Source: Bradyrhizobium sp. 139 (lineage in GTDB: Bacteria; Pseudomonadota; Alphaproteobacteria; Rhizobiales; Xanthobacteraceae). Taken from it: 64,000 nucleotides of DNA. The stretch lies in assembly GCF_023074175.1 (NCBI RefSeq), contig NZ_JADPKS010000126.1:1-64000 (forward strand), written 5' to 3'. A model generated the notes under the pieces. That model worked only from the letters and a program-made list of their open reading frames with translations. It made no database searches and was not told where the DNA came from. Below, in pieces: positions 1 to 64,000 of the stretch (positions are counted from its first letter, which is position 1; each line of letters opens with the position of its first letter). The position numbers and the translations under genes are program-made.

Positions 1-427
1 CGTCTCTCATGACCTCAACTTCTCGAACCGCCCGGTGCGGACCCGCATGCCGGGTGGTGTGGCAGGGGAGCGACCCACAAGGTCGCCCCCTATGCCGATC
101 GACAGACCGCATCTGATCGGCGACTCGGCCAGCGACTCACTGGCGCCAAGGCTGAGGCGGGATTGCCTCCATTTCGAACAGCGCCCGATCACTAACGAAA
201 CCTTACTCGAACTCGACATTCAAAAATCAAGACAACTGATTGATAATAGAACACTATATCCGATTTCGACGATCGCCGCCAAAATCCCCGAAGGGCGGCG
301 TTTCCCGGCGACTGTGCCTGTCCGGCAACAGCATTTCGGTGGAAAGCGTCTATAGTCGGGGCATCAGATCACACGGACTTCAGTGCGCTCGCGTCTGCCA
401 GACAGACCAAAGCTTGGGGATTTTAAG
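1..427. other. Leader region before first gene, no gene seen
   Basis: No convincing coding region. The short ORFs here lack ribosome sites and recognisable protein sequence. A perfect 7-bp inverted repeat (CGCCGCC at 274-280, GGCGGCG at 294-300) followed by TTT could terminate a transcript entering from outside the window. A TATAGT hexamer at 351-356, about 70 bases before the porin start, is a possible -10 box, but I see no good -35 partner. The last part is presumably the promoter and 5' leader of the porin gene. Confidence 0.5.
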
Positions 428-1210
428 ATGAAGAAGATTTTGCTCGCTCTGACCGCGGTTGCGGCGATGACCGGTTCGGCCTCGGCGGCTGATCTTGCGG
501 CCCGTCCCTACGTGAAGGCTCCGATGCCCGCCCCGGTCGCCAACTGGACCGGCTTCTACATCTTCGGCGGCGGCGGTGGCGGCCTCTCGAATGCCGACCA
601 GAGCGTTGTGGATACGGTTTCCGGTACGCCGCTGACGATCACCCAGCGCCAGGGCGGCTCGGGCTGGTTCGGCACCGTGGGCGCCGGTTACGACTGGCAG
701 TTCAGCGGCACCTGGGTCGCTGGCGTGTTCGCTGACGGTCAGTTCGGCAGCATCCGCGCCACCATCCAGGATCCGCTCAACGGTATCACGGGCAACCAGA
801 AGCTGGAAACCTCCTGGGCCGCTGGTGTGCGCCTCGGCTGGCTGGCCGCTCCGAACGTTCTCACCTACGTCAACGGCGGTTATTCGGGCGCCCACTTCGG
901 CCAGACCAACTTCACGGACCTCGCCGGCGTTCCCGTCGGTGCCCACCTCAACAGCTACAACCGCAACGGTTGGTTCATCGGTGGCGGCGTCGAGAACAGC
1001 CTGAACTTTTTCGGCATCAGCTCGCCGGGCTGGTTCATGAAGACCGAGTATCGTTCGGCCTTCTACAACGCCAAGACTCAGGACGAGCTGCTCGATGTCG
1101 GCAACGTTCCGGTCGGCAACAGCATCCGCGCCAACAGCTGGAACCAGACGATCTCGACCTCGCTGGTCTACCGCTTCAACTGGACCGGTCCGGTCGTCGC
1201 CAAGTACTAA
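428..1210 (+). CDS. Outer-membrane beta-barrel protein (Omp31-like)
   Basis: A 260-residue protein of the short outer-membrane barrel family (Omp31/OmpA-like beta-barrel) that is abundant in Bradyrhizobium. Residues 1-20 form a signal peptide ending SASA, and the mature chain starts ADLAARPYVKAP, a hallmark of this family. The rest alternates aromatic and glycine-rich strands (NWTGFYIFGG near residue 40) and ends in aromatic-containing strands. The ATG at 428 is chosen because it opens directly on the signal peptide; the longer reading frame has no signal. It is monocistronic, with a strong terminator just downstream. A structural or surface role is likely; no substrate can be inferred. A paralogue lies on the opposite strand at 2607-3377. 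Confidence 0.9.
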   Translation: MKKILLALTAVAAMTGSASAADLAARPYVKAPMPAPVANWTGFYIFGGGGGGLSNADQSVVDTVSGTPLTITQRQGGSGWFGTVGAGYDWQFSGTWVAGVFADGQFGSIRATIQDPLNGITGNQKLETSWAAGVRLGWLAAPNVLTYVNGGYSGAHFGQTNFTDLAGVPVGAHLNSYNRNGWFIGGGVENSLNFFGISSPGWFMKTEYRSAFYNAKTQDELLDVGNVPVGNSIRANSWNQTISTSLVYRFNWTGPVVAKY

Positions 1211-1232
1211 TCCGAACGCAAGTTCAGACGTC

Positions 1233-1260
1233 AAAGCCCCGGCATTGCCCGGGGCTTTTT
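1233..1260 (+). terminator. Rho-independent terminator of the porin gene
   Basis: A 10-bp stem (AAAGCCCCGG pairing with CCGGGGCTTT) around a 6-base loop, running into a T tract, 22 bases after the porin stop codon. Confidence 0.9.
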
Positions 1261-1535
1261 CGTTGTGCGGGCCTCAACAGTTGACGCTCGTCTTGTTGCT
1301 CCAAATGCGCTTGCGAGCTGCCCCTCCACTCATTGACCAGTCGGCATAAGGAATCGCCGCGGTGCGGCTACCATGCCTGGGATCATCCTGCATACGGACA
1401 TGCGTCCTCCCTCGGTCTTGCAGATACAGCCATTGTATCCAAGCTGAAGCCGGCTAGTCTGGCCTCCAAGCTTTCGCGGGCCTGTGGCGTTCACGCCGTG
1501 GGCCGCGACAGAAGCTGACCGATGGGGAGGAATGC
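1261..1535. other. Intergenic region, no gene seen
   Basis: The stretch between the porin terminator and the next ribosome site holds no supported gene. A possible reading frame at 1333-1518 has no ribosome site and no recognisable sequence. It probably carries the promoter of the small membrane protein/SDR operon, but I could not find a convincing -35/-10 pair. Confidence 0.4.
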
Positions 1536-1721
1536 ATGCGCAGATTTCTGCTGATCGCAGGCCTGTTTGCCCTCGCCGTCGGGCTGCTCTGGATCGGACA
1601 GGGCACGGGCACGGTCCCGTGGCCGCGATCGAGCTTCATGGTCAACCAGTTGCAATGGGCCGGCTATGGCGCAGCCATGGCCGGCTTCGGACTGGTGCTG
1701 ATCTGGCAAAGCAACCAATAG
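1536..1721 (+). CDS. Small two-helix membrane protein
   Basis: A 61-residue protein of unknown function. Residues about 4-22 are a hydrophobic helix (LLIAGLFALAVGLLWIG), and a second hydrophobic stretch runs about 43-57 (GYGAAMAGFGLVLIW). Between them is a short polar link with 'GTGTVPWP'. A strong Shine-Dalgarno GGGGAGG (1524-1530) sits five bases before the ATG. The SDR dehydrogenase starts 21 bases after its stop, so the two are probably cotranscribed. I recognise it only as a hypothetical inner-membrane protein of a kind common in Bradyrhizobium; no reaction can be assigned. Confidence 0.75.
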   Translation: MRRFLLIAGLFALAVGLLWIGQGTGTVPWPRSSFMVNQLQWAGYGAAMAGFGLVLIWQSNQ

Positions 1722-1742
1722 AAGAAACCAGGGAATACAAAT

Positions 1743-2513
1743 ATGACATCCAACCGGTTCGATCTCCGCGGCAAGGTCGCGATTGTCACGGGAGGCAATG
1801 GCGGCATCGGTCTCGGCCTCGCCCACGGACTCGCCGATGCCGGCGCCGATATCGCCGTGGTCGGACGTAACGAAACCAAGTCGGCCGCTGCCGTTGCCGA
1901 TCTCAGACAGCGCGGCGTGAAGGCGATTGCCGTCACCACCGACGTCACCGACAAGGAAGCGGTCGCGGCCATGATCGACCGCGTCGTCAGGGAGCTCGGC
2001 CGTATCGACATCCTCATCAACAATGCCGGCATGAGCATCCGCAAGCCGCCGCACGAGCTCGAGCTCGACGAGTGGAACAAGGTCATCGCGACCAACCTCA
2101 CCAGTGCCTTCCTGTGCTCGAAGGCCGCCTACCCCGCTCTCAAGGCGTCGGGCAACGGCAAGGTGATCAATATCGGCTCGATGATGTCGATCTTCGGCGC
2201 GAGCTTTGCGACGGCCTATGCGGCGAGCAAGGGCGGCATCGTGCAGTACACACGCGCCTGCGCCAATGCCTGGGCGCCGGACAACATCCAGGTCAACGCC
2301 ATCCTGCCGGGTTGGATCGACACCGATCTCACGCGCGGCGCGCGGCAGCAGGTGTCTGGCTTGCACGAACGTGTATTGGCGCGCACGCCCGCGGGACGCT
2401 GGGGCGACATCGACGACTTCGCTGGCATCGCCGTGTTCCTCGCCTCGCCCGCCTCGAACTTCGTGACCGGCACTGCGATTCCAGTCGACGGCGGGTTCTC
2501 GGTGATGGCCTGA
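1743..2513 (+). CDS. SDR family NAD(P)-dependent oxidoreductase
   Basis: A classical short-chain dehydrogenase/reductase of 256 residues, the usual length. The Rossmann cofactor loop TGGNGGIG spans residues 16-23, NNAG is at 93-96, and the catalytic residues Ser146, Tyr159 and Lys163 (YAASK) have the expected spacing. The closest functional groups are 3-oxoacyl-ACP reductase-like or glucose/gluconate dehydrogenase-like SDRs, but substrate cannot be read from sequence. It follows a small membrane protein by 21 bases in an apparent two-gene operon, and converges on the second porin with a shared bidirectional terminator between them. It is presumably cytoplasmic. The ATG at 1743 places the glycine loop at the normal distance from the N-terminus. 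Confidence 0.92.
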   Translation: MTSNRFDLRGKVAIVTGGNGGIGLGLAHGLADAGADIAVVGRNETKSAAAVADLRQRGVKAIAVTTDVTDKEAVAAMIDRVVRELGRIDILINNAGMSIRKPPHELELDEWNKVIATNLTSAFLCSKAAYPALKASGNGKVINIGSMMSIFGASFATAYAASKGGIVQYTRACANAWAPDNIQVNAILPGWIDTDLTRGARQQVSGLHERVLARTPAGRWGDIDDFAGIAVFLASPASNFVTGTAIPVDGGFSVMA

Positions 2514-2533
2514 GGCGCCGTCGCGGCTGCACG

Positions 2534-2566
2534 AAAAAAGAAGCCCCGGTCGAAGCCGGGGCTTTT
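2534..2566. terminator. Bidirectional terminator between SDR and porin genes
   Basis: A 9-bp perfect stem (AAGCCCCGG at 2541-2549, CCGGGGCTT at 2556-2564) with a 6-base loop. It is flanked by an A run on the left (2534-2539) and a T run on the right, so it can act for both convergent genes. Confidence 0.88.
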
Positions 2567-2606
2567 AATTTGGTCGTGATCTTTTCTTTGATTGGTCGTT
2601 TGTTGC

Positions 2607-3377
2607 TCAGTAGCGGCCGATGACCGGCGCGTCGAACTTATAGCTCGCGCGCACAACGGCCCACTGGATGTCGCGCGGCTTGGCATCGAACGTGTAATTA
2701 CCCGAGGTGCCGCCAAGCTGATAGGTCTGGCTGCCGAAGGCCGCGTAATTGTATTCGAGGCCGACGATCCAGTTGCGGGTGATGCCGTATTCCCAGCCGG
2801 CGCCGACGGTCCAGCCGTTGGCCCAGTGGGTCTGACCGCCCGAGCCCGTCGACGCGGCAACGGTGTCGCTGACGTTGAGACGGTTGTTCACGCCGGCATA
2901 GCCGCCCTTGATGTAGAACAGATTGTTCTGCACGGCGAAGCCGGCGCGACCGACGACGGTCGCAAGCACGTTGGCGCGCCAGGTGAAGATATCGTCACCG
3001 GCACCGAACACGGTGTTCGCGACCGTGCCCTTGTTGTCGAGGCCGGAGATGGTGCCTTCCATGCCGAACACGTAGTTGTTGGCCTGCCAGTTGTAGCCGA
3101 TCTGGGCGCCGCCCATGATGCCTGACTTGCGCTGACGGAAACCTTCGCCCGGAACGAGATCGCCGAACGGCGCGCCAGTCCCGTTATTAATGAACTGCTC
3201 GTTGGTCCAGGCGCCACCGATATGGCCGCCGACATAGAATCCGGTCCAGTTGAACAGCGGCTCGGCATAGGCCGGCGCCTTCGTGTAGGGACGCGCGCCG
3301 AGATCGGCGGCGGACGCAGCGCCAGTCGAAACCAGAGCGGTCGTGCAGGCGAAGGCAGCAATCAATTTGTTACGCAT
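2607..3377 (-). CDS. Outer-membrane beta-barrel protein (Omp31-like), second copy
   Basis: A 256-residue paralogue of the barrel at 428-1210. The signal peptide covers residues 1-23 (ending AASA), and the mature chain begins ADLGARPYTKAP, followed by NWTGFYVGGHIGG, the family's first strand. The C-terminal part (SYKFDAPVIGRY) ends in an aromatic residue, as expected for barrel assembly. It is transcribed alone and terminates in the shared bidirectional hairpin. The two copies share the N-terminal architecture but differ through the body, so they are old paralogues rather than a recent duplication. No specific cargo can be inferred. Confidence 0.9.
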   Translation of the reverse strand: MRNKLIAAFACTTALVSTGAASAADLGARPYTKAPAYAEPLFNWTGFYVGGHIGGAWTNEQFINNGTGAPFGDLVPGEGFRQRKSGIMGGAQIGYNWQANNYVFGMEGTISGLDNKGTVANTVFGAGDDIFTWRANVLATVVGRAGFAVQNNLFYIKGGYAGVNNRLNVSDTVAASTGSGGQTHWANGWTVGAGWEYGITRNWIVGLEYNYAAFGSQTYQLGGTSGNYTFDAKPRDIQWAVVRASYKFDAPVIGRY

Positions 3378-3536
3378 GGTACACCCCGTATCCTTTGATG
3401 GGTTGCACGCTCACACGCAGTTCTTACTCAAATTTGAATCAAGAAAGTTAAGGCGCCGGATTGGCAAGTTACCGTCCTTGAATCCGTTGCGCTGTTGCAC
3501 GCACGCAACGCGCCGCGCACGATTTAATGCGACGTT

Positions 3537-3560
3537 ATCCCTACCGAAATCCCTACCGAA
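3537..3560. repeat. Perfect 12-bp tandem duplication
   Basis: ATCCCTACCGAA occurs twice head to tail, immediately downstream of the FAD monooxygenase stop codon and upstream of the second porin gene. The arrangement suggests replication slippage; no function is evident. Confidence 0.8.
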
Positions 3561-3568
3561 TTTTTGCG

Positions 3569-4831
3569 CTACGATCCCGGGGCGGCCTTCGATTGCACGT
3601 GCTCGGGTCGCACACCGAGCGCGAGCAGGTGCGCCGGAATGCCCTGGAGCCATGGCAGCGCGGTGATGAGACGCACGATCAACGGCACCTTCAGCGGCCG
3701 ATCGCTGCCCTGCAAGGCGCCGCTGATGATGTTGTTCTGCACGATCACCTGCATCCGCTGCGTCATCTTGACCGGGAATTCGCGCCGGCGACGCACGGCA
3801 TCGAGTTCGTCGTCGGATGGGCAGCCCTGCTGAAGCTTGTCTGCAAGCAAATTGGCGGTCGCGACCGCATCCTGCACGGCGAGATTGACGCCGACGCCGC
3901 CGACCGGCGACATCGCATGCGCAGCATCGCCGATGCAAAGCAGGCCCGGCCGCGTCCAGCGCGCCAGGCGGTTGATCGCGACGGTGAGCAGCTTGACGTC
4001 GTCAAAGCTCTTCACGTCAGAAATGCCGCTCTTCAGGATCGGCGCCATGCGCACGACGTCGTCGAGCAGCGCCTGCAATCCCCTCGCCTTCACCTCATCA
4101 TGTTGGCCCTTGGCGATGACGTAGGCGCATTGCCAATAGTCGCCGCGATCGAAGGTGATCATCATCTTGCCGGGCTCGACGCGCGCGAACACATTTTCGG
4201 TCTCGTCCGCCTTGCGGCCGGCGCGGAACCACAGCACGTCCATTGGTGCGCCGATCTCCTCGACCACGAGACCGGCGCGCTCGCGCACGGTCGAATGCCG
4301 GCCGTCGCAGGCGATGGTGAGATCGGCTTCGATCTCGATCGGCCCCTCCGGCGTCATCGCGCGCACGCCGGCGATGGTCTCGCCGCGACGGATCAGGTCG
4401 ACGGCCTCCGTGTTCATCATCACCTTGAACGAGGCGAAGCGCTGGCCGGCCTCGCGCAGGAAATTGAGGAAGTCCCATTGCGGCATGAAGGCAATGAATG
4501 GGTGCTTCGTGCGGAGCCGCCTGAGATCGGCGATGCGCACCGGCGTGCCGCCGAACAAGCCGTCCATCGTCTGCAAGCGCTGATGCGGCAGCTTCAGGAA
4601 GGCGTCGATCAGGCCGAGCTCATCCATGACTTGGAGCGTCGAGGGATGCACGGTGTCGCCGCGAAAGTCGCGGAAGAAATCCGCGTGCTTCTCCAGCACC
4701 ACGACATCGATGCCGGCGCGCCCCAGGAGATAGCCAAGCATCATGCCGGCCGGCCCGCCGCCGACGATGCAACACCGGACTCTCACGGAGTGACGGACGG
4801 TGCGCTCGAGCGTATCTGATTCCGTCATCAA
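3569..4831 (-). CDS. FAD-dependent aromatic-ring-type monooxygenase
   Basis: A 420-residue flavoprotein of the PHBH/UbiH-like group A monooxygenase family. It has the N-terminal dinucleotide fold VGGGPAG (about residues 23-29), the mid-protein DG motif (ACDGRHS), and the FAD-ribityl GD motif (CIGDAAHAMSPVGGVGVN), all in the right order. Such enzymes hydroxylate small aromatic or quinoid substrates using NAD(P)H and O2; the actual substrate is unknown. It is not part of a catabolic cluster: the neighbours are a porin and an uncharacterised membrane protein on the opposite strand. The start may be the first or second of the two adjacent Met codons. Confidence 0.85.
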   Translation of the reverse strand: MMTESDTLERTVRHSVRVRCCIVGGGPAGMMLGYLLGRAGIDVVVLEKHADFFRDFRGDTVHPSTLQVMDELGLIDAFLKLPHQRLQTMDGLFGGTPVRIADLRRLRTKHPFIAFMPQWDFLNFLREAGQRFASFKVMMNTEAVDLIRRGETIAGVRAMTPEGPIEIEADLTIACDGRHSTVRERAGLVVEEIGAPMDVLWFRAGRKADETENVFARVEPGKMMITFDRGDYWQCAYVIAKGQHDEVKARGLQALLDDVVRMAPILKSGISDVKSFDDVKLLTVAINRLARWTRPGLLCIGDAAHAMSPVGGVGVNLAVQDAVATANLLADKLQQGCPSDDELDAVRRRREFPVKMTQRMQVIVQNNIISGALQGSDRPLKVPLIVRLITALPWLQGIPAHLLALGVRPEHVQSKAAPGS

Positions 4832-4898
4832 CCCCTCGCTTACAACTTTAGTCCGCTGTGCGGTGCAACAAGCCGGAATTGGTTTGCCGGGGTGCCGA

Positions 4899-5234
4899 AT
4901 GGCCAGTAGCGTTGCTGACGGTTTTAGTCGATTTCAGGATGATCTTGCGGTGCGTACCGTACTCATAGTGCTTGGCATCTGGCTGCTGATCAACGTGCTT
5001 TTCGTCGTGATCATGCTCCCGCAGCGCAAGCCGCGGAAGCCGGATCGACAGGACGCGGGCACGCTCGCGCCGGCGCGGATCGACCAGAACGGCTATCCGT
5101 TCGAGGAGCAGGAGAAATTCCTGCTTCGCCACGTCATCGTCTCGATCGCCATGGGGACGATCTTCTCGCTCGCGCCGCCCTTGATGGAAGCGATCGACTC
5201 CGTCAAGCGCTTCGTCAGAAAGCGTCGCGGCTAG
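4899..5234 (+). CDS. Hypothetical two-helix membrane protein
   Basis: A 111-residue protein I do not recognise. It shows one clear membrane helix at about residues 18-40 (VLIVLGIWLLINVLFVVIML), a basic and polar stretch (PQRKPRKPDR), and a second moderately hydrophobic segment at about 78-97. It ends in a strongly basic tail (KRFVRKRRG). The ATG at 4899 is preferred because the frame further upstream overlaps the divergent monooxygenase start and reads as noise. No strong ribosome site is visible, so the start is uncertain. It converges on the caspase-like gene. Confidence 0.6.
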   Translation: MASSVADGFSRFQDDLAVRTVLIVLGIWLLINVLFVVIMLPQRKPRKPDRQDAGTLAPARIDQNGYPFEEQEKFLLRHVIVSIAMGTIFSLAPPLMEAIDSVKRFVRKRRG

Positions 5235-5283
5235 TTCCCCGCGCGAACGACGTTCGCCGCCCGACAATGGAGCCGCAGATCGC

Positions 5284-6795
5284 TCAGTTGTTGCTGCGGG
5301 TCGCGCTGCGGAAACTCTTGATCTCCGACACGCTGCCGTCGCGGTAGGTCAACTCCACCGAGACGAATTGCGTGGCCGGGGCAAGCTTCATGTAGAGCGG
5401 CATGCCGGCGCCGATCGCGCTGGGGTCGCGCATGTCGCAGCCCGGCATCTTCAACAGCTGGTTCGGAACGGCGGTGTCGATGCCGATGCGCACCTCACGG
5501 ATGGCGCAGCGGTAGGACACGAGGTGCGTGTAGTAGACCAGCAGCCCGTTGAACTCGCGGAATGACAGCCAGTTCGTCGCGGTCATGTCGAGGATCTTGC
5601 GCTGGTCGCGGATCAGCGCGGCCTCGGGATCGAACCTGACCGGGAACGGCCCCTGCATGTCGCCGGCCGGATCGACATAGCGGACCTCGATGGTGCCGGC
5701 CGCAGCATCCGACGGCAACTCAATCGACGGGTTCGGCATCCGTTTGCGCGTCCGCGGATCAAGCGTGTCGATGAAACCGGTCTCGCGGAAATCGCCATTG
5801 CCGGCCATGCGCCAGGAAATGCCGAGCGTCGGGTCGGCAAAGGAGAACACCACGCTCCAGCCGCCATTGTGCCGCGAGAAGCTCGCGATCGGCGCATTGG
5901 CGGTTTCCTCCCTCGGCACGCGAGGCACCGAGACCGGCGGCAGCGCCGCAAGCTTCTGCGGCGGCGGATCGGCCGGGCGGGCCGCGTCCTTGGCAAGGCC
6001 GCTGAGGAAGACGTCGTCGACCATCTGGTCGAAATAGACCGGCACCTGCCTGTGCTTGATCGTGTCGGCCATCTCGCTGACGAGCCGGCGGGTGCGCTGC
6101 GCCACCTGCACCAGGTTCTCGCCGGGTTGCAACAGCTCCTTGGCGAAGGTGCGCGTAAACACCGAGTTGGGATTGGCATCGTCGTTTGAGAGGCGGTCGA
6201 GTGCGGTCTGGCGGGGGCCTGCCGAGAACACCGAAAACACGCCTTCGGGCAGTTGCGTCATCGGCGCGAGGCCGCCGCCACCAGCAACTGCGCGCGTGCC
6301 GGTGCGCTCGAACGGATTGTTGCGGCAGGCGTCGAACACCAGGATCGAGGTCCGCGCTTTCTTGTTCTGCAGGCGCTCGACGATGCGGTCGGCGAGGATC
6401 GAGGCGTCGCGCACCAGCTCTTCCTGCCCTTCCGTCGCGGCCGGCACGTCGGTCGGCAGCAGATAGTTCTGGCCCGCGATCTCGAATCCGTGGCCGGCAT
6501 AGAAGAAGAATGCGGTGTCGCCGGGCTCGATCGCGCGGTCGAACGCGAGCAGCGTCTCGGAGAATTGCTGCCGGCTCTGGTTCTCCGCGACCATCACCGA
6601 GAAGCCAAGCTGCTTGAGCGTATCGCCCATGGTGCGGGCGTCGTTGACCGCCTTGAGCAGCTTCGGGACGTTCCTGTAGTCGTTGTTGCCGATGACGAGC
6701 GCCACGCGCTTCTCGGCATGTGCAGGAAGCGCGAAGCCGCATAGGCTTGCCGCCAGGCCGAGTGCCGCCAGAATTCTGAAAAGCCGACGCGTCAT
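5284..6795 (-). CDS. Periplasmic caspase-family (peptidase C14) protein
   Basis: A 503-residue secreted protein with a caspase/metacaspase p20-like domain. After a signal peptide (residues 1-27, ending PAHA), the fold begins KRVALVIGNNDY. The catalytic His102 lies in FYAGHG and Cys157 in VFDACRNNP, the dyad spacing expected for clan CD. A Pro-rich linker (residues about 280-310) leads to a C-terminal domain of about 190 residues that I do not recognise. The ATG at 6795 was chosen over an upstream frame because it opens directly on the signal peptide. Orthocaspases cleave after Arg/Lys in known examples; the physiological target here is unknown. It is divergent from the AraC regulator. Confidence 0.85.
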   Translation of the reverse strand: MTRRLFRILAALGLAASLCGFALPAHAEKRVALVIGNNDYRNVPKLLKAVNDARTMGDTLKQLGFSVMVAENQSRQQFSETLLAFDRAIEPGDTAFFFYAGHGFEIAGQNYLLPTDVPAATEGQEELVRDASILADRIVERLQNKKARTSILVFDACRNNPFERTGTRAVAGGGGLAPMTQLPEGVFSVFSAGPRQTALDRLSNDDANPNSVFTRTFAKELLQPGENLVQVAQRTRRLVSEMADTIKHRQVPVYFDQMVDDVFLSGLAKDAARPADPPPQKLAALPPVSVPRVPREETANAPIASFSRHNGGWSVVFSFADPTLGISWRMAGNGDFRETGFIDTLDPRTRKRMPNPSIELPSDAAAGTIEVRYVDPAGDMQGPFPVRFDPEAALIRDQRKILDMTATNWLSFREFNGLLVYYTHLVSYRCAIREVRIGIDTAVPNQLLKMPGCDMRDPSAIGAGMPLYMKLAPATQFVSVELTYRDGSVSEIKSFRSATRSNN

Positions 6796-7027
6796 CGCAA
6801 AATTCCCGTTGCAGAACGGCGCCGATCCCTCGAACACCGGTTCATTGGACCCCTCCGCCGTTGATGTGATAGTCGGCTCAGCCATATCGACGGTTCAACA
6901 GGCTTAGAACAGGCTTAGAACAGGCTTGGGCCTCCGCTTCCGCGATCTGGTCTATGGCAGATTCCGCCGGAATCTGCTCTTTGTTAGACGATTTCCTGGG
7001 CAATTGCGCTGGAAGCGAGGGGCTGCC

Positions 7028-8023
7028 GTGTATCGCTGGTGTACCGACGAGGTCGAGCCGCATGACCGCTTCGACTATTGGCGCGAGGTCCGCGCCAAGG
7101 GCCTGTTCGGGGTTACGGCCGAACTCGAGCGCGAACGGCGCGGCGATTTCTTCGGCGAATTCTCGCTACGCCAGGTCGGCGGCGGCGGCCTCGTCGAGTT
7201 GAAGGCTTCGCACTACACGGTCGAACGCAGCACGTCCGACATCGCCCGCGCGCCGGGTGACAGCCTTTGCGTGTATCAGCAGCTCGGCAGCGGCGGCTGG
7301 TTCGGCGGCATGCGCGCAAGCGACTTCGGGATCGCCAATGGCAGCTTCGCCACCAGCCATACCGACCAGCCCTATCGCACCGCGCCGCTCGGCGCAGGGG
7401 GCTTCCACCTGCGCATTCTGAAGATCCCCCTGAGCGGCCTCGCCACACAGGACAAGCGCATGCGCGAGCTTGCGCCCCGGACGTTCGACGATCCCGGCCT
7501 GGCGCCCCTGCTCGGCGCCTGTTTCGCCGATCTCGGTGAGGCCGTCGTCGACGATGATGGCGCCGCCGATGCGACCTCCCTGGTCCAGTCCTCCTTAGTT
7601 CAAGCCTCCTTAGTTCAAGCCTTGGCCCATCTGGCGCTGATCGAGCGCGGCATCGTGCGGCCCGGCAGCCGCCTCGGACAGTCCGCGCTGCGGACCGCCC
7701 GGCTCTCGCAGGCGCGGCGCCTGATCGCGCGCCAGCTGCAAGACCCCGATCTGGCGCCGGCGAGGGTGGCCGACCTGCTCGGGGTGTCCGTGCGTCACCT
7801 GCACATGCTGTTCGAAACCGCGGCGAAGAGCTTCTCGCAGACCGTGACGGACGAACGCCTGAAACAGAGCCGTCGTCTGATGCGCGAGGCGCCGGACCGG
7901 CTGATCGCTGATATCGCGACCTCCTGCGGCTTCGAGAGCCTGGCGACCTATTATCGGGTCTTCAGCGCCGCCTACGGGATGGCCCCCGGCGACTTCCGCG
8001 CCCAGGGTCCGGAAGGGCGTTAA
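7028..8023 (+). CDS. AraC-family transcriptional regulator
   Basis: A 331-residue regulator. The N-terminal part (VYRWCTDEVEPHDRFDYWRE) matches the AraC_binding_2 type domain, and the last 100 residues form the double helix-turn-helix (RVADLLGVSVRHLHMLF ... IADIATSCGFESLATYYRVF). The start is GTG at 7028: GAGGGG at 7017-7022 lies five bases upstream, and homologues of this family begin at this point. The linker contains a 15-bp perfect tandem duplication (7591-7620) encoding two SLVQA units plus a diverged first copy, with TTA leucine codons that are unusual in this GC-rich DNA. The target genes are unknown; the divergent caspase gene is the obvious candidate. Confidence 0.88.
   Translation: MYRWCTDEVEPHDRFDYWREVRAKGLFGVTAELERERRGDFFGEFSLRQVGGGGLVELKASHYTVERSTSDIARAPGDSLCVYQQLGSGGWFGGMRASDFGIANGSFATSHTDQPYRTAPLGAGGFHLRILKIPLSGLATQDKRMRELAPRTFDDPGLAPLLGACFADLGEAVVDDDGAADATSLVQSSLVQASLVQALAHLALIERGIVRPGSRLGQSALRTARLSQARRLIARQLQDPDLAPARVADLLGVSVRHLHMLFETAAKSFSQTVTDERLKQSRRLMREAPDRLIADIATSCGFESLATYYRVFSAAYGMAPGDFRAQGPEGR
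7591..7620 (+). repeat. In-frame 15-bp tandem duplication in AraC gene
   Basis: CTCCTTAGTTCAAGC occurs twice in perfect tandem. A diverged copy immediately precedes it at about 7577-7591. The copies encode repeated SLVQA in the interdomain linker. Confidence 0.85.
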
Positions 8024-8082
8024 CCGTCGCCCCACCCAATGGCTGTCGCCCGGAAAAGCCCAGCCGGGCCCGCTATTTGGGC

Positions 8083-8101
8083 AAAAACCTCAGGTTTTTT
8101 A
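8083..8101. terminator. Possible AT-rich terminator hairpin
   Basis: AAAAACC-TCA-GGTTTTTT forms a 7-bp stem with a 3-base loop and a T run, 60 bases after the AraC stop. Its A/T pairs make it weak, and its symmetry means it could serve either strand. A preceding GCCCGG (8048-8053) / CCGGGC (8064-8069) pair may add to the structure. Confidence 0.5.
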
Positions 8102-8123
8102 GGGCCTTCCCGCGCCCGCTCCA

Positions 8124-8151
8124 TTGACTTTGGCCGATTCCTGCCTATGTT
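8124..8151 (+). promoter_or_regulatory. Putative sigma-70 promoter of rhlE
   Basis: TTGACT (8124-8129), a 16-base spacer and TATGTT (8146-8151) resemble the vegetative promoter. It would give rhlE a 5' leader of roughly 150 bases. Confidence 0.55.
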
Positions 8152-8310
8152 CCGAAGCGACGCGGCTCAGATCGAAGACCGATTCCTGAGCCTGGCGCTT
8201 TGTTCGCGTGAGTCAGCACCCCCAGCTTCTTTGAGAGCGCGCCGTTTTGGGGTGGAACGCGACAGCCTTATTACCTTCGATTCCGAACGGCGGTTTCGAC
8301 CAGAGGCTCA

Positions 8311-9840
8311 ATGTCCTTTACCAATCTCGGACTATCCGAAAAAGTTCTCGCCGCAGTGGCGGCCACCGGTTACACCACCCCCACCCCCATCCAGGAACAG
8401 GCGATCCCCCACGTCCTCGCACGCAAGGACGTGCTCGGCATCGCCCAGACCGGCACCGGCAAGACCGCAGCCTTCGTGCTGCCGATGCTCACCATCCTCG
8501 AAAAGGGTCGCGCCCGCGCGCGCATGCCGCGGACGCTGATCCTGGAGCCGACCCGCGAGCTTGCGGCGCAGGTGAAGGAAAACTTCGACCGCTACGGCGC
8601 AGGCCAGAAGCTCAATGTCGCACTGCTGATCGGCGGCGTGTCCTTCGGCGACCAGGATGCCAAGCTGACGCGCGGCGTTGATGTGCTGATCGCCACCCCC
8701 GGCCGCCTGCTCGACCACACCGAGCGCGGTGGCCTCCTGCTCACCGGCGTCGAGCTGCTCGTCATCGACGAAGCCGACCGCATGCTGGACATGGGCTTCA
8801 TTCCCGACATCGAGCGCGTCTGCAAGCTGGTCCCGTTCACGCGGCAGACCCTGTTCTTCACCGCGACGATGCCGCCGGAAATCCGGCGCATCACCGAGAC
8901 CTTCCTGCACAACCCGCAGAAGGTGGAAGTTTCCAAGCCCGCCACCACCGCCGTCACAGTCTCGCAGTGTCAGGTCCCGGCCGGGCGCGAGGCGCATGAA
9001 AAGCGCGAATTGCTGCGGCGCCTGCTGCGCGAGGCCAAGGATCTCAAGAACGCGATCATCTTCTGCAATCGCAAGCGCGAAGTCGCCGTCGTTCACAAAT
9101 CGCTCCAGAAGCACGGCTTCAGCGTCGGGGCCCTGCACGGCGACATGGACCAGTCGGCCCGCACGGCGGCGCTCGAACAGTTCCGTAAGGGCGAGCTGCC
9201 GCTTTTGGTAGCCTCCGACGTCGCCGCCCGCGGCCTCGATATCCCTGAGGTCAGCCACGTCTTCAATTTCGACGTCCCTCACCATCCTGACGACTATGTC
9301 CACCGCGTCGGCCGCACCGGCCGCGCAGGCCGGACCGGCGTCGCGATCTCGCTCGTGACGCCGCTCGACCAGAAGTCGATGGTGGCGATCGAGAAGCTGA
9401 TCGGCCAGAGCATTCCCCGCGCCGAGGGCGACTTCGAGATGCACGCCGGCACAGCCGAACAGAGCGAGCGCCCGCGCGAGTCGCGCGGACGGGATCGCGA
9501 ACGCTCCCGCAGCGGACGCGGGAAATCGCGTCGCGGCCACGAGCCGCGCGATGAAGCGGCACAGCCCGCCGAGGCAAGACCCGCGGTCGATGCCAGGCCT
9601 GCGGCCGAAGCGCGATCCGCACGCGAGGCAAGGCCCGCACGCGACGCAAGGCCTCCCCGTGAACCACGGCAATCATCCGAGCCGCGCGGCGGATCGCACC
9701 AACCAGCCAATCCATCCCACGTGCCCTCGATCGGCCGTCCCGAGCCGCGCCGCCAGCGCGAAGCAGACACCGAACCGGGCGATCACTCGCATCTCCCGGC
9801 GTTCCTGTTGCGCCCCGTTCGTTCCCCCGCCGGCGCCTGA
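8311..9840 (+). CDS. rhlE: DEAD-box RNA helicase RhlE
   Basis: An ATP-dependent RNA helicase of 509 residues. In order: the Q motif (FTNLGLSEKVLAAVAATGY, PTPIQ), motif I AQTGTGKT (45-52), PTREL, DEAD (153-156), motif III as TAT in FFTATMPP (184-186, instead of the usual SAT), ASDVAARGLDIP and HRVGRTGRAG. The region beyond about residue 385 is a basic, low-complexity tail with Arg/Ser/Gly runs and repeated E/DARPA units (9550-9670), typical of an RNA-binding extension. RhlE-type helicases act in ribosome assembly, cold adaptation and RNA decay; RNase E is encoded elsewhere in this window. Transcription appears to start in an isolated promoter with a long leader, and ends in a strong hairpin. 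Confidence 0.93.
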   Translation: MSFTNLGLSEKVLAAVAATGYTTPTPIQEQAIPHVLARKDVLGIAQTGTGKTAAFVLPMLTILEKGRARARMPRTLILEPTRELAAQVKENFDRYGAGQKLNVALLIGGVSFGDQDAKLTRGVDVLIATPGRLLDHTERGGLLLTGVELLVIDEADRMLDMGFIPDIERVCKLVPFTRQTLFFTATMPPEIRRITETFLHNPQKVEVSKPATTAVTVSQCQVPAGREAHEKRELLRRLLREAKDLKNAIIFCNRKREVAVVHKSLQKHGFSVGALHGDMDQSARTAALEQFRKGELPLLVASDVAARGLDIPEVSHVFNFDVPHHPDDYVHRVGRTGRAGRTGVAISLVTPLDQKSMVAIEKLIGQSIPRAEGDFEMHAGTAEQSERPRESRGRDRERSRSGRGKSRRGHEPRDEAAQPAEARPAVDARPAAEARSAREARPARDARPPREPRQSSEPRGGSHQPANPSHVPSIGRPEPRRQREADTEPGDHSHLPAFLLRPVRSPAGA

Positions 9841-9861
9841 AGCACGAGACTAATTTTAGAC

Positions 9862-9893
9862 TGCGGTTGAAAAAAACAGCCGCACAATTTTTT
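9862..9893 (+). terminator. Rho-independent terminator of rhlE
   Basis: TGCGGTTG (9862-9869) pairs with CAGCCGCA (9877-9884), with one G-U pair and an all-A loop, followed within three bases by six T residues (9888-9893). It lies 21 bases past the rhlE stop. Confidence 0.85.
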
Positions 9894-10007
9894 GATGCAT
9901 CGGCGAACGGCTGTTTACGGGCCGTTCACGATCATCCGTTAGCCTACGAACATAATTTAAGCATTGCAGCGATCGACCGGCGCACTGATCGCCGTGGGGA
10001 ATGTTCC

Positions 10008-11075
10008 GTGGTCAACGTGCTCGACGAACACGAACGCACGATGGCGTTCGCCGAGGTGGCGCTCGGTCAGATCCGGTCGCTTCGGCAAACCGCAATTCCC
10101 CGCAATTACGAGATCTGGTACGTCTACGCTACCGGCTATAACGCACCGCTCAACAAGATCATCAACGAGACGCTGGCGCGCCATGGCAAGCTGACCGAGG
10201 GCGATCTCGAGCAGATCTACGAGACCTATCTTTCCCACATCAAGACCACCGACCGCATCGACAAGGTCGGCGCACGCGTCATCGGCGAGATCGACGACGT
10301 GTTGAAGGTGCTGAGCGAAGCGCTCGGGATGACCGGCTCCTACGATGCCAGCCTGTCGGGCGCGACCGAGCAACTGTCGACGGCCAAGAGCCGCGACCAG
10401 ATCAAGTCGATCGTCGAGACGCTGCTGCGTTCGACCAGCGAGATGCGCGAGACCAACAAGGCGCTGGAAGAGCGGCTGACGCTGTCCAAGAGCGAGATCA
10501 GCAACCTCCAGCAGAGCCTGGAGGCGATCCGGGCCGAGAGCTTGACTGACCCGCTCACGGGGTTGGGCAATCGCAAATATTTCGATCGCATGATCAGCAT
10601 GGCCGTGCAGAGCGCGCTCGCCTCTGGCGAGCCGCTGTCCCTGCTGCTGTTCGACATCGATCATTTCAAGTCGTTCAACGATTCCTACGGCCATCTCACC
10701 GGCGACCAGGTGCTGCGGCTCGTCGGCCTGTCCATGAAGCAGACCATCAAGGGACAGGACATCACCGCGCGCTATGGCGGCGAGGAATTCGCTGTCCTGC
10801 TGCCCAACACGGCGCTGCGCCAGGCGCTCACCGTTGCAGATCACATTCGCCGCGCTGTGATGGCGAAGGAATTGAAGAAGAAATCGACCGGCGAGATCCT
10901 CGGCCGCGTCACCATCTCCGTCGGCGTCTCCATGCTCAAGCAGGGCGACGACACCGACGCGCTGATCGAGCGTGCGGATGCCTGCCTCTACGCCGCCAAG
11001 CGCAACGGCCGCAACCGCGTGATCTGCGAGGCCGATCCGGAATTCGCGGTCGAGACGCACAACCGGGTGGCGTGA
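10008..11075 (+). CDS. GGDEF-domain diguanylate cyclase
   Basis: A 355-residue cytoplasmic protein with an uncharacterised helical N-terminal region (about 160 residues), a coiled coil (ERLTLSKSEISNLQQSLEAIRAES) and a C-terminal GGDEF domain. The active site reads RYGGEEF, and the substrate and metal motifs (TDPLTGLGNRKYF, FDIDHFKSFND) are intact, so it should make c-di-GMP. The inhibitory site usually RxxD is KGQD here, so product feedback may be weakened. The GTG at 10008, with GGGGA eight bases upstream, is preferred over the TTG at 9867, which lies inside the rhlE terminator. No EAL domain, membrane helix or partner gene is visible. Confidence 0.88.
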   Translation: MVNVLDEHERTMAFAEVALGQIRSLRQTAIPRNYEIWYVYATGYNAPLNKIINETLARHGKLTEGDLEQIYETYLSHIKTTDRIDKVGARVIGEIDDVLKVLSEALGMTGSYDASLSGATEQLSTAKSRDQIKSIVETLLRSTSEMRETNKALEERLTLSKSEISNLQQSLEAIRAESLTDPLTGLGNRKYFDRMISMAVQSALASGEPLSLLLFDIDHFKSFNDSYGHLTGDQVLRLVGLSMKQTIKGQDITARYGGEEFAVLLPNTALRQALTVADHIRRAVMAKELKKKSTGEILGRVTISVGVSMLKQGDDTDALIERADACLYAAKRNGRNRVICEADPEFAVETHNRVA

Positions 11076-11182
11076 CGCCGAATCTGCGCACCACCCGCGC
11101 TTGACATTCTGACCTGACAAACGACATCTTCCTCGCCGCTTTACGGGCGCCTGACTGCGAGCATCCGGAAGGACTTGTCGCC

Positions 11183-11713
11183 TTGTCCAATCCCCACGAT
11201 TTTCATGCTCCACAACCGTCCTACACTAGGGACGAACTGCTAAGATCGAGCGAGGGCGGCTATTTCGGCGCCGGCAATGCGCAATTGCCCGCGCCGCCGA
11301 TGCTGATGATGGACCGCATCACAGAAATCAGCATGGACGGCGGCGAGTTCGGCAAGGGCCATGTCGTCGGCGAGCTCGACATCGGGCCTGGCTATTGGTT
11401 CTTTGACTGCCATTATCGCGGCGACCCGATGATGCCGGCGTCTCTGGGGCTGGATGCCATGTGGCAGGTGATCGGCTATTGGCTCGGCTGGTCGGGCTCA
11501 CCGGGCAAGGGTCGCGCCATCGGCGTCGGCGAGGTGGACGTCACGGGATCCATCACACCGGACACGCGACGCGTGCGCTACGAGGTCGCCATGCGCCAGG
11601 TCCGGCGCGGCAAGCTGGTGCTCGGAATTGCCGACGGTCGCGTGCTTGCGGACGGTGTCTGTGTCTGCATGGCCAAAGATATGAAGGTTGGCCTGACAAA
11701 GGCGGTGGATTGA
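11183..11713 (+). CDS. fabA: FabA-type 3-hydroxyacyl-ACP dehydratase
   Basis: A 176-residue protein matching 3-hydroxydecanoyl-ACP dehydratase in length and motifs. The catalytic pair is His77 (CHYRGDP) and Asp91 (LGLDAMWQ), at the same 14-residue spacing as in E. coli FabA. FabA dehydrates, and can isomerise, C10 hydroxyacyl-ACP to start unsaturated fatty-acid synthesis. The usual PGCLGLDA loop reads PASLGLDA here, and no fabB or fabI follows, so this may be a second paralogue with shifted specificity. The start is TTG at 11183, supported by GGAAGGA (11167-11173) nine bases upstream; no better codon exists. A dispersed repeat follows the gene. Confidence 0.85.
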   Translation: MSNPHDFHAPQPSYTRDELLRSSEGGYFGAGNAQLPAPPMLMMDRITEISMDGGEFGKGHVVGELDIGPGYWFFDCHYRGDPMMPASLGLDAMWQVIGYWLGWSGSPGKGRAIGVGEVDVTGSITPDTRRVRYEVAMRQVRRGKLVLGIADGRVLADGVCVCMAKDMKVGLTKAVD

Positions 11714-11720
11714 CGTCGCG

Positions 11721-11757
11721 TACGGTGGGCAAAGGCGCGCAGCGACGTGCCCACCAT
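11721..11757. repeat. Dispersed palindromic element (GTGGGCA family)
   Basis: GGTGGGCA (11724-11731) and TGCCCACC (11748-11755) form a perfect 8-bp inverted repeat around a GC-rich core (AAAGGCGCGC...). It resembles the short intergenic elements with GGTGGGCA ends that I recall as frequent in Bradyrhizobium genomes. It may also act as the fabA terminator, although there is no T run. Confidence 0.65.
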
Positions 11758-11777
11758 CTCACATCAGGACCTCAACG

Positions 11778-11841
11778 GTGGGTGGGCACGCTTCCGCCTT
11801 CGCTGTTCGAGCTATGGCGGGCGGGTCGCTTTGCCCACCTG
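11778..11841. repeat. Dispersed palindromic element overlapping TfoX gene end
   Basis: The ends are GGTGGGCACGC on the left (from 11781) and GCTTTGCCCACC on the right (to 11839), with TCCGCC and GGCGG arms inside. It is the same GTGGGCA-ended repeat type as the element 30 bases away, in a longer version. The right half lies inside the TfoX-domain gene and supplies its last codons and stop. Confidence 0.65.
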
Positions 11842-12261
11842 ACGTACCGTTTTCTTGGCCGGGCGCTTCTTCGCAACGGGCTTCCTCGGCGTGGCCGTCT
11901 TCGCCACCTTCTTCGCCGCCTTCTTTCCCTTCGCCCGCTTCTTCGCCTTGGCACGCTGGGCGGCGGCGAGCGCTGCCCTCGCCCAACGCGCAAGCTCCTC
12001 GGAATCGTCGAACAGGCGCGCCGGCAGCTCCCAATAGGAATTCACCAGCACGGTCTTGGCCCGGGTCGCATACTGGAACGGCTTCGAGCCTTCCGCTTCA
12101 AAGTCCGGGATGGTCTGCTCGTCGGCGCGGAAGAACAGGCCGGCGCGCAAGGCGAGCGCGAAGTTGATACCGTCGGCGGAGATGCCGTAGCCGGAAAACA
12201 TTTTTCGGATGGTGACAGGGCCGAAATCGGCGAACAGGTCGATCAGGAATTCGCGGTCCAT
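11812..12261 (-). CDS. TfoX N-terminal domain protein with Lys-rich tail
   Basis: A 149-residue protein. Residues 1 to about 100 match the TfoX/Sxy N-terminal domain: MDREFLIDLFADFGPVTIRKMFSGYGI, FALALRAGLFFRADE, then VLVNSYWELPARLFDD. In Haemophilus and E. coli, TfoX/Sxy co-activates competence genes, but most alphaproteobacterial single-domain members are uncharacterised. The C-terminal 50 residues are a Lys/Ala/Arg-rich, histone-like tail (AKAKKRAKGKKAAKK). The final residues (about QVGKATRPP) are encoded within a dispersed repeat, so the true ancestral C-terminus was probably different. The ATG at 12261 has GGGAAG six bases upstream; the upstream extension is repeat-derived and was rejected. 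Confidence 0.82.
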   Translation of the reverse strand: MDREFLIDLFADFGPVTIRKMFSGYGISADGINFALALRAGLFFRADEQTIPDFEAEGSKPFQYATRAKTVLVNSYWELPARLFDDSEELARWARAALAAAQRAKAKKRAKGKKAAKKVAKTATPRKPVAKKRPAKKTVRQVGKATRPP

Positions 12262-12302
12262 GGAGGCTTCCCGGAGCCAGCAGCCAGCGTTCATATCACC
12301 GC

Positions 12303-12385
12303 CGTCATTGCGAGCGAAGCGAAGCAGACTATCCGCTGCAGAGACGACCTGGATTGCGTCGTCGCAAGGGCTCCTCGCGATGACG
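12303..12385. repeat. Dispersed palindromic element (CGTCATTGCGAG family)
   Basis: The ends CGTCATTGCGAG (12303-12314) and CTCGCGATGACG (12374-12385) are inverted with one mismatch, followed inward by GCGAAGCGAAGC-type sequence. I recognise this as a common Bradyrhizobium intergenic repeat type. It separates the sufA 3' end from the TfoX gene. Confidence 0.7.
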
Positions 12386-12392
12386 GAGAGAA

Positions 12393-12803
12393 CTACCCGT
12401 CGATCTTCGCCGGGCGCAGCTCGACCGACTCGCCGCAGCCGCAAGCGGAGATCTGGTTCGGGTTGTTGAAGACGAACTGGGCCTGCATCTTGTCGGCCTT
12501 GTAGTCCATCTCGGTGCCAAGCAGGAACAGTACGGCCTTGGGATCGATCAGGATCTTGACCCCCTTGTCCTCGACGACCTCATCGGTCGGGCGGACATCA
12601 TGGGCGTATTCGACGGTGTAGGACTGCCCAGCGCAGCCGCCGTTCTTCACACCGACGCGCAGGCCCACGATCTCGGAATCAGCGCGCTGGGTCAGCTCGC
12701 TGATGCGCTGAGCTGCGGCATCCGTCAGCCGCATCACCTGCGGGCGCGGCCGCCGCGGCTTGGGAGTGGATGCTGGTGTCGAGCCTGACGATATCTGGGT
12801 CAT
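12393..12803 (-). CDS. sufA: SufA/IscA-type Fe-S carrier
   Basis: A HesB/IscA-family protein of 136 residues, with a disordered Pro-rich N-terminus of about 22 residues ahead of the usual domain. The three conserved cysteines are Cys57 (NGGCAGQSY) and Cys121 and Cys123 (ACGCGES). A-type carriers accept clusters from the SufBCD scaffold and pass them to apoproteins. It is the last gene of the suf cluster, 64 bases after sufT, on the same strand. The 3' boundary is marked by a dispersed palindrome eight bases after the stop. The function is assigned from family plus location. Confidence 0.92.
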   Translation of the reverse strand: MTQISSGSTPASTPKPRRPRPQVMRLTDAAAQRISELTQRADSEIVGLRVGVKNGGCAGQSYTVEYAHDVRPTDEVVEDKGVKILIDPKAVLFLLGTEMDYKADKMQAQFVFNNPNQISACGCGESVELRPAKIDG

Positions 12804-12867
12804 GTCAGTGATGTGGTCCGTTGCGGCGCGAATTCAATGCCAATTCTGCAAAGCTAGTATGTAAGCA

Positions 12868-13239
12868 TTACCACATGTTGAGCACGAGGCGGGCCTCGTC
12901 GCTCATGCGTTCCGGCGTCCAGGCCGGCTCCCAGATCACCTTGACGTCGACCACGCCGACGCCGGGGACGCTGGCGACTGCGTTCTCGACCATGGTCGGC
13001 AGCTCACCGGCGGCCGGACAGTTCGGCGTCGTCAGCGTCATCTGGACGTCGACGGAACGGTCATCCTTGATTTCGACCTTGTAGATCAGGCCGAGCTCAT
13101 AGATGTCGGCGGGAATTTCCGGGTCGAACACGGTCTTCAGCCCGGCAATGATCTCGGTGGTGAGACGCTCGGTTTCCTCAGGCGGCAGCGCCGACTGGGT
13201 TTCCATCGGATTGGCTTTGATTTCGGCCGTGTCACTCAT
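12868..13239 (-). CDS. sufT: SUF-associated MIP18/DUF59 protein (SufT)
   Basis: A 123-residue protein of the DUF59 (MIP18/PaaD) family. The recognisable core is VFDPEIPADIYELGLIYKVEI, followed by VQMTLTTPNCPAAGELP with the conserved cysteine, then a WDPAWTPERMSDEAR-like segment near the end. SufT proteins help Fe-S cluster maturation under high demand; they are not scaffolds themselves. Its ATG overlaps the sufS stop by four bases (ATGA), a translational-coupling arrangement, and sufA follows. Confidence 0.92.
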   Translation of the reverse strand: MSDTAEIKANPMETQSALPPEETERLTTEIIAGLKTVFDPEIPADIYELGLIYKVEIKDDRSVDVQMTLTTPNCPAAGELPTMVENAVASVPGVGVVDVKVIWEPAWTPERMSDEARLVLNMW

Positions 13240-14483
13240 GCGAACAAATCCCGCGCCTTCAACAGCGCCTGTGCCAGATGATCGACTTCTTCCCGCGTAT
13301 TATACATGCCGAACGACGCCCGGCAGGTGGCGGTGACGTTGAACCGCTCTAAAAGCGGCATCACGCAATGGGTGCCGGCGCGCACCGCAATGCCCTGGCG
13401 GTCGATCACGGTGGCGACGTCGTGGGGGTGCGCACCCTCGAGCTCGAAGGAGATCACCGGACCCTTGCCGCGCGCGGTGCCGATCAGCCGCAGCGAGTTG
13501 ATCTCGCGCAGCTTCCCCTGCGCGTAGGTCAGGAGATCGTGCTCGTGCGCGGCGATTCGCTCCTTGCCGATCGAATTGACGTAATCGATGGCCGCACCCA
13601 GGCCCACCGCCTCGACGATCGCCGGCGTGCCGGCCTCGAATTTGTGCGGGGGATCGCCATAGGTGACGATGTCGCGCGAGACTTCTCGGATCATCTCGCC
13701 GCCGCCATTAAACGGGCGCATCGCGGCGAGTTGGTCGTACTTGGCCCAGAGCACGCCGATGCCGGTCGGACCATAGACCTTGTGGCCGGTGAAGACGTAG
13801 AAGTCGCAGCCGAGGTCCTGGACGTCGATCGGCAGATGCACCGCGCCCTGGCTGCCGTCGACCAGCACCGGAATGCCGCGGGCGTGAGCGATCTTCACAA
13901 CGTCCTTGACCGGGACGATGGTGCCGAGCGCATTCGACATCTGCGTGATCGCGACCAGCTTGGTCTTGGCGGTCAGCAGCTTCTCGAACTCGTCGAGGAG
14001 GAAGTTGCCCTCGTCGTCGACGGGCGCCCATTTGATCACGGCGCCCTGGCGCTCCTTGAGGAAATGCCAGGGCACGATGTTGGAGTGGTGCTCCATGATG
14101 GAGATGACGATCTCGTCGCCATCCTTGATGTTCGGCCCGCCCCAGGACGACGCGACCAGATTGATCGCCTCGGTCGCGTTGCGGGTGAAGATCACTTCCT
14201 CTGTTCGCGGCGCGTTGATGAACTGCGCCACCTTGGTGCGACCACCCTCATAGGCTTCAGTCGCGGCGTTGGCGAGGTAATGCAGGCCGCGATGCACGTT
14301 GGCGTATTCGGACGTATAGGCCTGCGTCATGCGGTCGAGCACGACTTGCGGCTTCTGCGCCGACGCCGCGTTGTCGAGATAGACCAGCGGCTTGCCGTAG
14401 ACCTGCATGGCGAGCGCCGGAAAATCCTGGCGCACGCGCGCGACGTCATAAGACCCGTTCAGGACTGCCGGATGCGTGCTCAT
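13236..14483 (-). CDS. sufS: Cysteine desulfurase SufS
   Basis: A PLP-dependent group II cysteine desulfurase, 415 residues, that supplies sulfur for cluster assembly. The PLP lysine is Lys235 (FTGHKVYGPTG), the N-terminal YLDNAA motif is present, and the active-site cysteine is Cys373 (RAGTHCVMPLLERF; the usual form is RAGHHCAQP). No sufE or sufU appears in the window. It overlaps sufD upstream and sufT downstream by four bases each, so it is tightly coupled within the operon. Confidence 0.95.
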   Translation of the reverse strand: MSTHPAVLNGSYDVARVRQDFPALAMQVYGKPLVYLDNAASAQKPQVVLDRMTQAYTSEYANVHRGLHYLANAATEAYEGGRTKVAQFINAPRTEEVIFTRNATEAINLVASSWGGPNIKDGDEIVISIMEHHSNIVPWHFLKERQGAVIKWAPVDDEGNFLLDEFEKLLTAKTKLVAITQMSNALGTIVPVKDVVKIAHARGIPVLVDGSQGAVHLPIDVQDLGCDFYVFTGHKVYGPTGIGVLWAKYDQLAAMRPFNGGGEMIREVSRDIVTYGDPPHKFEAGTPAIVEAVGLGAAIDYVNSIGKERIAAHEHDLLTYAQGKLREINSLRLIGTARGKGPVISFELEGAHPHDVATVIDRQGIAVRAGTHCVMPLLERFNVTATCRASFGMYNTREEVDHLAQALLKARDLFA

Positions 14484-15784
14484 TGGCGCCGCTCCAGCCA
14501 GCGCGCGGCAATCCCGATCACATGCTCGCGCAGATTATCATCGGCGATCTGCTCGATCGCCTCGCCGACGAAGGCCTGGATCAGCAGCGCCTGGGCCTGC
14601 TTCTCGGGCAGGCCGCGCGCCTTCAGATAGAACAACAGGTTCTCGTCGAGCGCGCCGGCGGTGGCGCCGTGGCCGCAGGAGACGTCGTCGGCGAAGATCT
14701 CGAGTTCCGGCTTGTTGTCGGCCTCGGCTTCGTCCGAGAGCAGCAGCGCGCGGGTCATCATCTTGCCGTCGGTCTTCTGCGCGTCGGGACGAACGATGAT
14801 GCGGCCCTGGAATACCGAATGGGCGCGATCGTCGATCACGGCGCGGAAGACCTCGCGGCTGATGCAGTTCGGCACGGCGTGGTCGACCACCAGCGTAGTG
14901 TCGCCGTGCTCGGTCTTCTGCAACAAGTTTACGCCGTTGATGGAGAGCTCGCTGCCCTCGCCTGCCAGCGTGATAAGGCCCTGGAGGCGGCTGACCGCGG
15001 CGCCGCTGGTCATGTTGAAAAAATTGACCTTCGTGTTGGCGCCGACGGTGACGAATTGCGACGTGATGTTCGCCGCATCAGGCGCATCGTCCATCAGGCG
15101 GACAAGCGCGACATCGGCGTTGTCGCCGATCGAGACCAACACGGCGTCATGGACCTGATAGGCCTTGGCGTCTGCCGCCACGAAGCTTTCGATGATCGTG
15201 GCGCGAGCGCCCTTCCCGATCCGCAGCTGTGAGCGGGTGAACGCCGATGCAGAAGCAGCGGTGGCAACATGGATGATCTGGACGGGCGCGGACAGTTGCG
15301 CGCCATCGGCAATCGACAGCACGACGCCATCAGTCGCCATCGCCGCATTCAGCGCAATCACGGCATCGGTGGACGCCGTCTTCAGAAGACCGGCATCCAT
15401 CTCCAGCGTCTCCCGTAACGTCTTGAAGCCTACCTCGGAGCCGAGTGCCTTGACGTCAGAGAGATCGGCCGAAAACACGCCATCGACCAGCACCAGCTTG
15501 CGGGCGCCCGCGATCGCGTGCGCCTTCACGGCCTCCGCCGCGCGCTTCAGCGCGGCCGCATCGGGGTTGGCTGCCAGCGGCAGCACCTCGCCGACCAGCG
15601 CGCGCAGGTCAGTGTATTTCCATTCCTCGATCCGGCGATGCGGCAGGCCGAGACGCTCATAGGTCTCGAACGCCTCGCGGCGTACCGCGATCACGGCCGG
15701 CGAACCCGGCAGCCGGCCTTCGGCGCTGGCGAAGAGATCGCTCACCGCGCGGCCTTTTCCGGTCTTTGCCACAGCAACGTTCAT
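14480..15784 (-). CDS. sufD: Fe-S assembly scaffold protein SufD
   Basis: A 434-residue SufD of normal length for alphaproteobacteria, the partner of SufB and SufC. The signature C-terminal region is intact: FQGRIIVRPDAQKTDGKM, LLLSDEAEADNKPELEIFADDVSCGHGATAGALD and LFYLKARGLPEKQAQALL. The conserved Cys/His in DDVSCGHGAT correspond to the SufB-SufD interface residues. It lies 11 bases after sufC and overlaps sufS by four bases. Confidence 0.95.
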   Translation of the reverse strand: MNVAVAKTGKGRAVSDLFASAEGRLPGSPAVIAVRREAFETYERLGLPHRRIEEWKYTDLRALVGEVLPLAANPDAAALKRAAEAVKAHAIAGARKLVLVDGVFSADLSDVKALGSEVGFKTLRETLEMDAGLLKTASTDAVIALNAAMATDGVVLSIADGAQLSAPVQIIHVATAASASAFTRSQLRIGKGARATIIESFVAADAKAYQVHDAVLVSIGDNADVALVRLMDDAPDAANITSQFVTVGANTKVNFFNMTSGAAVSRLQGLITLAGEGSELSINGVNLLQKTEHGDTTLVVDHAVPNCISREVFRAVIDDRAHSVFQGRIIVRPDAQKTDGKMMTRALLLSDEAEADNKPELEIFADDVSCGHGATAGALDENLLFYLKARGLPEKQAQALLIQAFVGEAIEQIADDNLREHVIGIAARWLERRQ

Positions 15785-15795
15785 CGCAAAATTCC

Positions 15796-16548
15796 TTACG
15801 CGGCGTCCTCGAACTGGGTGTAGCCGGACGCTTCCAGCTCCAGCGCCAGTTCCTTGCCGCCGCTCTTCACGACACGGCCCTTCGACATCACGTGCACCAC
15901 GTCAGGCACGATGTAGTTGAGCAGCCGCTGATAATGGGTGATGACGACCATCGCGCGCTTGGGCGAGTGCAGCGCATTAACTCCGTCGGCCGCAATCCGC
16001 AGCGCGTCGATGTCAAGGCCGGAATCCATCTCGTCGAGGATGCACAGGCTCGGCTCGAACAGCGCCATCTGAAGCACTTCGTTGCGCTTCTTCTCGCCGC
16101 CGGAGAAGCCGACATTGACGCCGCGCTTGAGCATGTCCTGCGGGATGTTCAGCGACTTCGAGACCTCGCGAACCTTCTTCAAAAAGTCCGGCGTCGAATA
16201 TTCGCTCTCGCCGCGCGCCTTGCGCTGCGCGTTCAGTGCCGTGCGCAGGAAGTTCATGGTGCTAACGCCCGGAATTTCGACCGGATACTGGAACGCCAGA
16301 AATACGCCCTTGGCCGCGCGCATGTCAGGCGACATGTCCAGCAGGTCCTCGCCCCTAAACAGGATCTCGCCGTCGGTGACTTCATAGCCGGGCTTGCCGG
16401 CGATGACGTGGGAGAGCGTCGATTTGCCGGAGCCGTTCGGCCCCATGATCGCGTGGATCTCGCCCTCGTTTACGGTCAGCGTCAGCCCGTGGAGGATCTC
16501 GCGCTCCTCGACACGTACCTTCAGGCCTTTTACTTCAAGCAATGCCAT
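15796..16548 (-). CDS. sufC: Fe-S assembly ATPase SufC
   Basis: An ABC-type ATPase of 250 residues. Walker A is MGPNGSGKST, the signature is GFSGGEKKRNE, and Walker B is SLCILDEMDSGLD. SufC drives conformational change of the SufBCD complex rather than membrane transport; no transmembrane partner is present. The start at 16548 (MALLEVKGLKVRVE) is the family start; the longer frame to 16635 runs into a dispersed repeat and was rejected. A 134-base gap containing that repeat separates it from sufB. Confidence 0.95.
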   Translation of the reverse strand: MALLEVKGLKVRVEEREILHGLTLTVNEGEIHAIMGPNGSGKSTLSHVIAGKPGYEVTDGEILFRGEDLLDMSPDMRAAKGVFLAFQYPVEIPGVSTMNFLRTALNAQRKARGESEYSTPDFLKKVREVSKSLNIPQDMLKRGVNVGFSGGEKKRNEVLQMALFEPSLCILDEMDSGLDIDALRIAADGVNALHSPKRAMVVITHYQRLLNYIVPDVVHVMSKGRVVKSGGKELALELEASGYTQFEDAA

Positions 16549-16631
16549 TGTCTTGTTCCATCTATCCCCTCGTCCCAGGGAGCGGCCGGCAGGCGCGTCT
16601 CGAAGGAGGAGGCCAACAATCGTTGTAACAT

Positions 16632-16676
16632 TCATCCTTCGAGACGGCCGCGTACCGCAGCCTCCTCAGGATGAGG
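16632..16676. repeat. Palindromic repeat inside suf cluster
   Basis: TCATCCTTCGAGACGGC ... GCCTCCTCAGGATGAGG forms an imperfect inverted repeat with CATCCT/AGGATG ends. It resembles another short repeat type common in Bradyrhizobium. It sits between sufB and sufC. Confidence 0.65.
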
Positions 16677-16682
16677 TCGAAG

Positions 16683-18179
<1,497 letters not shown>

Positions 18180-18265
18180 TCCATCCTCCGCTCGCGGTTT
18201 CAAGGACCGCGGTGGATCATCAAATTCGGACGACTATTACGATGTTTCTTGGCGAGACGCACGCT

Positions 18266-18281
18266 CTTAGAACCGTTCAAG
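18266..18281. promoter_or_regulatory. Possible Irr (ICE-type) operator upstream of sufB
   Basis: CTTAGAACCGTTCAAG contains a full TTAGAA half-site, a 3-base centre and an imperfect second half (TTCAAG against TTCTAA). Irr dyads of the form TTAGAA-N3-TTCTAA control iron-related genes in Bradyrhizobium and relatives. It lies between the iscS-like stop and sufB, about 87 bases before the sufB ATG. Confidence 0.4.
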
Positions 18282-18295
18282 CCGTGTTTCGTCGC

Positions 18296-19435
18296 TTAAC
18301 CCTTAAGTAGGGTATTACCGAGCTTTCGCCAAGCCTCTAACGCCCTGTTGATGTCATCTGGTTCCGTGGACCAGCCCAGACTGAGACGCACTGCTCCCTG
18401 GGCGACTGCGGGATCAAATCCCATGGCCGACAGAACATGGGACGCCTGCACTTTGCCCGAGGAACAGGCCGAACCTGAGGACACGGCCACGCCTTCGAGG
18501 TCGAATCCGATGACGGCGGTCTCAGCCTTCAGGCCTGGCGCGGTGAATAAAACGGTGTTTGGTAACCTCTTCACGTTGTGAGAGAAGATGGTCGCCCCGG
18601 CCATCCCGAGGAGACCATTTTCCAAGCGATCTCTGAGGGTTGCTATATGCTCCGCATCCTCCGGCAGAGCCCGAAGCGCCGCTTTCACCGCGGCCCCGAG
18701 GCCGGCGATGCCAGCGACATTCTCAGTTCCTGCGCGCCGGTTCAGTTCCTGTCCGCCGCCCCGCAGCACTGGTTGCAGGCCGGCAAGCCCCTCCGTCACG
18801 ACCAACGCACCAACTCCCTTGGGGCCACCGATCTTGTGCGCAGAAAAGGTCGCAAGGTCCGCCCCTACAGTGTTGATATCGAACGGAATTTTTCCGAGTG
18901 CCTGGATCGCATCGACGTGCAGGAGGCCGCTAGCCTCGTGAACGATCGCTGCGGCCTCTGCGACCGGTTGAATTACGCCAGTCTCGTTGTTGGCCGCCAT
19001 GATGGAGACCAGCGCCGGCGGGCCGTCGCCGAGCTGCGCCTTCAGATGGTCGAGGTCGATGACGCCGGCGGGTGTGACCGGGATCTGGCTGATCTTGTCC
19101 ACTGGGAACCGGCCGCCTGCCAGCACCGAGGCATGCTCGACGGACGAAACCAGGAGCCGCTCGATGGGGCCGCCGGACGGGCCCCGCAGGCCAGGCGACA
19201 GTGCCAGCGCGTTCGCCTCGGTCCCCGCGGAAGTGAAGACCACGTTGCGCGGCAACGCACCGACAGCCGCTGCAAGCGTGGCACGGGCGTCCTCGACCAG
19301 CCGGCGCGCCTCGCGGCCCTCGGCATGGACCGAGGACGGATTGCCGATCAGCTCCCAAGCCGCAAGCATCGCGCTCCGCGCTTCGGCGCGGAGCGGCGTG
19401 GTCGCATTCCAGTCGAGGTAGACACGGCTCCGCAT
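18296..19435 (-). CDS. Cysteine desulfurase, NifS/IscS group
   Basis: A group I PLP-dependent cysteine desulfurase, 379 residues. YLDWNATTP begins the fold, the PLP lysine is Lys201 (FSAHKIGGPKG), and the catalytic cysteine is Cys324 in SSGSACSSGK, on a flexible loop typical of IscS/NifS. It is distinct from SufS in the same cluster (motif RAGTHC), so the locus encodes two desulfurases. Gene order places it first in the suf run, 116 bases before sufB; it may also serve tRNA thiolation. No iscU or iscR accompanies it. A TATAAT-like box lies only five bases before the ATG, and no ribosome site is visible. Confidence 0.93.
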   Translation of the reverse strand: MRSRVYLDWNATTPLRAEARSAMLAAWELIGNPSSVHAEGREARRLVEDARATLAAAVGALPRNVVFTSAGTEANALALSPGLRGPSGGPIERLLVSSVEHASVLAGGRFPVDKISQIPVTPAGVIDLDHLKAQLGDGPPALVSIMAANNETGVIQPVAEAAAIVHEASGLLHVDAIQALGKIPFDINTVGADLATFSAHKIGGPKGVGALVVTEGLAGLQPVLRGGGQELNRRAGTENVAGIAGLGAAVKAALRALPEDAEHIATLRDRLENGLLGMAGATIFSHNVKRLPNTVLFTAPGLKAETAVIGFDLEGVAVSSGSACSSGKVQASHVLSAMGFDPAVAQGAVRLSLGWSTEPDDINRALEAWRKLGNTLLKG

Positions 19436-19782
19436 GAGGTATTATATTACTCTGTAAATGGGGCTTGTGCGCCCACGCTGAGGCCCGACATGGGCCCCTG
19501 TGGAGCGATTGGCAACCTCGATTCCGAATCCTCATCCCGCAATGACGCGGCCATGACACGCTAACATCTTGAGCTCATTGGGCGATGTTCAAGATGCTTG
19601 CTTTTTGACCCTCGCCTCATGTTAGAACGCGCGCGTCAGTTCACCGCGCGCCGCTCGCGCATCATCCGAGGGCGCCGCTCCACCCTTCCCTTCGCGGCTT
19701 GGTCGGCACAGCAGCCGATGAAGTTCGCACAATCGGTTGATTGCTGAGGACCGTCTTCAAGGGATCAATCAAGAGATCATCC
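19436..19782. other. Divergent intergenic region iscS-like / hydrolase
   Basis: No gene is supported in this 347-base stretch. It holds, from left: a minus-strand -10-like box adjoining the iscS-like ATG (19441-19446) with a small ATTAC-TCT-GTAAA dyad overlapping it; a fragment resembling the GCAATGACG end of a dispersed repeat near 19540; and a perfect 8-bp inverted repeat CATCTTGA (19565-19572) / TCAAGATG (19589-19596), followed by a T-rich run. A GC-rich tract follows to the hydrolase start. Confidence 0.5.
19441..19459 (-). promoter_or_regulatory. Candidate leaderless promoter / operator of iscS-like gene
   Basis: On the minus strand TATAAT (complement of 19441-19446) lies five bases before the start codon, so transcription would begin at or near the ATG. 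ATTAC-TCT-GTAAA (19446-19458) forms an imperfect dyad over the same place. No standard -35 hexamer is visible at 16-18 bases. Confidence 0.4.
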
Positions 19783-20430
19783 ATGCCCGAAGTTATTTTC
19801 ACCGGCCCTGCTGGCCGTCTCGAAGGCCGCTATCACCCGGCCAAGCAGAAGAACGCGCCGATCGCGATGGTCCTGCATCCGCATCCGCAGTTCCACGGCA
19901 CGATGAATCATCAGATCATCTACCAGTGCTACTACGCGTTCGCGCACCGCGGCTTCTCGGTGCTGCGCTTCAATTTCCGCGGCGTCGGCCGCAGCCAGGG
20001 CTCATTCGACCATGGCACCGGCGAATTATCGGACGCCGCCGCAGCGCTCGATTGGGCTCAGACCATCAATCCCGAGGCGCGCGCCTGCTGGGTCGCCGGC
20101 TTCTCCTTCGGCGCCTGGATTGGCATGCAGCTTTTGATGCGCCGTCCCGAGGTCGAGGGTTTCATCTCGATCGCGCCGCCTGCCAATCTCTATGACTTCT
20201 CATTCCTCGCGCCCTGCCCCTCGTCGGGGCTGATCGTGCATGGCGAGAAGGACGCGGTGGTGCCGCCCAAGGACGTCAACACGCTGGTCGAGAAGCTGAA
20301 GACGCAGAAGGGCATCGTGATCGACCAGCAGGTCATCCCCGGCGCCAACCACTTCTTCGACGCCAAGCTCGAGCCGTTGATGGAAACCATCACGGCGTAT
20401 CTCGACATGCGCTTGGCCAACGTGCGTTAA
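19783..20430 (+). CDS. Alpha/beta hydrolase
   Basis: A 215-residue alpha/beta hydrolase of the dienelactone-hydrolase-like kind found next to suf genes in many alphaproteobacteria. Landmarks are VLHPHPQFHGTMNH (oxyanion region), FNFRGVGRSQG, the nucleophile elbow GFSFGAW with the catalytic Ser, HGEKDAVVPP with the acid, and GANHFF with the catalytic His. The triad is therefore complete, although the substrate is unknown. The ATG at 19783 was chosen because the upstream TTG extension lacks a ribosome site and conserved sequence. Its stop overlaps the end of the convergent SMR gene by four bases. Confidence 0.88.
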   Translation: MPEVIFTGPAGRLEGRYHPAKQKNAPIAMVLHPHPQFHGTMNHQIIYQCYYAFAHRGFSVLRFNFRGVGRSQGSFDHGTGELSDAAAALDWAQTINPEARACWVAGFSFGAWIGMQLLMRRPEVEGFISIAPPANLYDFSFLAPCPSSGLIVHGEKDAVVPPKDVNTLVEKLKTQKGIVIDQQVIPGANHFFDAKLEPLMETITAYLDMRLANVR

Positions 20431-20750
20431 GCGAGTTTTAGCGCGACGATTCCCAACAGCACGAGCGCGATGCCCGCAAGCTTCATCGCGCTCAAGGTCT
20501 CGCCGAACAGCATGACGCCCATGATGAAGGTGCCGGCCGCGCCGATGCCGGTCCACACCGAATAGGCCACGCCGACCTCGAGCACCTTCAAGGCGCGTCC
20601 GAGCAGGAAGACGAAGGCTGCGAGCAGCACGAGCGAGACGATGCTCCACCCTGCACGCGTGTAGCCGTCGGCGTATTTCATCGAGATCGCCCAGCCGACG
20701 TCCAGCACGCCGGCGATCACCAGCATGAGCCAAGCCACGGAAGAGGGCAT
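20427..20750 (-). CDS. Small multidrug resistance (SMR) transporter, Gdx/SugE-like
   Basis: A 107-residue four-helix membrane protein of the SMR family, with best resemblance to the guanidinium exporter (Gdx/SugE) subtype: GYTRAGWSIV after helix 1 and AYSVWTGIGAAGTF in the third helix. The essential membrane carboxylate, normally Glu in helix 1, is Asp17 here (AGVLDVGWA). That conserves charge but is unusual. SMR proteins work as antiparallel dimers that exchange protons for small cations. It starts 10 bases after the GST stop, so the pair is an operon, controlled by the triple operator upstream of the GST. Confidence 0.86.
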   Translation of the reverse strand: MPSSVAWLMLVIAGVLDVGWAISMKYADGYTRAGWSIVSLVLLAAFVFLLGRALKVLEVGVAYSVWTGIGAAGTFIMGVMLFGETLSAMKLAGIALVLLGIVALKLA

Positions 20751-20760
20751 CGGCGTGCGC

Positions 20761-21438
20761 TCAGGCCGCAAGCTTCAGCAGATGTGCGTCGTGGCGCACG
20801 AGGAAGGCGCGCAGCAATTGCGGATAGTCCGCGCCGACCGCAGTGCGGACGCTCGGACGCTTCGCTAGGTCGGCGCGCCAAGCACGGATCTTCGGCAAAT
20901 CCTTGAAGATGCCGAGCTCGGCCAGTTCGTCGAACACGTCGAAATAACGGAAGACGGGGGCGAACACCGCATCGACCAGGCTGAACGTATCGCCGGCGAA
21001 AAACGGGCCTAAGCTCAGCGCGGCCTCGACACGCGCAAATTTCGCTGCCAGCGCCTGGCGCTTGCTCTCAAAGGTCGCCGGATCCGTCGTGGTCTCCAGC
21101 CCCCAGAGGTCACCGAGAGTCGCCGAGCCGAACTCCATCCAGGCACGATGCTCGGCGCGCTTGAGGGCATAGGCCGGATGCAGCTTCTCGCCTGCTTGCG
21201 TTTCCTCGATGTACTCGCAGATCACGTTGCTTTCGAATAGCGCGACCTCACCGTTGTCCGTCGTCACCACCAGCACCGGCACCTTGCCGAGCGGCGACAG
21301 TTTCAGGAACCAGTCCGGCTTGTTGGCGAGATCGATGTCGACGCGTTCGAACGGCACGCCCTTCTCGTTGAGCGCGATCACGGCGCGCTGCACATAGGGG
21401 CAAAGCTTGTGGCTGATCAGTTTGAGTGATGCGGTCAT
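20761..21438 (-). CDS. Glutathione S-transferase family protein
   Basis: A 225-residue GST. The thioredoxin-like N-terminal half (LKLISHKLCPYVQRAVIALNEKGV) carries a Cys-Pro-Tyr active-site motif as in omega/beta-like GSTs, followed by the cis-Pro region GKVPVLV and ESNVICEYIEE for glutathione binding. The C-terminal half is the all-helical GST_C domain. The natural substrate is unknown. The ATG at 21438 has GGGA upstream and opens on the fold. It is first in an operon with the SMR transporter. Three copies of ATGCANCTGCAT lie 20-80 bases upstream, implying a dedicated, probably substrate-responsive repressor that is not in this window. Confidence 0.88.
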   Translation of the reverse strand: MTASLKLISHKLCPYVQRAVIALNEKGVPFERVDIDLANKPDWFLKLSPLGKVPVLVVTTDNGEVALFESNVICEYIEETQAGEKLHPAYALKRAEHRAWMEFGSATLGDLWGLETTTDPATFESKRQALAAKFARVEAALSLGPFFAGDTFSLVDAVFAPVFRYFDVFDELAELGIFKDLPKIRAWRADLAKRPSVRTAVGADYPQLLRAFLVRHDAHLLKLAA

Positions 21439-21457
21439 GGCTGGTCCCGGCAGTTTG

Positions 21458-21518
21458 ATGCAACTGCATTCAATGTAAATGCATCTGCATGCATTCGTCA
21501 AGATAGATGCAGCTGCAT
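21458..21518. promoter_or_regulatory. Triple ATGCANCTGCAT operator of GST-SMR operon
   Basis: ATGCAACTGCAT (21458-21469), ATGCATCTGCAT (21479-21490) and ATGCAGCTGCAT (21507-21518) share the pattern ATGCANCTGCAT. The third extends to a perfect 14-bp palindrome GATGCAGCTGCATC. Starts are 21 and 28 bases apart. The sites span the region between the anmK stop and the GST start, where the promoter must lie. Confidence 0.75.
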
Positions 21519-21532
21519 CAATCAGCCGGATC

Positions 21533-22636
21533 TCAGGGCCGCGCGATGACCCCGCCCGTCATCGGCATCGGCACGCCCGTGGTGGCCGGGTAGGACAGCG
21601 GCAAACCCTTGAGGCCGCGGGCGGCGAGGAAGCCGAAGGCCTGCGCCTCGATGGCGTCTGAGGCCCAGCCGAGCGTCTCGGCGGCCTCGACGGTCGCCGA
21701 TCCCACCTGTTCCCGCAGCATGCGCAGCATGGTGAGGTTGCGGGCGCCGCCGCCGCAGACGATCCAACTCCGCGGCCGGCGCGGCAAAAGCGGAATGATG
21801 CGGGCGATTGCAGCCGCGGTGAAGGCCGTCAACGTCGCGGCGCCGTCGGCCGGCGCGATATCGCCGAGCTTCAGCGCGGCAAAGTCGTTGCGGTCGAGCG
21901 ATTTCGGCGGCGGAGCTGCGAAGAACGACAGCGCCAGCGCCCGCGCGATCCAGGCCTCGTCCGCCTTGCCGAGCGCCGCGAATTTTCCCTCTGTGTCAAA
22001 CGGCTGGTTCATGGTGCGGTACATGAAATCGTCGAGCAGCGCGTTGCCGGGCCCGGTGTCGCAGGCGATCAGGGTGTCGCTGCCGTCGATATAGGTGATG
22101 TTGGAGACGCCGCCGATATTGACGACGACGATCGGCCCCTCGCGCTCCAGCGATTGCGCCAGTGCGCGGTGGTAGACCGGCACGAACGGCGCGCCCTGCC
22201 CGCCGGCCTCGACGTCGGCGGCGCGGAAATCATGCATCACGGGGATATGGATGGCTCTGGCGAGCGCCGGCGCATCACCGATCTGCACCGTCAGCCGCCG
22301 CTCAGGGCGATGCAGCACGGTCTGGCCATGGAAGCCGGCGATGTCGATGTCCTCCGGCTTCATCCGGTTTTGGGCGATGAAGGCAGCCACAGCCTCGGCA
22401 TGGGCCAGCGTCACCGCGCGCTCAGCCTCGGCCAGAACGCCCGGGCGGGCATCGCGTTGCGGCAGGTGCACGGCCTCGCTCAGCGCCTGGCGCAGCAGAT
22501 TACGCTCGGCCGAACTGTAGGGCCGGTAGCCGGATGGCCCGAACGCCTTCACTTGCTTTCCGTCGGTTTCGATCAACGCGACATCCACCCCGTCCAGCGA
22601 GGTGCCGCTCATCAAACCGAGTGCCGTCAACATCAT
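21533..22636 (-). CDS. anmK: Anhydro-N-acetylmuramic acid kinase
   Basis: A 367-residue sugar kinase of the AnmK family, at the normal length. It phosphorylates 1,6-anhydro-MurNAc released during cell-wall turnover to MurNAc-6-P for recycling. Motifs: GLMSGTSLDGVDVAL (phosphate 1), GFHGQTVLH, VMHDFRAADVEAGGQGAPFVPVYH, VNIGGVSN, DTGPGNALLD and VCGGGARN (nucleotide binding). It is divergently transcribed from tyrS with a 165-base shared promoter region, an arrangement common in alphaproteobacteria. Two consecutive Met codons leave a one-residue ambiguity at the start. Confidence 0.95.
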   Translation of the reverse strand: MMLTALGLMSGTSLDGVDVALIETDGKQVKAFGPSGYRPYSSAERNLLRQALSEAVHLPQRDARPGVLAEAERAVTLAHAEAVAAFIAQNRMKPEDIDIAGFHGQTVLHRPERRLTVQIGDAPALARAIHIPVMHDFRAADVEAGGQGAPFVPVYHRALAQSLEREGPIVVVNIGGVSNITYIDGSDTLIACDTGPGNALLDDFMYRTMNQPFDTEGKFAALGKADEAWIARALALSFFAAPPPKSLDRNDFAALKLGDIAPADGAATLTAFTAAAIARIIPLLPRRPRSWIVCGGGARNLTMLRMLREQVGSATVEAAETLGWASDAIEAQAFGFLAARGLKGLPLSYPATTGVPMPMTGGVIARP

Positions 22637-22801
22637 GGATCAGCGTCCTCAAGAGACCCCACTCCGGCATGCCGATCTTGTGCCAGAGGGACACATCTTA
22701 TAATGCCACAGCCAAAGTGGCGGGTGGCAATCGAGTTCCCACGGAAGACCCTTAAATTGCGCCCAAAACAGTAAACCAAGAATTGTCAGGCACGCCGACA
22801 G

Positions 22802-24055
22802 ATGACTGTATTTAAATCGGATTTCCTCAATACCTTGCAGGAACGTGGATTCATCCACCAGTGCTCCGATTTCGAGGGGCTGGACGCACTCGCCGCCAAG
22901 GGCGAGGCGACGGCCTATGTCGGCTACGATTGCACCGCCCGTTCGCTGCATGTCGGCAATTACCTGACCATGATGATGCTGCACTGGCTCCAGGAGTCCG
23001 GCAACAAGCCGATCACGCTGATGGGCGGCGGCACCACCATGGTCGGCGATCCCTCCGGCAAGGACGAGACGCGCGCGATCCGCACCGTCGCCGAGATCGA
23101 GGCGAACAAGGCTTCGATCCGCGGCGTGTTCGCCAAGGTGCTGCGCTATGGCGAAGGCAACAGCGACGCCGTCATGCTCGACAATGCGGAGTGGCTGACC
23201 AAGCTCAACTGGATCGAGATGCTGCGTGACGTTGGCCGGCATTTCTCGGTCAACCGCATGCTGACGATGGACTCCGTGCGGCTGCGCCTCGAGCGCGAGC
23301 AGGAGATGAGTTTCATCGAGTTCAACTACATGGTCTGCCAGGCCTACGACTTCGTCGAGCTTGCCAAACGCGCCGGCTGTCATTTGCAGATGGGCGGCTC
23401 CGACCAATGGGGCAACATCATCATGGGCGTCGATCTTGGCCGCCGCATGGGCACGCATCAACTGTTCGCGCTGACGACGCCGCTGCTGACGACGGCGTCG
23501 GGCGCCAAGATGGGCAAGACCGCGCAAGGCGCGGTCTGGCTCAATGCCGACCAGTTCTCGCCGTATGACTTCTGGCAGTACTGGCGCAACACCGAAGACG
23601 CCGACGTCGGCAAATTCCTGAAACTGTTCACGACCCTGCCGATGAGCGAGATCAGGAAGCTCGAGGCGCTCGCGGGCTCGGAGATCAACGAAGCCAAGAA
23701 GGTGCTCGCCACCGAGGCGACCGCGCTGCTGCACGGCCGCGACGCGGCCAACGAGGCTGCCGAAACCGCGCGGCGCACCTTCGAGGAAGGCGCGCTGGCC
23801 GAAAGCCTGCCGACGGTGGAAATTCCGCGCGGCGAACTGGGTGCCGGCCTCGGCGTGCTCAACGCCTTCGTCAAGGCGGGCTTGGTTGCCTCAAATGGCG
23901 AGGCACGGCGCCAGATCAAGGGCGGAGGCCTGCGCGTCAACGACGAACTCGTCACCGACGAGAAGATGGCGCTGTCGGCGACCCATCTGACGCCTGAGGG
24001 CGTGATCAAGCTGTCCTTCGGCAAGAAGAAGCACGTCCTCATCAGGCCTGCATAG
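22802..24055 (+). CDS. tyrS: Tyrosyl-tRNA synthetase
   Basis: A 417-residue class I synthetase charging tRNA-Tyr. The HIGH equivalent is [18 protein letters not shown]-like tyrosine-binding sequence is present ([14 protein letters not shown]), the KMSKS loop is [12 protein letters not shown], and a C-terminal S4 RNA-binding domain closes the protein ([23 protein letters not shown]). All catalytic parts are intact. It is divergent from anmK. A 30-base hairpin (24077-24106) follows the stop before the MFS gene. Confidence 0.97.
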
Positions 24056-24076
24056 GCGTATGAGCTTTTGATGCTT

Positions 24077-24106
24077 GTCAGGGCGCGCCGAAGCGCGCTC
24101 CCTGAC
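24077..24106. other. Hairpin between tyrS and MFS gene
   Basis: GTCAGGG (24077-24083) pairs with CCCTGAC (24100-24106), and CGCGC/GCGCG inside extends the stem around a CGAA loop. There is no T run. The hairpin ends only five bases before the MFS start codon, so it could end tyrS transcripts inefficiently or mask the MFS ribosome site. Confidence 0.55.
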
Positions 24107-24111
24107 CGGCA

Positions 24112-25359
24112 ATGGACCAGAACACGCCCAGGGAACAGGTTGGGGCAACCCAGCGAGATGCGGTGCGCACCGCACTCGTCGTGCTCGGGCTGTGCTTCAC
24201 GCTCGCCGTCCTCGGCCGCGGCCTCAGCGAGAGCTTCACTGTCTTCCTCAAGCCGATCTCCGAAAACTTTGGCTGGGACCGTGCGCAGGTCGTCTCGATC
24301 TACTCACTGACCTGGCTGATCAGCGGGCTGACCGCGCCACTGGTCGGGCGCCTCTTCGATCATTCCGGGCCGCGGATCGTCTACGCGCTCGGGCTTTTCC
24401 TGCTCGGCTCGGCCTTCCTGATCGCCGCGCACGCGCAGGCGCTCTGGCAATTCCAGCTCTCGATCGGACTCTGCGTCGGCATCGGTGTCGCCTTCATCGG
24501 CAACGTCCCGAACTCGATCATGCTCGGCCGCTGGTTCGGCCCAAAGCTGCCGACCGCGATGGCGGTGGTCTATTCGGCGATGGGGGGCGGCGTGCTGGCG
24601 CTGCTCCCGGCCTCGCAGCTTTTGATCGATCATCTCGGCTGGCGTGAAACCTATCAAGTATACGGCTTTGCCGCGCTCGGCTTGCTCGTGCCGCTGCTGC
24701 TTCTGCCCTGGCGCATGTTCGCGGCCGGCTCGCCGCATGTCACCAAGAAGACCGACCCTGATTTCATCGATAACGGCTGGACGCTTGTGAGCGCGATGCG
24801 CCACCACGCTTTCTGGGCGCTGTTCTCGACCTTCTTCTTCACCGCGGTCGGCATGTACGCGATCGCCGCGCAGATCGTGGCCTATCTGATCGACGCCGGC
24901 TTTCCGCCGCTCCAGGCGGCGACCGCCTGGGGTTTTTCGGGCGTGGTACTGGTGTTCGGCATGCTCGGCGTATCCGCGCTCGACGGGCTGATCGGGCGCC
25001 GGCCGTCGGTGCTGCTCAGCTACGCGATCTCGATCATCGGCATCTTCCTGCTCTGGCTCCTGCAGTATTATCCGAACATGATCCTGCTCACCGGCTTCGT
25101 CGTCTGCTTCGGCAGCATGATGGGATCGCGCGGCCCGCTGATCACAGCGACCGCAATGAAGATTTTTCGCGGCAAGCGCGTTGGCACGATCTTCGGCACC
25201 ATCTCGATCGGCAGCGGATTGGGTTCGGCGTTCGGCTCATGGAGCGGCGGGCTCATCCACGACTTTACGCACGGCTACAATCTCCTGCTTGTCTTCGCAC
25301 TTGCGAGCGTGATCCTCGGAATGATTCCATTCCTGATTGTCCCCGCCTTGCGAGAGTAG
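24112..25359 (+). CDS. MFS transporter (monocarboxylate/OFA-like)
   Basis: A 415-residue major facilitator with 12 predicted helices and a central polar loop (about residues 205-225, SPHVTKKTDPDF). Sequences such as GRGLSESFTVFLKPI, FGWDRAQVVSIYSL, LVGRLFDHSGPR (the MFS loop 2-3 signature) and LGWRETYQVYG place it with the monocarboxylate/oxalate-formate antiporter branch. Substrate is unknown, but an organic acid is likely. The start is uncertain: the ATG has no clear Shine-Dalgarno and follows a hairpin; GTG at 24163 is an alternative. It may be read through from tyrS. Confidence 0.87.
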   Translation: MDQNTPREQVGATQRDAVRTALVVLGLCFTLAVLGRGLSESFTVFLKPISENFGWDRAQVVSIYSLTWLISGLTAPLVGRLFDHSGPRIVYALGLFLLGSAFLIAAHAQALWQFQLSIGLCVGIGVAFIGNVPNSIMLGRWFGPKLPTAMAVVYSAMGGGVLALLPASQLLIDHLGWRETYQVYGFAALGLLVPLLLLPWRMFAAGSPHVTKKTDPDFIDNGWTLVSAMRHHAFWALFSTFFFTAVGMYAIAAQIVAYLIDAGFPPLQAATAWGFSGVVLVFGMLGVSALDGLIGRRPSVLLSYAISIIGIFLLWLLQYYPNMILLTGFVVCFGSMMGSRGPLITATAMKIFRGKRVGTIFGTISIGSGLGSAFGSWSGGLIHDFTHGYNLLLVFALASVILGMIPFLIVPALRE

Positions 25360-25579
25360 GTCTCCCCGGCGTAACCTGCATCCCTCGGTGTCACCGGGAA
25401 ATTACGCACGACATAGAGGCACCGCATGCGAAAAAATCCGGCGCAACGGGAGTGAAGGGACGAACTGCGGTGTTTTGTCCTACATGACGAAAATGTCAGC
25501 GCGGAATTGATCCCGGGTGGCTTGCGAGCCGGAACTGAATACGGTCCAAGTCCCAGCATTGGATGGAGGGCACAAACCA

Positions 25580-26017
25580 ATGAACTTTCCCTATCTCACT
25601 CGCTTTCAACCGGTTCTCTTGAGCCTGTTTCGCTTCATCACCGGCCTCTTGCTGTTCCAGTATGGCGTCGCCAAGCTGTTTAAGTTTCCGGTGCTCCCCT
25701 ACTTCGCCGACATCCCGCCGCTGATCTACGCGGCCGGTACGCTCGAGCTGGTGCTCGGCGCCACTCTGATGCTCGGCCTGTTCACCCGGCTCTCGGCTTT
25801 CATCCTGTCGGGTGAAATGGCCTTCGCCTATTTCATGGGCCACATGCTCAAGAGCGGCACGCCGGTGTTCCTGCCGCTGCTCAATGGCGGCACCGCGGCC
25901 ATCCTGTTCTGCTTCGCCTGCCTCTATCTCTCGGCGGCCGGCGGCGGCTCGGTCAGCGTCGATGCGCTGATGGGCAAGGAAAGCGACTCGACCGGCGGCG
26001 CGTTCGCCCGGCGCTGA
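25580..26017 (+). CDS. DoxX family membrane protein
   Basis: A 145-residue four-helix membrane protein. The DoxX signature region LFRFITGLLLFQYGVAKLF opens the chain, followed by GTLELVLGATLMLGLFTRLSAFILSGEMAFAYFMGH, typical of the DoxX/SURF4-like group. DoxX relatives associate with quinone or thiosulfate oxidation and redox stress complexes, but the role of stand-alone members like this is undefined. The ATG at 25580 is chosen for the GGAGGG (25565-25570) nine bases upstream. No partner genes are nearby; it is preceded by 220 bases without features. Confidence 0.87.
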   Translation: MNFPYLTRFQPVLLSLFRFITGLLLFQYGVAKLFKFPVLPYFADIPPLIYAAGTLELVLGATLMLGLFTRLSAFILSGEMAFAYFMGHMLKSGTPVFLPLLNGGTAAILFCFACLYLSAAGGGSVSVDALMGKESDSTGGAFARR

Positions 26018-26049
26018 TGCGCATGCAATTAACGCGCAAGTAACGGATG

Positions 26050-26071
26050 GCACCGGCAGCATTGCCGGTGC
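26050..26071. terminator. Perfect hairpin between convergent genes
   Basis: GCACCGGCA-GCAT-TGCCGGTGC is a 9-bp perfect stem with a 4-base loop, between the DoxX gene and the convergent 28-residue ORF. It lacks a T tract on either side, so it may be an inefficient terminator or an RNA-stability element. Confidence 0.5.
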
Positions 26072-26074
26072 TGC

Positions 26075-26161
26075 CTACCGCGAACCCAATACGTTCCAGA
26101 TGAGAACGAGGGCTGCTGCGAGCAGCGCGGACATGACGAGGCGATGGACGAATCGGTTCAT
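26075..26161 (-). CDS. 28-residue single-helix membrane protein (small ORF)
   Basis: A small ORF reading MNRFVHRLVMSALLAAALVL then IWNVLGSR. It has a basic N-terminus (Arg3, His6, Arg7), one continuous hydrophobic helix of about 17 residues and a short polar end, which is the layout of a single-span inner-membrane miniprotein. A good Shine-Dalgarno (GGGAG) lies about six bases before the ATG. It converges on DoxX with a hairpin between them, and is divergent from the chemoreceptor gene. I know no family for it; the case rests on ribosome site, start and helix. Confidence 0.5.
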   Translation of the reverse strand: MNRFVHRLVMSALLAAALVLIWNVLGSR

Positions 26162-26380
26162 TGCCGCTCCCGCCAGGCTCGATAACCGGCAAAGTCCAGG
26201 ATCGATATTCTCCAGCACAGTTGCTGACGTGCGCTGGCGCATGTCGGTTTGCCTGCACGATTGCGGATAAGGCCGCGCAGGGGCTTTCGCGCAGCCGGCG
26301 GCCGCGCGCCTGTGTTCACGATTGGTAAGAACTTCATGCTACCGATGCGAGCAATAACAATCATTTCCGTAGAGGCTGCG

Positions 26381-28075
26381 ATGAAGTTGCTGAGCCATTT
26401 GAAGATCCGCACCAAGCTTGCCAGCATGGTCTGCCTTGCGGCTCTCACAATCGCGGCCATCATCGCGGTCTCGGCCTTCCTCAGCAAGAGCCGCATGATG
26501 GAGGACCGCGTCCAGCAGATGAAGACCGCGGTCGACATGCTCTACAACCTCGCCGAGTCGGTTCAGGACGACGTCACCGCCGGCAAGCTGACCCAGGCTG
26601 AAGCGAAGGTCCAGTTCCATCTGCGCGGCCGCCGCATGAGCTTCAATGGCGGCCAAGGCTATCCGGTGGTCTACAACGCCGATACCTCGATCCTGGTCAA
26701 CGGCGCGAACCAGCAGCTCGAAGGCAAGATCACGGGCGCGAAGGATTCCAACGGCATCCTCATTGCCGATGCGATCATAAGCGCCGGCAACCAAGCCGCG
26801 CAGGGCGGCGTGACCTCCTATCTATATCCCCGTCCCGGCCAGACCGAGCCTGTCCGCAAGACCGTGTTCACGCGCAAATTTGCGCCCTGGAACACGACGA
26901 TCAGTTACGGCCTCTACGTCGACGACATCGACGCCGACGTGCGCGCGCTGACGCTGGAGCTGGCCGCGGTCGGCCTCGGCCTGATGTTGCTGATGGCGAC
27001 GCTGTCGTGGCTGATTGCCCGTGACGTGCTCGGCGCGCTCGACCGCCAGAAGAACCGCATGCAGGAGATTTCCGAAGGCGCCATCGACAAGCCGGTCGAG
27101 GAGACCGGCCGCGGTGACGAGATCGGCCGCATGGCCGAGACGCTCGAAGTGCTGCGGCGGACCGCCTTGACGGCGCGCAACCTGGAGGCCGAGCAGGTCG
27201 CCGCCAAGACCCGCAGCGAGCAGGAGAAGCGTGACGCCCTGATCGCGCTCGCCGACCGCTTCGACGCCTCCGTCGGCCAGCTGGTCGGCCTGATGGCCTT
27301 GGGCTCGGGCGAGCTGGAGACCACCGCCAAGTCGATGTCGTCCACGGCCGAGGGCACCAACCGCCGCGCCGCCGTGGTCGGCTCGGCCGCCACTGAAGCC
27401 AGCCAGCGCGTCCAGACGGTTGCAGCCGCAGCCGAAGAGCTCTCCTCCTCCATCACCGAGATCAGCCGTCAGGTCGCGCAGTCCGCCGAGGTCACGGGAC
27501 GTGCGGTGGACAGCGCACGCCGCACCGACACCATCGTCCGCGCGCTTTCGGACGGCGCCCAGCAGATCGAGCACGTCGCCGAGCTGATCTCCAGCATCGC
27601 GGCGCAGACCAATTTGCTAGCCCTCAACGCCACCATCGAGGCCGCTCGCGCCGGTGAAGCCGGCCGTGGCTTTGCCGTCGTCGCCTCCGAGGTGAAGTCG
27701 CTCGCGAGCCAGACCGCGGAAGCCACTCGCGAGATCGGCGACAAGATCGCCCAGATCCAGGGCGCGACCAAGGAGGCCGTGGACGCCATCGGCGGCATCA
27801 CCGCCACCATCGAGGAAGTCAGCCGCATCGCCACCTCGATCGGCGCGGCCATCGAGGAGCAAGGCGCCGCCACCGCCGAGATCGCCCGCAGCGTCTCGCA
27901 GACCGCAGAGGCGACCAAGGAAGTCACCACCAATATCGGCGTCGTCAGCACCGCCGCCAACGAGACCGGCAATGCTGCAGGCATGGTGCTCGCGGCCGCG
28001 TCGAACCTCTCCAAGCAGGCCGAGCAGCTCTCCGGCGAAGTCGGGACGTTCCTGGCCGGCGTGCGCGCGGCGTAA
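26381..28075 (+). CDS. Methyl-accepting chemotaxis protein with Cache domain
   Basis: A 564-residue chemoreceptor. An N-terminal helix ([22 protein letters not shown]) is followed by a periplasmic sCache_2-like domain (to about residue 185; [33 protein letters not shown]), a second membrane helix, HAMP, then a long methylation/signalling domain. The hairpin tip core reads [40 protein letters not shown], interrupted here only for length. It senses a small ligand at the cell surface and controls CheA. The start at 26381 has AGAGG five bases upstream; the longer frame is not supported. No che genes are adjacent. Confidence 0.93.
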
Positions 28076-28101
28076 GACGGCCGGTACCAAACTCCCCACG
28101 T

Positions 28102-28188
28102 CGTCATGGCCGGGCTTGTCCCGGCCATCCACGTCTCGCCGCAAGGCACCAAGAACGTGGATGCCCGGGACTAGCCCGGCCATGACGA
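28102..28188. repeat. Long dispersed palindrome (GTCATGGCCGGG family)
   Basis: CGTCATGGCCGGGCTTGTCC ... CATCCACGT on the left mirrors ACGTGGATG ... GGCCATGACG on the right, with only a few mismatches over arms of about 33 bases and a loop of about 20. I recognise it as a common Bradyrhizobium intergenic repeat. It sits between the chemoreceptor and the AsmA-like gene, which converge on it. Confidence 0.8.
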
Positions 28189-28269
28189 TCATTTACGGAT
28201 GCTCATAGGCGGAAGCGGGAGTGCATCTCTTCGCGACGGCAATTGAGTCTCGTCACCACCGCTTCACTG

Positions 28270-31200
28270 CTATCGCCGCGCGAGACTGCAACCGCTCGAT
28301 AGCTGACGCGTCGATCCGGTCGAGCCATCGTTCGCCTGCGAGGGGAATTCTTCGAACGGCGAGCTTTGCTTGCCGGTGTTGAATTCGAAGATCTTGCGGA
28401 ACAGGCCCGGCGCCATCGCCGAGATCGGATTGACGCGCATCACGGGCGCGGCCGGCGTGCCGACGACTTCATAGGTCACGCCGATCAATCCTTCATTGTT
28501 GCCGCCGCCGAGGAAGATGCCGAACAACGGGATCTGGCCGAAGATGTTGTTGACGCCATACATCGGCACGAAAGTCCCGCTCATGCACACCTGGTTGCCG
28601 GGATAGTCGATCGAGCCCTCGATTGTGGCGCCGATCATCGGGCCCTTTACGACGCCATCGCGGATCGTCAGCGCGCCGTTCTGGCGCGTGAACTCGGCGC
28701 GCAGCGCGCTGAAAGAGACGCCGTTCCCGGTACCGTTGGGCGCGCCGGCGGCGACGCGTTCGAGCTGCGCCTCGCCCTTCACCGTGAAGTCGCGGACGTT
28801 GATGAGGCCTTCGCGCGTCGTGTTCGGCTCCGACGACGGCGGCTCCATCGCCACCACCAACTGGCCGCCGACTGCCTTGGTGTAGGTGTCGGTGAAGCGC
28901 AGCAAATTGCCGGCGTCATTGGTCTGGAGATAGATCACCTCGCGACTGCCCTGGGCGCGGCCGCCGCGCAAATCGGCCGCCACAGGCGTGTCTTTTCCGA
29001 TCCTGCCGCTCAGCGTGAAGGCTTTGACCGCACCATTGCGGCGCGACATCTTGGCGTCGACGCTACGCATCGCCTCACCGTTGAAACCCATGACGGCGCC
29101 GAGCTTCACGTCGATGTCGAAATCGACGTTCTTCAACTTGCTCTTGGCATCGTCCTTGGAATTGCCTGAGATCGCCGACTTCAGGAAGCCGCGGCCGTCG
29201 AATACGTCGCCGCGCATCATGCCCTTGACCACGCCGTCCTGGCTGCGCTCCACCTTCAGCGATGCCTTGTCACCGTCGGACGGCGAATAGGTCGGAAAGC
29301 TCGCGTTCAAGAGGTCGCCGTTGGCGTCGACTTCCAGCGAGCCCTTGATCGAGGCACCGCCGCCTTCGATGACGATCTCCTCCAGACGCGTCGATTGCGC
29401 CGTCGGCACGACCTTGAAGCTGGCCTTGCCCGATTTGCCCGGCAGCTTGACCCAGCCGGGCAGGATGTTGTCGAGCTTGAGCGAGGTCAGGTCGGCCTCG
29501 ACGCCGAGCTTCGTCGTCTGATCGGGACCGCCGGCGATCTTGCCCGACAGCTTGATCGGCAGCGATCCGCTGACGGCGGGACCGAGATCGAAGCCAAGGC
29601 GCGCGCGACTCGCATCGTCCAGCGTCGCCTGCAACTTGACGTCCGCATCGCCCTCGGCCGGCTTGCGGTAGTCGAGCGAAGCCGCCTGGCCGTTGATCTT
29701 GACGTCGCCCTTGACCTGATAGCCCTGATTGCTCGCGACGATCTTGAGGTTGTTGGCCTCCAGCTTCTGATTCATCACCAGCTTGTCGGCGGCAAAGCCG
29801 TTGAGGTCGGCGGTGACGGCGTAGGTCGTGTCGGCCTTGGTGAGCTCGCCCTTGACCGGCAGGCCGAGCTGGATGCTGGCCGTGAACGTCCCTTTGCTGG
29901 TGTTGGGATCGATGACAGTCGACGACAGATCGCTCAACCGGTCATTGGCGAGCATTTCGGCCGCCGCCGGCACGGGGCCGTCGGCGCGGAACCTGGTTCG
30001 CGATGGCGATGGCTTGGGCGCCATGTCCGGCACCTCGAAGACGAAGTCGGAGATCGTGACCTTACGGCCCGCCGGCGTATCGGCAATGCCCTGCCCGATA
30101 TTCACGGTCGCGGTGCGCCCGGTCACACGCGCCTTCAAATCGGCATCGTGCACCACCGGCATGCCATCCACCGGGCGGACCGCGACGCCACTCGCCACGA
30201 TGTTGACCGACAGGCCGTCGTCGGGAATGGGCGGGCCCTTGCGCGGCAGGTTCTTCGTCGGCGAATTGACGCCGATCTCGATGCGCTGGAGCGTGCCGCG
30301 CTCGATCCGCTCGATCACCCATTCGCGCAACTCAGGAACGACAAGCGTCGGCCACATCCGCTTGAGCGCCGAGGCTGACATCGGCGTTCCCGCAAAACCC
30401 AGCGTCAGCCGCGGCTCGCCCGAATAGTCGATGGCACCGGTACCGGCGACACCGATCTCGCCATTGCTGATATCGGCCTGCGTCAGCAGCAGGCGCTTGT
30501 GGTCGGTGTCGAAGCGGAAGCCGATCGCGATACGGTTGAAGACCAGCGGCGGCTCGTTGTCGATACCGCCCAAAAGGATCGAGCCGCCGCTGAAGCCGAG
30601 CTGCCAATCGTTGGTGGTGCCGTTGGGCGGCTCCAGATGGGCCAGAAGCGTCATGCGGTTCGCGCCCGAGAGAATCTTGAACGGGGCGACCAGCACCCGC
30701 CGGTTCGAATCCCACTCGACATTGATCTCGGCCGAGTCGACCGCCATCGGGTAATCTGGCGTGTCGGTGTCGATGATGTTGCCCGCACCGATCGCGATCT
30801 TGCCGCGGAAGAAGGTCGGCACGCCGTCACGGCCGAGCTCGCCCTTGAGCTCGCCGGTCAGCGGCAGGTCGGCCGTATAGGTGAGATCCTTCACCCGCAG
30901 CGCCAGCAGGATGTTGGCGGTGGAAACCTTGTCGGCGCGGATATCGACCGAGCGCACACCGTTCTCGGCAGGGCCAATCGTGGCACGCAGCGACCACGGG
31001 CGCGCGCCCTCTTCACCGAGGCTGAGCGCGATGCCGCCACGGCTCGGCCGGCGCAGGCTGAGCGTGATGTTCTCAAAGGCCCATTTGCTGCCGCGCTGCT
31101 GATCGTCGACGATCAGGTTGCCGTTCTTCAGACCGATCTCGTTGAGGTTCTGGCCGTCGAGGCCGGTCATGCTCAGACTGTCGAGCCAGTCGAGGCCCTG

Positions 31201-31977
31201 AAGAATGCCACTCGGCGCGGCGGCTTGGGGGGCGGCCTGCGTTGCGTCCGGGCTTGCAGGCGCCGTGGCGAATGGCGGCGGCGGGACACCGCGCGGGAAT
31301 GTCGGCGGCAGGCCCGCGTCCTTCTTGGATGCGACGCCGGTTGCGAGCGGCTTTGCGGTGTCGCCGGCCGACACCGTGACGGTGCCGTCAGGCGCGATCC
31401 GGATCGCGAGCTCGGCATCGACGAGATTGAGGCTTTCCGCGCGCAGATGCCCCATCAGGAGACCTGCACCCGACAGTTTTACCTCGGCCTTCGGCGCGCT
31501 GGCGACAATGGCGTGATCGTGGTCGCGCACGATGATGTCACGGATGCGCACGGCGATGCGGACCCGCCCGGCCCGCTCGATCTGGGTGCCGCCGATCTCC
31601 ACCGTGTTGCCGTGGCCGATATTGTCCTCGATGGCGGCAGCTAACCAGGGCGTGGCGATATCGAGATTGATGGGACCTGCACCAAGTCGCCACCACAGCC
31701 CGCCGAAACAGCCGACGAAAATGAGGACGAGAGCCCCGACCACGATGGCCAGCCGCTTCAGCCAGCGATCGGCGGCGAGCCAGCGGCGCAACGGCCCAAA
31801 TCCGTCGCCGAAGCGACCGAACCCCGAATTGGAACGCGACAACAGCCGGCGCGCCCGATGGCCCGCCGCTGCTTCCTGATCCGGATCCCAGTCGGCGTCG
31901 TCCCATTCCTGCGGCTGTTGACCGCCGCGCCGATCGAGATCCCGATTATAATCCTGGGGCGACGTATTCCTTGCCAT
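28270..31977 (-). CDS. AsmA/YhdP-like inner-membrane-anchored giant protein (DUF3971)
   Basis: A 1235-residue protein similar in size to E. coli YhdP. After a cytoplasmic, acidic N-terminus (about 70 residues) comes one membrane helix (about residues 74-96, LKRLAIVVGALVLIFVGCFGGLWW). A Pro-rich segment follows, then a very long stretch of repeated beta strands with the AsmA/DUF3971 character, ending in AsmA-like C-terminal sequence (SLDYPGNQV-type, GLIGVTYEVVGT, RVNPISAMAPGLFRKIFEF). YhdP, TamB and AsmA-like proteins bridge the envelope and move phospholipids outward. The start at 31977 (MARNTSPQDY) is preferred; 32100 in the same frame is possible. It is divergent from the peroxiredoxin gene. 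Confidence 0.85.
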   Translation of the reverse strand: MARNTSPQDYNRDLDRRGGQQPQEWDDADWDPDQEAAAGHRARRLLSRSNSGFGRFGDGFGPLRRWLAADRWLKRLAIVVGALVLIFVGCFGGLWWRLGAGPINLDIATPWLAAAIEDNIGHGNTVEIGGTQIERAGRVRIAVRIRDIIVRDHDHAIVASAPKAEVKLSGAGLLMGHLRAESLNLVDAELAIRIAPDGTVTVSAGDTAKPLATGVASKKDAGLPPTFPRGVPPPPFATAPASPDATQAAPQAAAPSGILQGLDWLDSLSMTGLDGQNLNEIGLKNGNLIVDDQQRGSKWAFENITLSLRRPSRGGIALSLGEEGARPWSLRATIGPAENGVRSVDIRADKVSTANILLALRVKDLTYTADLPLTGELKGELGRDGVPTFFRGKIAIGAGNIIDTDTPDYPMAVDSAEINVEWDSNRRVLVAPFKILSGANRMTLLAHLEPPNGTTNDWQLGFSGGSILLGGIDNEPPLVFNRIAIGFRFDTDHKRLLLTQADISNGEIGVAGTGAIDYSGEPRLTLGFAGTPMSASALKRMWPTLVVPELREWVIERIERGTLQRIEIGVNSPTKNLPRKGPPIPDDGLSVNIVASGVAVRPVDGMPVVHDADLKARVTGRTATVNIGQGIADTPAGRKVTISDFVFEVPDMAPKPSPSRTRFRADGPVPAAAEMLANDRLSDLSSTVIDPNTSKGTFTASIQLGLPVKGELTKADTTYAVTADLNGFAADKLVMNQKLEANNLKIVASNQGYQVKGDVKINGQAASLDYRKPAEGDADVKLQATLDDASRARLGFDLGPAVSGSLPIKLSGKIAGGPDQTTKLGVEADLTSLKLDNILPGWVKLPGKSGKASFKVVPTAQSTRLEEIVIEGGGASIKGSLEVDANGDLLNASFPTYSPSDGDKASLKVERSQDGVVKGMMRGDVFDGRGFLKSAISGNSKDDAKSKLKNVDFDIDVKLGAVMGFNGEAMRSVDAKMSRRNGAVKAFTLSGRIGKDTPVAADLRGGRAQGSREVIYLQTNDAGNLLRFTDTYTKAVGGQLVVAMEPPSSEPNTTREGLINVRDFTVKGEAQLERVAAGAPNGTGNGVSFSALRAEFTRQNGALTIRDGVVKGPMIGATIEGSIDYPGNQVCMSGTFVPMYGVNNIFGQIPLFGIFLGGGNNEGLIGVTYEVVGTPAAPVMRVNPISAMAPGLFRKIFEFNTGKQSSPFEEFPSQANDGSTGSTRQLSSGCSLARR

Positions 31978-32268
31978 TGCCTCTCGATACAGACGCCCAT
32001 CGTAAGATTGAGCGCCGCCGGGACCGCAGCCGTCCACGGGAAGCGAAGCTCCCTGCGCCGGCACTGCCGCCATACCTCGAATATTCCTGCTGTTCGTCAT
32101 TTCGCCCCGGGAGCGCGTTCAACGAGCAGTGGGGTGGTGCGTGGAATTCCTTGTAACGATACTCCGGCATCGCCAGACTTGCCCAGACGAGGGCGCGATT
32201 CCGGCACACCGGACGAGAGCTGCAATACCGCTCCGGTTGACCCGCCGAAAGCGTCGAAAGGAAGGCGT

Positions 32269-32958
32269 ATGTCCAAGAAATCCCGAAAGAAATCGTCCAA
32301 AACGCCCTCCGGCATTGCAACGGCTAAAAAGCAGGCCCCGACCAAGCGGGCAACGACTCAAGCAAAGTCCGCGAAAACACAGCGGACGCCGGCGAGCAAA
32401 TCAACCAGGACCGTAGCAAAAGCAGGATCACATAAGGCCGCATCCAAACAGTTAAATTCCTCCAAATCGGCCTCCGCGCCCGCGACGGCGAAGTCCGCCC
32501 TGAGCGAGGGCCAGAAGGCGCCCGCCTTCCGCCTGCCCCGCGATGGCGGCGATGTGGTCTCGCTGGCTGACTATGCCGGCCAGAAGCTCGTCCTGTTCTT
32601 CTATCCCCGCGCCGACACGCCCGGCTGCACCAGGGAGGCCATCGATTTCACGCGGCTGAGCGACGCCTTCACTGCTGCCGGCACGGCCGTGCTCGGTATC
32701 TCCGCCGATCCATTAAAGGCCCAGGAGAAGTTCCGCGACAAGCACAGTCTCGGCGTCCCGCTCATCTCGGATGAGAAACACGAGATGCTGGAAAAGTATG
32801 GCGCCTGGGGCGAAAAATCCATGTACGGCAAGAGCTTCCTCGGGATTCTTCGCACCACGGTATTGATCGGCGCAGACGGCAAGGTCGCCAGGGTCTGGCG
32901 CAATGTCCGGGTCGACGGGCATGCCGATCAGGTGTTGGAAGCCGCAAGAAGCCTTTAA
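32269..32958 (+). CDS. bcp: Peroxiredoxin (PrxQ/BCP) with histone-H1-like N-terminal tail
   Basis: A 229-residue thiol peroxidase. Residues about 78-229 form the BCP/PrxQ domain, with the peroxidatic Cys120 in the TPGCTRE motif. The second cysteine that PrxQ enzymes usually carry five positions later is Ile125 here, and there is no other Cys in the protein, so it must work as a 1-Cys enzyme with an external thiol. Residues 1-75 are an extension rich in Lys, Ser, Thr and Ala (SKKSRKKSSK, KKQAPTKRAT) resembling histone H1 tails, which may bind DNA or envelope polymers. The ATG is set by GGAAGG upstream. Divergent from the AsmA-like gene. Confidence 0.88.
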   Translation: MSKKSRKKSSKTPSGIATAKKQAPTKRATTQAKSAKTQRTPASKSTRTVAKAGSHKAASKQLNSSKSASAPATAKSALSEGQKAPAFRLPRDGGDVVSLADYAGQKLVLFFYPRADTPGCTREAIDFTRLSDAFTAAGTAVLGISADPLKAQEKFRDKHSLGVPLISDEKHEMLEKYGAWGEKSMYGKSFLGILRTTVLIGADGKVARVWRNVRVDGHADQVLEAARSL

Positions 32959-33068
32959 CCAATCCTTTAAGTGCGAGCGGTTCCGTTTCCGGAAAATTAA
33001 CCATGGCCGGCCCAGATTGCTGCGGCAATTAGGCCGTACGGACTCATCCGACCGGCACCGGAGTGCCG

Positions 33069-34433
33069 ATGTCGAAAAGTTCTGCCCAATATTCGCAGTA
33101 CCCCCAACATCAGCCGCACGACCATGGACGGGCCTTCCATCGCCGTCCTGCCGCCGCGGTGGCAGCCGCGATTCCCCTTCCGGCGATCGACGACGCCTAC
33201 ACCATCGTGCATCACGGCAAGCAGGTCCGCCTGGGACCTGTGGTGTTCTGGATCGTGGTCGGCACGGTGGTGCTGCTCGGACTCTGGTCGGCGGCGACCG
33301 CGACCTATTTCGCCTTCCGCGACGACGTCCTGACCCGGCTGATCGCGCGCCAGGCCGAGATGCAATACGCCTATGAGGACCGCATCGCCGAGCTGCGCGC
33401 CGAGGTCGACCGCACCACCAGCCGGCAGCTGCTCGACCAGGAACAGTTTGATCAGAAGCTCGACCAGATCATGAAGCGCCAGACGGCGCTGGAGTCCCGG
33501 GCGACGGCGCTCGGGGCCATGCCCGACGTGACCGGATCGATCCCCCGCTCAGCCCCACCGCGCGGCGATTCGAACCAGGGCGCAACGCAGGGTACCCCGA
33601 AGCCGTCGCCGATCAGCGACACCGTGATCTTCGTGGCACCGCCCGATCGCGAAGCGCGGCTCGAGTCGCGCGCCCCGGCGGTCGCGGCCCCGCCGAGCAG
33701 CCAATTTGCCAAGAACCAGGGCTTCGACAACATCCTGGTCCGGCTCACGACCTCGCTTGACCAGGTCGAGCGTCGGCAGATGGCGGCGCTCAGCGCCGTC
33801 GAGGAAGGCATGGATTCACGCATGCGCCGGATGCGCGGCGTGGTCAGCGATCTCGGCCTCAATCTCGCCAGCCTAGAATCCGCTGTGCCGCGCTCCGCGA
33901 TGGGCGGCCCCTTCGTGCCCGTCAAACTGATGGCCAATGCCGGACCGTTCGAGAAGCAACTCTACCGCATCAACACCACGCGCGCCGAGATGGATCGCCT
34001 CAATCGCACACTGGCGCTGGTGCCCTACCGCAAGCCTGTCATCGGCGAGGTCGAATTCACCTCCGGATTCGGCGTGCGCAGCGATCCTTTCCTCGGCCGG
34101 CCCGCAATGCATACCGGGCTCGACTTCCGTGCCGCCACCGGCGATCCCGTTCGCGTCACCGCCAACGGCAAGGTGGTCTCGGCCGGCTGGTCCGGCGGCT
34201 ACGGCCGCATGATCGAGATCGACCACGGCAATGGGCTTGCGACCCGCTACGGCCATCTCTCCGAGATCAACGTGAAGGTCGGCGAGATCGTGAAGATCGG
34301 CCAGGTCGTCGGTCTCGTCGGCTCGACCGGCCGCTCCACCGGCCCGCACCTGCACTATGAAACCCGCATCGACGGCGAAGCGGTCGATCCGCAGAAATTC
34401 CTGCGCGCCGGCGTGCGTATGAGTGCGGGCTAG
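33069..34433 (+). CDS. M23 family (LytM-type) peptidase, membrane anchored
   Basis: A 454-residue envelope protein: a short cytoplasmic end, one membrane helix (about residues 55-83, VVFWIVVGTVVLLGLWSAATATYFAF), a long coiled-coil-rich periplasmic stalk (residues 90-300), and a C-terminal M23 domain. Zinc and catalytic motifs are complete: HTGLDF (HxxxD) and HLHYETR (HxH), with SGFGVRSDPFLGRPAMHTG preceding. Complete motifs suggest real peptidoglycan endopeptidase activity, rather than the degenerate LytM regulators such as EnvC. The ATG at 33069 has GGAG five bases upstream. It faces the DUF5666 gene tail to tail. Confidence 0.9.
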   Translation: MSKSSAQYSQYPQHQPHDHGRAFHRRPAAAVAAAIPLPAIDDAYTIVHHGKQVRLGPVVFWIVVGTVVLLGLWSAATATYFAFRDDVLTRLIARQAEMQYAYEDRIAELRAEVDRTTSRQLLDQEQFDQKLDQIMKRQTALESRATALGAMPDVTGSIPRSAPPRGDSNQGATQGTPKPSPISDTVIFVAPPDREARLESRAPAVAAPPSSQFAKNQGFDNILVRLTTSLDQVERRQMAALSAVEEGMDSRMRRMRGVVSDLGLNLASLESAVPRSAMGGPFVPVKLMANAGPFEKQLYRINTTRAEMDRLNRTLALVPYRKPVIGEVEFTSGFGVRSDPFLGRPAMHTGLDFRAATGDPVRVTANGKVVSAGWSGGYGRMIEIDHGNGLATRYGHLSEINVKVGEIVKIGQVVGLVGSTGRSTGPHLHYETRIDGEAVDPQKFLRAGVRMSAG

Positions 34434-34474
34434 GTCCGCGCTATTTTCCTTTCTGCTTGTCTGGCCTCCAGCAT

Positions 34475-35668
34475 CTAGCGCCGGCCACCGCCCATCCCGC
34501 CTCCGGGACCACCAAAGCCACCACCACCCATTCCACCGCCAGGCCCCATGGGCCCGGTGCCAGGCGAGCCAAGACCGCCGAGACCCGACGGGCCGCTTGG
34601 CCCGGTCGGGGCGGAACCAGGAGTCGCGGCAGGGCTCGATCCCGACGCAGGCGCACCGGGCTGGCTGCCGCCCGGATTGGGCGTGCCGCGGTTTGGATGC
34701 AGCATCGAGCCGCCGGGCGACCGGTTGGGATTGCCGGCGCCGCCGGGCGCCTGCCCCGGCGATCCCCGGATTGGGCCGACCAACTGCGCGGAGTCCAGCT
34801 GGAGCCCACGCGAGCGGTCGAACACGCCGTTGACCACCATGCGCGCCTCACCCGCCGCCGGACCGAACCGTGAGCCGTCGCGGGCGATGAACCCGGAGCC
34901 GAGCTGGAGGTTCGAGCCCGCGCGCTGCACATAGGCCTCGATCGAAAGCCGGCTTGCGCCGACGAGATCCGAGAAATCGTCGATCCGCGTGCGCGCCGCC
35001 TGCATCGCGCCCTGGCTCGAACTGCCCTCGATCTGGACGCGCTGGCCGACCAGCAGCGGATCGACGCCGCTCAGCTTCAGCCCGCCAATACGCAAGCCGT
35101 CAGGCCCGCGCTCGACGAGACCAGTGACACGCTCGGTCGCCTCGCGACGCGGCTCGACCAGGCTTGCGACGATCACGCCGTCGGTCCGGCGCAGGCCGTA
35201 GACGGCGACCTGCGTGCCCGCACGAAGCTTGCTCTCCTTGTCGCTCGCGACGATCTTCTGGCCGAGCACCGTCAGCTCGTTGCCCTTGGCGCCTTCGATC
35301 GGACCGGAGACCTCGCTCGCGATCGTGATGTTGCGCGTCACGAGCGTGCCGTCAGTCTGACGGGTCGCAACCACGCGGGCGAGCTGGCCGATGCGCAGAG
35401 CCTTGGGGTTCGCTGCCTCGTCATCGATCCGGACAGGCACGTCGCTCGCATAAGTGACGCGCTCGCCGTTGATGTAAATGCTGCCGAAACGCTGGATCAC
35501 GCCGACGATGCCGGTGCCGCCGATGCCGTGATCGTCGCCGCGCGTGATTCCCGTGCCGCCGATGCCCTGATCGGTGCCGCGCTTGACCTGCGCACGGGCC
35601 ATCGGCGTGCCGGCGAGCCAAAGTCCAGCCAGCAGCAGGCGGCGAGAGATCAGCGGCGGCCGGCTCAT
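34475..35668 (-). CDS. DUF5666 domain protein, exported, Gly-rich C-terminus
   Basis: A 397-residue exported protein. The N-terminal SRRLLLAGLWLAGTPMARA is a signal sequence with a twin-arginine-like pair. Two 'GIGGTGI' turns follow (near residues 36 and 48). Residues 55 to about 300 contain several DUF5666-like OB-type modules (IQRFGSIYINGERVTYA, GPIEGAKGNELTVLGQKI, VTGLVERGPDGLRIGGLKLSGV). The last 90 residues are low-complexity Gly/Pro/Ser (MGPGGGMGGGGFGG). DUF5666 function is unknown; it may bind ions or envelope polymers. Its ATG overlaps the stop of the DUF6502 gene by four bases, so the two are translationally coupled and likely work together. Confidence 0.83.
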   Translation of the reverse strand: MSRPPLISRRLLLAGLWLAGTPMARAQVKRGTDQGIGGTGITRGDDHGIGGTGIVGVIQRFGSIYINGERVTYASDVPVRIDDEAANPKALRIGQLARVVATRQTDGTLVTRNITIASEVSGPIEGAKGNELTVLGQKIVASDKESKLRAGTQVAVYGLRRTDGVIVASLVEPRREATERVTGLVERGPDGLRIGGLKLSGVDPLLVGQRVQIEGSSSQGAMQAARTRIDDFSDLVGASRLSIEAYVQRAGSNLQLGSGFIARDGSRFGPAAGEARMVVNGVFDRSRGLQLDSAQLVGPIRGSPGQAPGGAGNPNRSPGGSMLHPNRGTPNPGGSQPGAPASGSSPAATPGSAPTGPSGPSGLGGLGSPGTGPMGPGGGMGGGGFGGPGGGMGGGRR

Positions 35669-36555
35669 GAAGAACCACCCTCCTTGCTGCTTTCCTTGCC
35701 GGCTTCCTTGGCCTCTCCCTTCCCATCTGCATCTTCGCTGTAGATGTAGATGCCAAAATTCCAGCGGGCGTCACCGCCCTTGTCCTTGACGAGCGCGCGA
35801 TTGGCCTCGCGGTTGGCGGTCTTCAGCGCGTCCATGGCGAGCTCGCGCGAGCGCGCCTCGAGTCGCCGCGCCAGTTTCGGCGAGATATTGTTGTAGTGCA
35901 CCGCGCGTTCGAGGAAGCGCGGCGCCGGCCCCGAGACGTTTTGCGCGGCGGCCGCGATGTGGTCGTGCAGATTACGGCCGAGATAGTGCCACTTGCTGTC
36001 GTCCTCGCCGCTCGGAACGAAGGCCGCCTCGACCAGCTCGATCTCGTCAGCGTCGTTGATGGTGACGAGCTTGCGGTCGATCCATTCGTCGAGCACCGCG
36101 CGCGGGCGCACGTCCTTGGTGACGGAGGCGACGAGCTGCTCGAACGACGGCGCATCGCCTTCGGCGGTGCGTGGCAGCGCCAGCGGCTCGCCCTTCGCAT
36201 CGGTGAATTCGGGCGCCGCAAGCCAGCGCGCGATCACGGTGCTGGTCAGCGACACCGTGGCCGGCGCCTCGTGCACCGGTGCGCCGGCGCCGCGCAGCCG
36301 CGCCACTTCCTTGCGGTGGATGCCGGTAAGCAGGCTGACGCGGCTGTCGGTCTGCTCTTTTCCGTCCAGCGTGAAATCATGCTCGGCAACGTTGACGAAG
36401 AGCTCGCGAAGCAGTTGCGCCAATGCCGGAAAGGTCATGTCGCTGCGGATGCAGAGCCGCACGAGCGGGCGCAGCAGCCGCGCCAGCGGCGCGTGCAGCT
36501 TCGCGGCGGCATTCGGCTGCGGAGCCGCTGCTTTGGACCCGGACTTGGCATTCAT
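35665..36555 (-). CDS. DUF6502 family protein
   Basis: A 296-residue cytoplasmic protein matching what I know as DUF6502: LLRPLVRLCIRSDMTFPALAQLLRELFVNVAEHDF, then the winged-helix-like segment TGIHRKEVARLRG, and a second region FLERAVHYNNISPKLARRLEARSRELAMDAL. The segments 'LTGIHRKEV' look like a recognition helix, so a DNA-binding role is plausible but unproved. It is coupled by a 4-base overlap to the downstream exported DUF5666 protein, a pairing I recall from other Proteobacteria. The ATG at 36555 lacks a strong ribosome site. It is divergent from the small membrane protein/glycosyltransferase operon. Confidence 0.8.
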   Translation of the reverse strand: MNAKSGSKAAAPQPNAAAKLHAPLARLLRPLVRLCIRSDMTFPALAQLLRELFVNVAEHDFTLDGKEQTDSRVSLLTGIHRKEVARLRGAGAPVHEAPATVSLTSTVIARWLAAPEFTDAKGEPLALPRTAEGDAPSFEQLVASVTKDVRPRAVLDEWIDRKLVTINDADEIELVEAAFVPSGEDDSKWHYLGRNLHDHIAAAAQNVSGPAPRFLERAVHYNNISPKLARRLEARSRELAMDALKTANREANRALVKDKGGDARWNFGIYIYSEDADGKGEAKEAGKESSKEGGSS

Positions 36556-36579
36556 ATCTGAATTGTACCCATGGCTTCC

Positions 36580-36642
36580 GTGGGACACAATCCCACACTT
36601 CCCGATTTGACGATTGACGTGGTAAATTTTCCCACATATACG
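36580..36642 (+). promoter_or_regulatory. Sigma-70 promoter with TGGGA/TCCCA dyad
   Basis: TTGACG (36614-36619), an exact 17-base spacer and TATACG (36637-36642) make a good vegetative promoter for the small-protein/glycosyltransferase operon. Upstream, GTGGGA (36580-36585) and TCCCAC (36591-36596) form an inverted repeat, and a third TTCCCACA copy lies inside the spacer (36628-36635). The set could be an operator shared with the divergent DUF6502 gene. Confidence 0.6.
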
Positions 36643-36681
36643 AAACGCCACTGAGGGCGCAACGTAAAGGGACTCACACCC

Positions 36682-36843
36682 ATGGCCGACCGCTTGGTCC
36701 GCAATTCCAGTTCACTGCGTGCTGTGCCGGCTCCCGACCGGGGGTCCGGCGCGCTCGAGCCGATGCCGCCGGCGCTGCTGCGCGGCGTGATCTTCATCTC
36801 GGCGCTGACCGCACTGTTCGTTGCAGCCCTGCTCGGCGGCTGA
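36682..36843 (+). CDS. 53-residue membrane protein (small ORF)
   Basis: A short ORF: a polar N-terminal half (residues 1-30, MADRLVRNSSSLRAVPAP...) and one hydrophobic helix at the C-terminus (LLRGVIFISALTALFVAALLGG). It stops seven bases before the glycosyltransferase ATG and is downstream of a good sigma-70 promoter, so it is probably the first gene of that operon. A purine-rich AAAGGGA lies about ten bases before the ATG. I do not recognise the family. Length alone would hide it from many ORF screens. Confidence 0.62.
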   Translation: MADRLVRNSSSLRAVPAPDRGSGALEPMPPALLRGVIFISALTALFVAALLGG

Positions 36844-36850
36844 CGCCATC

Positions 36851-38068
36851 ATGCATCACACCAGCCAATCCCCGCACCGTCCGTCGGTTCTGCACATCTT
36901 CAAAGCCGACACTCTCGATTTGGTCGGCGGCCCGCTCGCGGTGATCCGTGATATCTTCGCTGGCCTGAAAGAGGGGTTTGCGTCCGCGGCGCTGGTGTCC
37001 GCGAGTTCGGTTCACCGTCGCGAGATCGTCATCAATGACTTACAGGCCGCAGCCGGAAGTTCTTTCGGGCGTGCGATAGGCTTGCCGAAAGCGTTGATCT
37101 TGCCCTGGCAGCTGCTCCGCCAGATCGCAAAGCACGATCTTCTTGCACTCCACGGCCCCTTCCCGCTCGCGGAGCTGGCGATCGTCTTCGGCTTTGCTCG
37201 ATGCAAGCCGCTGATCGTGCATTGGCATGGCGACGTCGTCGCCCATCGGAGCAAACGCTGGCTCAGGAACGTTCTGGAACGCAAGACGCTGCGCCGCGCG
37301 GAAGCGATCGTCGTTTCCGATCACATGTTGATCGACGCGATGCCGCAATTGAACGAACATGCCGGCAAATGCCGCGTCGTCCCCTTCGGAATCGATGCCG
37401 CGAAATTCAACTGGCCGCAGTTCACAGCCGGCCATATCAACGATCGGGGGCGGCTCGTGCTCGCCTGCGGTCCGCTCGTTCCCCAAAAAGGTTTTGATGT
37501 CCTGATCCGCTCTGCGGTCAATCGATCGTTTGAAGTCTGGATTATCGGCGAAGGCCCCGAGCGGCCGAAGCTGCAGCGGCTCATCGACGAATTCGGCGTC
37601 TCCGACAGAATCCGCTTGCTCGGCTCCGTGCCCGATTGCGAGCGCCTTAAGCTAATGTGCATCGCAGACGTGTTCGCGATGCCGTCCCGCACCGACGCCG
37701 AGACCTTTGGCCTGGTCCAGCTCGAAGCCATGACGGCGGGCCGGCCCATCGTGAACACCGCCCTTGACACCGCCGTGCCACGCGTCGCCCGCCACGGTAT
37801 CGAGGCTATCACTGTGCCGCCCGATGATGCCGGACAACTCGGCGAGGCAATCGATGCGCTGATCCGCGATCCCGAGCGCCGCCGTTGCATGGGACACGCG
37901 GCCCAGGCGCGCGCCGCTGCGCGATATTCCGCGTCGACCTTCAATGCCAGCACGGAAATGGTCTATCGTGAGGCTATGGCCGCGCGCGCAAAGTGCCCAG
38001 CCGCCGGCATCACACTCAAGCACGACGCCCTGTCTATTGGCCCCGCTCGCGGCCGACCTCGCCGGTGA
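36851..38068 (+). CDS. Glycosyltransferase family 4-like protein
   Basis: A 405-residue GT-B glycosyltransferase. The N-terminal half has LHIFKADTLDLVGGPLAVIRD (sugar/acceptor loop), WHGDVVAH and VVPFGIDAAKF at the domain junction. The C-terminal half has LVPQKGFDVLI, IIGEGPERPKL, and the EX7E motif ETFGLVQLE (AETFGLVQLEAMTAGRP) that binds the nucleotide sugar. It probably acts at the cytoplasmic membrane in envelope polysaccharide synthesis; the polymer is unknown and no other polysaccharide genes are close. Its 3' end overlaps the convergent binding-protein gene by 35 bases. It follows the 53-residue membrane protein by seven bases. Confidence 0.85.
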   Translation: MHHTSQSPHRPSVLHIFKADTLDLVGGPLAVIRDIFAGLKEGFASAALVSASSVHRREIVINDLQAAAGSSFGRAIGLPKALILPWQLLRQIAKHDLLALHGPFPLAELAIVFGFARCKPLIVHWHGDVVAHRSKRWLRNVLERKTLRRAEAIVVSDHMLIDAMPQLNEHAGKCRVVPFGIDAAKFNWPQFTAGHINDRGRLVLACGPLVPQKGFDVLIRSAVNRSFEVWIIGEGPERPKLQRLIDEFGVSDRIRLLGSVPDCERLKLMCIADVFAMPSRTDAETFGLVQLEAMTAGRPIVNTALDTAVPRVARHGIEAITVPPDDAGQLGEAIDALIRDPERRRCMGHAAQARAAARYSASTFNASTEMVYREAMAARAKCPAAGITLKHDALSIGPARGRPRR

Positions 38069-39269
38069 TGACGTCGCCGAACAGCTCCCAGGCCTGCCCG
38101 TTGAAGCGCATCAGCTGCATCTGCTCGATCGGAAAATAATCGTCGGCTGAGGTGTTGACCATGATGCCGGGCAGCATCAGGTCGGTGTGAAAATTCTTCA
38201 GGCTGGTCGCCTGCTTCATGACGTTCTCGCGCGTGAGATTGTCGCCGCACTGCTTTAGCACCTGCGCCATCGCCTCTGCCTGGACGAAGCCGTAGAGATT
38301 GTTGGCGTTCGCCTTGTCGCCTTCCGGGTAATATTTGTCCATGAACGCGCGCCATGCGAGCACCGCCGGATCCTTGTCCCAGGTCGGATCGGTCGGATCC
38401 TTCAAATAGGCGGTCGAGATGATGTCCCTGGAATATTCGAGCCCGGCAGGCTTCAGCACCGAGGCGATCGACGTAGCCGTATTGGCGAGGAAAAACTTCG
38501 GCTTCCAGCCGAGCTCGCCGACCTTCCGGATCGCCTGCGCAGACCCCTTCGGCGCGGCCCATGAGAAGAAAATGCCCGCGCCTGAATCGTGCAAGGCGAC
38601 GATCTGCGAATCGATCGAGGGATCGCTGACCTCGTAGGATTTGTCGGCGATGATCATGCTGATCTTGTCGCCGAGCCCGTCCTTCAAGCCCTTGAACTGG
38701 TCCTTGCCGGCATCGTCGTTCTGCCACAACACCGCGATCTTGCTATTGGGGAAATGGTCACGGATGTATTTGGCGTAGATCCGCCCTTCGCTCTGGTAAT
38801 TGGGCTGAAAGCCCATGGTCCAAGGAAAGTTCCTGGGGTCGCCGAACTTGGTACCACCGGAGGCAACGAAGAGCTGCGGCACCTTCTTGGCGTTCATGTA
38901 TTTCATGATCGCGGAGTTCGAGGGCGTGCCGAGTGGCTGGAAGATCAGCAGCACCTCGTCGCTCTCGACCAGCTTGCGCGCCTGTTCGATCGCCTTCGGC
39001 GGCGAATAGGCATCGTCATAGCTGATGAAATTGATCTTGCGTCCGTTGATGCCGCCTTGGTCATTGATCATTTTGAAATAGGCGGCCTCGGTCTTGCCGA
39101 TCACGCCATAGGACGACGCCGGCCCGCTATAGGGCATGATGTTGCCGATCTTGACTTCGGTATCTGTGGCTCCGGGATCGTATTTCTTCTGCGCCAGGGC
39201 CGGCGTCGTGAGGAGCACTCCGGCAAGAAGCATGGCGAGGGCAGCAAGGTTTTTGCGACGGCCCGGCAT
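38034..39269 (-). CDS. ABC transporter substrate-binding protein (branched-chain amino acid type)
   Basis: A 411-residue periplasmic binding protein of the LivJ/LivK-like type 1 fold. The signal peptide runs to about residue 26 (LLTTPALA|QKKYD), then GATDTEVKIGNIMPYSGPASSYG, the family start motif. GGINGRKINFISYDDAYSPPKAIEQARKLVE and GTPSNSAIMKYMNAKKVPQLFVASG are characteristic. Rhizobia use many such receptors for amino acids, amides and aromatic acids. No permease or ATPase genes adjoin it, so it is an orphan receptor. The ATG is fixed by GGGGAGAG upstream. Its 3' end overlaps the glycosyltransferase gene tail to tail. Confidence 0.9.
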   Translation of the reverse strand: MPGRRKNLAALAMLLAGVLLTTPALAQKKYDPGATDTEVKIGNIMPYSGPASSYGVIGKTEAAYFKMINDQGGINGRKINFISYDDAYSPPKAIEQARKLVESDEVLLIFQPLGTPSNSAIMKYMNAKKVPQLFVASGGTKFGDPRNFPWTMGFQPNYQSEGRIYAKYIRDHFPNSKIAVLWQNDDAGKDQFKGLKDGLGDKISMIIADKSYEVSDPSIDSQIVALHDSGAGIFFSWAAPKGSAQAIRKVGELGWKPKFFLANTATSIASVLKPAGLEYSRDIISTAYLKDPTDPTWDKDPAVLAWRAFMDKYYPEGDKANANNLYGFVQAEAMAQVLKQCGDNLTRENVMKQATSLKNFHTDLMLPGIMVNTSADDYFPIEQMQLMRFNGQAWELFGDVITGEVGRERGQ

Positions 39270-39344
39270 CGTTCTCTCCCCTATGTTTTGTAGTCTTTGT
39301 TTTGCGGGAAGTGTCGCAAGGTCGCCTGCCGCTGGCAAGCATCA

Positions 39345-40295
39345 CTATTTTCCGCGAGGTGAAACACCGAGCCGGGAACCTACACCGCGCCGCCGCAGTA
39401 CGCGCCCGTCGATCACGAGCAGCGCGCTGGCGATGACCAAGGCGCCGGCGATCTCGTGCACCGAAATCGGCTCACCCAGGACGAGATACCCGAGCAGGAT
39501 TGCAGTCACGGGAAGGAGGAGCGTCACCAGCGTCACGTTGGTTGCCCCTGAGCGCCGCAGCACCTGGAAAAAGACGAGATACGCGAGCGCGGTCGAGAGG
39601 CCAGCGGAGCCGAGCACGGCGAGCCAGGTCGTCATGTCAGGCATCGGCAGGCGCCATGGCCGGTCGAACACGAAGGCCAGCACCGTCATCATGACCGACG
39701 ATGCGAGCAACTGACATGTCGCCGTCGCAAGCGGCGGTGATTTCGACAGCCAGCGCCGTGCCACCAACGCCGCGAATCCGTAGCTGAGAGCCGCAGCGAG
39801 GCAAAGCAGGATCCCGATCCCTTGACCTGTCAGCAGCTCGATTCCAGCCCCCTTCAGAATGATCACGCCGATCAGGCCCACGACGACGCCCGCCGCCCGA
39901 CGCGCTATCAGCCTCTCCCCTCCGGCAGCAGCCATTACCACGACGGTAAATAACGGTGTGGTAGCGTTGAGGATCGACGCCAGCCCGCTCGAAATGAACA
40001 ATTGCGCCGTCACGATCAGAGAAAATGGCAGCACATTGTTGAGAAACGCCATGGCGACATACGGCCGCCAACTCGCGACGTCTCCGGGAAGGCTGATCCG
40101 ATAAAGCCGCAGGAGCGGCAGGAGGAAGGCCGCGCCCAGCGCCACTCGCAGCAGCACCAGCGTCAATGGCGGCAATTCCCTCAAGGCTGCGCTGTTGAAA
40201 AAGAACGAGCCGCCCCACAGGATCGAAAGGAAGCCCAACAGCAACCAGTCGCGTGCGTCGATCCTGTTGTCGGTGGGAAGCATGACGTCTCGCAT
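39345..40295 (-). CDS. EamA/DMT superfamily transporter
   Basis: A 316-residue permease with ten predicted membrane helices in two EamA halves. Both halves show the family pattern: LLLGFLSILWGGSFFFNSAALRELPPLTLVLLR in the first, and LAAALSYGFAALVARRWL through GSAGLSTALAYLVFFQVLRR in the second. DMT carriers export amino acids, nucleobases or drugs; the substrate is unknown. The start could be 40295 or 40283 (second Met); neither has a strong ribosome site. It lies in the same direction as the binding-protein gene, 75 bases upstream of it, but functional linkage is uncertain. Confidence 0.85.
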   Translation of the reverse strand: MRDVMLPTDNRIDARDWLLLGFLSILWGGSFFFNSAALRELPPLTLVLLRVALGAAFLLPLLRLYRISLPGDVASWRPYVAMAFLNNVLPFSLIVTAQLFISSGLASILNATTPLFTVVVMAAAGGERLIARRAAGVVVGLIGVIILKGAGIELLTGQGIGILLCLAAALSYGFAALVARRWLSKSPPLATATCQLLASSVMMTVLAFVFDRPWRLPMPDMTTWLAVLGSAGLSTALAYLVFFQVLRRSGATNVTLVTLLLPVTAILLGYLVLGEPISVHEIAGALVIASALLVIDGRVLRRRGVGSRLGVSPRGK

Positions 40296-40369
40296 CTGGC
40301 GACCAGAGCCGTCGCCTAGCGCGAAGCCATGGAAGTGACCACCCGATTTCCGCAACAGAGCTATACGGC

Positions 40370-41242
40370 CTATTTCGGCCGCGACACCAGCTCGATCATC
40401 TTGCCTTCATCGTCATCAGGCATGATGGTTTTGGCGCGGTCATAGGCCTCGACCGCGGCGCGCGCGACCAATGGCTTGTCGGCCAGCAGGCTCTCCGCGA
40501 GCTTCACCGCATAGGCGGCATCCTTGTGCCGCAGCGCCGACGTAAACGTCGCCCCACTGAAGTCGCGGGCGACCATGCGCTTGGAGTGACGCTGCACCTG
40601 CGGGCTTGCAGCAACGCCCGCCTGGATCGACTCCAGCACCAGCTTCATGTCGAGCCCGGCCTGCTCGGCGATGGCGAGGCCTTCGGCGAGACCGGCGATC
40701 TGGATCGCGCCCATCAGATTGTTGATGAGCTTGTAGACCGTGCCGGAGCCGACCGGCCCGAAATGGCGGATGGTCGAGCCGATCGGCACCAGATAGGGCC
40801 GCGCGCGTTCGAGATCGGCCGCATCGGCGCCGGCCAACAGCGTCAGCTTTCCGCTGGCTGCCGCGTCCGGCAATCCCGTCACGGGGCAATCGATGTAGAT
40901 GAGCCCGCGCCCGTTCAGCTCGCGGCCCATCTCGCGCGCATGATCGTAGGAGACGGTCGAGCATTCGATCGCGATGGTGCCCGCCTTCGCCGTCTTGGCG
41001 GCTCCCTCAGGCCCGAGCCAGACCGCGCGCGAGGCTTCGTCATCGGCAACCATGGTCACGACCGCATCGGCATCGATCGCGGCATCCTCTGGCGAGGTCG
41101 TCCAATGCGCGCCGCGCGCGATCAGGTCTTCGGCCTTCGCCTTGCTGCGATTCCACAGCGTCACCGTGAAGCCGGCATTGAGATAACGGCCGGCCATGCC
41201 GTGGCCCATCCGCCCGAGCCCGATGAACGCAACGCGCGGCAT
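40370..41242 (-). CDS. Beta-hydroxyacid dehydrogenase (HIBADH-like)
   Basis: An NAD(P)-dependent dehydrogenase of 290 residues in the 3-hydroxyisobutyrate/tartronate-semialdehyde/glyoxylate reductase family. The dinucleotide loop is GLGRMG (8-13), the substrate motif reads DCPVTGLPDAAASGKL (usual form DxPVSGG), and the catalytic lysine is Lys171 in VYKLINN. All key residues are present except that the second glycine of the substrate motif is Leu. The actual acid is unknown. Its ATG shares bases with the prfB stop (TGATG), so it is translationally coupled to release factor 2, presumably for historical rather than functional reasons. Confidence 0.88.
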   Translation of the reverse strand: MPRVAFIGLGRMGHGMAGRYLNAGFTVTLWNRSKAKAEDLIARGAHWTTSPEDAAIDADAVVTMVADDEASRAVWLGPEGAAKTAKAGTIAIECSTVSYDHAREMGRELNGRGLIYIDCPVTGLPDAAASGKLTLLAGADAADLERARPYLVPIGSTIRHFGPVGSGTVYKLINNLMGAIQIAGLAEGLAIAEQAGLDMKLVLESIQAGVAASPQVQRHSKRMVARDFSGATFTSALRHKDAAYAVKLAESLLADKPLVARAAVEAYDRAKTIMPDDDEGKMIELVSRPK

Positions 41243-42373
41243 CAGTCGACGTCCTCGATGTCGCCGCCGGTGGTCCCGAAGGCACGCTGCGCCAGCGTCG
41301 CGGCCATGAAGTCGTCGAGATCGCCGCCGAGCACGCCGGAAGTGTCGGAGGTCTGCACACCCGTGCGCAAATCCTTCACCATCTGGTAGGGCTGGAGCAC
41401 GTAGGAGCGGATCTGGTGGCCCCAGCCGATATCGGTCTTGGCAGCCTGGTCGGCGGCAGCCTTCTCTTCGCGCCTCTTCAGCTCCATTTGGTAGAGCCGC
41501 GCGCGCAGCATGTCCCAGGCCTGCGCCCGATTCTTGTGCTGGGAGCGGCCGGCCTGGCAGACCACGGCAACGCCGGTCGGAATGTGCGTCAGGCGCACCG
41601 CGGATTCGGTCTTGTTGACGTGCTGGCCGCCGGCGCCACCCGAACGCATGGTGTCGGTGCGGACGTCGGATTCCTTGATGTCGATCTTGATGCTGTCATC
41701 GATGACGGGGAACACCTGCACGCTCGAAAACGAGGTGTGCCGACGCGCGTTGGAATCGAATGGCGAAATGCGCACCAGGCGATGCACGCCGGCCTCCGTC
41801 TTCAGCCAGCCATAGGCATTGTGGCCGGAGACCTGGATGGTGGCGGATTTGATCCCGGCTTCTTCGCCATCGGACTCCTCCAGCACCTCGACCTTGAAGC
41901 CATGAGTCTCGGCCCAGCGCGAGTACATGCGCAACAGCATCTGCGCCCAGTCCTGGCTCTCGGTGCCGCCGGCGCCGGCATGCACTTCGAGATAGGAATC
42001 GAAACCATCGGCCTCGCCCGAGAGCAGCGCTTCGAGCTCGCGCCGGGCGACTTCCTTTTTCAAGGCTTTCAGTCCGGCTTCGGCTTCCGCGACCACGCCC
42101 TCATCGCCCTCGGCCTCACCGAGCTCGATCATGCCGATGTCGTCTTCGAGCTCCTGCTCGACCTTGCCGATGCCTGAGAGCGAATCCTCCAGCGAGGTGC
42201 GCTCCTGCATCAGCTTCTGGGCTTTCTGGGGATCGTTCCAGAGATTGGGATCTTCTGCGAGCTTGTTCAGCTCAGCGAGGCGCGCCGTCGATTTCTCGAC
42301 GTCAAAGATGCCTCCTCAGCAGCCCGACCGACTGCTTGATCTCTTCTACCAACCGTTCGATTTCGGCGCGCAT
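41242..42373 (-). CDS. prfB: Peptide chain release factor 2, with programmed +1 frameshift
   Basis: Release factor 2 (376 residues after recoding) recognises UGA and UAA stops. The gene starts at 42373 with 23 codons ([15 protein letters not shown]...) and meets an in-frame TGA at 42302-42304. Skipping T42304 lets translation continue in the +1 frame through [13 protein letters not shown] to the end. The site is AGGAGG-CAT-CTT-TGA-C, the same arrangement as the E. coli prfB autoregulatory frameshift. The downstream part has the catalytic [10 protein letters not shown] (GGQ) loop. Searching only for open frames would lose about 54 residues at the N-terminus. It is coupled to the dehydrogenase by TGATG; the mrcA gene lies upstream. 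Confidence 0.95.
42301..42316 (-). promoter_or_regulatory. prfB: Programmed +1 ribosomal frameshift site in prfB
   Basis: On the minus strand the sequence is AGGAGG CAT CTT TGA C: an internal Shine-Dalgarno-like AGGAGG three bases before the slippery CTT codon and the UGA stop. Low RF2 slows termination and favours the shift, so RF2 controls its own synthesis. Confidence 0.93.
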
Positions 42374-42428
42374 GTCGTTCTCTGGTCTCGCGGAATTGGT
42401 CCGCGTGCAATTGAGATGGGATGTAACG

Positions 42429-42455
42429 GCGGCGGCTGCAAAGCGCAACCGCCGC
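42429..42455 (-). terminator. Hairpin downstream of mrcA
   Basis: GCGGCGGCTGC and GCAACCGCCGC pair over 11 positions with one mismatch around a 5-base loop. There is no T run on the mrcA strand, so it may be a Rho-assisted terminator or a stability element between mrcA and prfB. Confidence 0.45.
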
Positions 42456-42484
42456 TGCGAAGAACGCCCCTCTTGTCCTAAGCC

Positions 42485-44986
42485 TTAGTACAGCCCGCCG
42501 GTGCCCGGCCGCATGAAGAAGCCGGAATCCGGCTGCTGCTGCTGCGACGCCGGCATGCGCCCGTCGGCATCGGCGACGCCGATGACCGAGTAATTATCAG
42601 GCGGCGCCGTGCCCGGCTTGAAGGCTTCGAGGATGGTGCCGCCGGTCTCGCCGGGACCAGCGCGCATGCCGGTCTTGGCGGCGACACGCACGAGCTTGAT
42701 TCCGGCCGGGACCTTGAACGGAACTGCGGGCTTGTCGGCGAGCGCGAGCTGGAGGAAGTCGCGTGCGATGGGAGCTGCGAGATGGCCGCCCGTCGCGGCG
42801 TTACCCTTGCCGAGCGGGCGCGGCTTATCGTACCCCATGTAGATGGCGACGGCGACATCGGGCGAGAAACCGACGAACCAGGCGTCCTTGGCCTCGTTGG
42901 TGGTGCCGGTCTTGCCGGCGATCGGCTTGCCGACCGCCTTGACCACGGTCGCGGTACCGGCCTGGACCACGCCTTCCATCAGCTCGGTGATCTGATAGGC
43001 GGTCATGGAATCCAGCACCTGCTCGCGGCGGTCGATCAGCTGCGGCTCGGCCTGGTTCTTCCAGCCACCCGGCGCGTCGCAGCCACGGCATTCGCGCTGG
43101 TCGTGCTTGAAGATGGTGTGGCCGTAGCGGTCCTGGATGCGGTCGATCAGGGTCGGCTTCACCCGGCGGCCGCCATTGGCGAGCATCGAATAGGCCGTGA
43201 CCATGCGCATCGCCGTGGTTTCGCCGGCGCCGAGCGCGTAGGAAAGATAGTTCGGCAGTTCGTCATAGACGCCGAAGCGGCGCGCATATTCGCCGATCAG
43301 GGGCATGCCGATATCCTGCGCCAGGCGTACGGTCACGGTGTTCAGCGACTGCCGCAACGCGTTGCGCAGCGTCACTGGCCCCTGGAATTTTCCGGAGGAG
43401 AAGTTTTCAGGCCGCCACACGCCGGCGCCCTGGCCCTGGTCGATCTCGATCGGCGCGTCGAGCACCACAGTCGAGGGCGTATAGCCGTTGTCGAGCGCAG
43501 CCGAATAGACGATCGGCTTGAACGACGAACCGGGCTGCCGGTAGGCCTGCGTGGCGCGGTTGAACTGGCTCTGGTCGAACGAGAAGCCGCCGACCATCGC
43601 GAGCACGCGGCCGGTCCAGGGATCCATCACCACCATCGCGCCGGACACTTCGGGGATCTGGCGCAGCCGGTACTGGCCCTCGACGGGCTGGCCGTCCTTG
43701 TAGAGCGGATCGGCATAGATCACGTCGCCGGGCTGAAGCACCTGCGACACGGCAGTCGCCGCCCTGCCCTTCGCAGCCCCCGAGGCCGCCTTTGCCCACT
43801 TGATGCCATCGAGCGTGATGAGGCCGGTCTCGCGCTGCTTGCTGACGGCGCCGCCGAGTTCGCGGCTCGGTTGGAAGCCGATTCGCGCCGACTGGTCGCT
43901 GGTCTCCAGCACCACCGCCATGCGCCACGGCGAGATGTCGGAGAGCGACTTGATCTCCGCGAGCTTCAAGCCCCAATCGCCCGACGCATCGAGCTTGCTC
44001 AGCGCACCGCGATAGCCCTGCTGCTCGTCATAGTTCACGAGGCCTGAGACCATGGTCTTGCGCGCCATGACCTGGATCTTCGGATCGAGCGTGGTGCGGA
44101 CAGAAAGACCGCCCTCGTAAAGCTTCTTCTCGCCGTAGCGCTCGAAGATGTCGCGGCGGACCTCCTCGGCGAAATATTCGCCGGCGAAAGTGTGGGCGCC
44201 GTTGGAACGGCTGGTGACGGCCAGCGGCTCCTTGCGCGCCTTGTCGGCGTCGGCCTGCTTGATCCAGCCGTTCTCCTGGAGACGGTCGACCACGTAATTG
44301 CGGCGCTCGATGGCGCGGTCGCGGTTGCGCACCGGATGCAGGGTGGCCGGCATCTTCGGCAGTGCCGCCAGATAAGCGGCTTCCGCCACCGTCAGCTCGT
44401 TCACGGATTTGTCGAAATACACCAGCGAAGCAGCCGCGATGCCGTAGGCGCCAAGGCCCAGGTAGATTTCGTTCAGATACAGCTCAAGAATCTTGTCCTT
44501 CGAGTAGGTCTTCTCGATGCGCATCGCCAGCAAGGCTTCCTTGATCTTGCGGGCGAAGGAGACCTCGTTGGTCAAAAGGAAGTTCTTGGCGACCTGCTGC
44601 GTGATCGTGGAAGCGCCCTGCGGACGCCGGTTCGAGCCGTAATTCTGGATATAGACCACGCCGGCGCGTGCCATGCCGGTGTAATCGATGCCGCCATGTT
44701 CGTAGAAATTCTTGTCCTCGGCCGCGAGGAAGGCGTTGATCACGAGCTTCGGTACCGCCTGGATCGGCAGGTACAGCCGCCGCTCCTTGGCGTATTCGCC
44801 GAGCAGCGAGCCGTCGACCGCGTGCACGCGGGTCATCACCGGCGGCTCGTAATCCTGAAGCTGAGAGTAGTCCGGCAAGTCCTTGGAGAAGTGCCAGATC
44901 AGGCCTGCCACGGCCCCGACACCGACAAGGAACAACACCGTTCCCGCGGCGAACAGGAAGCCCATGAACCGCACCAGCAAGCGCAT
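42485..44986 (-). CDS. mrcA: Bifunctional penicillin-binding protein 1A
   Basis: A class A PBP of 833 residues, anchored by one N-terminal helix (residues about 8-32). The GT51 glycosyltransferase domain has the catalytic Glu in AAEDKNFYEHGG and RPQGASTITQQVAKNFLL. The transpeptidase domain has the SxxK serine in GSSFKP, SLN as the SxN motif (RQSLNTVTV), and KTGT. It therefore both polymerises and cross-links peptidoglycan. An OB-like insert sits between the domains. The gene lies between amiC and prfB, as in many alphaproteobacteria. The start codon has no obvious Shine-Dalgarno. Confidence 0.96.
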   Translation of the reverse strand: MRLLVRFMGFLFAAGTVLFLVGVGAVAGLIWHFSKDLPDYSQLQDYEPPVMTRVHAVDGSLLGEYAKERRLYLPIQAVPKLVINAFLAAEDKNFYEHGGIDYTGMARAGVVYIQNYGSNRRPQGASTITQQVAKNFLLTNEVSFARKIKEALLAMRIEKTYSKDKILELYLNEIYLGLGAYGIAAASLVYFDKSVNELTVAEAAYLAALPKMPATLHPVRNRDRAIERRNYVVDRLQENGWIKQADADKARKEPLAVTSRSNGAHTFAGEYFAEEVRRDIFERYGEKKLYEGGLSVRTTLDPKIQVMARKTMVSGLVNYDEQQGYRGALSKLDASGDWGLKLAEIKSLSDISPWRMAVVLETSDQSARIGFQPSRELGGAVSKQRETGLITLDGIKWAKAASGAAKGRAATAVSQVLQPGDVIYADPLYKDGQPVEGQYRLRQIPEVSGAMVVMDPWTGRVLAMVGGFSFDQSQFNRATQAYRQPGSSFKPIVYSAALDNGYTPSTVVLDAPIEIDQGQGAGVWRPENFSSGKFQGPVTLRNALRQSLNTVTVRLAQDIGMPLIGEYARRFGVYDELPNYLSYALGAGETTAMRMVTAYSMLANGGRRVKPTLIDRIQDRYGHTIFKHDQRECRGCDAPGGWKNQAEPQLIDRREQVLDSMTAYQITELMEGVVQAGTATVVKAVGKPIAGKTGTTNEAKDAWFVGFSPDVAVAIYMGYDKPRPLGKGNAATGGHLAAPIARDFLQLALADKPAVPFKVPAGIKLVRVAAKTGMRAGPGETGGTILEAFKPGTAPPDNYSVIGVADADGRMPASQQQQPDSGFFMRPGTGGLY

Positions 44987-45215
44987 TATGTGTTTATCCG
45001 TTCAAACTCTGGTCAGCTCAAGATTAGCTCAAGACACCCAAAACAGGCGCCAAAATCACGTCGCGAATTTACCGGCCTACTCAATTGCTTCAGTGCCGGA
45101 CCTAAGACGCTTGCCGAACGGGATTCTCGCCGATTCCGGAACCCCCTGCGGCGTTTTTATAAAGCGCCCGCTGTGGCCAAACTAGGGCTTTTGCGGCGGC
45201 CCAGAAAAACCCTTC

Positions 45216-46508
45216 TCAATTCGACGACCCGGCGGTCGCCATCCGTTTGGCCAGGAACCCGTCGATCGCCTGCGCCATCGAGCCCACGGCGCGGGATCGC
45301 CAGCCCTCGGACACCAGATGCTCGAGGTCGCCTTTGTTGGAGACATAGCCGATCTCGACCAGCACCGACGGAACATCCGGCGCCTTCAGGACCCGGAAGC
45401 CGGCTGATTTCAGCGGATGCTTATGCATCCGCACGGTCGACTTCATTTCGCCCATCAAGAAGCGGGCAAAACGGCTTGAAAAGGTGCGAGTTTCCCGCTG
45501 GGTAAGGTCGATCAGAATGTCGGCGACGTCGGTCGGCTCCTCCGCAAGGTTGAAACCGGCGATCGCATCCGCTCGGTTTTCCGCATCCGCCAGTCGCTGC
45601 GCCTCGGCGTCGGAGGCCTTGTCGGACAGCGTGTAAATGGTCGCGCCCTGCGCATCGCCCTCGGCGCGCGGCAACGCGTCGGCGTGGATCGAGACGAACA
45701 AGGCCGCCTTGAGCCCGCGGGCGACTTTGACCCGATCGTTGAGCGGAATGAAGGTGTCGTCGTCCCGTGTCATCACGACCCGGTATTTGCCGGTCTTTTC
45801 CAGCCGATCGCGCAGCGCCAGGCCAAAGGCCAGCACCAGGCTCTTCTCGCTCTCGCCGCCCGACTGCGTGCCGTTGTCGATGCCGCCATGGCCGGGATCG
45901 ATCACGACAATCGGGCGGCCGTCGGCCTTCTGCTGCGCGGCTTCCGGAGCTGCGGCGGCCGGAACTGTTGCGGGCGCGTCGGCGATGGCGGGCCGCAGTT
46001 CGGGGCGATTCTCAGGGGCGAGCGATTGCACGAAGGCGCTACGGTCGACCTCCTCCAGCTCGAGCACGAGCCGGGCCGGCTGGCCATTGGCGGCGTCCAG
46101 CACATAGGAATTGGCGATCTTGGCCGGGCCCGTCAGGTCGAACACGATTCGCGAGCCGCCGGGCATGACCAGCCCATAGCGGAAGGCCTTGACCAGTCCC
46201 CGCCCCCCCGTCCCGGTGCCCGCGGGCAGTTGAAAATTGACTTGGGGCACGTCGACCACCACCCGGTACGGGTCCGCGAGCGTGACGGCGCGGAAGGTGA
46301 CGGTCTGATCGATGTCGAGGATGAAGCGGGTCTGCTTGCCGTCGCCGGCCAGCCGAGCGGCCGAGGCGATCGGAAAATTTGCTACCGCAGCAGTGGGTTG
46401 TGCCTGACTTTCCGCCGCGCTCAGGCGCCAGGAATCAGCACACACCAATGCTGCGGCGCACAGCAGCACGCATCCCAGCAAAACCCTTTGATGTGTGCGG
46501 CTCGCCAC
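45216..46508 (-). CDS. amiC: N-acetylmuramoyl-L-alanine amidase (AmiC-like)
   Basis: A 430-residue periplasmic amidase that cuts stem peptides from septal peptidoglycan during cell separation. After a signal sequence (about residues 1-25) comes an AMIN domain (about 48-160), a Pro/Ala linker, then Amidase_3 from about 198. Zinc ligands and catalytic residues are intact: VIDPGHGG (His), GGESEK (Glu), SIHADAL (His) and VLVEIGYVSNKGD (Glu). AMIN domains target the septum in known homologues. The start is GTG at 46508, with GGAGG ten bases upstream. It is divergent from rne across a 704-base region, and followed by mrcA. Confidence 0.94.
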   Translation of the reverse strand: MASRTHQRVLLGCVLLCAAALVCADSWRLSAAESQAQPTAAVANFPIASAARLAGDGKQTRFILDIDQTVTFRAVTLADPYRVVVDVPQVNFQLPAGTGTGGRGLVKAFRYGLVMPGGSRIVFDLTGPAKIANSYVLDAANGQPARLVLELEEVDRSAFVQSLAPENRPELRPAIADAPATVPAAAAPEAAQQKADGRPIVVIDPGHGGIDNGTQSGGESEKSLVLAFGLALRDRLEKTGKYRVVMTRDDDTFIPLNDRVKVARGLKAALFVSIHADALPRAEGDAQGATIYTLSDKASDAEAQRLADAENRADAIAGFNLAEEPTDVADILIDLTQRETRTFSSRFARFLMGEMKSTVRMHKHPLKSAGFRVLKAPDVPSVLVEIGYVSNKGDLEHLVSEGWRSRAVGSMAQAIDGFLAKRMATAGSSN

Positions 46509-47212
46509 CGATGCCGTGCCTCCGAGCAGCTCTTTTAACGCAATAGAACCACAGGGTTAATCGATCCTTAATGACGGACACGCGAAACTTGCCGACTGTG
46601 ACCGCCCTGCGACGCTCCCTTGCACGGTCGGCCCATTCCACGTATGTACGGAATGCTGACGGCCGATATTTCCGGTTGTGTCGCATTCAGCCTCCCGGTG
46701 CAGCGCCGGAACTCTCAAGGTTTGGGAATTCCAGCGTTTTCCGTTCCCCTCAAAGACCAGCGCGGTGCGCGGCAGCGAGGTGGAGCGGGTTAAGCCCCGG
46801 TGGCGGACGGTCCCTGGTTACCACCGCGTTTCCGGGACGGTTTTGACAGCGACGTGACCCGTTACCCGGTCCCTTAATCCCAAGGGAGCGGTTCGTAATC
46901 TCCAAGGCGAGCGCGCTCGCGCCATGCCTGGCCAGCAGCAACTGATTGAGGGGCGGCCCCGCCGCCCAATGTTTCATACGGGCCGACGCTTGATGCGCCA
47001 GACTGTGCCGACGAATTCTGAAGGACCATTCGCGACGCTGCGGAGTGACAATCCCGCGCGCCGCTTCGGCCCTCCAGCTTCCGATTCGGCAAGGCGCGAG
47101 AGACGGCGTTTCGGCCTTCCCCTCACCCCCGAATCAGGTGGACCGTCGCGTCACCCGGCAGCGCAGATAGCGCCCACGGTGAATCGCGCCCGCCGCCGCC
47201 AAGAGTTAAGAC
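46509..47212. other. Long divergent region: amiC promoter and RNase E leader
   Basis: No protein gene is supported in these 704 bases; reading frames here lack ribosome sites and recognisable sequence. RNase E genes characteristically have long structured 5' leaders through which the enzyme represses its own synthesis. Visible structure includes GTCCC (46811-46815, approximate) pairing with GGGAC near 46835, and a perfect hairpin TCCCTT-AATCCC-AAGGGA (46870-46887). A TTGACA at 46843-46848 has no matching -10 at 17 bases. The leader promoter was not located. Confidence 0.5.
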
Positions 47213-50200
47213 ATGCCCAACAAGATGTTGATCGATGCCACCCACCCGGAGGAGACCCGGGTCGTCGTGGTCCGCGGCAATCGCGTCGAAGAGTTTGATT
47301 TCGAGACCGCGCAACGCAAGCAACTGCGCGGGAATATCTACCTCGCCAAGGTCACCCGGGTGGAGCCTTCGCTCCAGGCCGCCTTCGTCGAATATGGCGG
47401 CAACCGCCACGGCTTTCTCGCCTTCAGCGAAATCCATCCCGACTACTACCAGATCCCGGTCGCCGACCGGCAGGCGCTGATCGAGGCCGAGGAGCAGGCT
47501 CATCGCGAGGCCGAGGAAGAGAGCGAGAATCGCTCCCACGGCCGTCGCCGCTCGCGCCATCGCAACGCCCGCCGCCGTGGTCATGGCGAACGCGTCCGGA
47601 GCAACATCGTCGAAGGCGTTGCTGGCGCCGATCCCGCGGCCCAGCCGGTCGAGGACGACGTCCTTGCGGAGCACATCGAGGGCGCCCTGCACGAGGGTGA
47701 GAATCTGCACGCAGACGCTGAGCATCACGGCGAGCACGAAGCCCATGATCACCATGAACATGATCACCATGAACATGGACAAGACGATCATCACCACGCC
47801 CATGATGACGATCACCATCACACGCACGATCATGATGACCATGGCCATGAAAGCGGGCACGAACATCACGACCATGACCACGCCGGCGAAACCCCCGCGC
47901 CCGTCGCAGCCGTTGGCGCCGAACCCGTGGTCGCCGCCGAGCCGCAGGAGCCCGCCTCCTCCGAAGCGCATGCAGAGGCTCTGGCCGAAGCCGTGACCGC
48001 CGCCGCTGAACCGGCCGACGCCGTGTACGCGGCCGGCGAAAGCGCCGAGGCCCGGCATCACGAGTCCACCGAAGTCGAGGAAGACGACGAGGACGACGAA
48101 GAGGATGAAGAAGGCGAAGAGGAAATCGTCGAATCCGTCGGCGGCGACGACGTGCTTGAGGAAGTGCCGGAGCGCACGTTCCGCCCGCGCCGCCAGTACA
48201 AGATCCAGGAAGTCATCAAGCGCCGCCAGGTGATGCTGGTGCAGGTCGTCAAGGAAGAGCGCGGCAACAAGGGTGCGGCGCTGACGACCTATCTGTCGCT
48301 CGCCGGCCGCTACGCCGTGTTGATGCCGAACACCGCGCGCGGCGGCGGCATCAGCCGCAAGATCACGAGCGCCCAGGACCGTTCGCGCCTGAAGGAAGTG
48401 GTGCAGGATCTCGACGTGCCCGAAGGCATGGGCATCATCCTGCGCACCGCGGGCGCTGCCCGCACCAAGCCCGAGATCAAGCGCGACTTCGAATATCTGA
48501 TCCGGATGTGGGAGACGGTGCGCGACCTGACGCTGAAGTCGCAGGCCCCGACGCTGGTCTACGAAGAAGGCTCGCTGATCAAGCGCTCGCTGCGCGACCT
48601 CTACAACAAGGAGATCGACGAGATCTCGGTCGCCGGTGAATCCGGCTACCGCGAAGCGCGCGATTTCATGAAGATGCTGATGCCCGCCAATGTCAGTGCG
48701 GTGAAGCAGTATCGCGACGGGCAACCGCTGTTCTCGCGCATGGGCGTCGAAAGCCAGCTGGATGCGATGTTCTCGCCGACCGTGCAGCTGCGCTCCGGCG
48801 GCTATATCGTCATCAACCAGACCGAAGCGCTGGTCTCGATCGACGTCAACTCCGGCCGTTCGACCCGCGAGCACCACATCGAGGACACCGCGCTCAAGAC
48901 CAATCTGGAAGCGTCCGAAGAGGTCGCCCGCCAGCTCCGCCTGCGCGACCTCGCCGGCCTGATCGTCATCGACTTCATCGACATGGACGAGAAGCGCAAC
49001 AACCGTGCAGTCGAGCGCAAGCTGTCCGATTGCCTCCGGCAGGATCGCGCCCGCATCCAGGTCGGTCGCATCTCGCATTTCGGCCTGCTCGAGATGTCGC
49101 GCCAGCGCATCCGCGCCAGCGTGCTGGAATCCTCGACCGATCCCTGCCCGCATTGCGGCGGCACCGGCCATGTCCGCTCGGTGTCTTCGGTTGCGCTGCA
49201 GCTGCTGCGCGGCCTCGAAGAGATCCTGATGAAGGGCGCGACCCACAATCTCGTGGTCCGCACCCGCACCGACGTCGCGCTCTATGTGCTGAACCACAAG
49301 CGCGGCCATCTGCGCGACCTCGAGAACGGCTTCAAGGTCACGCTGTCCGTCATCGCCGACCCCAGCGTCAGCGGACCGCAGGCCTATCTGATCGACCGCG
49401 GCGAGCAGGTGCATACGCTGGAAGCCGCCAAGGCGCTGCTGATGGCACAGGCTGCCGCAAGCCCGCCGCCTGTGGCCGAAGAGGCGTTTGACGGCGAGGA
49501 GTTCGATCCGGAGTTGGAATCCGAGGTCGAGACCGAGGAGACCGAAGGTCTCGCCGAGGAGCAGCCTGCCGGCGAAGCCGTCTCCGAGCAAGACGGCCAG
49601 CGCCGCAAGCGCCGCCGTCGCCGGCGCAGCCGCGGGGGCCAGCGCGACGGCGAGTTGCGCGAGGACGGTGCTCCGACGTCGCCCGAAGCGACCGTGGCGG
49701 CTAGTGAAGGTGAAGAGGACGCCGAGTCCGAGCAGGACGGCGAGGAAGGCGAGGACCAGGCAGCCCGCGGCGAGCAGCAGGGCAGCGCCGATCGCCGCCG
49801 CCGGCGGGGTCGTCGTGGTGGACGCCGCCGTCGCGGTGGCAACGAGGAAGGTCTCGCCGGCTCCATCGGCGACGAGCTCGCAGCCAATGCTCCGTCGGAA
49901 GCCACGGACGCCGTCGCCGATTTCGACAGCCTTGGCAGCGAGGCTGCGCCCTCGATCGCGCAGGCCGAACACACCACCGAGCCTCAGGTCAGCCAGCCCG
50001 AGCCGCGCGCCGAGGTGCAGATTGAGGCGCCGGCCCAGCCTGAGCCCGCTCCTGCTGCCGCGGAAGAAGAGCCCGCCGACGACAAGGCTGCGCGCCGTCG
50101 CTCCACGGTCCGGGAAAAGGTGAGCTTCCCGTCGAGCAGCCAGAGCGAGCCCGCGGCGCAGGCACCCGACCCGGTTGCTCCGCCCGTGCCGGCTCCGGAG

Positions 50201-50281
50201 CCCACGCCGGAAGCGGCAAGAGAAACGTCGGCACCGCGGCGTGCCGGCTGGTGGTCGCGGCGCTTCGGCGGCGGCGAATAA
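47213..50281 (+). CDS. rne: Ribonuclease E
   Basis: Endoribonuclease E/G family, 1022 residues; it starts mRNA decay and processes rRNA and tRNA. The S1 domain begins at about residue 36 (GNIYLAKVTRVEPSLQAAFVEYG) but is split by an insertion of about 240 residues (85-328) that contains a His/Asp-rich core (160-224). S1 resumes at RRQYKIQEVIKRRQVMLVQVVKEERGNKGAALT. The DNase I-like catalytic region has SIDVNSGRSTREH and VIDFIDMDEKRN (metal-binding Asp residues). The Zn-link is CPHCGGTGHV. The C-terminal 270 residues are acidic with Arg blocks (RRKRRRRRRSRGG), a degradosome scaffold/RNA-binding tail. A strong terminator follows. Confidence 0.95.
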   Translation: MPNKMLIDATHPEETRVVVVRGNRVEEFDFETAQRKQLRGNIYLAKVTRVEPSLQAAFVEYGGNRHGFLAFSEIHPDYYQIPVADRQALIEAEEQAHREAEEESENRSHGRRRSRHRNARRRGHGERVRSNIVEGVAGADPAAQPVEDDVLAEHIEGALHEGENLHADAEHHGEHEAHDHHEHDHHEHGQDDHHHAHDDDHHHTHDHDDHGHESGHEHHDHDHAGETPAPVAAVGAEPVVAAEPQEPASSEAHAEALAEAVTAAAEPADAVYAAGESAEARHHESTEVEEDDEDDEEDEEGEEEIVESVGGDDVLEEVPERTFRPRRQYKIQEVIKRRQVMLVQVVKEERGNKGAALTTYLSLAGRYAVLMPNTARGGGISRKITSAQDRSRLKEVVQDLDVPEGMGIILRTAGAARTKPEIKRDFEYLIRMWETVRDLTLKSQAPTLVYEEGSLIKRSLRDLYNKEIDEISVAGESGYREARDFMKMLMPANVSAVKQYRDGQPLFSRMGVESQLDAMFSPTVQLRSGGYIVINQTEALVSIDVNSGRSTREHHIEDTALKTNLEASEEVARQLRLRDLAGLIVIDFIDMDEKRNNRAVERKLSDCLRQDRARIQVGRISHFGLLEMSRQRIRASVLESSTDPCPHCGGTGHVRSVSSVALQLLRGLEEILMKGATHNLVVRTRTDVALYVLNHKRGHLRDLENGFKVTLSVIADPSVSGPQAYLIDRGEQVHTLEAAKALLMAQAAASPPPVAEEAFDGEEFDPELESEVETEETEGLAEEQPAGEAVSEQDGQRRKRRRRRRSRGGQRDGELREDGAPTSPEATVAASEGEEDAESEQDGEEGEDQAARGEQQGSADRRRRRGRRGGRRRRGGNEEGLAGSIGDELAANAPSEATDAVADFDSLGSEAAPSIAQAEHTTEPQVSQPEPRAEVQIEAPAQPEPAPAAAEEEPADDKAARRRSTVREKVSFPSSSQSEPAAQAPDPVAPPVPAPEPTPEAARETSAPRRAGWWSRRFGGGE
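47744..47773 (+). repeat. In-frame 15-bp tandem duplication in rne insertion
   Basis: CATGATCACCATGAA occurs twice in perfect tandem (47744-47758 and 47759-47773), encoding HDHHE twice. The surrounding 130 bases are far less GC-rich than the rest of the gene. Confidence 0.85.
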
Positions 50282-50297
50282 AACGGAAATCCAGTTG

Positions 50298-50326
50298 AAA
50301 CCGCCCGGTCAAACCGGGCGGTTTTG
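50298..50326 (+). terminator. Rho-independent terminator of rne
   Basis: An 11-bp perfect stem (AAACCGCCCGG with CCGGGCGGTTT), a 5-base loop and a T run, 17 bases after the rne stop. Confidence 0.93.
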
Positions 50327-50346
50327 ATTTGGCGAGGTCACCTCTG

Positions 50347-51579
50347 ATGCGAAGTGCAATTGTTCTCGGCGGCGGCATGGTGGGCGTGGGCGCGGCGCTG
50401 CATTTGCAGCGGCGCGGCTGGACCGTCACCCTCGTCGATCGCAGGGAGCCGGGCCGCGAGACCAGCTACGGCAATGCCGGAATGATCCAGGCGGAAGCCG
50501 TGCGGCCCTATCCGATGCCGCGTGACCTCGCCACACTGTTGAAGATCGCGACCGGCCGCACCAACGACGTACGCTACAGCCTGTCGTCGCTTCACCTCCA
50601 TGTCGAGCCGCTGCTTCGCTATTGGTGGCATTCGGCGCCGAAGCGGCATCGCGAAGCGATCGAGGCATGGGCGCGCCTGATCGCCTACGCGACGGGCGAG
50701 CACGACGTCCTCATTCGCGAGGCCCATGCCGACAATCTCATCCGCCGCGCCGGCTATCGCATGCTGCATCGCGACGCCGCCTCCTTCGACCTCGCGGTCA
50801 AGACCGCGGAGGAAGACCAGCGCGAATTCGGTGTGAACTTTCGCGTGCTGTCAGGCAGCGAGCTCGCCAAGGCCGAGCCGATCCTGCGCGACGATCTGCC
50901 TGGCGCCATCCATTGGCTCGACACCTGGACCGTGTCCGATCCCGGCGCGCTGGTCACGGCCTATGCTGATTTGTTCGAGCGCCTCGGCGGCACCCTTTTG
51001 CTTGGTGATGCCCAGACCTTGCAGCAGACCGCGACGGGCTGGTCGGTCGATACCGACAACGGACGCATCGACGCCGCCGCAGCCGTCGTGACGCTCGGGC
51101 CGTGGTCGCCCGATCTCCTGCATAAGTTCGGCTATCGCATCCCGCTGGTGCGCAAGCGCGGCTACCACATGCATTACAGCGGCGGCGCTTCACTCGATCT
51201 GCCGCTGGTCGACAAGGGCGGCGGCTACGCCATGGGGCCGATGGCCAAGGGCATCCGCATCACCACGGGTGCCGAGCTGACCGGCCCGGACGCGCTCGCA
51301 ACACCGGTGCAGCTCGCCAGCGCCGAAGCCTCCGCACGCGAGCTGATCGACCTCGGCAGGCGCGTCGAGCCGGATCCATGGTTCGGCACGAGACCCTGCA
51401 CGCCCGACATGCTCCCGGTGCTCGGTCCCGCTCCGCGTCACCCCGGCCTCTGGATGAATTTCGGCCACGGTCACCAGGGCTTTACGCTCGGGCCCGCGAC
51501 AGGCCGCCTGCTCGCCGAGATGATGAGCGGCGAGACACCGGCGATCGATCCCGCGCCGTATCGGCCTGAGCGCTTTTAG
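50347..51579 (+). CDS. FAD-dependent amine/D-amino-acid oxidoreductase (DadA-like)
   Basis: A 410-residue flavoprotein of the DAO/DadA family. The N-terminus AIVLGGGMVGVGAALHLQRRGWTVTLVDRREPG contains the GxGxxG FAD loop (GGGMVG) and the ribose-binding acid. The C-terminus has GTRPCTPDMLPVLGPAPRHPGLWMNFGHGHQGFTLGPATGRLLAEM, the family's flavin-binding end. DadA-like enzymes oxidatively deaminate D-amino acids or secondary amines, passing electrons to the respiratory chain. The ATG at 50347 is preferred because it opens directly on the fold. It lies 20 bases after the rne terminator and is alone on its strand. Confidence 0.88.
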   Translation: MRSAIVLGGGMVGVGAALHLQRRGWTVTLVDRREPGRETSYGNAGMIQAEAVRPYPMPRDLATLLKIATGRTNDVRYSLSSLHLHVEPLLRYWWHSAPKRHREAIEAWARLIAYATGEHDVLIREAHADNLIRRAGYRMLHRDAASFDLAVKTAEEDQREFGVNFRVLSGSELAKAEPILRDDLPGAIHWLDTWTVSDPGALVTAYADLFERLGGTLLLGDAQTLQQTATGWSVDTDNGRIDAAAAVVTLGPWSPDLLHKFGYRIPLVRKRGYHMHYSGGASLDLPLVDKGGGYAMGPMAKGIRITTGAELTGPDALATPVQLASAEASARELIDLGRRVEPDPWFGTRPCTPDMLPVLGPAPRHPGLWMNFGHGHQGFTLGPATGRLLAEMMSGETPAIDPAPYRPERF

Positions 51580-51719
51580 CTCTCGGCCTTCGCGGCAAGC
51601 ATCGCGATCCTCGCACTCGCGCAGCCAGCGCCCGTGTCGGCGAACAGCCGCGTTGCCCACGATGCCGCCCGCTCCTTCGAAGTCAGATGCGGGTTACACG
51701 CACGAGCCGGCAAAATCCG

Positions 51720-52568
51720 TCAGTCAGCTCGCTCGCTGAGCAGCTTTTTGATCCGTTCGGCATCTTCAGGCGTCGCCGGGTTGTGGACGAGCATGCTGAG
51801 ATCAGCGCGGCCCTCGACATTGAAGCTCGAATATTCGAACGACATGGTGCCGTGAACGGGGTGCCGCAGCCGCTTGGTGCCGTCGCCATGATGGCGCACG
51901 TCGTTATCACCCCAAAGCGCCGCGAATTCGGGGCTGAGCCGACAGAGTTCGTCGACGAACTCCGCGACATGCGAGACCGCGCCGGCGCGCGCCGCATCCG
52001 CCCGGAAGGCCGCGACCACGAAGCGGGCCACGCTGTCCCAGTCGTATTGCGCGGCGCGCACGTGCGGTTCGCAGAAGAGCAGCCGCAGGATGTTGCGCCG
52101 TTCCGGCGCGAGCTTTGCGTAGTCGGTCAGCACGATTGTTGCCGCGCGATTCCATGCCACCACATCCCACGTCGCGGTCCTGATGATGGCCGGGCTGGTC
52201 TCGAGCGCGTCCAGCACGCGCTGCAGCCGTGGTGAGACATCCTCGCCGGTCCGGTAGCGCACCTCAGGCGGGCGGCCGAGCCCGATCAGAAACAGATGCT
52301 CGCGCTCGACATCGGTCAGCATCAAGGCGTGCGCGATGCGGTCGAGCACGTTGGCTGACGGCGCCCCGCCGCGGCCCTGTTCGAGCCACGTGTACCAGGT
52401 CGGGCTGATATTTGCGCGCTGCGCCACCTCCTCCCGGCGCAGTCCGGGCGTACGCCTGCGGCTGCCACTGAGGCCGAACGCTGCGGCATCGAGCCGGCTG
52501 CGGCGGTGCTTCAGAAAGGCCCCGAGCCGGTTTTCAGCGGCGGCTGTTTCGCTCATCCTGTTAGCCAT
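51720..52568 (-). CDS. XRE-family regulator with MmyB-like ligand domain
   Basis: A 282-residue regulator. Residues about 10-80 form an HTH_XRE domain ([49 protein letters not shown]), and the C-terminal 180 residues match the MmyB-like ligand-binding domain ([55 protein letters not shown]). This family commonly regulates an adjacent, divergently transcribed oxidoreductase. Here that neighbour is the epimerase-like SDR, 78 bases away, and a direct repeat between the two starts is the likely operator. The two start Met codons at positions 1 and 5 leave a small ambiguity. Confidence 0.9.
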
Positions 52569-52570
52569 TA

Positions 52571-52604
52571 TACCCTGATAATGTCACTACTTTACCCGGA
52601 TAAT
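52571..52604. promoter_or_regulatory. Direct-repeat operator between XRE regulator and SDR
   Basis: TACCCTGATAAT (52571-52582) and TACCCGGATAAT (52593-52604) are direct repeats whose starts are 22 bases apart, about two turns of DNA. The left copy lies two bases before the regulator's start codon. Both copies also end in GATAAT, so they could double as -10 boxes for the plus strand. Confidence 0.6.
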
Positions 52605-52646
52605 CCTAGCGCAGATCGTTGTCTCCACCAACTTTGGAGACTGCTC

Positions 52647-53525
52647 ATGCGTGTATTCGTCACTGGTGCCACCGGCTTCGTCGGCTCCGCCGTCGTTCGG
52701 GACCTGATCGCCGCCGGCCACCGCGTCACCGGCCTTGCCCGCTCCGATGCGGGAGCCGCAGCGCTCGCTGCGATGGGAGCCGACATCCATCGGGGGTCGC
52801 TGGAGGATCATGCGTCCTTGCGCAGCGGTGCGGCCGCCTCCGACGGCGTGCTGCACCTCGGCTTCAACCACGATTTCTCGAAATTCCTGGAGAATTGCGA
52901 GCTGGACCGCCGCGCAATCCTGGCATTAGGCGAGGAGCTCAAGGGCTCCGACCGCCCTCTCATCGTCACCTCCGGCGTCGCCCTGCTCGCGCCCGGACGC
53001 CTCGCGACCGAGGACGATTTATCGGCGCACCGCTTTCCGCGCGTGTCGGAATCGACCGCGCTGTCGCTGGCCGGCGTCCGCGCAACCGTGGTCCGGCTTC
53101 CGCCGTCCACGCATGGCGAAGGCGATCACGGCTTCGTGCCCATCCTCATCAATCTCGCGCGCGAAAAGGGCGTGGCGGCCTATATCGGCGACGGCAGCAA
53201 CCGCTGGCCGGCCGCGCACCGCTTCGATGCCGCGCGCGTCTACCGGCTCGCGCTGGAGCAAGGCGCCACCGCAAAGCACTATCACGCGATCGCGGAGGAA
53301 GGTGTGCCGTTCAAGGCGATTGCGGACGTGATCGGCCGACGGCTCGGCGTACCCGTCGTCTCGAAATCACCGGAGCAAGCGACCGAGCATTTTGGCTGGT
53401 TCGCGCAATTCGCAGGTGTCGACGTTCCGACCTCGAGCGCGAAGACGCGCGCTACTCTCGGCTGGACGCCGAAAGAAATAGGGCTGATCGAGGATCTCGA
53501 CCAGCCCTATTATTTCAAGACCTGA
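52647..53525 (+). CDS. NAD-dependent epimerase/dehydratase-like SDR
   Basis: An extended or atypical SDR, 292 residues, of the NmrA/epimerase-like kind. It opens [25 protein letters not shown] (nucleotide loop residues 7-13). The active-site region is not the classical Yxxx[11 protein letters not shown] and [21 protein letters not shown] occupy its place. The end ([20 protein letters not shown]) is typical of epimerase-like proteins. Substrate unknown. The ATG has GGAGA seven bases upstream. It is divergent from the XRE regulator, which probably controls it. Confidence 0.87.
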
Positions 53526-53558
53526 CGGCGCTCTGCGCCGCAGGGCCCAGCTTGCAGA

Positions 53559-54893
53559 TCAGTCCGTCGTGACCGCCGTTTCCATGTCCGTCGGATCGAT
53601 CTGCCTGGCGAGGTTGGCGTTGAGCTTGTCGCGGTCGAGCTCACCTTCCCACCAGGCGACGATCACGCAGGCAACGCCGTTGCCACAGAGATTGGTCAGC
53701 GCGCGGCACTCGCTCATGAATTTATCGATTCCGAGCACGATAGCCATGCCCGGCACGAGGCGCGGGTCGACCACCGCAAGCGTCGCCGCGAGCGTGATGA
53801 AGCCCGCGCCGGTGATGCCGGAGGCGCCCTTCGAGGTCAGCATCGCCACCACCAGAATGGTGAGCTGCTGGCCGAAGGAGAGATCGAAGCCGAGCGCCTG
53901 CGCGATGAACAGCGTCGCCAGCGTCATGTAGATGTTGGTGCCGTCGAGGTTGAACGAGTAGCCCGTGGGCACCACGAGCCCGACCACCGATTTGGAGCAG
54001 CCGAGGCGCTCGAGCTTCTCCATCAAGGAGGGCAGCGCGCTTTCCGAGGACGAGGTGCCGAGCACGATCAGCAGCTCGTCCTTGATGTAGGCGAGGAACT
54101 TGAAGATGGAGAACCCGGCGAAGCGCGCGATGATCCCGAGCACGACGAACACGAACAGCGCCGCGGTCAAATAGAACGTCGCGATCAGGCCGATCAGGTT
54201 GAGGATCGCTCCGGTGCCGAACTTGCCGATGGTGTAGGCCATCGCGCCGAAGGCGCCGATCGGCGCCGCGCGCATCACGATGGAGATGACTCCGAACACC
54301 GCATGCGCGGCGTCGTCGATGAAGCTGCGGATGGTGTGGCCGCGCTCGCCGAGCCCCATGATCGCGAAGCCGAACAGCACCGAGAACAGCAGCACCTGGA
54401 GGATCTCGCCCTGCGCGAAGGCGCCGACGACGGTGTCCGGAATGATGTGCAGGACGAAGTCGACCGACTTCTGGCCGGCGGCCTGCTTGGCGTAATTGGC
54501 AACGGCGGCCTCGTTTGCCGCGGCATTGCCGAAGCCTGCGCCTGGCTTCACCAGGTTGCCGATGATGAGCCCGATCACAAGGGCGAAAGTGGAGACGATC
54601 TCGAAATAGACCAGCGCCTTGACGCCGATGCGGCCGACCTTCTTGGCGTCCTGGATATGCGCGATGCCAGAGACCACGGTGCAGAAGATGATCGGCGCGA
54701 TCACCATCTTGATCAGCTTGATGAAGCCGTCCCCGAGCGCCTTGATCCATTCGTTGGTGGCGACCGTCGGCCAGAGCCAGCCGACGATGGCGCCGAGCAC
54801 GATGGCGATCAGCACCTGGACGTAGAGGACCTTGTACCACGGCTTGGCGGCGGTCGGCGCGACCGGCGCCCCCGCCATCGTTGTCGTCGTCAT
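53559..54893 (-). CDS. dctA: Dicarboxylate/amino acid:cation symporter (DctA family)
   Basis: A 444-residue secondary transporter of the DAACS family. It has the serine-rich hairpin [21 protein letters not shown], the TM7 motif [19 protein letters not shown] (usual NMDGT), and the second hairpin [14 protein letters not shown]. The family carries C4-dicarboxylates or glutamate with protons or sodium; DctA is essential for feeding bacteroids in rhizobia. Whether this is the main symbiotic DctA or a paralogue cannot be told, since dctBD are not adjacent. The ATG at 54893 has GGGGGA nine bases upstream. BioY follows it on the same strand. Confidence 0.9.
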
Positions 54894-54976
54894 CGTTTCA
54901 TTCCCCCGCAAACGCAGAGCCAGCCAAGATCAACTTGGCCGGCTCTGTCAATTGGAACTGCTCGTTATTGCGCGCT

Positions 54977-55591
54977 TTACCGGCGACGATCGATGATCCG
55001 GCGGGCCGCCGGCATCAGCGTCGCGCCCAGTGCGTTCTTGACCAGCGAGGCCGCGATGAACGGCATCAGGCCGATCTGCCACGCCTTGGACATTCCGAGG
55101 CCGAGGCCGAAGGCCAGCCAGCCGAAACCGGCGGCCAGAATGACGACGTGGCCGACGGCCATCGCCGTAAACAGCAGCACCACACTGCGATCCCAGCCGC
55201 GCTCGGCGAGCCAGCCACTGACAAAGGCGCCGCCAACGAAGCCGAACAGATAGCCTGCGGTCGGGCCGACCAGCGGCGCAATTCCACCGACGGGGCCGGC
55301 GAATACCGGCAACCCCATCGCACCTTCGACGAGGTAAGCGACCATGGTTGCGCTGCCAAGGCGCCAGCCATAGGCGGCGCCGATCATCAGCACGACCAGC
55401 GTCTGCAAGGTCATGGGCACGTAAGGCAGCGGCAGGTTCACCTTGGCCGACAGCGCCATCAAGGCGGTGCCGAGCGCGACCAGCACGACGGCGCGCAAGG
55501 CGCCGACGCTTTCACCCGGCCGGGTCGGCCACATCAATGCGGCGAGAGGAGAATGCAGGTTGGTGGCGGACGGAAGGGAACGGTCAGACAA
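54977..55591 (-). CDS. bioY: Biotin transporter BioY
   Basis: A 204-residue integral membrane protein of the BioY family, the substrate-binding S component of ECF biotin importers. The characteristic regions are present: LPYVPMTLQTLVVLMIGAAYGWRLG near the start, and MGLPVFAGPVGGIAPLVGPTAGYLFGF. No bioM or bioN (ATPase and T component) is close; solitary BioY proteins transport biotin on their own or share a common energiser. A short inverted repeat lies 19-42 bases upstream and may be its operator. It lies between dctA and an aminotransferase on the same strand. Confidence 0.92.
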   Translation of the reverse strand: MSDRSLPSATNLHSPLAALMWPTRPGESVGALRAVVLVALGTALMALSAKVNLPLPYVPMTLQTLVVLMIGAAYGWRLGSATMVAYLVEGAMGLPVFAGPVGGIAPLVGPTAGYLFGFVGGAFVSGWLAERGWDRSVVLLFTAMAVGHVVILAAGFGWLAFGLGLGMSKAWQIGLMPFIAASLVKNALGATLMPAARRIIDRRR

Positions 55592-55609
55592 GTTGAACTC
55601 CGCAAGGCT

Positions 55610-55633
55610 GTTTTCGAAACGGCTGTCGAAAAC
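55610..55633. promoter_or_regulatory. Inverted repeat upstream of bioY
   Basis: GTTTTCGA (55610-55617) and TCGAAAAC (55626-55633) form a perfect 8-bp inverted repeat with an 8-base spacer, between the aminotransferase stop and the bioY start. It does not match the BioR site TTATCTATAA. Confidence 0.5.
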
Positions 55634-55639
55634 TGGCGG

Positions 55640-56827
55640 CTATTTAAGCCAGTGAGCGATCCGGTCAACTGCCTCCCGCATCTCATCTGCCGAGCGCGCG
55701 TAGGAGAGCCGTATGAACGAACGACCATGGATGGGATCGAAATCGAGGCCCGGCGTGGCCGCAACGTGCGCCTGCTCCAGCATCTGCTTGGCGAAGTCGA
55801 AACTGTCCGAGGTGAAGTCCGAGACGTCCGCATAGAGATAGAATGCGCCGTCGGCAGGCAGGAACTTGCTCAAGCCTGCCTTGGGCAGTCCCTCGATCAG
55901 GATGCGCCGGTTTTCCTGATAGCCGTGCTTGATCTCCTCCATCTCGGCCGCACCGTCGAAGGCGGCTTCGGCTGCGATCTGCGACAGCGCCGGTACCGAG
56001 ATCGAGAGGTTCTGCTGGAGCCGTTCGATCGGCCGCACCAGGATTTCCGGCACGACCATCCAGCCGACGCGCCAGCCCGTCATGCAAAAATACTTCGAGA
56101 ACGAGTTGATCACGAGTGCGTGCTCCGAGAGCGACGCCGCCGTCACCGCTGGAAACGCGTAGTCGAGCCCGTGATAGATCTCGTCGGAGATGAAGCGGAT
56201 GCCGGCGTCTTCCGCCGCCGCGATCAGGCCAGCGAGCGCCTCGCGGGACATCATCGTTCCTGTCGGATTGGCCGGGCTGCCGACCAGCACGCCCTTCAGC
56301 GGCGCCTTGCGATGGGCGGCCAGCAGCGCCCCGCCGGTCAGCGCATGGCGCGTCTCGTGCGTGGTCTCGATCAACACCGGCTCGCAGCCGAGCGCGGTGA
56401 GGATATGACGATATGGCGGATAACCCGGCACCGTCACGGCGACGCGGTCACCGGGCTCGAACATCGACAGGAAGGCCAGGATGAAGCCGCCGGAGGAGCC
56501 TGTCGTCACCACGATCCGCTCGGGGCTGACATCACAGCCATAGGCATCGCGATAATGGCGCGCGATGCGTCCGCGCAATGAGGGGATGCCGAGTGCGGAG
56601 GTATAATCGATCCGCCCCGCCTCGAGCGCCGCCTGCGCGGCCACAATCGCGGTCTTTGGGGCACCGGTTGCGGGCTGGCCGACCTCCATGTGGATGACAT
56701 GGCCGCCTGCCGCCTCGATCCGGGCCGCGGCGGCCATCACGTCCATCACCATGAATGCGGGAACATCACTGCGGCGGGAGGGCTCGAGCCACTGCCCCAA
56801 CCGGTTCCTCAATGTCGCATCGTGCAT
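55640..56827 (-). CDS. Pyridoxal-phosphate aminotransferase (class I/II)
   Basis: A 395-residue aspartate-aminotransferase-fold enzyme. The PLP lysine is Lys245 (INSFSKYFCMTGWRVGW), the cofactor loop is GSSGGFILAF, NPTG is at about 187-190 (SPANPTGTMMS), DEIYHGLDY and the terminal Arg (SFIRLSY) are conserved. It is close to aspartate/aromatic/alanine aminotransferases of alphaproteobacteria; amino-group donor and acceptor cannot be read from sequence. It is divergent from the M48 protease across a 195-base region that includes a perfect 16-bp tandem duplication. BioY follows downstream. Confidence 0.9.
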   Translation of the reverse strand: MHDATLRNRLGQWLEPSRRSDVPAFMVMDVMAAAARIEAAGGHVIHMEVGQPATGAPKTAIVAAQAALEAGRIDYTSALGIPSLRGRIARHYRDAYGCDVSPERIVVTTGSSGGFILAFLSMFEPGDRVAVTVPGYPPYRHILTALGCEPVLIETTHETRHALTGGALLAAHRKAPLKGVLVGSPANPTGTMMSREALAGLIAAAEDAGIRFISDEIYHGLDYAFPAVTAASLSEHALVINSFSKYFCMTGWRVGWMVVPEILVRPIERLQQNLSISVPALSQIAAEAAFDGAAEMEEIKHGYQENRRILIEGLPKAGLSKFLPADGAFYLYADVSDFTSDSFDFAKQMLEQAHVAATPGLDFDPIHGRSFIRLSYARSADEMREAVDRIAHWLK

Positions 56828-56905
56828 GAATTTCTGCTATTTCGCTGGCGGATCGGTCCGTCCGGTCCGGAAAACGGGGCGCTTGCGCCCCAGACTGGCC
56901 GCATT

Positions 56906-56937
56906 GTACGGCTCATAAGGGGTACGGCTCATAAGGG
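56906..56937. repeat. Perfect 16-bp tandem duplication in divergent promoter region
   Basis: GTACGGCTCATAAGGG is present twice, directly abutting (56906-56921 and 56922-56937), between the divergent aminotransferase and M48 protease starts. Confidence 0.88.
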
Positions 56938-57022
56938 CATATCGCGTATACGGCCCGCCGCCAATCGCCAAAAATCCAATCCCGAAACTGCTTGATCAAG
57001 ACCGTTTGACCCGGACCGCCTG

Positions 57023-58420
57023 ATGTTGCTCCAGATCGTATTGCGCAAGAAGGCCTCCGCCCTCACCGCCCTCGTCACGGCCGCGGCGATCGCGCTGTTG
57101 CCGATGCCGGCAGCGCAAGCGCAGAAGGGCCCGCCGGTGCTGCGCGACACCGAGACCGAGCAGCTCCTGCGCGAATATACGCGCCCGATCCTGCGCGCCG
57201 CCGGTCTGGAGAAGCAGAACATCCAGATGGTGATCGTCAACGAGGGCTCCTTCAACGCGTTCGTTGCGGACGGCCGCCGCATCTTCGTCAATTACGGCGC
57301 GATCCTCCAGTCGGAGACGCCGAACCAGATCATCGGCGTGCTCGCGCACGAGACCGGGCATCTGGCCGGCGGCCATCTGTCCAAGCTGCGCGAACAGCTC
57401 GCCAACGCCCAGACCCAGATGATCATCGCCATGCTGCTCGGCGCCGGCGCGATCGCCGTGGGCAGCACCCGCAGCAGCAGCGCCGGCAACAACGGGCTCG
57501 CCAATGCCGGCGCGGCCGCCATCGCCGGACCGCAGGAGATGATCCGCCGCACGCTATTGTCCTACCAGCGCCAACAGGAGGAGAACGCCGACCGGGCCGG
57601 GGTGAAATTCCTGACCGCGACCCAGCAATCGCCGAAGGGCATGTACGAGACCTTCAAGCGCTTCACCAGCGAGAGCCTGTTCGCGGCGCGCGGCGCCGAT
57701 CCCTATCTGCAGTCGCACCCGATGCCCGCCGAACGCGTCGCGGCGCTCCAGGAATTCGCCAGCTCCAGCCCCTATTGGGACAAGAAGGACGATCCCGCGC
57801 TCCAGCTCCGCCACGATATGGTGCGCGCCAAGATTTCCGCATTCATGGAGCGGCCGGAGACGGTCTACCGCCGCTACCCCCAGACGAACGACAGCATGCC
57901 GGCGCGCTACGCCCGCGCCATCAGCACCTATCTGCACGGCGATTTGCGCAGTGCGCTGGCCCAGATCGACGCGCTGATCCAGGTCCAGCCGAACAACCCG
58001 TATTTTTACGAGGTGCGAGGCCAGGCCCTGTTGGAGGGCGGCAAGCCGGCCGAGGCGATCCCTGCCCTGCGCAAGGCGGTGCAGCTTTCGAACAGCGCGC
58101 CCCTCATCGAGATGTTACTTGGGCAGGCTCTGGTTGGGTCCGATAATAAGGCCTACACGGACGATGCCGTTCGGATTCTCCGGGCCGCGGTGGCACGGGA
58201 ACCGGAGGCTGCGCTCGGCTACATGCAGCTCGCGATGGCCTATGGCCGGAAGGGAGACTATGCCGAGGCGGATCTGGCGTCGGCACAGGCCGCTTATCTG
58301 CGCGGCGACAACAAGACCGCCCGCGAGCTCGCCACGCGCGCGAAAACCCGTTTCGCCGTCGGCACGCCCGGATGGGTCAAGGCCGACGATATCGTGGCGG
58401 CCAAGCCGCCCCGCAACTAA
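57023..58420 (+). CDS. M48 family periplasmic metalloprotease with TPR (BepA-like)
   Basis: A 465-residue zinc metalloprotease like BepA/YfgC. A signal peptide (residues 1-33, ending AAQA) precedes the M48 domain. HETGH lies at 109-113 with Glu110 catalytic, and the third zinc ligand is in QQEENADRAG. The C-terminal half has TPR-like helices (NPYFYEVRGQALLEGGKPAEAIPALRKA). BepA degrades or assembles misfolded outer-membrane proteins, including LptD. It comes first in a run with the DsbA-like protein, another envelope oxidoreductase or chaperone, suggesting shared duties in envelope quality control. Confidence 0.91.
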   Translation: MLLQIVLRKKASALTALVTAAAIALLPMPAAQAQKGPPVLRDTETEQLLREYTRPILRAAGLEKQNIQMVIVNEGSFNAFVADGRRIFVNYGAILQSETPNQIIGVLAHETGHLAGGHLSKLREQLANAQTQMIIAMLLGAGAIAVGSTRSSSAGNNGLANAGAAAIAGPQEMIRRTLLSYQRQQEENADRAGVKFLTATQQSPKGMYETFKRFTSESLFAARGADPYLQSHPMPAERVAALQEFASSSPYWDKKDDPALQLRHDMVRAKISAFMERPETVYRRYPQTNDSMPARYARAISTYLHGDLRSALAQIDALIQVQPNNPYFYEVRGQALLEGGKPAEAIPALRKAVQLSNSAPLIEMLLGQALVGSDNKAYTDDAVRILRAAVAREPEAALGYMQLAMAYGRKGDYAEADLASAQAAYLRGDNKTARELATRAKTRFAVGTPGWVKADDIVAAKPPRN

Positions 58421-58518
58421 CGCGACCAAGACGACGCCCGACACCACGACGTCACGACACCGAGTTCAAGTCCGCCGGGACGTTTTCCGAAACCAGCTTT
58501 CGATAAGAGGATCTGCCT

Positions 58519-59286
58519 ATGCCTTCGCTGCGCCTGCTTGCTCCCGCGCTGTTTGCGCTCGCCCTGTTCGGCACAGCCGCGCCGGCGTCGGCCGACAGCT
58601 TCTCCGATGCCCAGCGCACCGATCTCGAGGCGATCATCAAGAACTATCTCGTCACCCATCCCGAGGTGCTCGAGGAAGCGATGACCGAGCTCACCAAGCG
58701 CCAGGCCGCGGCCGAAACGCAAAAGCACGAGGCGAGCATCGCGCAGAACTCCGCTGCGATCTTCAACTCGCCGCGCCAGGTCGTGCTCGGCAACAAGGAC
58801 GGCGACGTCACCTTCGTCGAGTTCTTCGACTACAATTGCGGCTACTGCAAGCGCGCAATGGGTGACATGCTCGACCTCATGAAGTCCGATCCGAAGCTGA
58901 AGGTCGTGCTGAAGGAGTTTCCGGTGCTGAGCCAGGGCTCGGTCGAAGCAGCGCAGGTCGCGGTCGCCGTGCGCATGCAGGATCCCTCCGGCAAGAAGTA
59001 TCTCGACTTCCATCAGAAGCTGCTCGGCGGCCGTGGCGCCGCCGACAAGGCGCGCGCGCTTCAAGCGGCCAAGGAAGCCGGCCTCGACACCGCTAGAATC
59101 GAGAAGGACATCGGCAGCGCCGAGGTGCGCGCCACCATCGAAGAGAACTTCAAGCTCGCCGAAGCGATGGGCATGAACGGCACGCCGAGCTACGTGATCG
59201 GCAAGCAGATCGTGATCGGCGCGGTCGGTGTCGAAGGCCTGAAGGAAAAGATCGGCATTGCCCGCTGCGGCAAGGCGACCTGCTGA
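58519..59286 (+). CDS. DsbA-family thiol:disulfide oxidoreductase
   Basis: A 255-residue exported thioredoxin-fold protein. A signal peptide covers about residues 1-25 (ASA|DSFSD). A helical N-terminal segment (DLEAIIKNYLVTHPEVLEEAM) is of the ScsC/Com1 kind, involved in oligomerisation. The active site is Cys107-Gly-Tyr-Cys110 in FFDYNCGYCKRA, and the cis-Pro loop is GTPSYVIG. A second cysteine pair ends the protein (Cys250 and Cys255, RCGKATC), which may form a structural disulfide. It forms or isomerises disulfides in the periplasm. It is 98 bases after the M48 protease and ends in its own terminator. Confidence 0.92.
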   Translation: MPSLRLLAPALFALALFGTAAPASADSFSDAQRTDLEAIIKNYLVTHPEVLEEAMTELTKRQAAAETQKHEASIAQNSAAIFNSPRQVVLGNKDGDVTFVEFFDYNCGYCKRAMGDMLDLMKSDPKLKVVLKEFPVLSQGSVEAAQVAVAVRMQDPSGKKYLDFHQKLLGGRGAADKARALQAAKEAGLDTARIEKDIGSAEVRATIEENFKLAEAMGMNGTPSYVIGKQIVIGAVGVEGLKEKIGIARCGKATC

Positions 59287-59316
59287 TCTCGCGTTTCACA
59301 ACTTGCGCATGCGACG

Positions 59317-59343
59317 AGGCCGGCTGAAAAGCCGGCCTTTTTG
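59317..59343 (+). terminator. Rho-independent terminator of the DsbA-like gene
   Basis: AGGCCGGCT-GAAA-AGCCGGCCT is a 9-bp perfect stem with a GAAA tetraloop, followed by a T run. Confidence 0.93.
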
Positions 59344-59455
59344 TTGACCGAAGCTCTGCTTCGTTAACCGAGGTCTGCGCGAATTCCGGCGCGAATTCGG
59401 CGCGCGCATTCATCTCGCGTTTAGGAAACAAATGCCGCGGAACCGCTGACGTTCC

Positions 59456-59480
59456 GGAACAACTCAAATCTCCTTTCGTT
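59456..59480 (+). promoter_or_regulatory. EcfG-type general-stress promoter of the DUF1236 gene
   Basis: GGAAC (59456-59460), exactly 16 bases, then CGTT (59477-59480) matches the alphaproteobacterial EcfG consensus GGAAC-N16/17-CGTT. A second GGAAC at 59439-59443 forms GGAAC/GTTCC symmetry with 59451-59455. Transcription from the first would start about 40 bases before the ATG. Confidence 0.65.
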
Positions 59481-59525
59481 GATGGCGCGGGCAATGACGC
59501 AGAGAAAACACCTGAGGAGAATTCG

Positions 59526-60326
59526 ATGTCTAACCGCTTTATGATCTCGGTTGCCGCACTCGCCCTTGTCGCGGGCACCGGTCTGGCGAACGCACAGGGC
59601 ACCATGAACCGCGACAGCGGTGGCGGCGCCGGTGGTGCGCAGATGCAGCATTCGCAGCCTTCTGGCGAGCGTAGTGGTTCCATGGGCAAGCAAGAGTCCA
59701 TGGACAAGCAAGACAGGCATGACAAGGGAACGGTCGGTCAGGCCGGCGGCATGAAGGATCAGCCGGGCGCTCACGACAAGTCAACTCAGTCCGACAAGAT
59801 GAACAAGGACCAGCCGGGAGCGACGCGTGAGAAGTCGACGCAGTCGGAGAAGTCGTCGACGGTCGGCCAGAGCCCGCGGAGCGACGAGAAGTCCAAGGGT
59901 AGCATGAGCAAGGAAACCGAGACCAAGGGCAGCAAGGACATGAAGGCCCAAGGTCAGGAAGACCGCAGCGGCATGAACGCGCCGGGCCACCAGGGTTCGC
60001 AAAGCCAGACCCAGACCCAGACCGGGACCGAGCGGTCGCAGACGACGACCGGCCAGGCTGGCGCGGCCGCCAAGCTCTCGACCGAGCAGCGCACGCAGAT
60101 CACCTCGGTGATCCGCGAGGAGAAGGTGGCGCCCGCGACCAATGTGAACTTCAACATTTCGGTCGGCACGCGCGTGCCGCGCGAGGGTATCGAGTTGCAC
60201 GCCCTGCCGTCGCGTGTCGTGACGATCTATCCGGAGTGGCGCACCTACAAGTACGTCCTCGTCAAGGACGAGATCGTGATCATCAATCCGGACACCTACG
60301 AGATCGTGGCGGTCCTGAACGTCTAA
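59526..60326 (+). CDS. DUF1236 domain protein, exported, low-complexity
   Basis: A 266-residue exported protein. A signal peptide (residues 1-23, ending ANA) is followed by a very hydrophilic, Lys/Ser/Gln/Met/Gly-rich region of about 160 residues. The C-terminal DUF1236 domain follows (LSTEQRTQITSVIREE ... FNISVGTRVPREGIELHALPSRVVTIYPEWRTYKYVLVKDEIVIINP). The function of DUF1236 is unknown; many rhizobial members are secreted, and some are stress induced. Its promoter matches the EcfG stress consensus, and GAGGAG sits six bases before the ATG. No functional neighbour is apparent. Confidence 0.88.
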   Translation: MSNRFMISVAALALVAGTGLANAQGTMNRDSGGGAGGAQMQHSQPSGERSGSMGKQESMDKQDRHDKGTVGQAGGMKDQPGAHDKSTQSDKMNKDQPGATREKSTQSEKSSTVGQSPRSDEKSKGSMSKETETKGSKDMKAQGQEDRSGMNAPGHQGSQSQTQTQTGTERSQTTTGQAGAAAKLSTEQRTQITSVIREEKVAPATNVNFNISVGTRVPREGIELHALPSRVVTIYPEWRTYKYVLVKDEIVIINPDTYEIVAVLNV

Positions 60327-60554
60327 GGCCAGATCACGGCAACCTCAGGGGGCGGGCAGCGATGCCCGCCCTTTGCCGTTCGGCCGCCAGCCACCCTTCG
60401 GACTGGTTAACAAGCAATTTCCGTAGTTTGCGCACAGGTTTTTGCAGGCCGGATGAGCTGCCTGAAGCCCCTTGGGAGGTCCTTCAAGGCTTCCCCTCAC
60501 GCCCTTTGTTACCTATAACCCCCGCCACGCCGAAGCACCTCTTGCGGGATTGGA

Positions 60555-61022
60555 ATGGCCGAACCAGCAACCGACACGATCCTCGTTCTCAACGGGCCGA
60601 ACCTCAACATGCTGGGGACGCGCGAGCCGGAGAAGTACGGCCACGCGACGCTGGCCGACGTCGAGGCGCTGTGCGGGCAGACGGCGGCGACGTACGGCCT
60701 CAAGGCCGACTGCCGGCAGTCCAACCGCGAGGGCGAACTGATCGACTTCATCCACGAAGCTCACGCCCGCAAGATGAAGGGCATCATCATCAATGCCGGC
60801 GGTTATTCGCACACCTCGATCGCGCTGCACGACGCGCTGCTCGCGGTCCAGATCCCGACGGTCGAAGTTCACGTGACCAACATCCACGCCCGCGAGAGTT
60901 TCCGTCACCACTCCTACACCGCGCGCGCGGCCTTCGCCTCGCTCTGCGGTTTCGGCGTCGAGGGCTACCGCCTCGCCATCCAGGGCCTTGCTGCCAAGCT
61001 CGGCATCAAGCCCAAAGCCTGA
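60555..61022 (+). CDS. aroQ: 3-Dehydroquinate dehydratase, type II
   Basis: A 155-residue dodecameric type II dehydroquinase, the third step of the shikimate pathway. Key parts: [18 protein letters not shown] (catalytic Tyr and Arg), [20 protein letters not shown], and [15 protein letters not shown] with the catalytic His and Arg. All active-site residues are recognisable. It is followed at 38 bases by accB and then accC, the alphaproteobacterial arrangement. The ATG is clear, and the protein has the family length. Confidence 0.96.
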
Positions 61023-61059
61023 CGCTCCCTCTTCACACAGAACATTCGGATCAAAGAAC

Positions 61060-61551
61060 ATGGCGCGCCAGCCAGACGACAAAGCAGCCGCAAAGTTTTC
61101 CAGCGAGGATTCCGCGCTCGTCCGCGAGCTCGCTTTGTTGCTCGATGAGACCAGCCTCACCGAGATCGAAATCGAACGTGCCGGCCTTCGCCTGCGCGTC
61201 GCCCGCAACATCAGCGTCGCCGCGACCATGCCGATGCAGATGGCAGCCGCCCCCGCCCTGTCGGCGGCCGCAGCTGCCGCCGCGCCGGCTGCTGCCGCGG
61301 CCGACCTGTCGAAGCACCCCGGCGCCGTGATCTCGCCGATGGTCGGCACCGCCTATTGGGCGCCGGAGCCCGGCGCCAAGCCGTTCATCGAGGTTGGCAG
61401 CAAGGTCTCGGTCGGCCAGACGTTGCTGATCATCGAAGCCATGAAGACCATGAACCAGATCCCCTCGCCGCGCGCCGGCACGGTGACGCAGATCCTGATC
61501 GAAGACGGCCAGCCGGTCGAGTATGGCGAGCCGCTCGTCATCATTGAGTAA
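61060..61551 (+). CDS. accB: Acetyl-CoA carboxylase biotin carboxyl carrier protein
   Basis: A 163-residue BCCP. An N-terminal region of about 60 residues and an Ala-rich hinge ([15 protein letters not shown]) precede the biotinyl domain. The biotinylated lysine is Lys129 in EAMKTMNQ. It carries CO2 between the biotin carboxylase (AccC, next gene) and the transferase subunits, which are not in the window. The ATG at 61060 is used because upstream residues read as noise. AccC starts 62 bases after the stop. Confidence 0.96.
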
Positions 61552-61613
61552 CGGCCAGGGGCGGCCAGCCGCCCTCGCCGCTTTCCGCGCGCCATTCGTC
61601 CCTTAAGGACACC

Positions 61614-62969
61614 ATGTTCGACAAGATCCTCATAGCCAATCGCGGCGAGATCGCCCTTCGCATCCTGCGCGCCTGCAAGGAGCTCGGGATCGCGACAGTT
61701 GCCGTGCACTCCACCGCCGACGCCGATGCCATGCATGTGCGCCTGTCGGATGAGAGCGTCTGCATCGGGCCACCACCGTCCAAGGACAGCTATCTCAACG
61801 TGCCCGCGCTGCTTGCGGCCTGCGAGATCACCGGCGCGGACGCCGTGCATCCCGGCTACGGCTTCCTCTCGGAGAACGCGCGTTTCGCCGAAATCCTTTC
61901 CGAGCACAATCTGCACTTCATCGGCCCCAAGGCCGAGCACATCCGCCTGATGGGCGACAAGATCGAGGCCAAGAAGACGGCCAGGAAGCTCGGCATTCCC
62001 GTGGTGCCCGGCTCAGACGGTGCGGTCGGCCCCGAGGACGACGCGATGGCGATCGCCAGGAAGATCGGCTTTCCCGTGCTGGTGAAGGCGGCGGCCGGCG
62101 GCGGCGGCCGCGGCATGAAGGTCGCGCAGAGCGAGGCCGATCTTCAGGTCGCGCTGTCGACGGCGGCCAACGAAGCCAAATCCGCCTTCGGTGACGCGTC
62201 CGTTTATCTTGAAAAATACCTCCAGAAGCCGCGTCATATCGAGATCCAGATCCTCGGTGACGGCCGCGGCGGCGCGATCCATCTCGGTGAGCGCGACTGC
62301 TCGCTGCAACGCCGTCATCAGAAGGTCTGGGAGGAAGGCCCCTCGCCCGTTCTTACCGCCGCTGCACGCGCCAGGATCGGCGAAACCTGCGCCAAGGCGA
62401 TGCGCGAGATGAAATATCTCGGCGTCGGCACCATCGAATTCCTGTTCGAGGACGGCGAGTTCTACTTCATCGAGATGAACACCCGCATCCAGGTCGAGCA
62501 TCCCGTCACCGAGAGCATCACCGACATCGACCTCGTGCTTGAGCAGATCCGCATCGCCGCCGGCGGCGAATTGCCGGCGAAGCAGAGCGAGGTGCAGATT
62601 ATCGGCCACGCCATCGAGTGCCGGATCAACGCCGAGAATCCGCAAACCTTCCGTCCCTCGCCCGGCCGCATCACACAATATCACCCGCCCGGCGGCCTTG
62701 GCGTCCGCATCGATTCTGCGGTCTATCAGGGCTACACCATCCCGCCCTATTACGACTCCCTGGTTGGCAAGCTGATCGTGCACGGCAAGACCCGCAGCGA
62801 ATGCCTGATGCGGCTGCGCCGGGCGCTGGACGAGATGGTGGTCGAGGGCATCGAGACGACGCTGCCGCTGTTCCGCGACCTGGTGCGCCAGCCCTCGATC
62901 ATCGACGGCGACTATCACATCCACTGGCTGGAACAGTACCTCGCCGGCAAGGAACCGGCTGCGGGATAA
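61614..62969 (+). CDS. accC: Acetyl-CoA carboxylase biotin carboxylase subunit
   Basis: A 451-residue ATP-grasp enzyme that carboxylates biotin on AccB. Landmarks: [25 protein letters not shown], the glycine-rich ATP loop [33 protein letters not shown], and [16 protein letters not shown] with the catalytic Glu/Arg. It is complete and of family length. The operon accBC is preceded by aroQ. The next gene on the strand is a sensor kinase whose GTG lies about 100 bases on. Confidence 0.97.
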
Positions 62970-63070
62970 TCCTCTCTCCCATGGAACCGCCTGGTCCCGA
63001 TTGCGTTCTGGACGGCGGGGATAGTTCCGAGGGGCCGTCTTGAGTTCCATTGACGTGAAGCGAGACCGTC

Positions 63071-64000
63071 GTGACGGCTGAGTCGCAACGACGGCGCGCC
63101 ATTTGGCAGATCCTGCTGTTCTCGGCGGGCCTTCTGGTGTTGACCGTGATCAGCGCCGGCTCCGTCTACCTGGTCAACAAGGCCAGAGACGATAGCAAAT
63201 GGGTGGTTCACACCATCGAGGCGGAGAACCAGATCAACGCTCTGCTGCTGGAAATCCGGCGTGCCGAGAGCGCCGCCCGCGGCTATCTCCTGACGCAAGG
63301 GGCGGATTTCAAGGCCGACCATGAGAAAGCCGTTGCAGCGATCATACCGGCCCTCGACCGGCTCACGCGCCTGACCGGCGATAATCCGGCGCAACGCGAA
63401 AGCATCGAGAAGCTGAGCACGGCCATCGAAACCCGGCTGGGTCAGTTCGCGCAGGAGCTGGATTTCACCGACCAGAATCAGCAGGACAAGGCCGCAGCGC
63501 TGGTCCGCGAGGCCGCCTCCACCGACACCACGGCCGAGATTGGCAAGGTCGCGGTCTCGATGATCCAGGAGGAGGAGCGCCTGTTCAGGCTCCGATCGGT
63601 CAATTCCGACCGCAGCCAGACACTGGCGGCCTCGATGACCGGCATCGGCTCGGGCCTCGTCGTGCTGCTGGCCCTGATCTCGATCTGGCTGGTACAGCGT
63701 TCGGCGCGGCGCCGCGACGAGGCCGAGGGGCGTCTGCGCGACGCCTACGCCAACCTCGAGGCCCTCGTCGATGAACGCACGGCAGACCTGCGCGAAGCCA
63801 ACGACGAGATCCAGCGCTTTGCCTATATCGTCAGCCACGATCTCCGCTCGCCACTCGTCAACATCATGGGCTTCACCAGCGAACTCGAAGAACTTGGCGG
63901 CGACATTTTCCGCCGCATCGGCGGCCTTACCCATGTCCCGGCCGACGGGCCGCCGCCGGCTGCCGGCGAGATCGCGCTCGAAGGTCCCGACAAGCAACTT
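63071..64000 (+). CDS. CHASE3 sensor histidine kinase (partial, cut by window end)
   Basis: 310 residues before the window ends. It has a short basic N-terminus, a membrane helix (about 12-35), a periplasmic four-helix CHASE3 domain (about 38-183, IRRAESAARGYLLTQGADF), a second membrane helix (about 188-208), a coiled coil, then HisKA with the phospho-acceptor His256 in FAYIVSHDLRSPLVNIMGF. Such kinases are often phytochrome-like or CHASE3-type sensors with an unknown signal; the partner regulator would lie beyond the window. The start is GTG at 63071; a stop in frame lies at 63056-63058, so there is no longer alternative. The ribosome site is weak (GAAGCGAG). Confidence 0.88.
   Translation, partial: MTAESQRRRAIWQILLFSAGLLVLTVISAGSVYLVNKARDDSKWVVHTIEAENQINALLLEIRRAESAARGYLLTQGADFKADHEKAVAAIIPALDRLTRLTGDNPAQRESIEKLSTAIETRLGQFAQELDFTDQNQQDKAAALVREAASTDTTAEIGKVAVSMIQEEERLFRLRSVNSDRSQTLAASMTGIGSGLVVLLALISIWLVQRSARRRDEAEGRLRDAYANLEALVDERTADLREANDEIQRFAYIVSHDLRSPLVNIMGFTSELEELGGDIFRRIGGLTHVPADGPPPAAGEIALEGPDKQL

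Follow-up and report, generated by a model that had tools for sequence, protein, structure and literature searches.

A selected His/Asp-rich extension of the RNase E S1 insert in Bradyrhizobium and related genera suggests a tie between RNA breakdown and metal levels

Introduction

Acidic, disordered inserts in the S1 domain of alphaproteobacterial RNase E have already been published (PMC4245959). As described in the accessible excerpts of that study, the insert in the Caulobacter crystal structure is partly helical and partly not visible, it protrudes with acidic residues into the predicted RNA site, which a helix enters, and the catalytic domain is where RhlB binds, in a range (residues 1-274) that includes the insert. 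Contact between RNase E and metal has been reported as well: in the portions available from Passos et al. 2025 (PMC12510024), a construct of Caulobacter RNase E(451-898) binds Cu(II) with one His per site, RNase E condensates protect PNPase from Cu, and the Zn-link motif of RNase E is described. In Caulobacter and Sinorhizobium, RNase E is known to form condensates, which the accessible text of PMC12691583 ascribes to the C-terminal disordered tail and not to S1.

For proteins with dense His tracts, an excerpted review (PMC7055735) gives 24 His for HypB of B. japonicum, which binds 9 Ni per monomer with a Kd of 2.3 uM and also Zn, Cu and Co. According to the same excerpts, urease activation in Klebsiella does not depend on the His-rich tail of UreE; metal binding by a His tail thus need not mean that the tail is required. 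Neither a report of a His-rich RNase E nor a metal measurement for the protein described here was present among the literature matches listed, which mostly covered subscription-free papers.

Here, we describe the RNase E encoded in the window (the whole 64,000-nucleotide stretch of Bradyrhizobium sp. 139 DNA that was analysed), which carries a lineage-specific, selected His/Asp-rich extension of the known acidic, disordered S1 insert. The proposal that this tract binds metal is weighed against explanations based on charge, pH, protein docking and neutral expansion.

Results and discussion

The S1 domain of the window's RNase E is split by a 244-residue insert

The features on which the analysis rests are as follows.

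47213..50281, + strand: rne, RNase E, 1022 aa (open reading frame; Pfam RNase_E_G, 2e-99, and RNase_E_G_Thio; TIGR00757)
47318..47458, + strand: first half of the S1 domain, residues ~36-82 (Pfam S1 match; PDB alignment)
47459..48190, + strand: S1 insert, residues 83-326, 244 aa (PDB alignment, composition)
47459..47575, + strand: start of the insert, predicted helix, residues 83-121, VADRQALIEAEE... (AlphaFold2)
47531..47599, + strand: Arg-rich stretch, residues 107-129 (sequence)
47723..47881, + strand: His/Asp tract, residues 171-223, 26 His in 53 residues (composition)
48071..48124, + strand: acidic block, residues ~287-304 (sequence)
48128..48175, + strand: conserved motif VESVGGDDVLEEVPER at the end of the insert, residues 306-321 (loose pattern)
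48191..48307, + strand: second half of the S1 domain, YKIQEVIKRRQVMLVQVVKEE... (PDB alignment; end boundary approximate)
49145..49156, + strand: CPHC Zn-link, residues 645-648 (sequence)
49421..50278, + strand: C-terminal tail of RNase E, 286 residues (737-1022), with 1 His only

The rne product contains the RNase E/G catalytic domain with its Zn-link (Pfam, TIGR00757, alignment), in which C645 and C648 are invariant across 50 aligned sequences. Four related loci (L001-L004), all Bradyrhizobium, share a catalytic stretch of 406 aa identical to that of the window. Upstream of rne and on the opposite strand lie amiC and then a gene for a penicillin-binding protein with transglycosylase, and the downstream neighbour encodes an FAD-dependent oxidoreductase; metal genes were absent among these three neighbours. 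The amiC gene adjoins rne in 77 of 80 related loci, and two of the three loci without it (L048, L068) end early on the upstream side.

Pfam S1 matched residues 40-81 only, with 20.2 bits and thus slightly below the family cut-off of 22, and the insert was delimited by phmmer comparison with solved structures. Residues 1-93 and 293-396 aligned with Caulobacter RNase E (4oxp) and residues 4-80 and 329-395 with E. coli RNase E (5f6c), the gap between the matched stretches being 8 residues in 5f6c versus 248 in the window's protein. Because the matches to both structures split there, the insert was set at residues 83-326, within two residues of the 85-328 given in an earlier note on this DNA, whose reading of an S1 domain interrupted by ~240 residues thereby stands. 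That note had also placed a His/Asp-rich core at residues 160-224, and these 65 residues do hold 28 His, 13 Asp and 9 Glu; its acidic block (288-303) is likewise present in the sequence, and its statement that inserts occur at the same S1 site in other alphaproteobacteria agrees with the accessible part of PMC4245959 and with the survey below.

In total the insert comprises 36 His, 48 Glu, 25 Asp (73 Asp plus Glu) and 17 Arg, giving a net charge of -56 when His is not counted. From its start it runs through the start helix, the Arg-rich stretch (with R113, R115 and R117 nearly invariant among 50 aligned sequences), a variable part, the His/Asp tract, which is the densest His part of the insert, an Ala/Pro/Glu linker, the acidic block and VESVGGDDVLEEVPER, after which S1 resumes. 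It resembles the S1 inserts of alphaproteobacterial and plant RNase E as represented by Caulobacter 4OXP in the excerpts available, sharing their S1 position, charge, partly disordered and partly helical character and alignable ends. The 244 aa of the window's insert compare with 50-150 aa stated for S1 inserts in the accessible text of PMC4245959; in our class sample S1 inserts span 42-412 aa, so we take the published limits to be set too narrowly and not to mark a true boundary. A further difference is the His/Asp tract, which goes unmentioned for S1 inserts in the same excerpts.

The position of the His also differs from that in the Cu-binding Caulobacter enzyme. As far as the available text of PMC12510024 goes, the Cu-binding construct 451-898 (Zn-link, small domain and tail) lacks S1 and uses one His per Cu, whereas the His cluster of the window's protein lies in S1 and its residues 737-1022 hold a single His. 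The Cu-binding His of the Caulobacter protein may sit in the small domain. What the two proteins would share is an RNase E acting as a metal-binding scaffold through His, which is proposed here for the window's RNase E by analogy.

Structure models agree with a disordered insert and a start helix

Two AlphaFold2 models were generated from alignments of 50 close and 104 wider sequences, with pTM values of 0.28 and 0.46, respectively. Nearly all of residues 124-319 had pLDDT values below 50, and the best values in the insert were those of residues 81-120 (block means of 62, 86, 84 and 60); the start helix was also present in the first model, at residues 83-111. As the models are weak overall and S1 itself was poorly modelled, we draw on them solely to back the disorder of the insert and its start helix, two features that agree with the Caulobacter crystal structure as described in the accessible part of PMC4245959. 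The insert is highly charged and predicted to be disordered, the latter mainly on the grounds of its composition.

The His tract is a lineage trait on a generally acidic insert

Conservation of the insert was followed in a named set of 80 loci plus the window, in which 79 inserts were readable; the other two, L043 and L048, contain 22 His in another reading and a cut-off but visibly His-rich insert, respectively. The clade of interest (Bradyrhizobium, Afipia, Rhodopseudomonas, Nitrobacter and allied MAGs) comprises 63 rows with an SH-aLRT of 99. Using a threshold of at least 8 His per 40 aa, 58 of the 62 readable clade inserts were His-dense, as were 44 of the 45 from the window and 44 Bradyrhizobium-labelled loci (L076 left out). 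The comparison of His content across relatives that the earlier note had suggested thus finds close relatives His-rich, contrary to the first half of the refutation that the note had set out (an insertion absent or poor in His there), and a single-strain oddity or chance is ruled out by the presence of the tract across the clade. The inserts under the threshold were L059 (4 per 40), L039 and L054 (both 7) and L057 (0; of mixed origin). In 60 clade inserts (without L057 and L076), the median length was 246.5 and the median His count 31 (8-45). The 17 inserts outside the clade had 1-17 His, with L065, L077 and L078 reaching 8 per 40.

A wider survey found the N-terminal stretch in 375 of 385 class, 147 of 150 order and 191 of 198 family genomes. 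From these, 203 loci were taken and 194 inserts read (nine were unreadable), of which five are identical to named-locus inserts, so that the two sets overlap. The survey loci were the best-scoring 30 of each search plus chosen ones, mostly one per family or genus; being non-random, they yield counts that are not unbiased frequencies, with at least 8 His per 40 in 10/10 inserts of the same genus, 24/59 of other genera of the family (clade members included), 1/64 of other families of the order and 3/61 of the rest of the class. Median His counts were 34 for genus, 13 for family, 2 for order and 1 for class. The median net charge per residue (Asp, Glu, Arg, Lys) stayed at -0.20 to -0.22 from genus through class whatever the His content, which makes the acidic character a wider property than His.

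This constancy of charge favours the main rival to metal binding, namely that charge and disorder alone matter: the insert would cover the RNA channel purely as a disordered brush of acidic residues or a mimic of RNA, as the acidic Caulobacter insert occupies the RNA site in the excerpts of PMC4245959, with His as tolerated filler and any metal binding incidental. It leaves unexplained, on the other hand, the dense cluster in nearly all clade inserts and the clumping of rare His in separate lineages. In the 119 of 125 order and class inserts with at least 60 aa, His was rare (1.8%) yet clumped, the top clusters reaching 14, 13 and 11 per 40, compared with no more than 5 (Asn, Ile) or 8 (Lys) for control residues of similar frequency. 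We regard the filler explanation as somewhat unlikely.

Parsimony on a tree of 219 rows traced the cluster to one gain at the root of a clade of 49 rows, 42 of which have it, and to seven other gains, among them L118, L172 and L109 plus L143 outside the family, along with six losses; the gain count is rough because the sequences are 180-262 residues long, the tree search was quick and five duplicates are included. The His tract is thus a lineage trait atop a general acidic insert, and parsimony suggests a few further independent gains. The His/Asp clusters of L109, L143, L172 and L118 belong to distant alphaproteobacterial lineages and seem to be of separate origin.

The motif at the end of the insert (VESVGGxDALEEVPER) is kept far more widely than the His tract, as a loose pattern found it in 10/10 genus, 58/59 family, 55/64 order and 29/61 class inserts. 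It may be a docking site or an acidic RNA mimic. An extended form of the former idea is that both conserved ends, the helix of residues 83-121 and this motif, hold RhlB or another degradosome protein, with the His middle as a spacer. The location of RhlB binding in Caulobacter, within residues 1-274 in the available text of PMC4245959, is in keeping with this, as is the conservation of the insert ends, but not the middle, across the order. Docking accounts for the ends and not for His, however, and is compatible with metal binding by the tract; as the explanation of the insert we consider it unlikely.

His codons are constrained, less strongly than in UreE

The codon test used 58 eligible inserts (at least 18 His plus the ESVGG motif), excluding L057 and L076, the latter having its frame broken after the catalytic core. 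Of 21 disjoint pairs, three with an insert identity of 0.58 or less were dropped, and His codons in dense stretches of the remaining 18 strain pairs were compared at ungapped columns of nucleotide alignments. Among 342 His comparisons, 194 codons were identical and 61 synonymous (255 kept His, 75%), and changes included 37 to Asp (27 one-base), 9 to Gln, 5 one-base to Arg and 4 one-base to Tyr. Expectations from fourfold sites of the same genes were 24-38 one-base His-to-Tyr changes, compared with the 4 observed, and 32-34 one-base His-to-Asp changes, compared with 27 observed, where alignment in such tracts is uncertain and could inflate His-Asp pairs. With Tyr far below and Asp near expectation, loss to Tyr is selected against and exchange with Asp is nearly free. 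Fourfold sites with A are rare and biased; since the expectations for Arg, Pro and Leu depend on them, weight was placed on the Tyr and Asp figures alone.

All 139 His codons compared in the catalytic domain were kept. As a yardstick for metal-binding tails, we used the His-rich UreE tails of the genus (match in 39 of 40 genomes; 29 of 30 loci readable; 13 pairs), which kept His in 307 of 340 comparisons (90%), with no change to Tyr; the UreE filter was by tail position, unlike the density filter used for Rne. Synonymous divergence was similar (81/307 for UreE and 61/255 for Rne), so the difference between 90% and 75% of His kept indicates that the Rne tract is constrained, less so than the UreE tail. 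This weaker constraint, the near-neutral exchange of His with Asp and the frequent exchange of Asp with Glu in the insert (82 single-base cases) again favour an acidic brush with His as filler, which leaves the avoidance of Tyr unexplained.

The same data bear on a neutral simple-sequence expansion of CAT and GAT codons without function. Traces in its favour are a short tandem unit left in the tract, where TRF reported only 2.3 copies of a 15-bp unit and an overlapping weak 9-bp array, a G+C content of 0.528 in the tract versus 0.673 in the whole gene, and insert lengths that vary among strains. Such an expansion would leave His-to-Tyr and His-to-Arg changes at about the synonymous rate, yet the codon test showed synonymous changes far above one-base changes to Tyr and Arg; CAT and CAC are about equally used in inserts with at least 18 His (920 and 891), and the trait spans a clade of several genera. 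We therefore consider neutral origin without function very improbable. A simple DNA repeat today is mostly rejected by the TRF result and by the mixed His codons of the tract (14 CAT, 12 CAC). An RNA-level element was rejected as well: Rfam had no match at gathering score in 46000-51000, and synonymous changes at 61 of the 255 retained His codons are frequent enough to give no sign of nucleotide-level constraint in the tract.

Other His/Asp-dense proteins of the genome mostly handle metals

Legume symbionts and their relatives use nickel hydrogenases, ureases and copper enzymes. A genome search for six His or Asp codons in a row found 86 places, versus 21 for a control pattern, and 81 of the 86 were read in context, the remaining five being Asp-dominated. 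Four places fall in the rne His/Asp tract. The pattern sees His/Asp runs only and would miss other styles of His-rich protein. Thirteen open frames had at least 8 His per 40 around the run, namely Rne, eight that were given to Pfam and four short ones. Seven of the eight matched a Pfam family and one had no match. Per 40 residues, Rne has 20 His, compared with 23 in UreE, 21 in a NicO nickel transport protein, 19 in a cation efflux protein, 16 in a CobW/HypB/UreG frame (L295) that we read as HypB, 14 in a CobW protein (L325), 10 in the Pfam-unmatched frame, 9 in a nitrile hydratase alpha subunit and 8 in a cupin. Thus, five of the eight classified dense frames belong to families handling Ni, Co or Zn, the rest being the nitrile hydratase, the cupin and the unmatched frame, and among the Pfam-matched dense frames Rne is the odd one out.

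The Rne tract is like those of Bradyrhizobium HypB (nickelin) and UreE in its similar His density, its low complexity and its mixing with Asp. Unlike them, it lies inside an RNA-cutting enzyme, in which Pfam found no G3E GTPase or UreE domain, and it differs further from UreE in its weaker His constraint and frequent Asp-Glu exchange. This likeness of the tract to metal-handling proteins suggests, without proving it, that RNA breakdown is tied to metal levels.

The intermixing of His with acidic residues could also serve a tuner of pH or condensation without metals, in which protonation of His upon acidification cancels acidic charge and alters BR-bodies or RNA access. His is mixed among Asp and Glu in a polymer with a net charge of -56, His-His neighbours are fewer than in shuffles (8 versus 12.3, p ~0.02), and RNase E condensates are known from Caulobacter and Sinorhizobium. 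Yet condensation there is ascribed to the C-terminal tail and not to S1 (PMC12691583, accessible text), and most of the proteins of similar composition that were tested from this genome handle metals, which leaves a pH tuner quite improbable in our judgement.

A metal buffer at the RNA entrance is the tentatively preferred reading

By analogy with the proteins above, the insert is probably not only an acidic gate close to the RNA channel but, in this lineage, also a binding site for several metal ions. The reading we prefer joins two layers. A disordered, strongly acidic S1 insert beside the RNA-binding site is common to alphaproteobacterial RNase E, and in the clade of Bradyrhizobium, Afipia and Rhodopseudomonas the insert, ~245 residues long, additionally has a His/Asp tract like those of metallochaperones, which selection maintains. 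In each subunit, the tract may bind several ions of Zn, Ni, Co or Cu with micromolar affinity, as does the similar tract of Bradyrhizobium HypB. RNase E would then have a buffer or sponge for metals where RNA enters, and so would the degradosome, whose enzymes it could shield from wrong metals. Less surely, filling with metal might neutralise part of the acidic insert and cross-link subunits, and RNA access or condensation might then change at high metal. We hold the joint reading, an acidic S1 insert plus a selected His/Asp metal tract acting as a buffer at the RNA entrance, tentatively and at a little short of an even chance.

Metal binding, the idea already put forward in the earlier note, is backed indirectly by the metal-protein company of the tract, the constraint on its His codons, its probable repeated origin and Cu binding by Caulobacter RNase E. 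It is weakened by His being only moderately held, by the near neutrality of His-to-Asp changes and by charge being conserved more widely than His. The four clade inserts under the threshold, the six parsimony losses and the non-metal neighbour genes also speak against it. A stronger version, in which RNase E itself is metal-responsive, appears rather unlikely to us: filling of the tract with Ni, Zn, Co or Cu would switch the charge of the S1 gate and cross-link tetramers, and global mRNA decay and degradosome condensation would then follow free metal directly, with no transcription factor in between.

Should metal binding by the tract occur in vivo, these bacteria would have a housekeeping enzyme of RNA decay that also serves to buffer or sense metal. 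The contact with metal reported for Caulobacter RNase E would then have a natural and much exaggerated counterpart. In practical work, RNase E from these genera would call for care in His-tag purification and in assays of metal-dependent condensation, even when it is untagged.

Minor observations

Antisense to rne, an open frame of 949 aa runs over 47123-49972 on the - strand. It was rejected as a real gene, having no Pfam match, and is probably a shadow of the G+C-rich gene.

Locus L057 (5311-8154), on a MAG contig labelled Paracoccaceae, encodes an RNase E of mixed origin. Its first ~230 residues and its insert resemble those of another family, with 76-78% identity in the part ahead of the insert, and its catalytic part after the insert is 90-100% like that of the Bradyrhizobiaceae locus L054; amiC was not found in this locus. 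The protein reflects either recombination or an assembly chimera.

Short His/Asp-rich N-termini occur in the same genome in the cupin protein (L330, 1224-1769, - strand) and in the nitrile hydratase alpha subunit (L319, 1617-2336, + strand).
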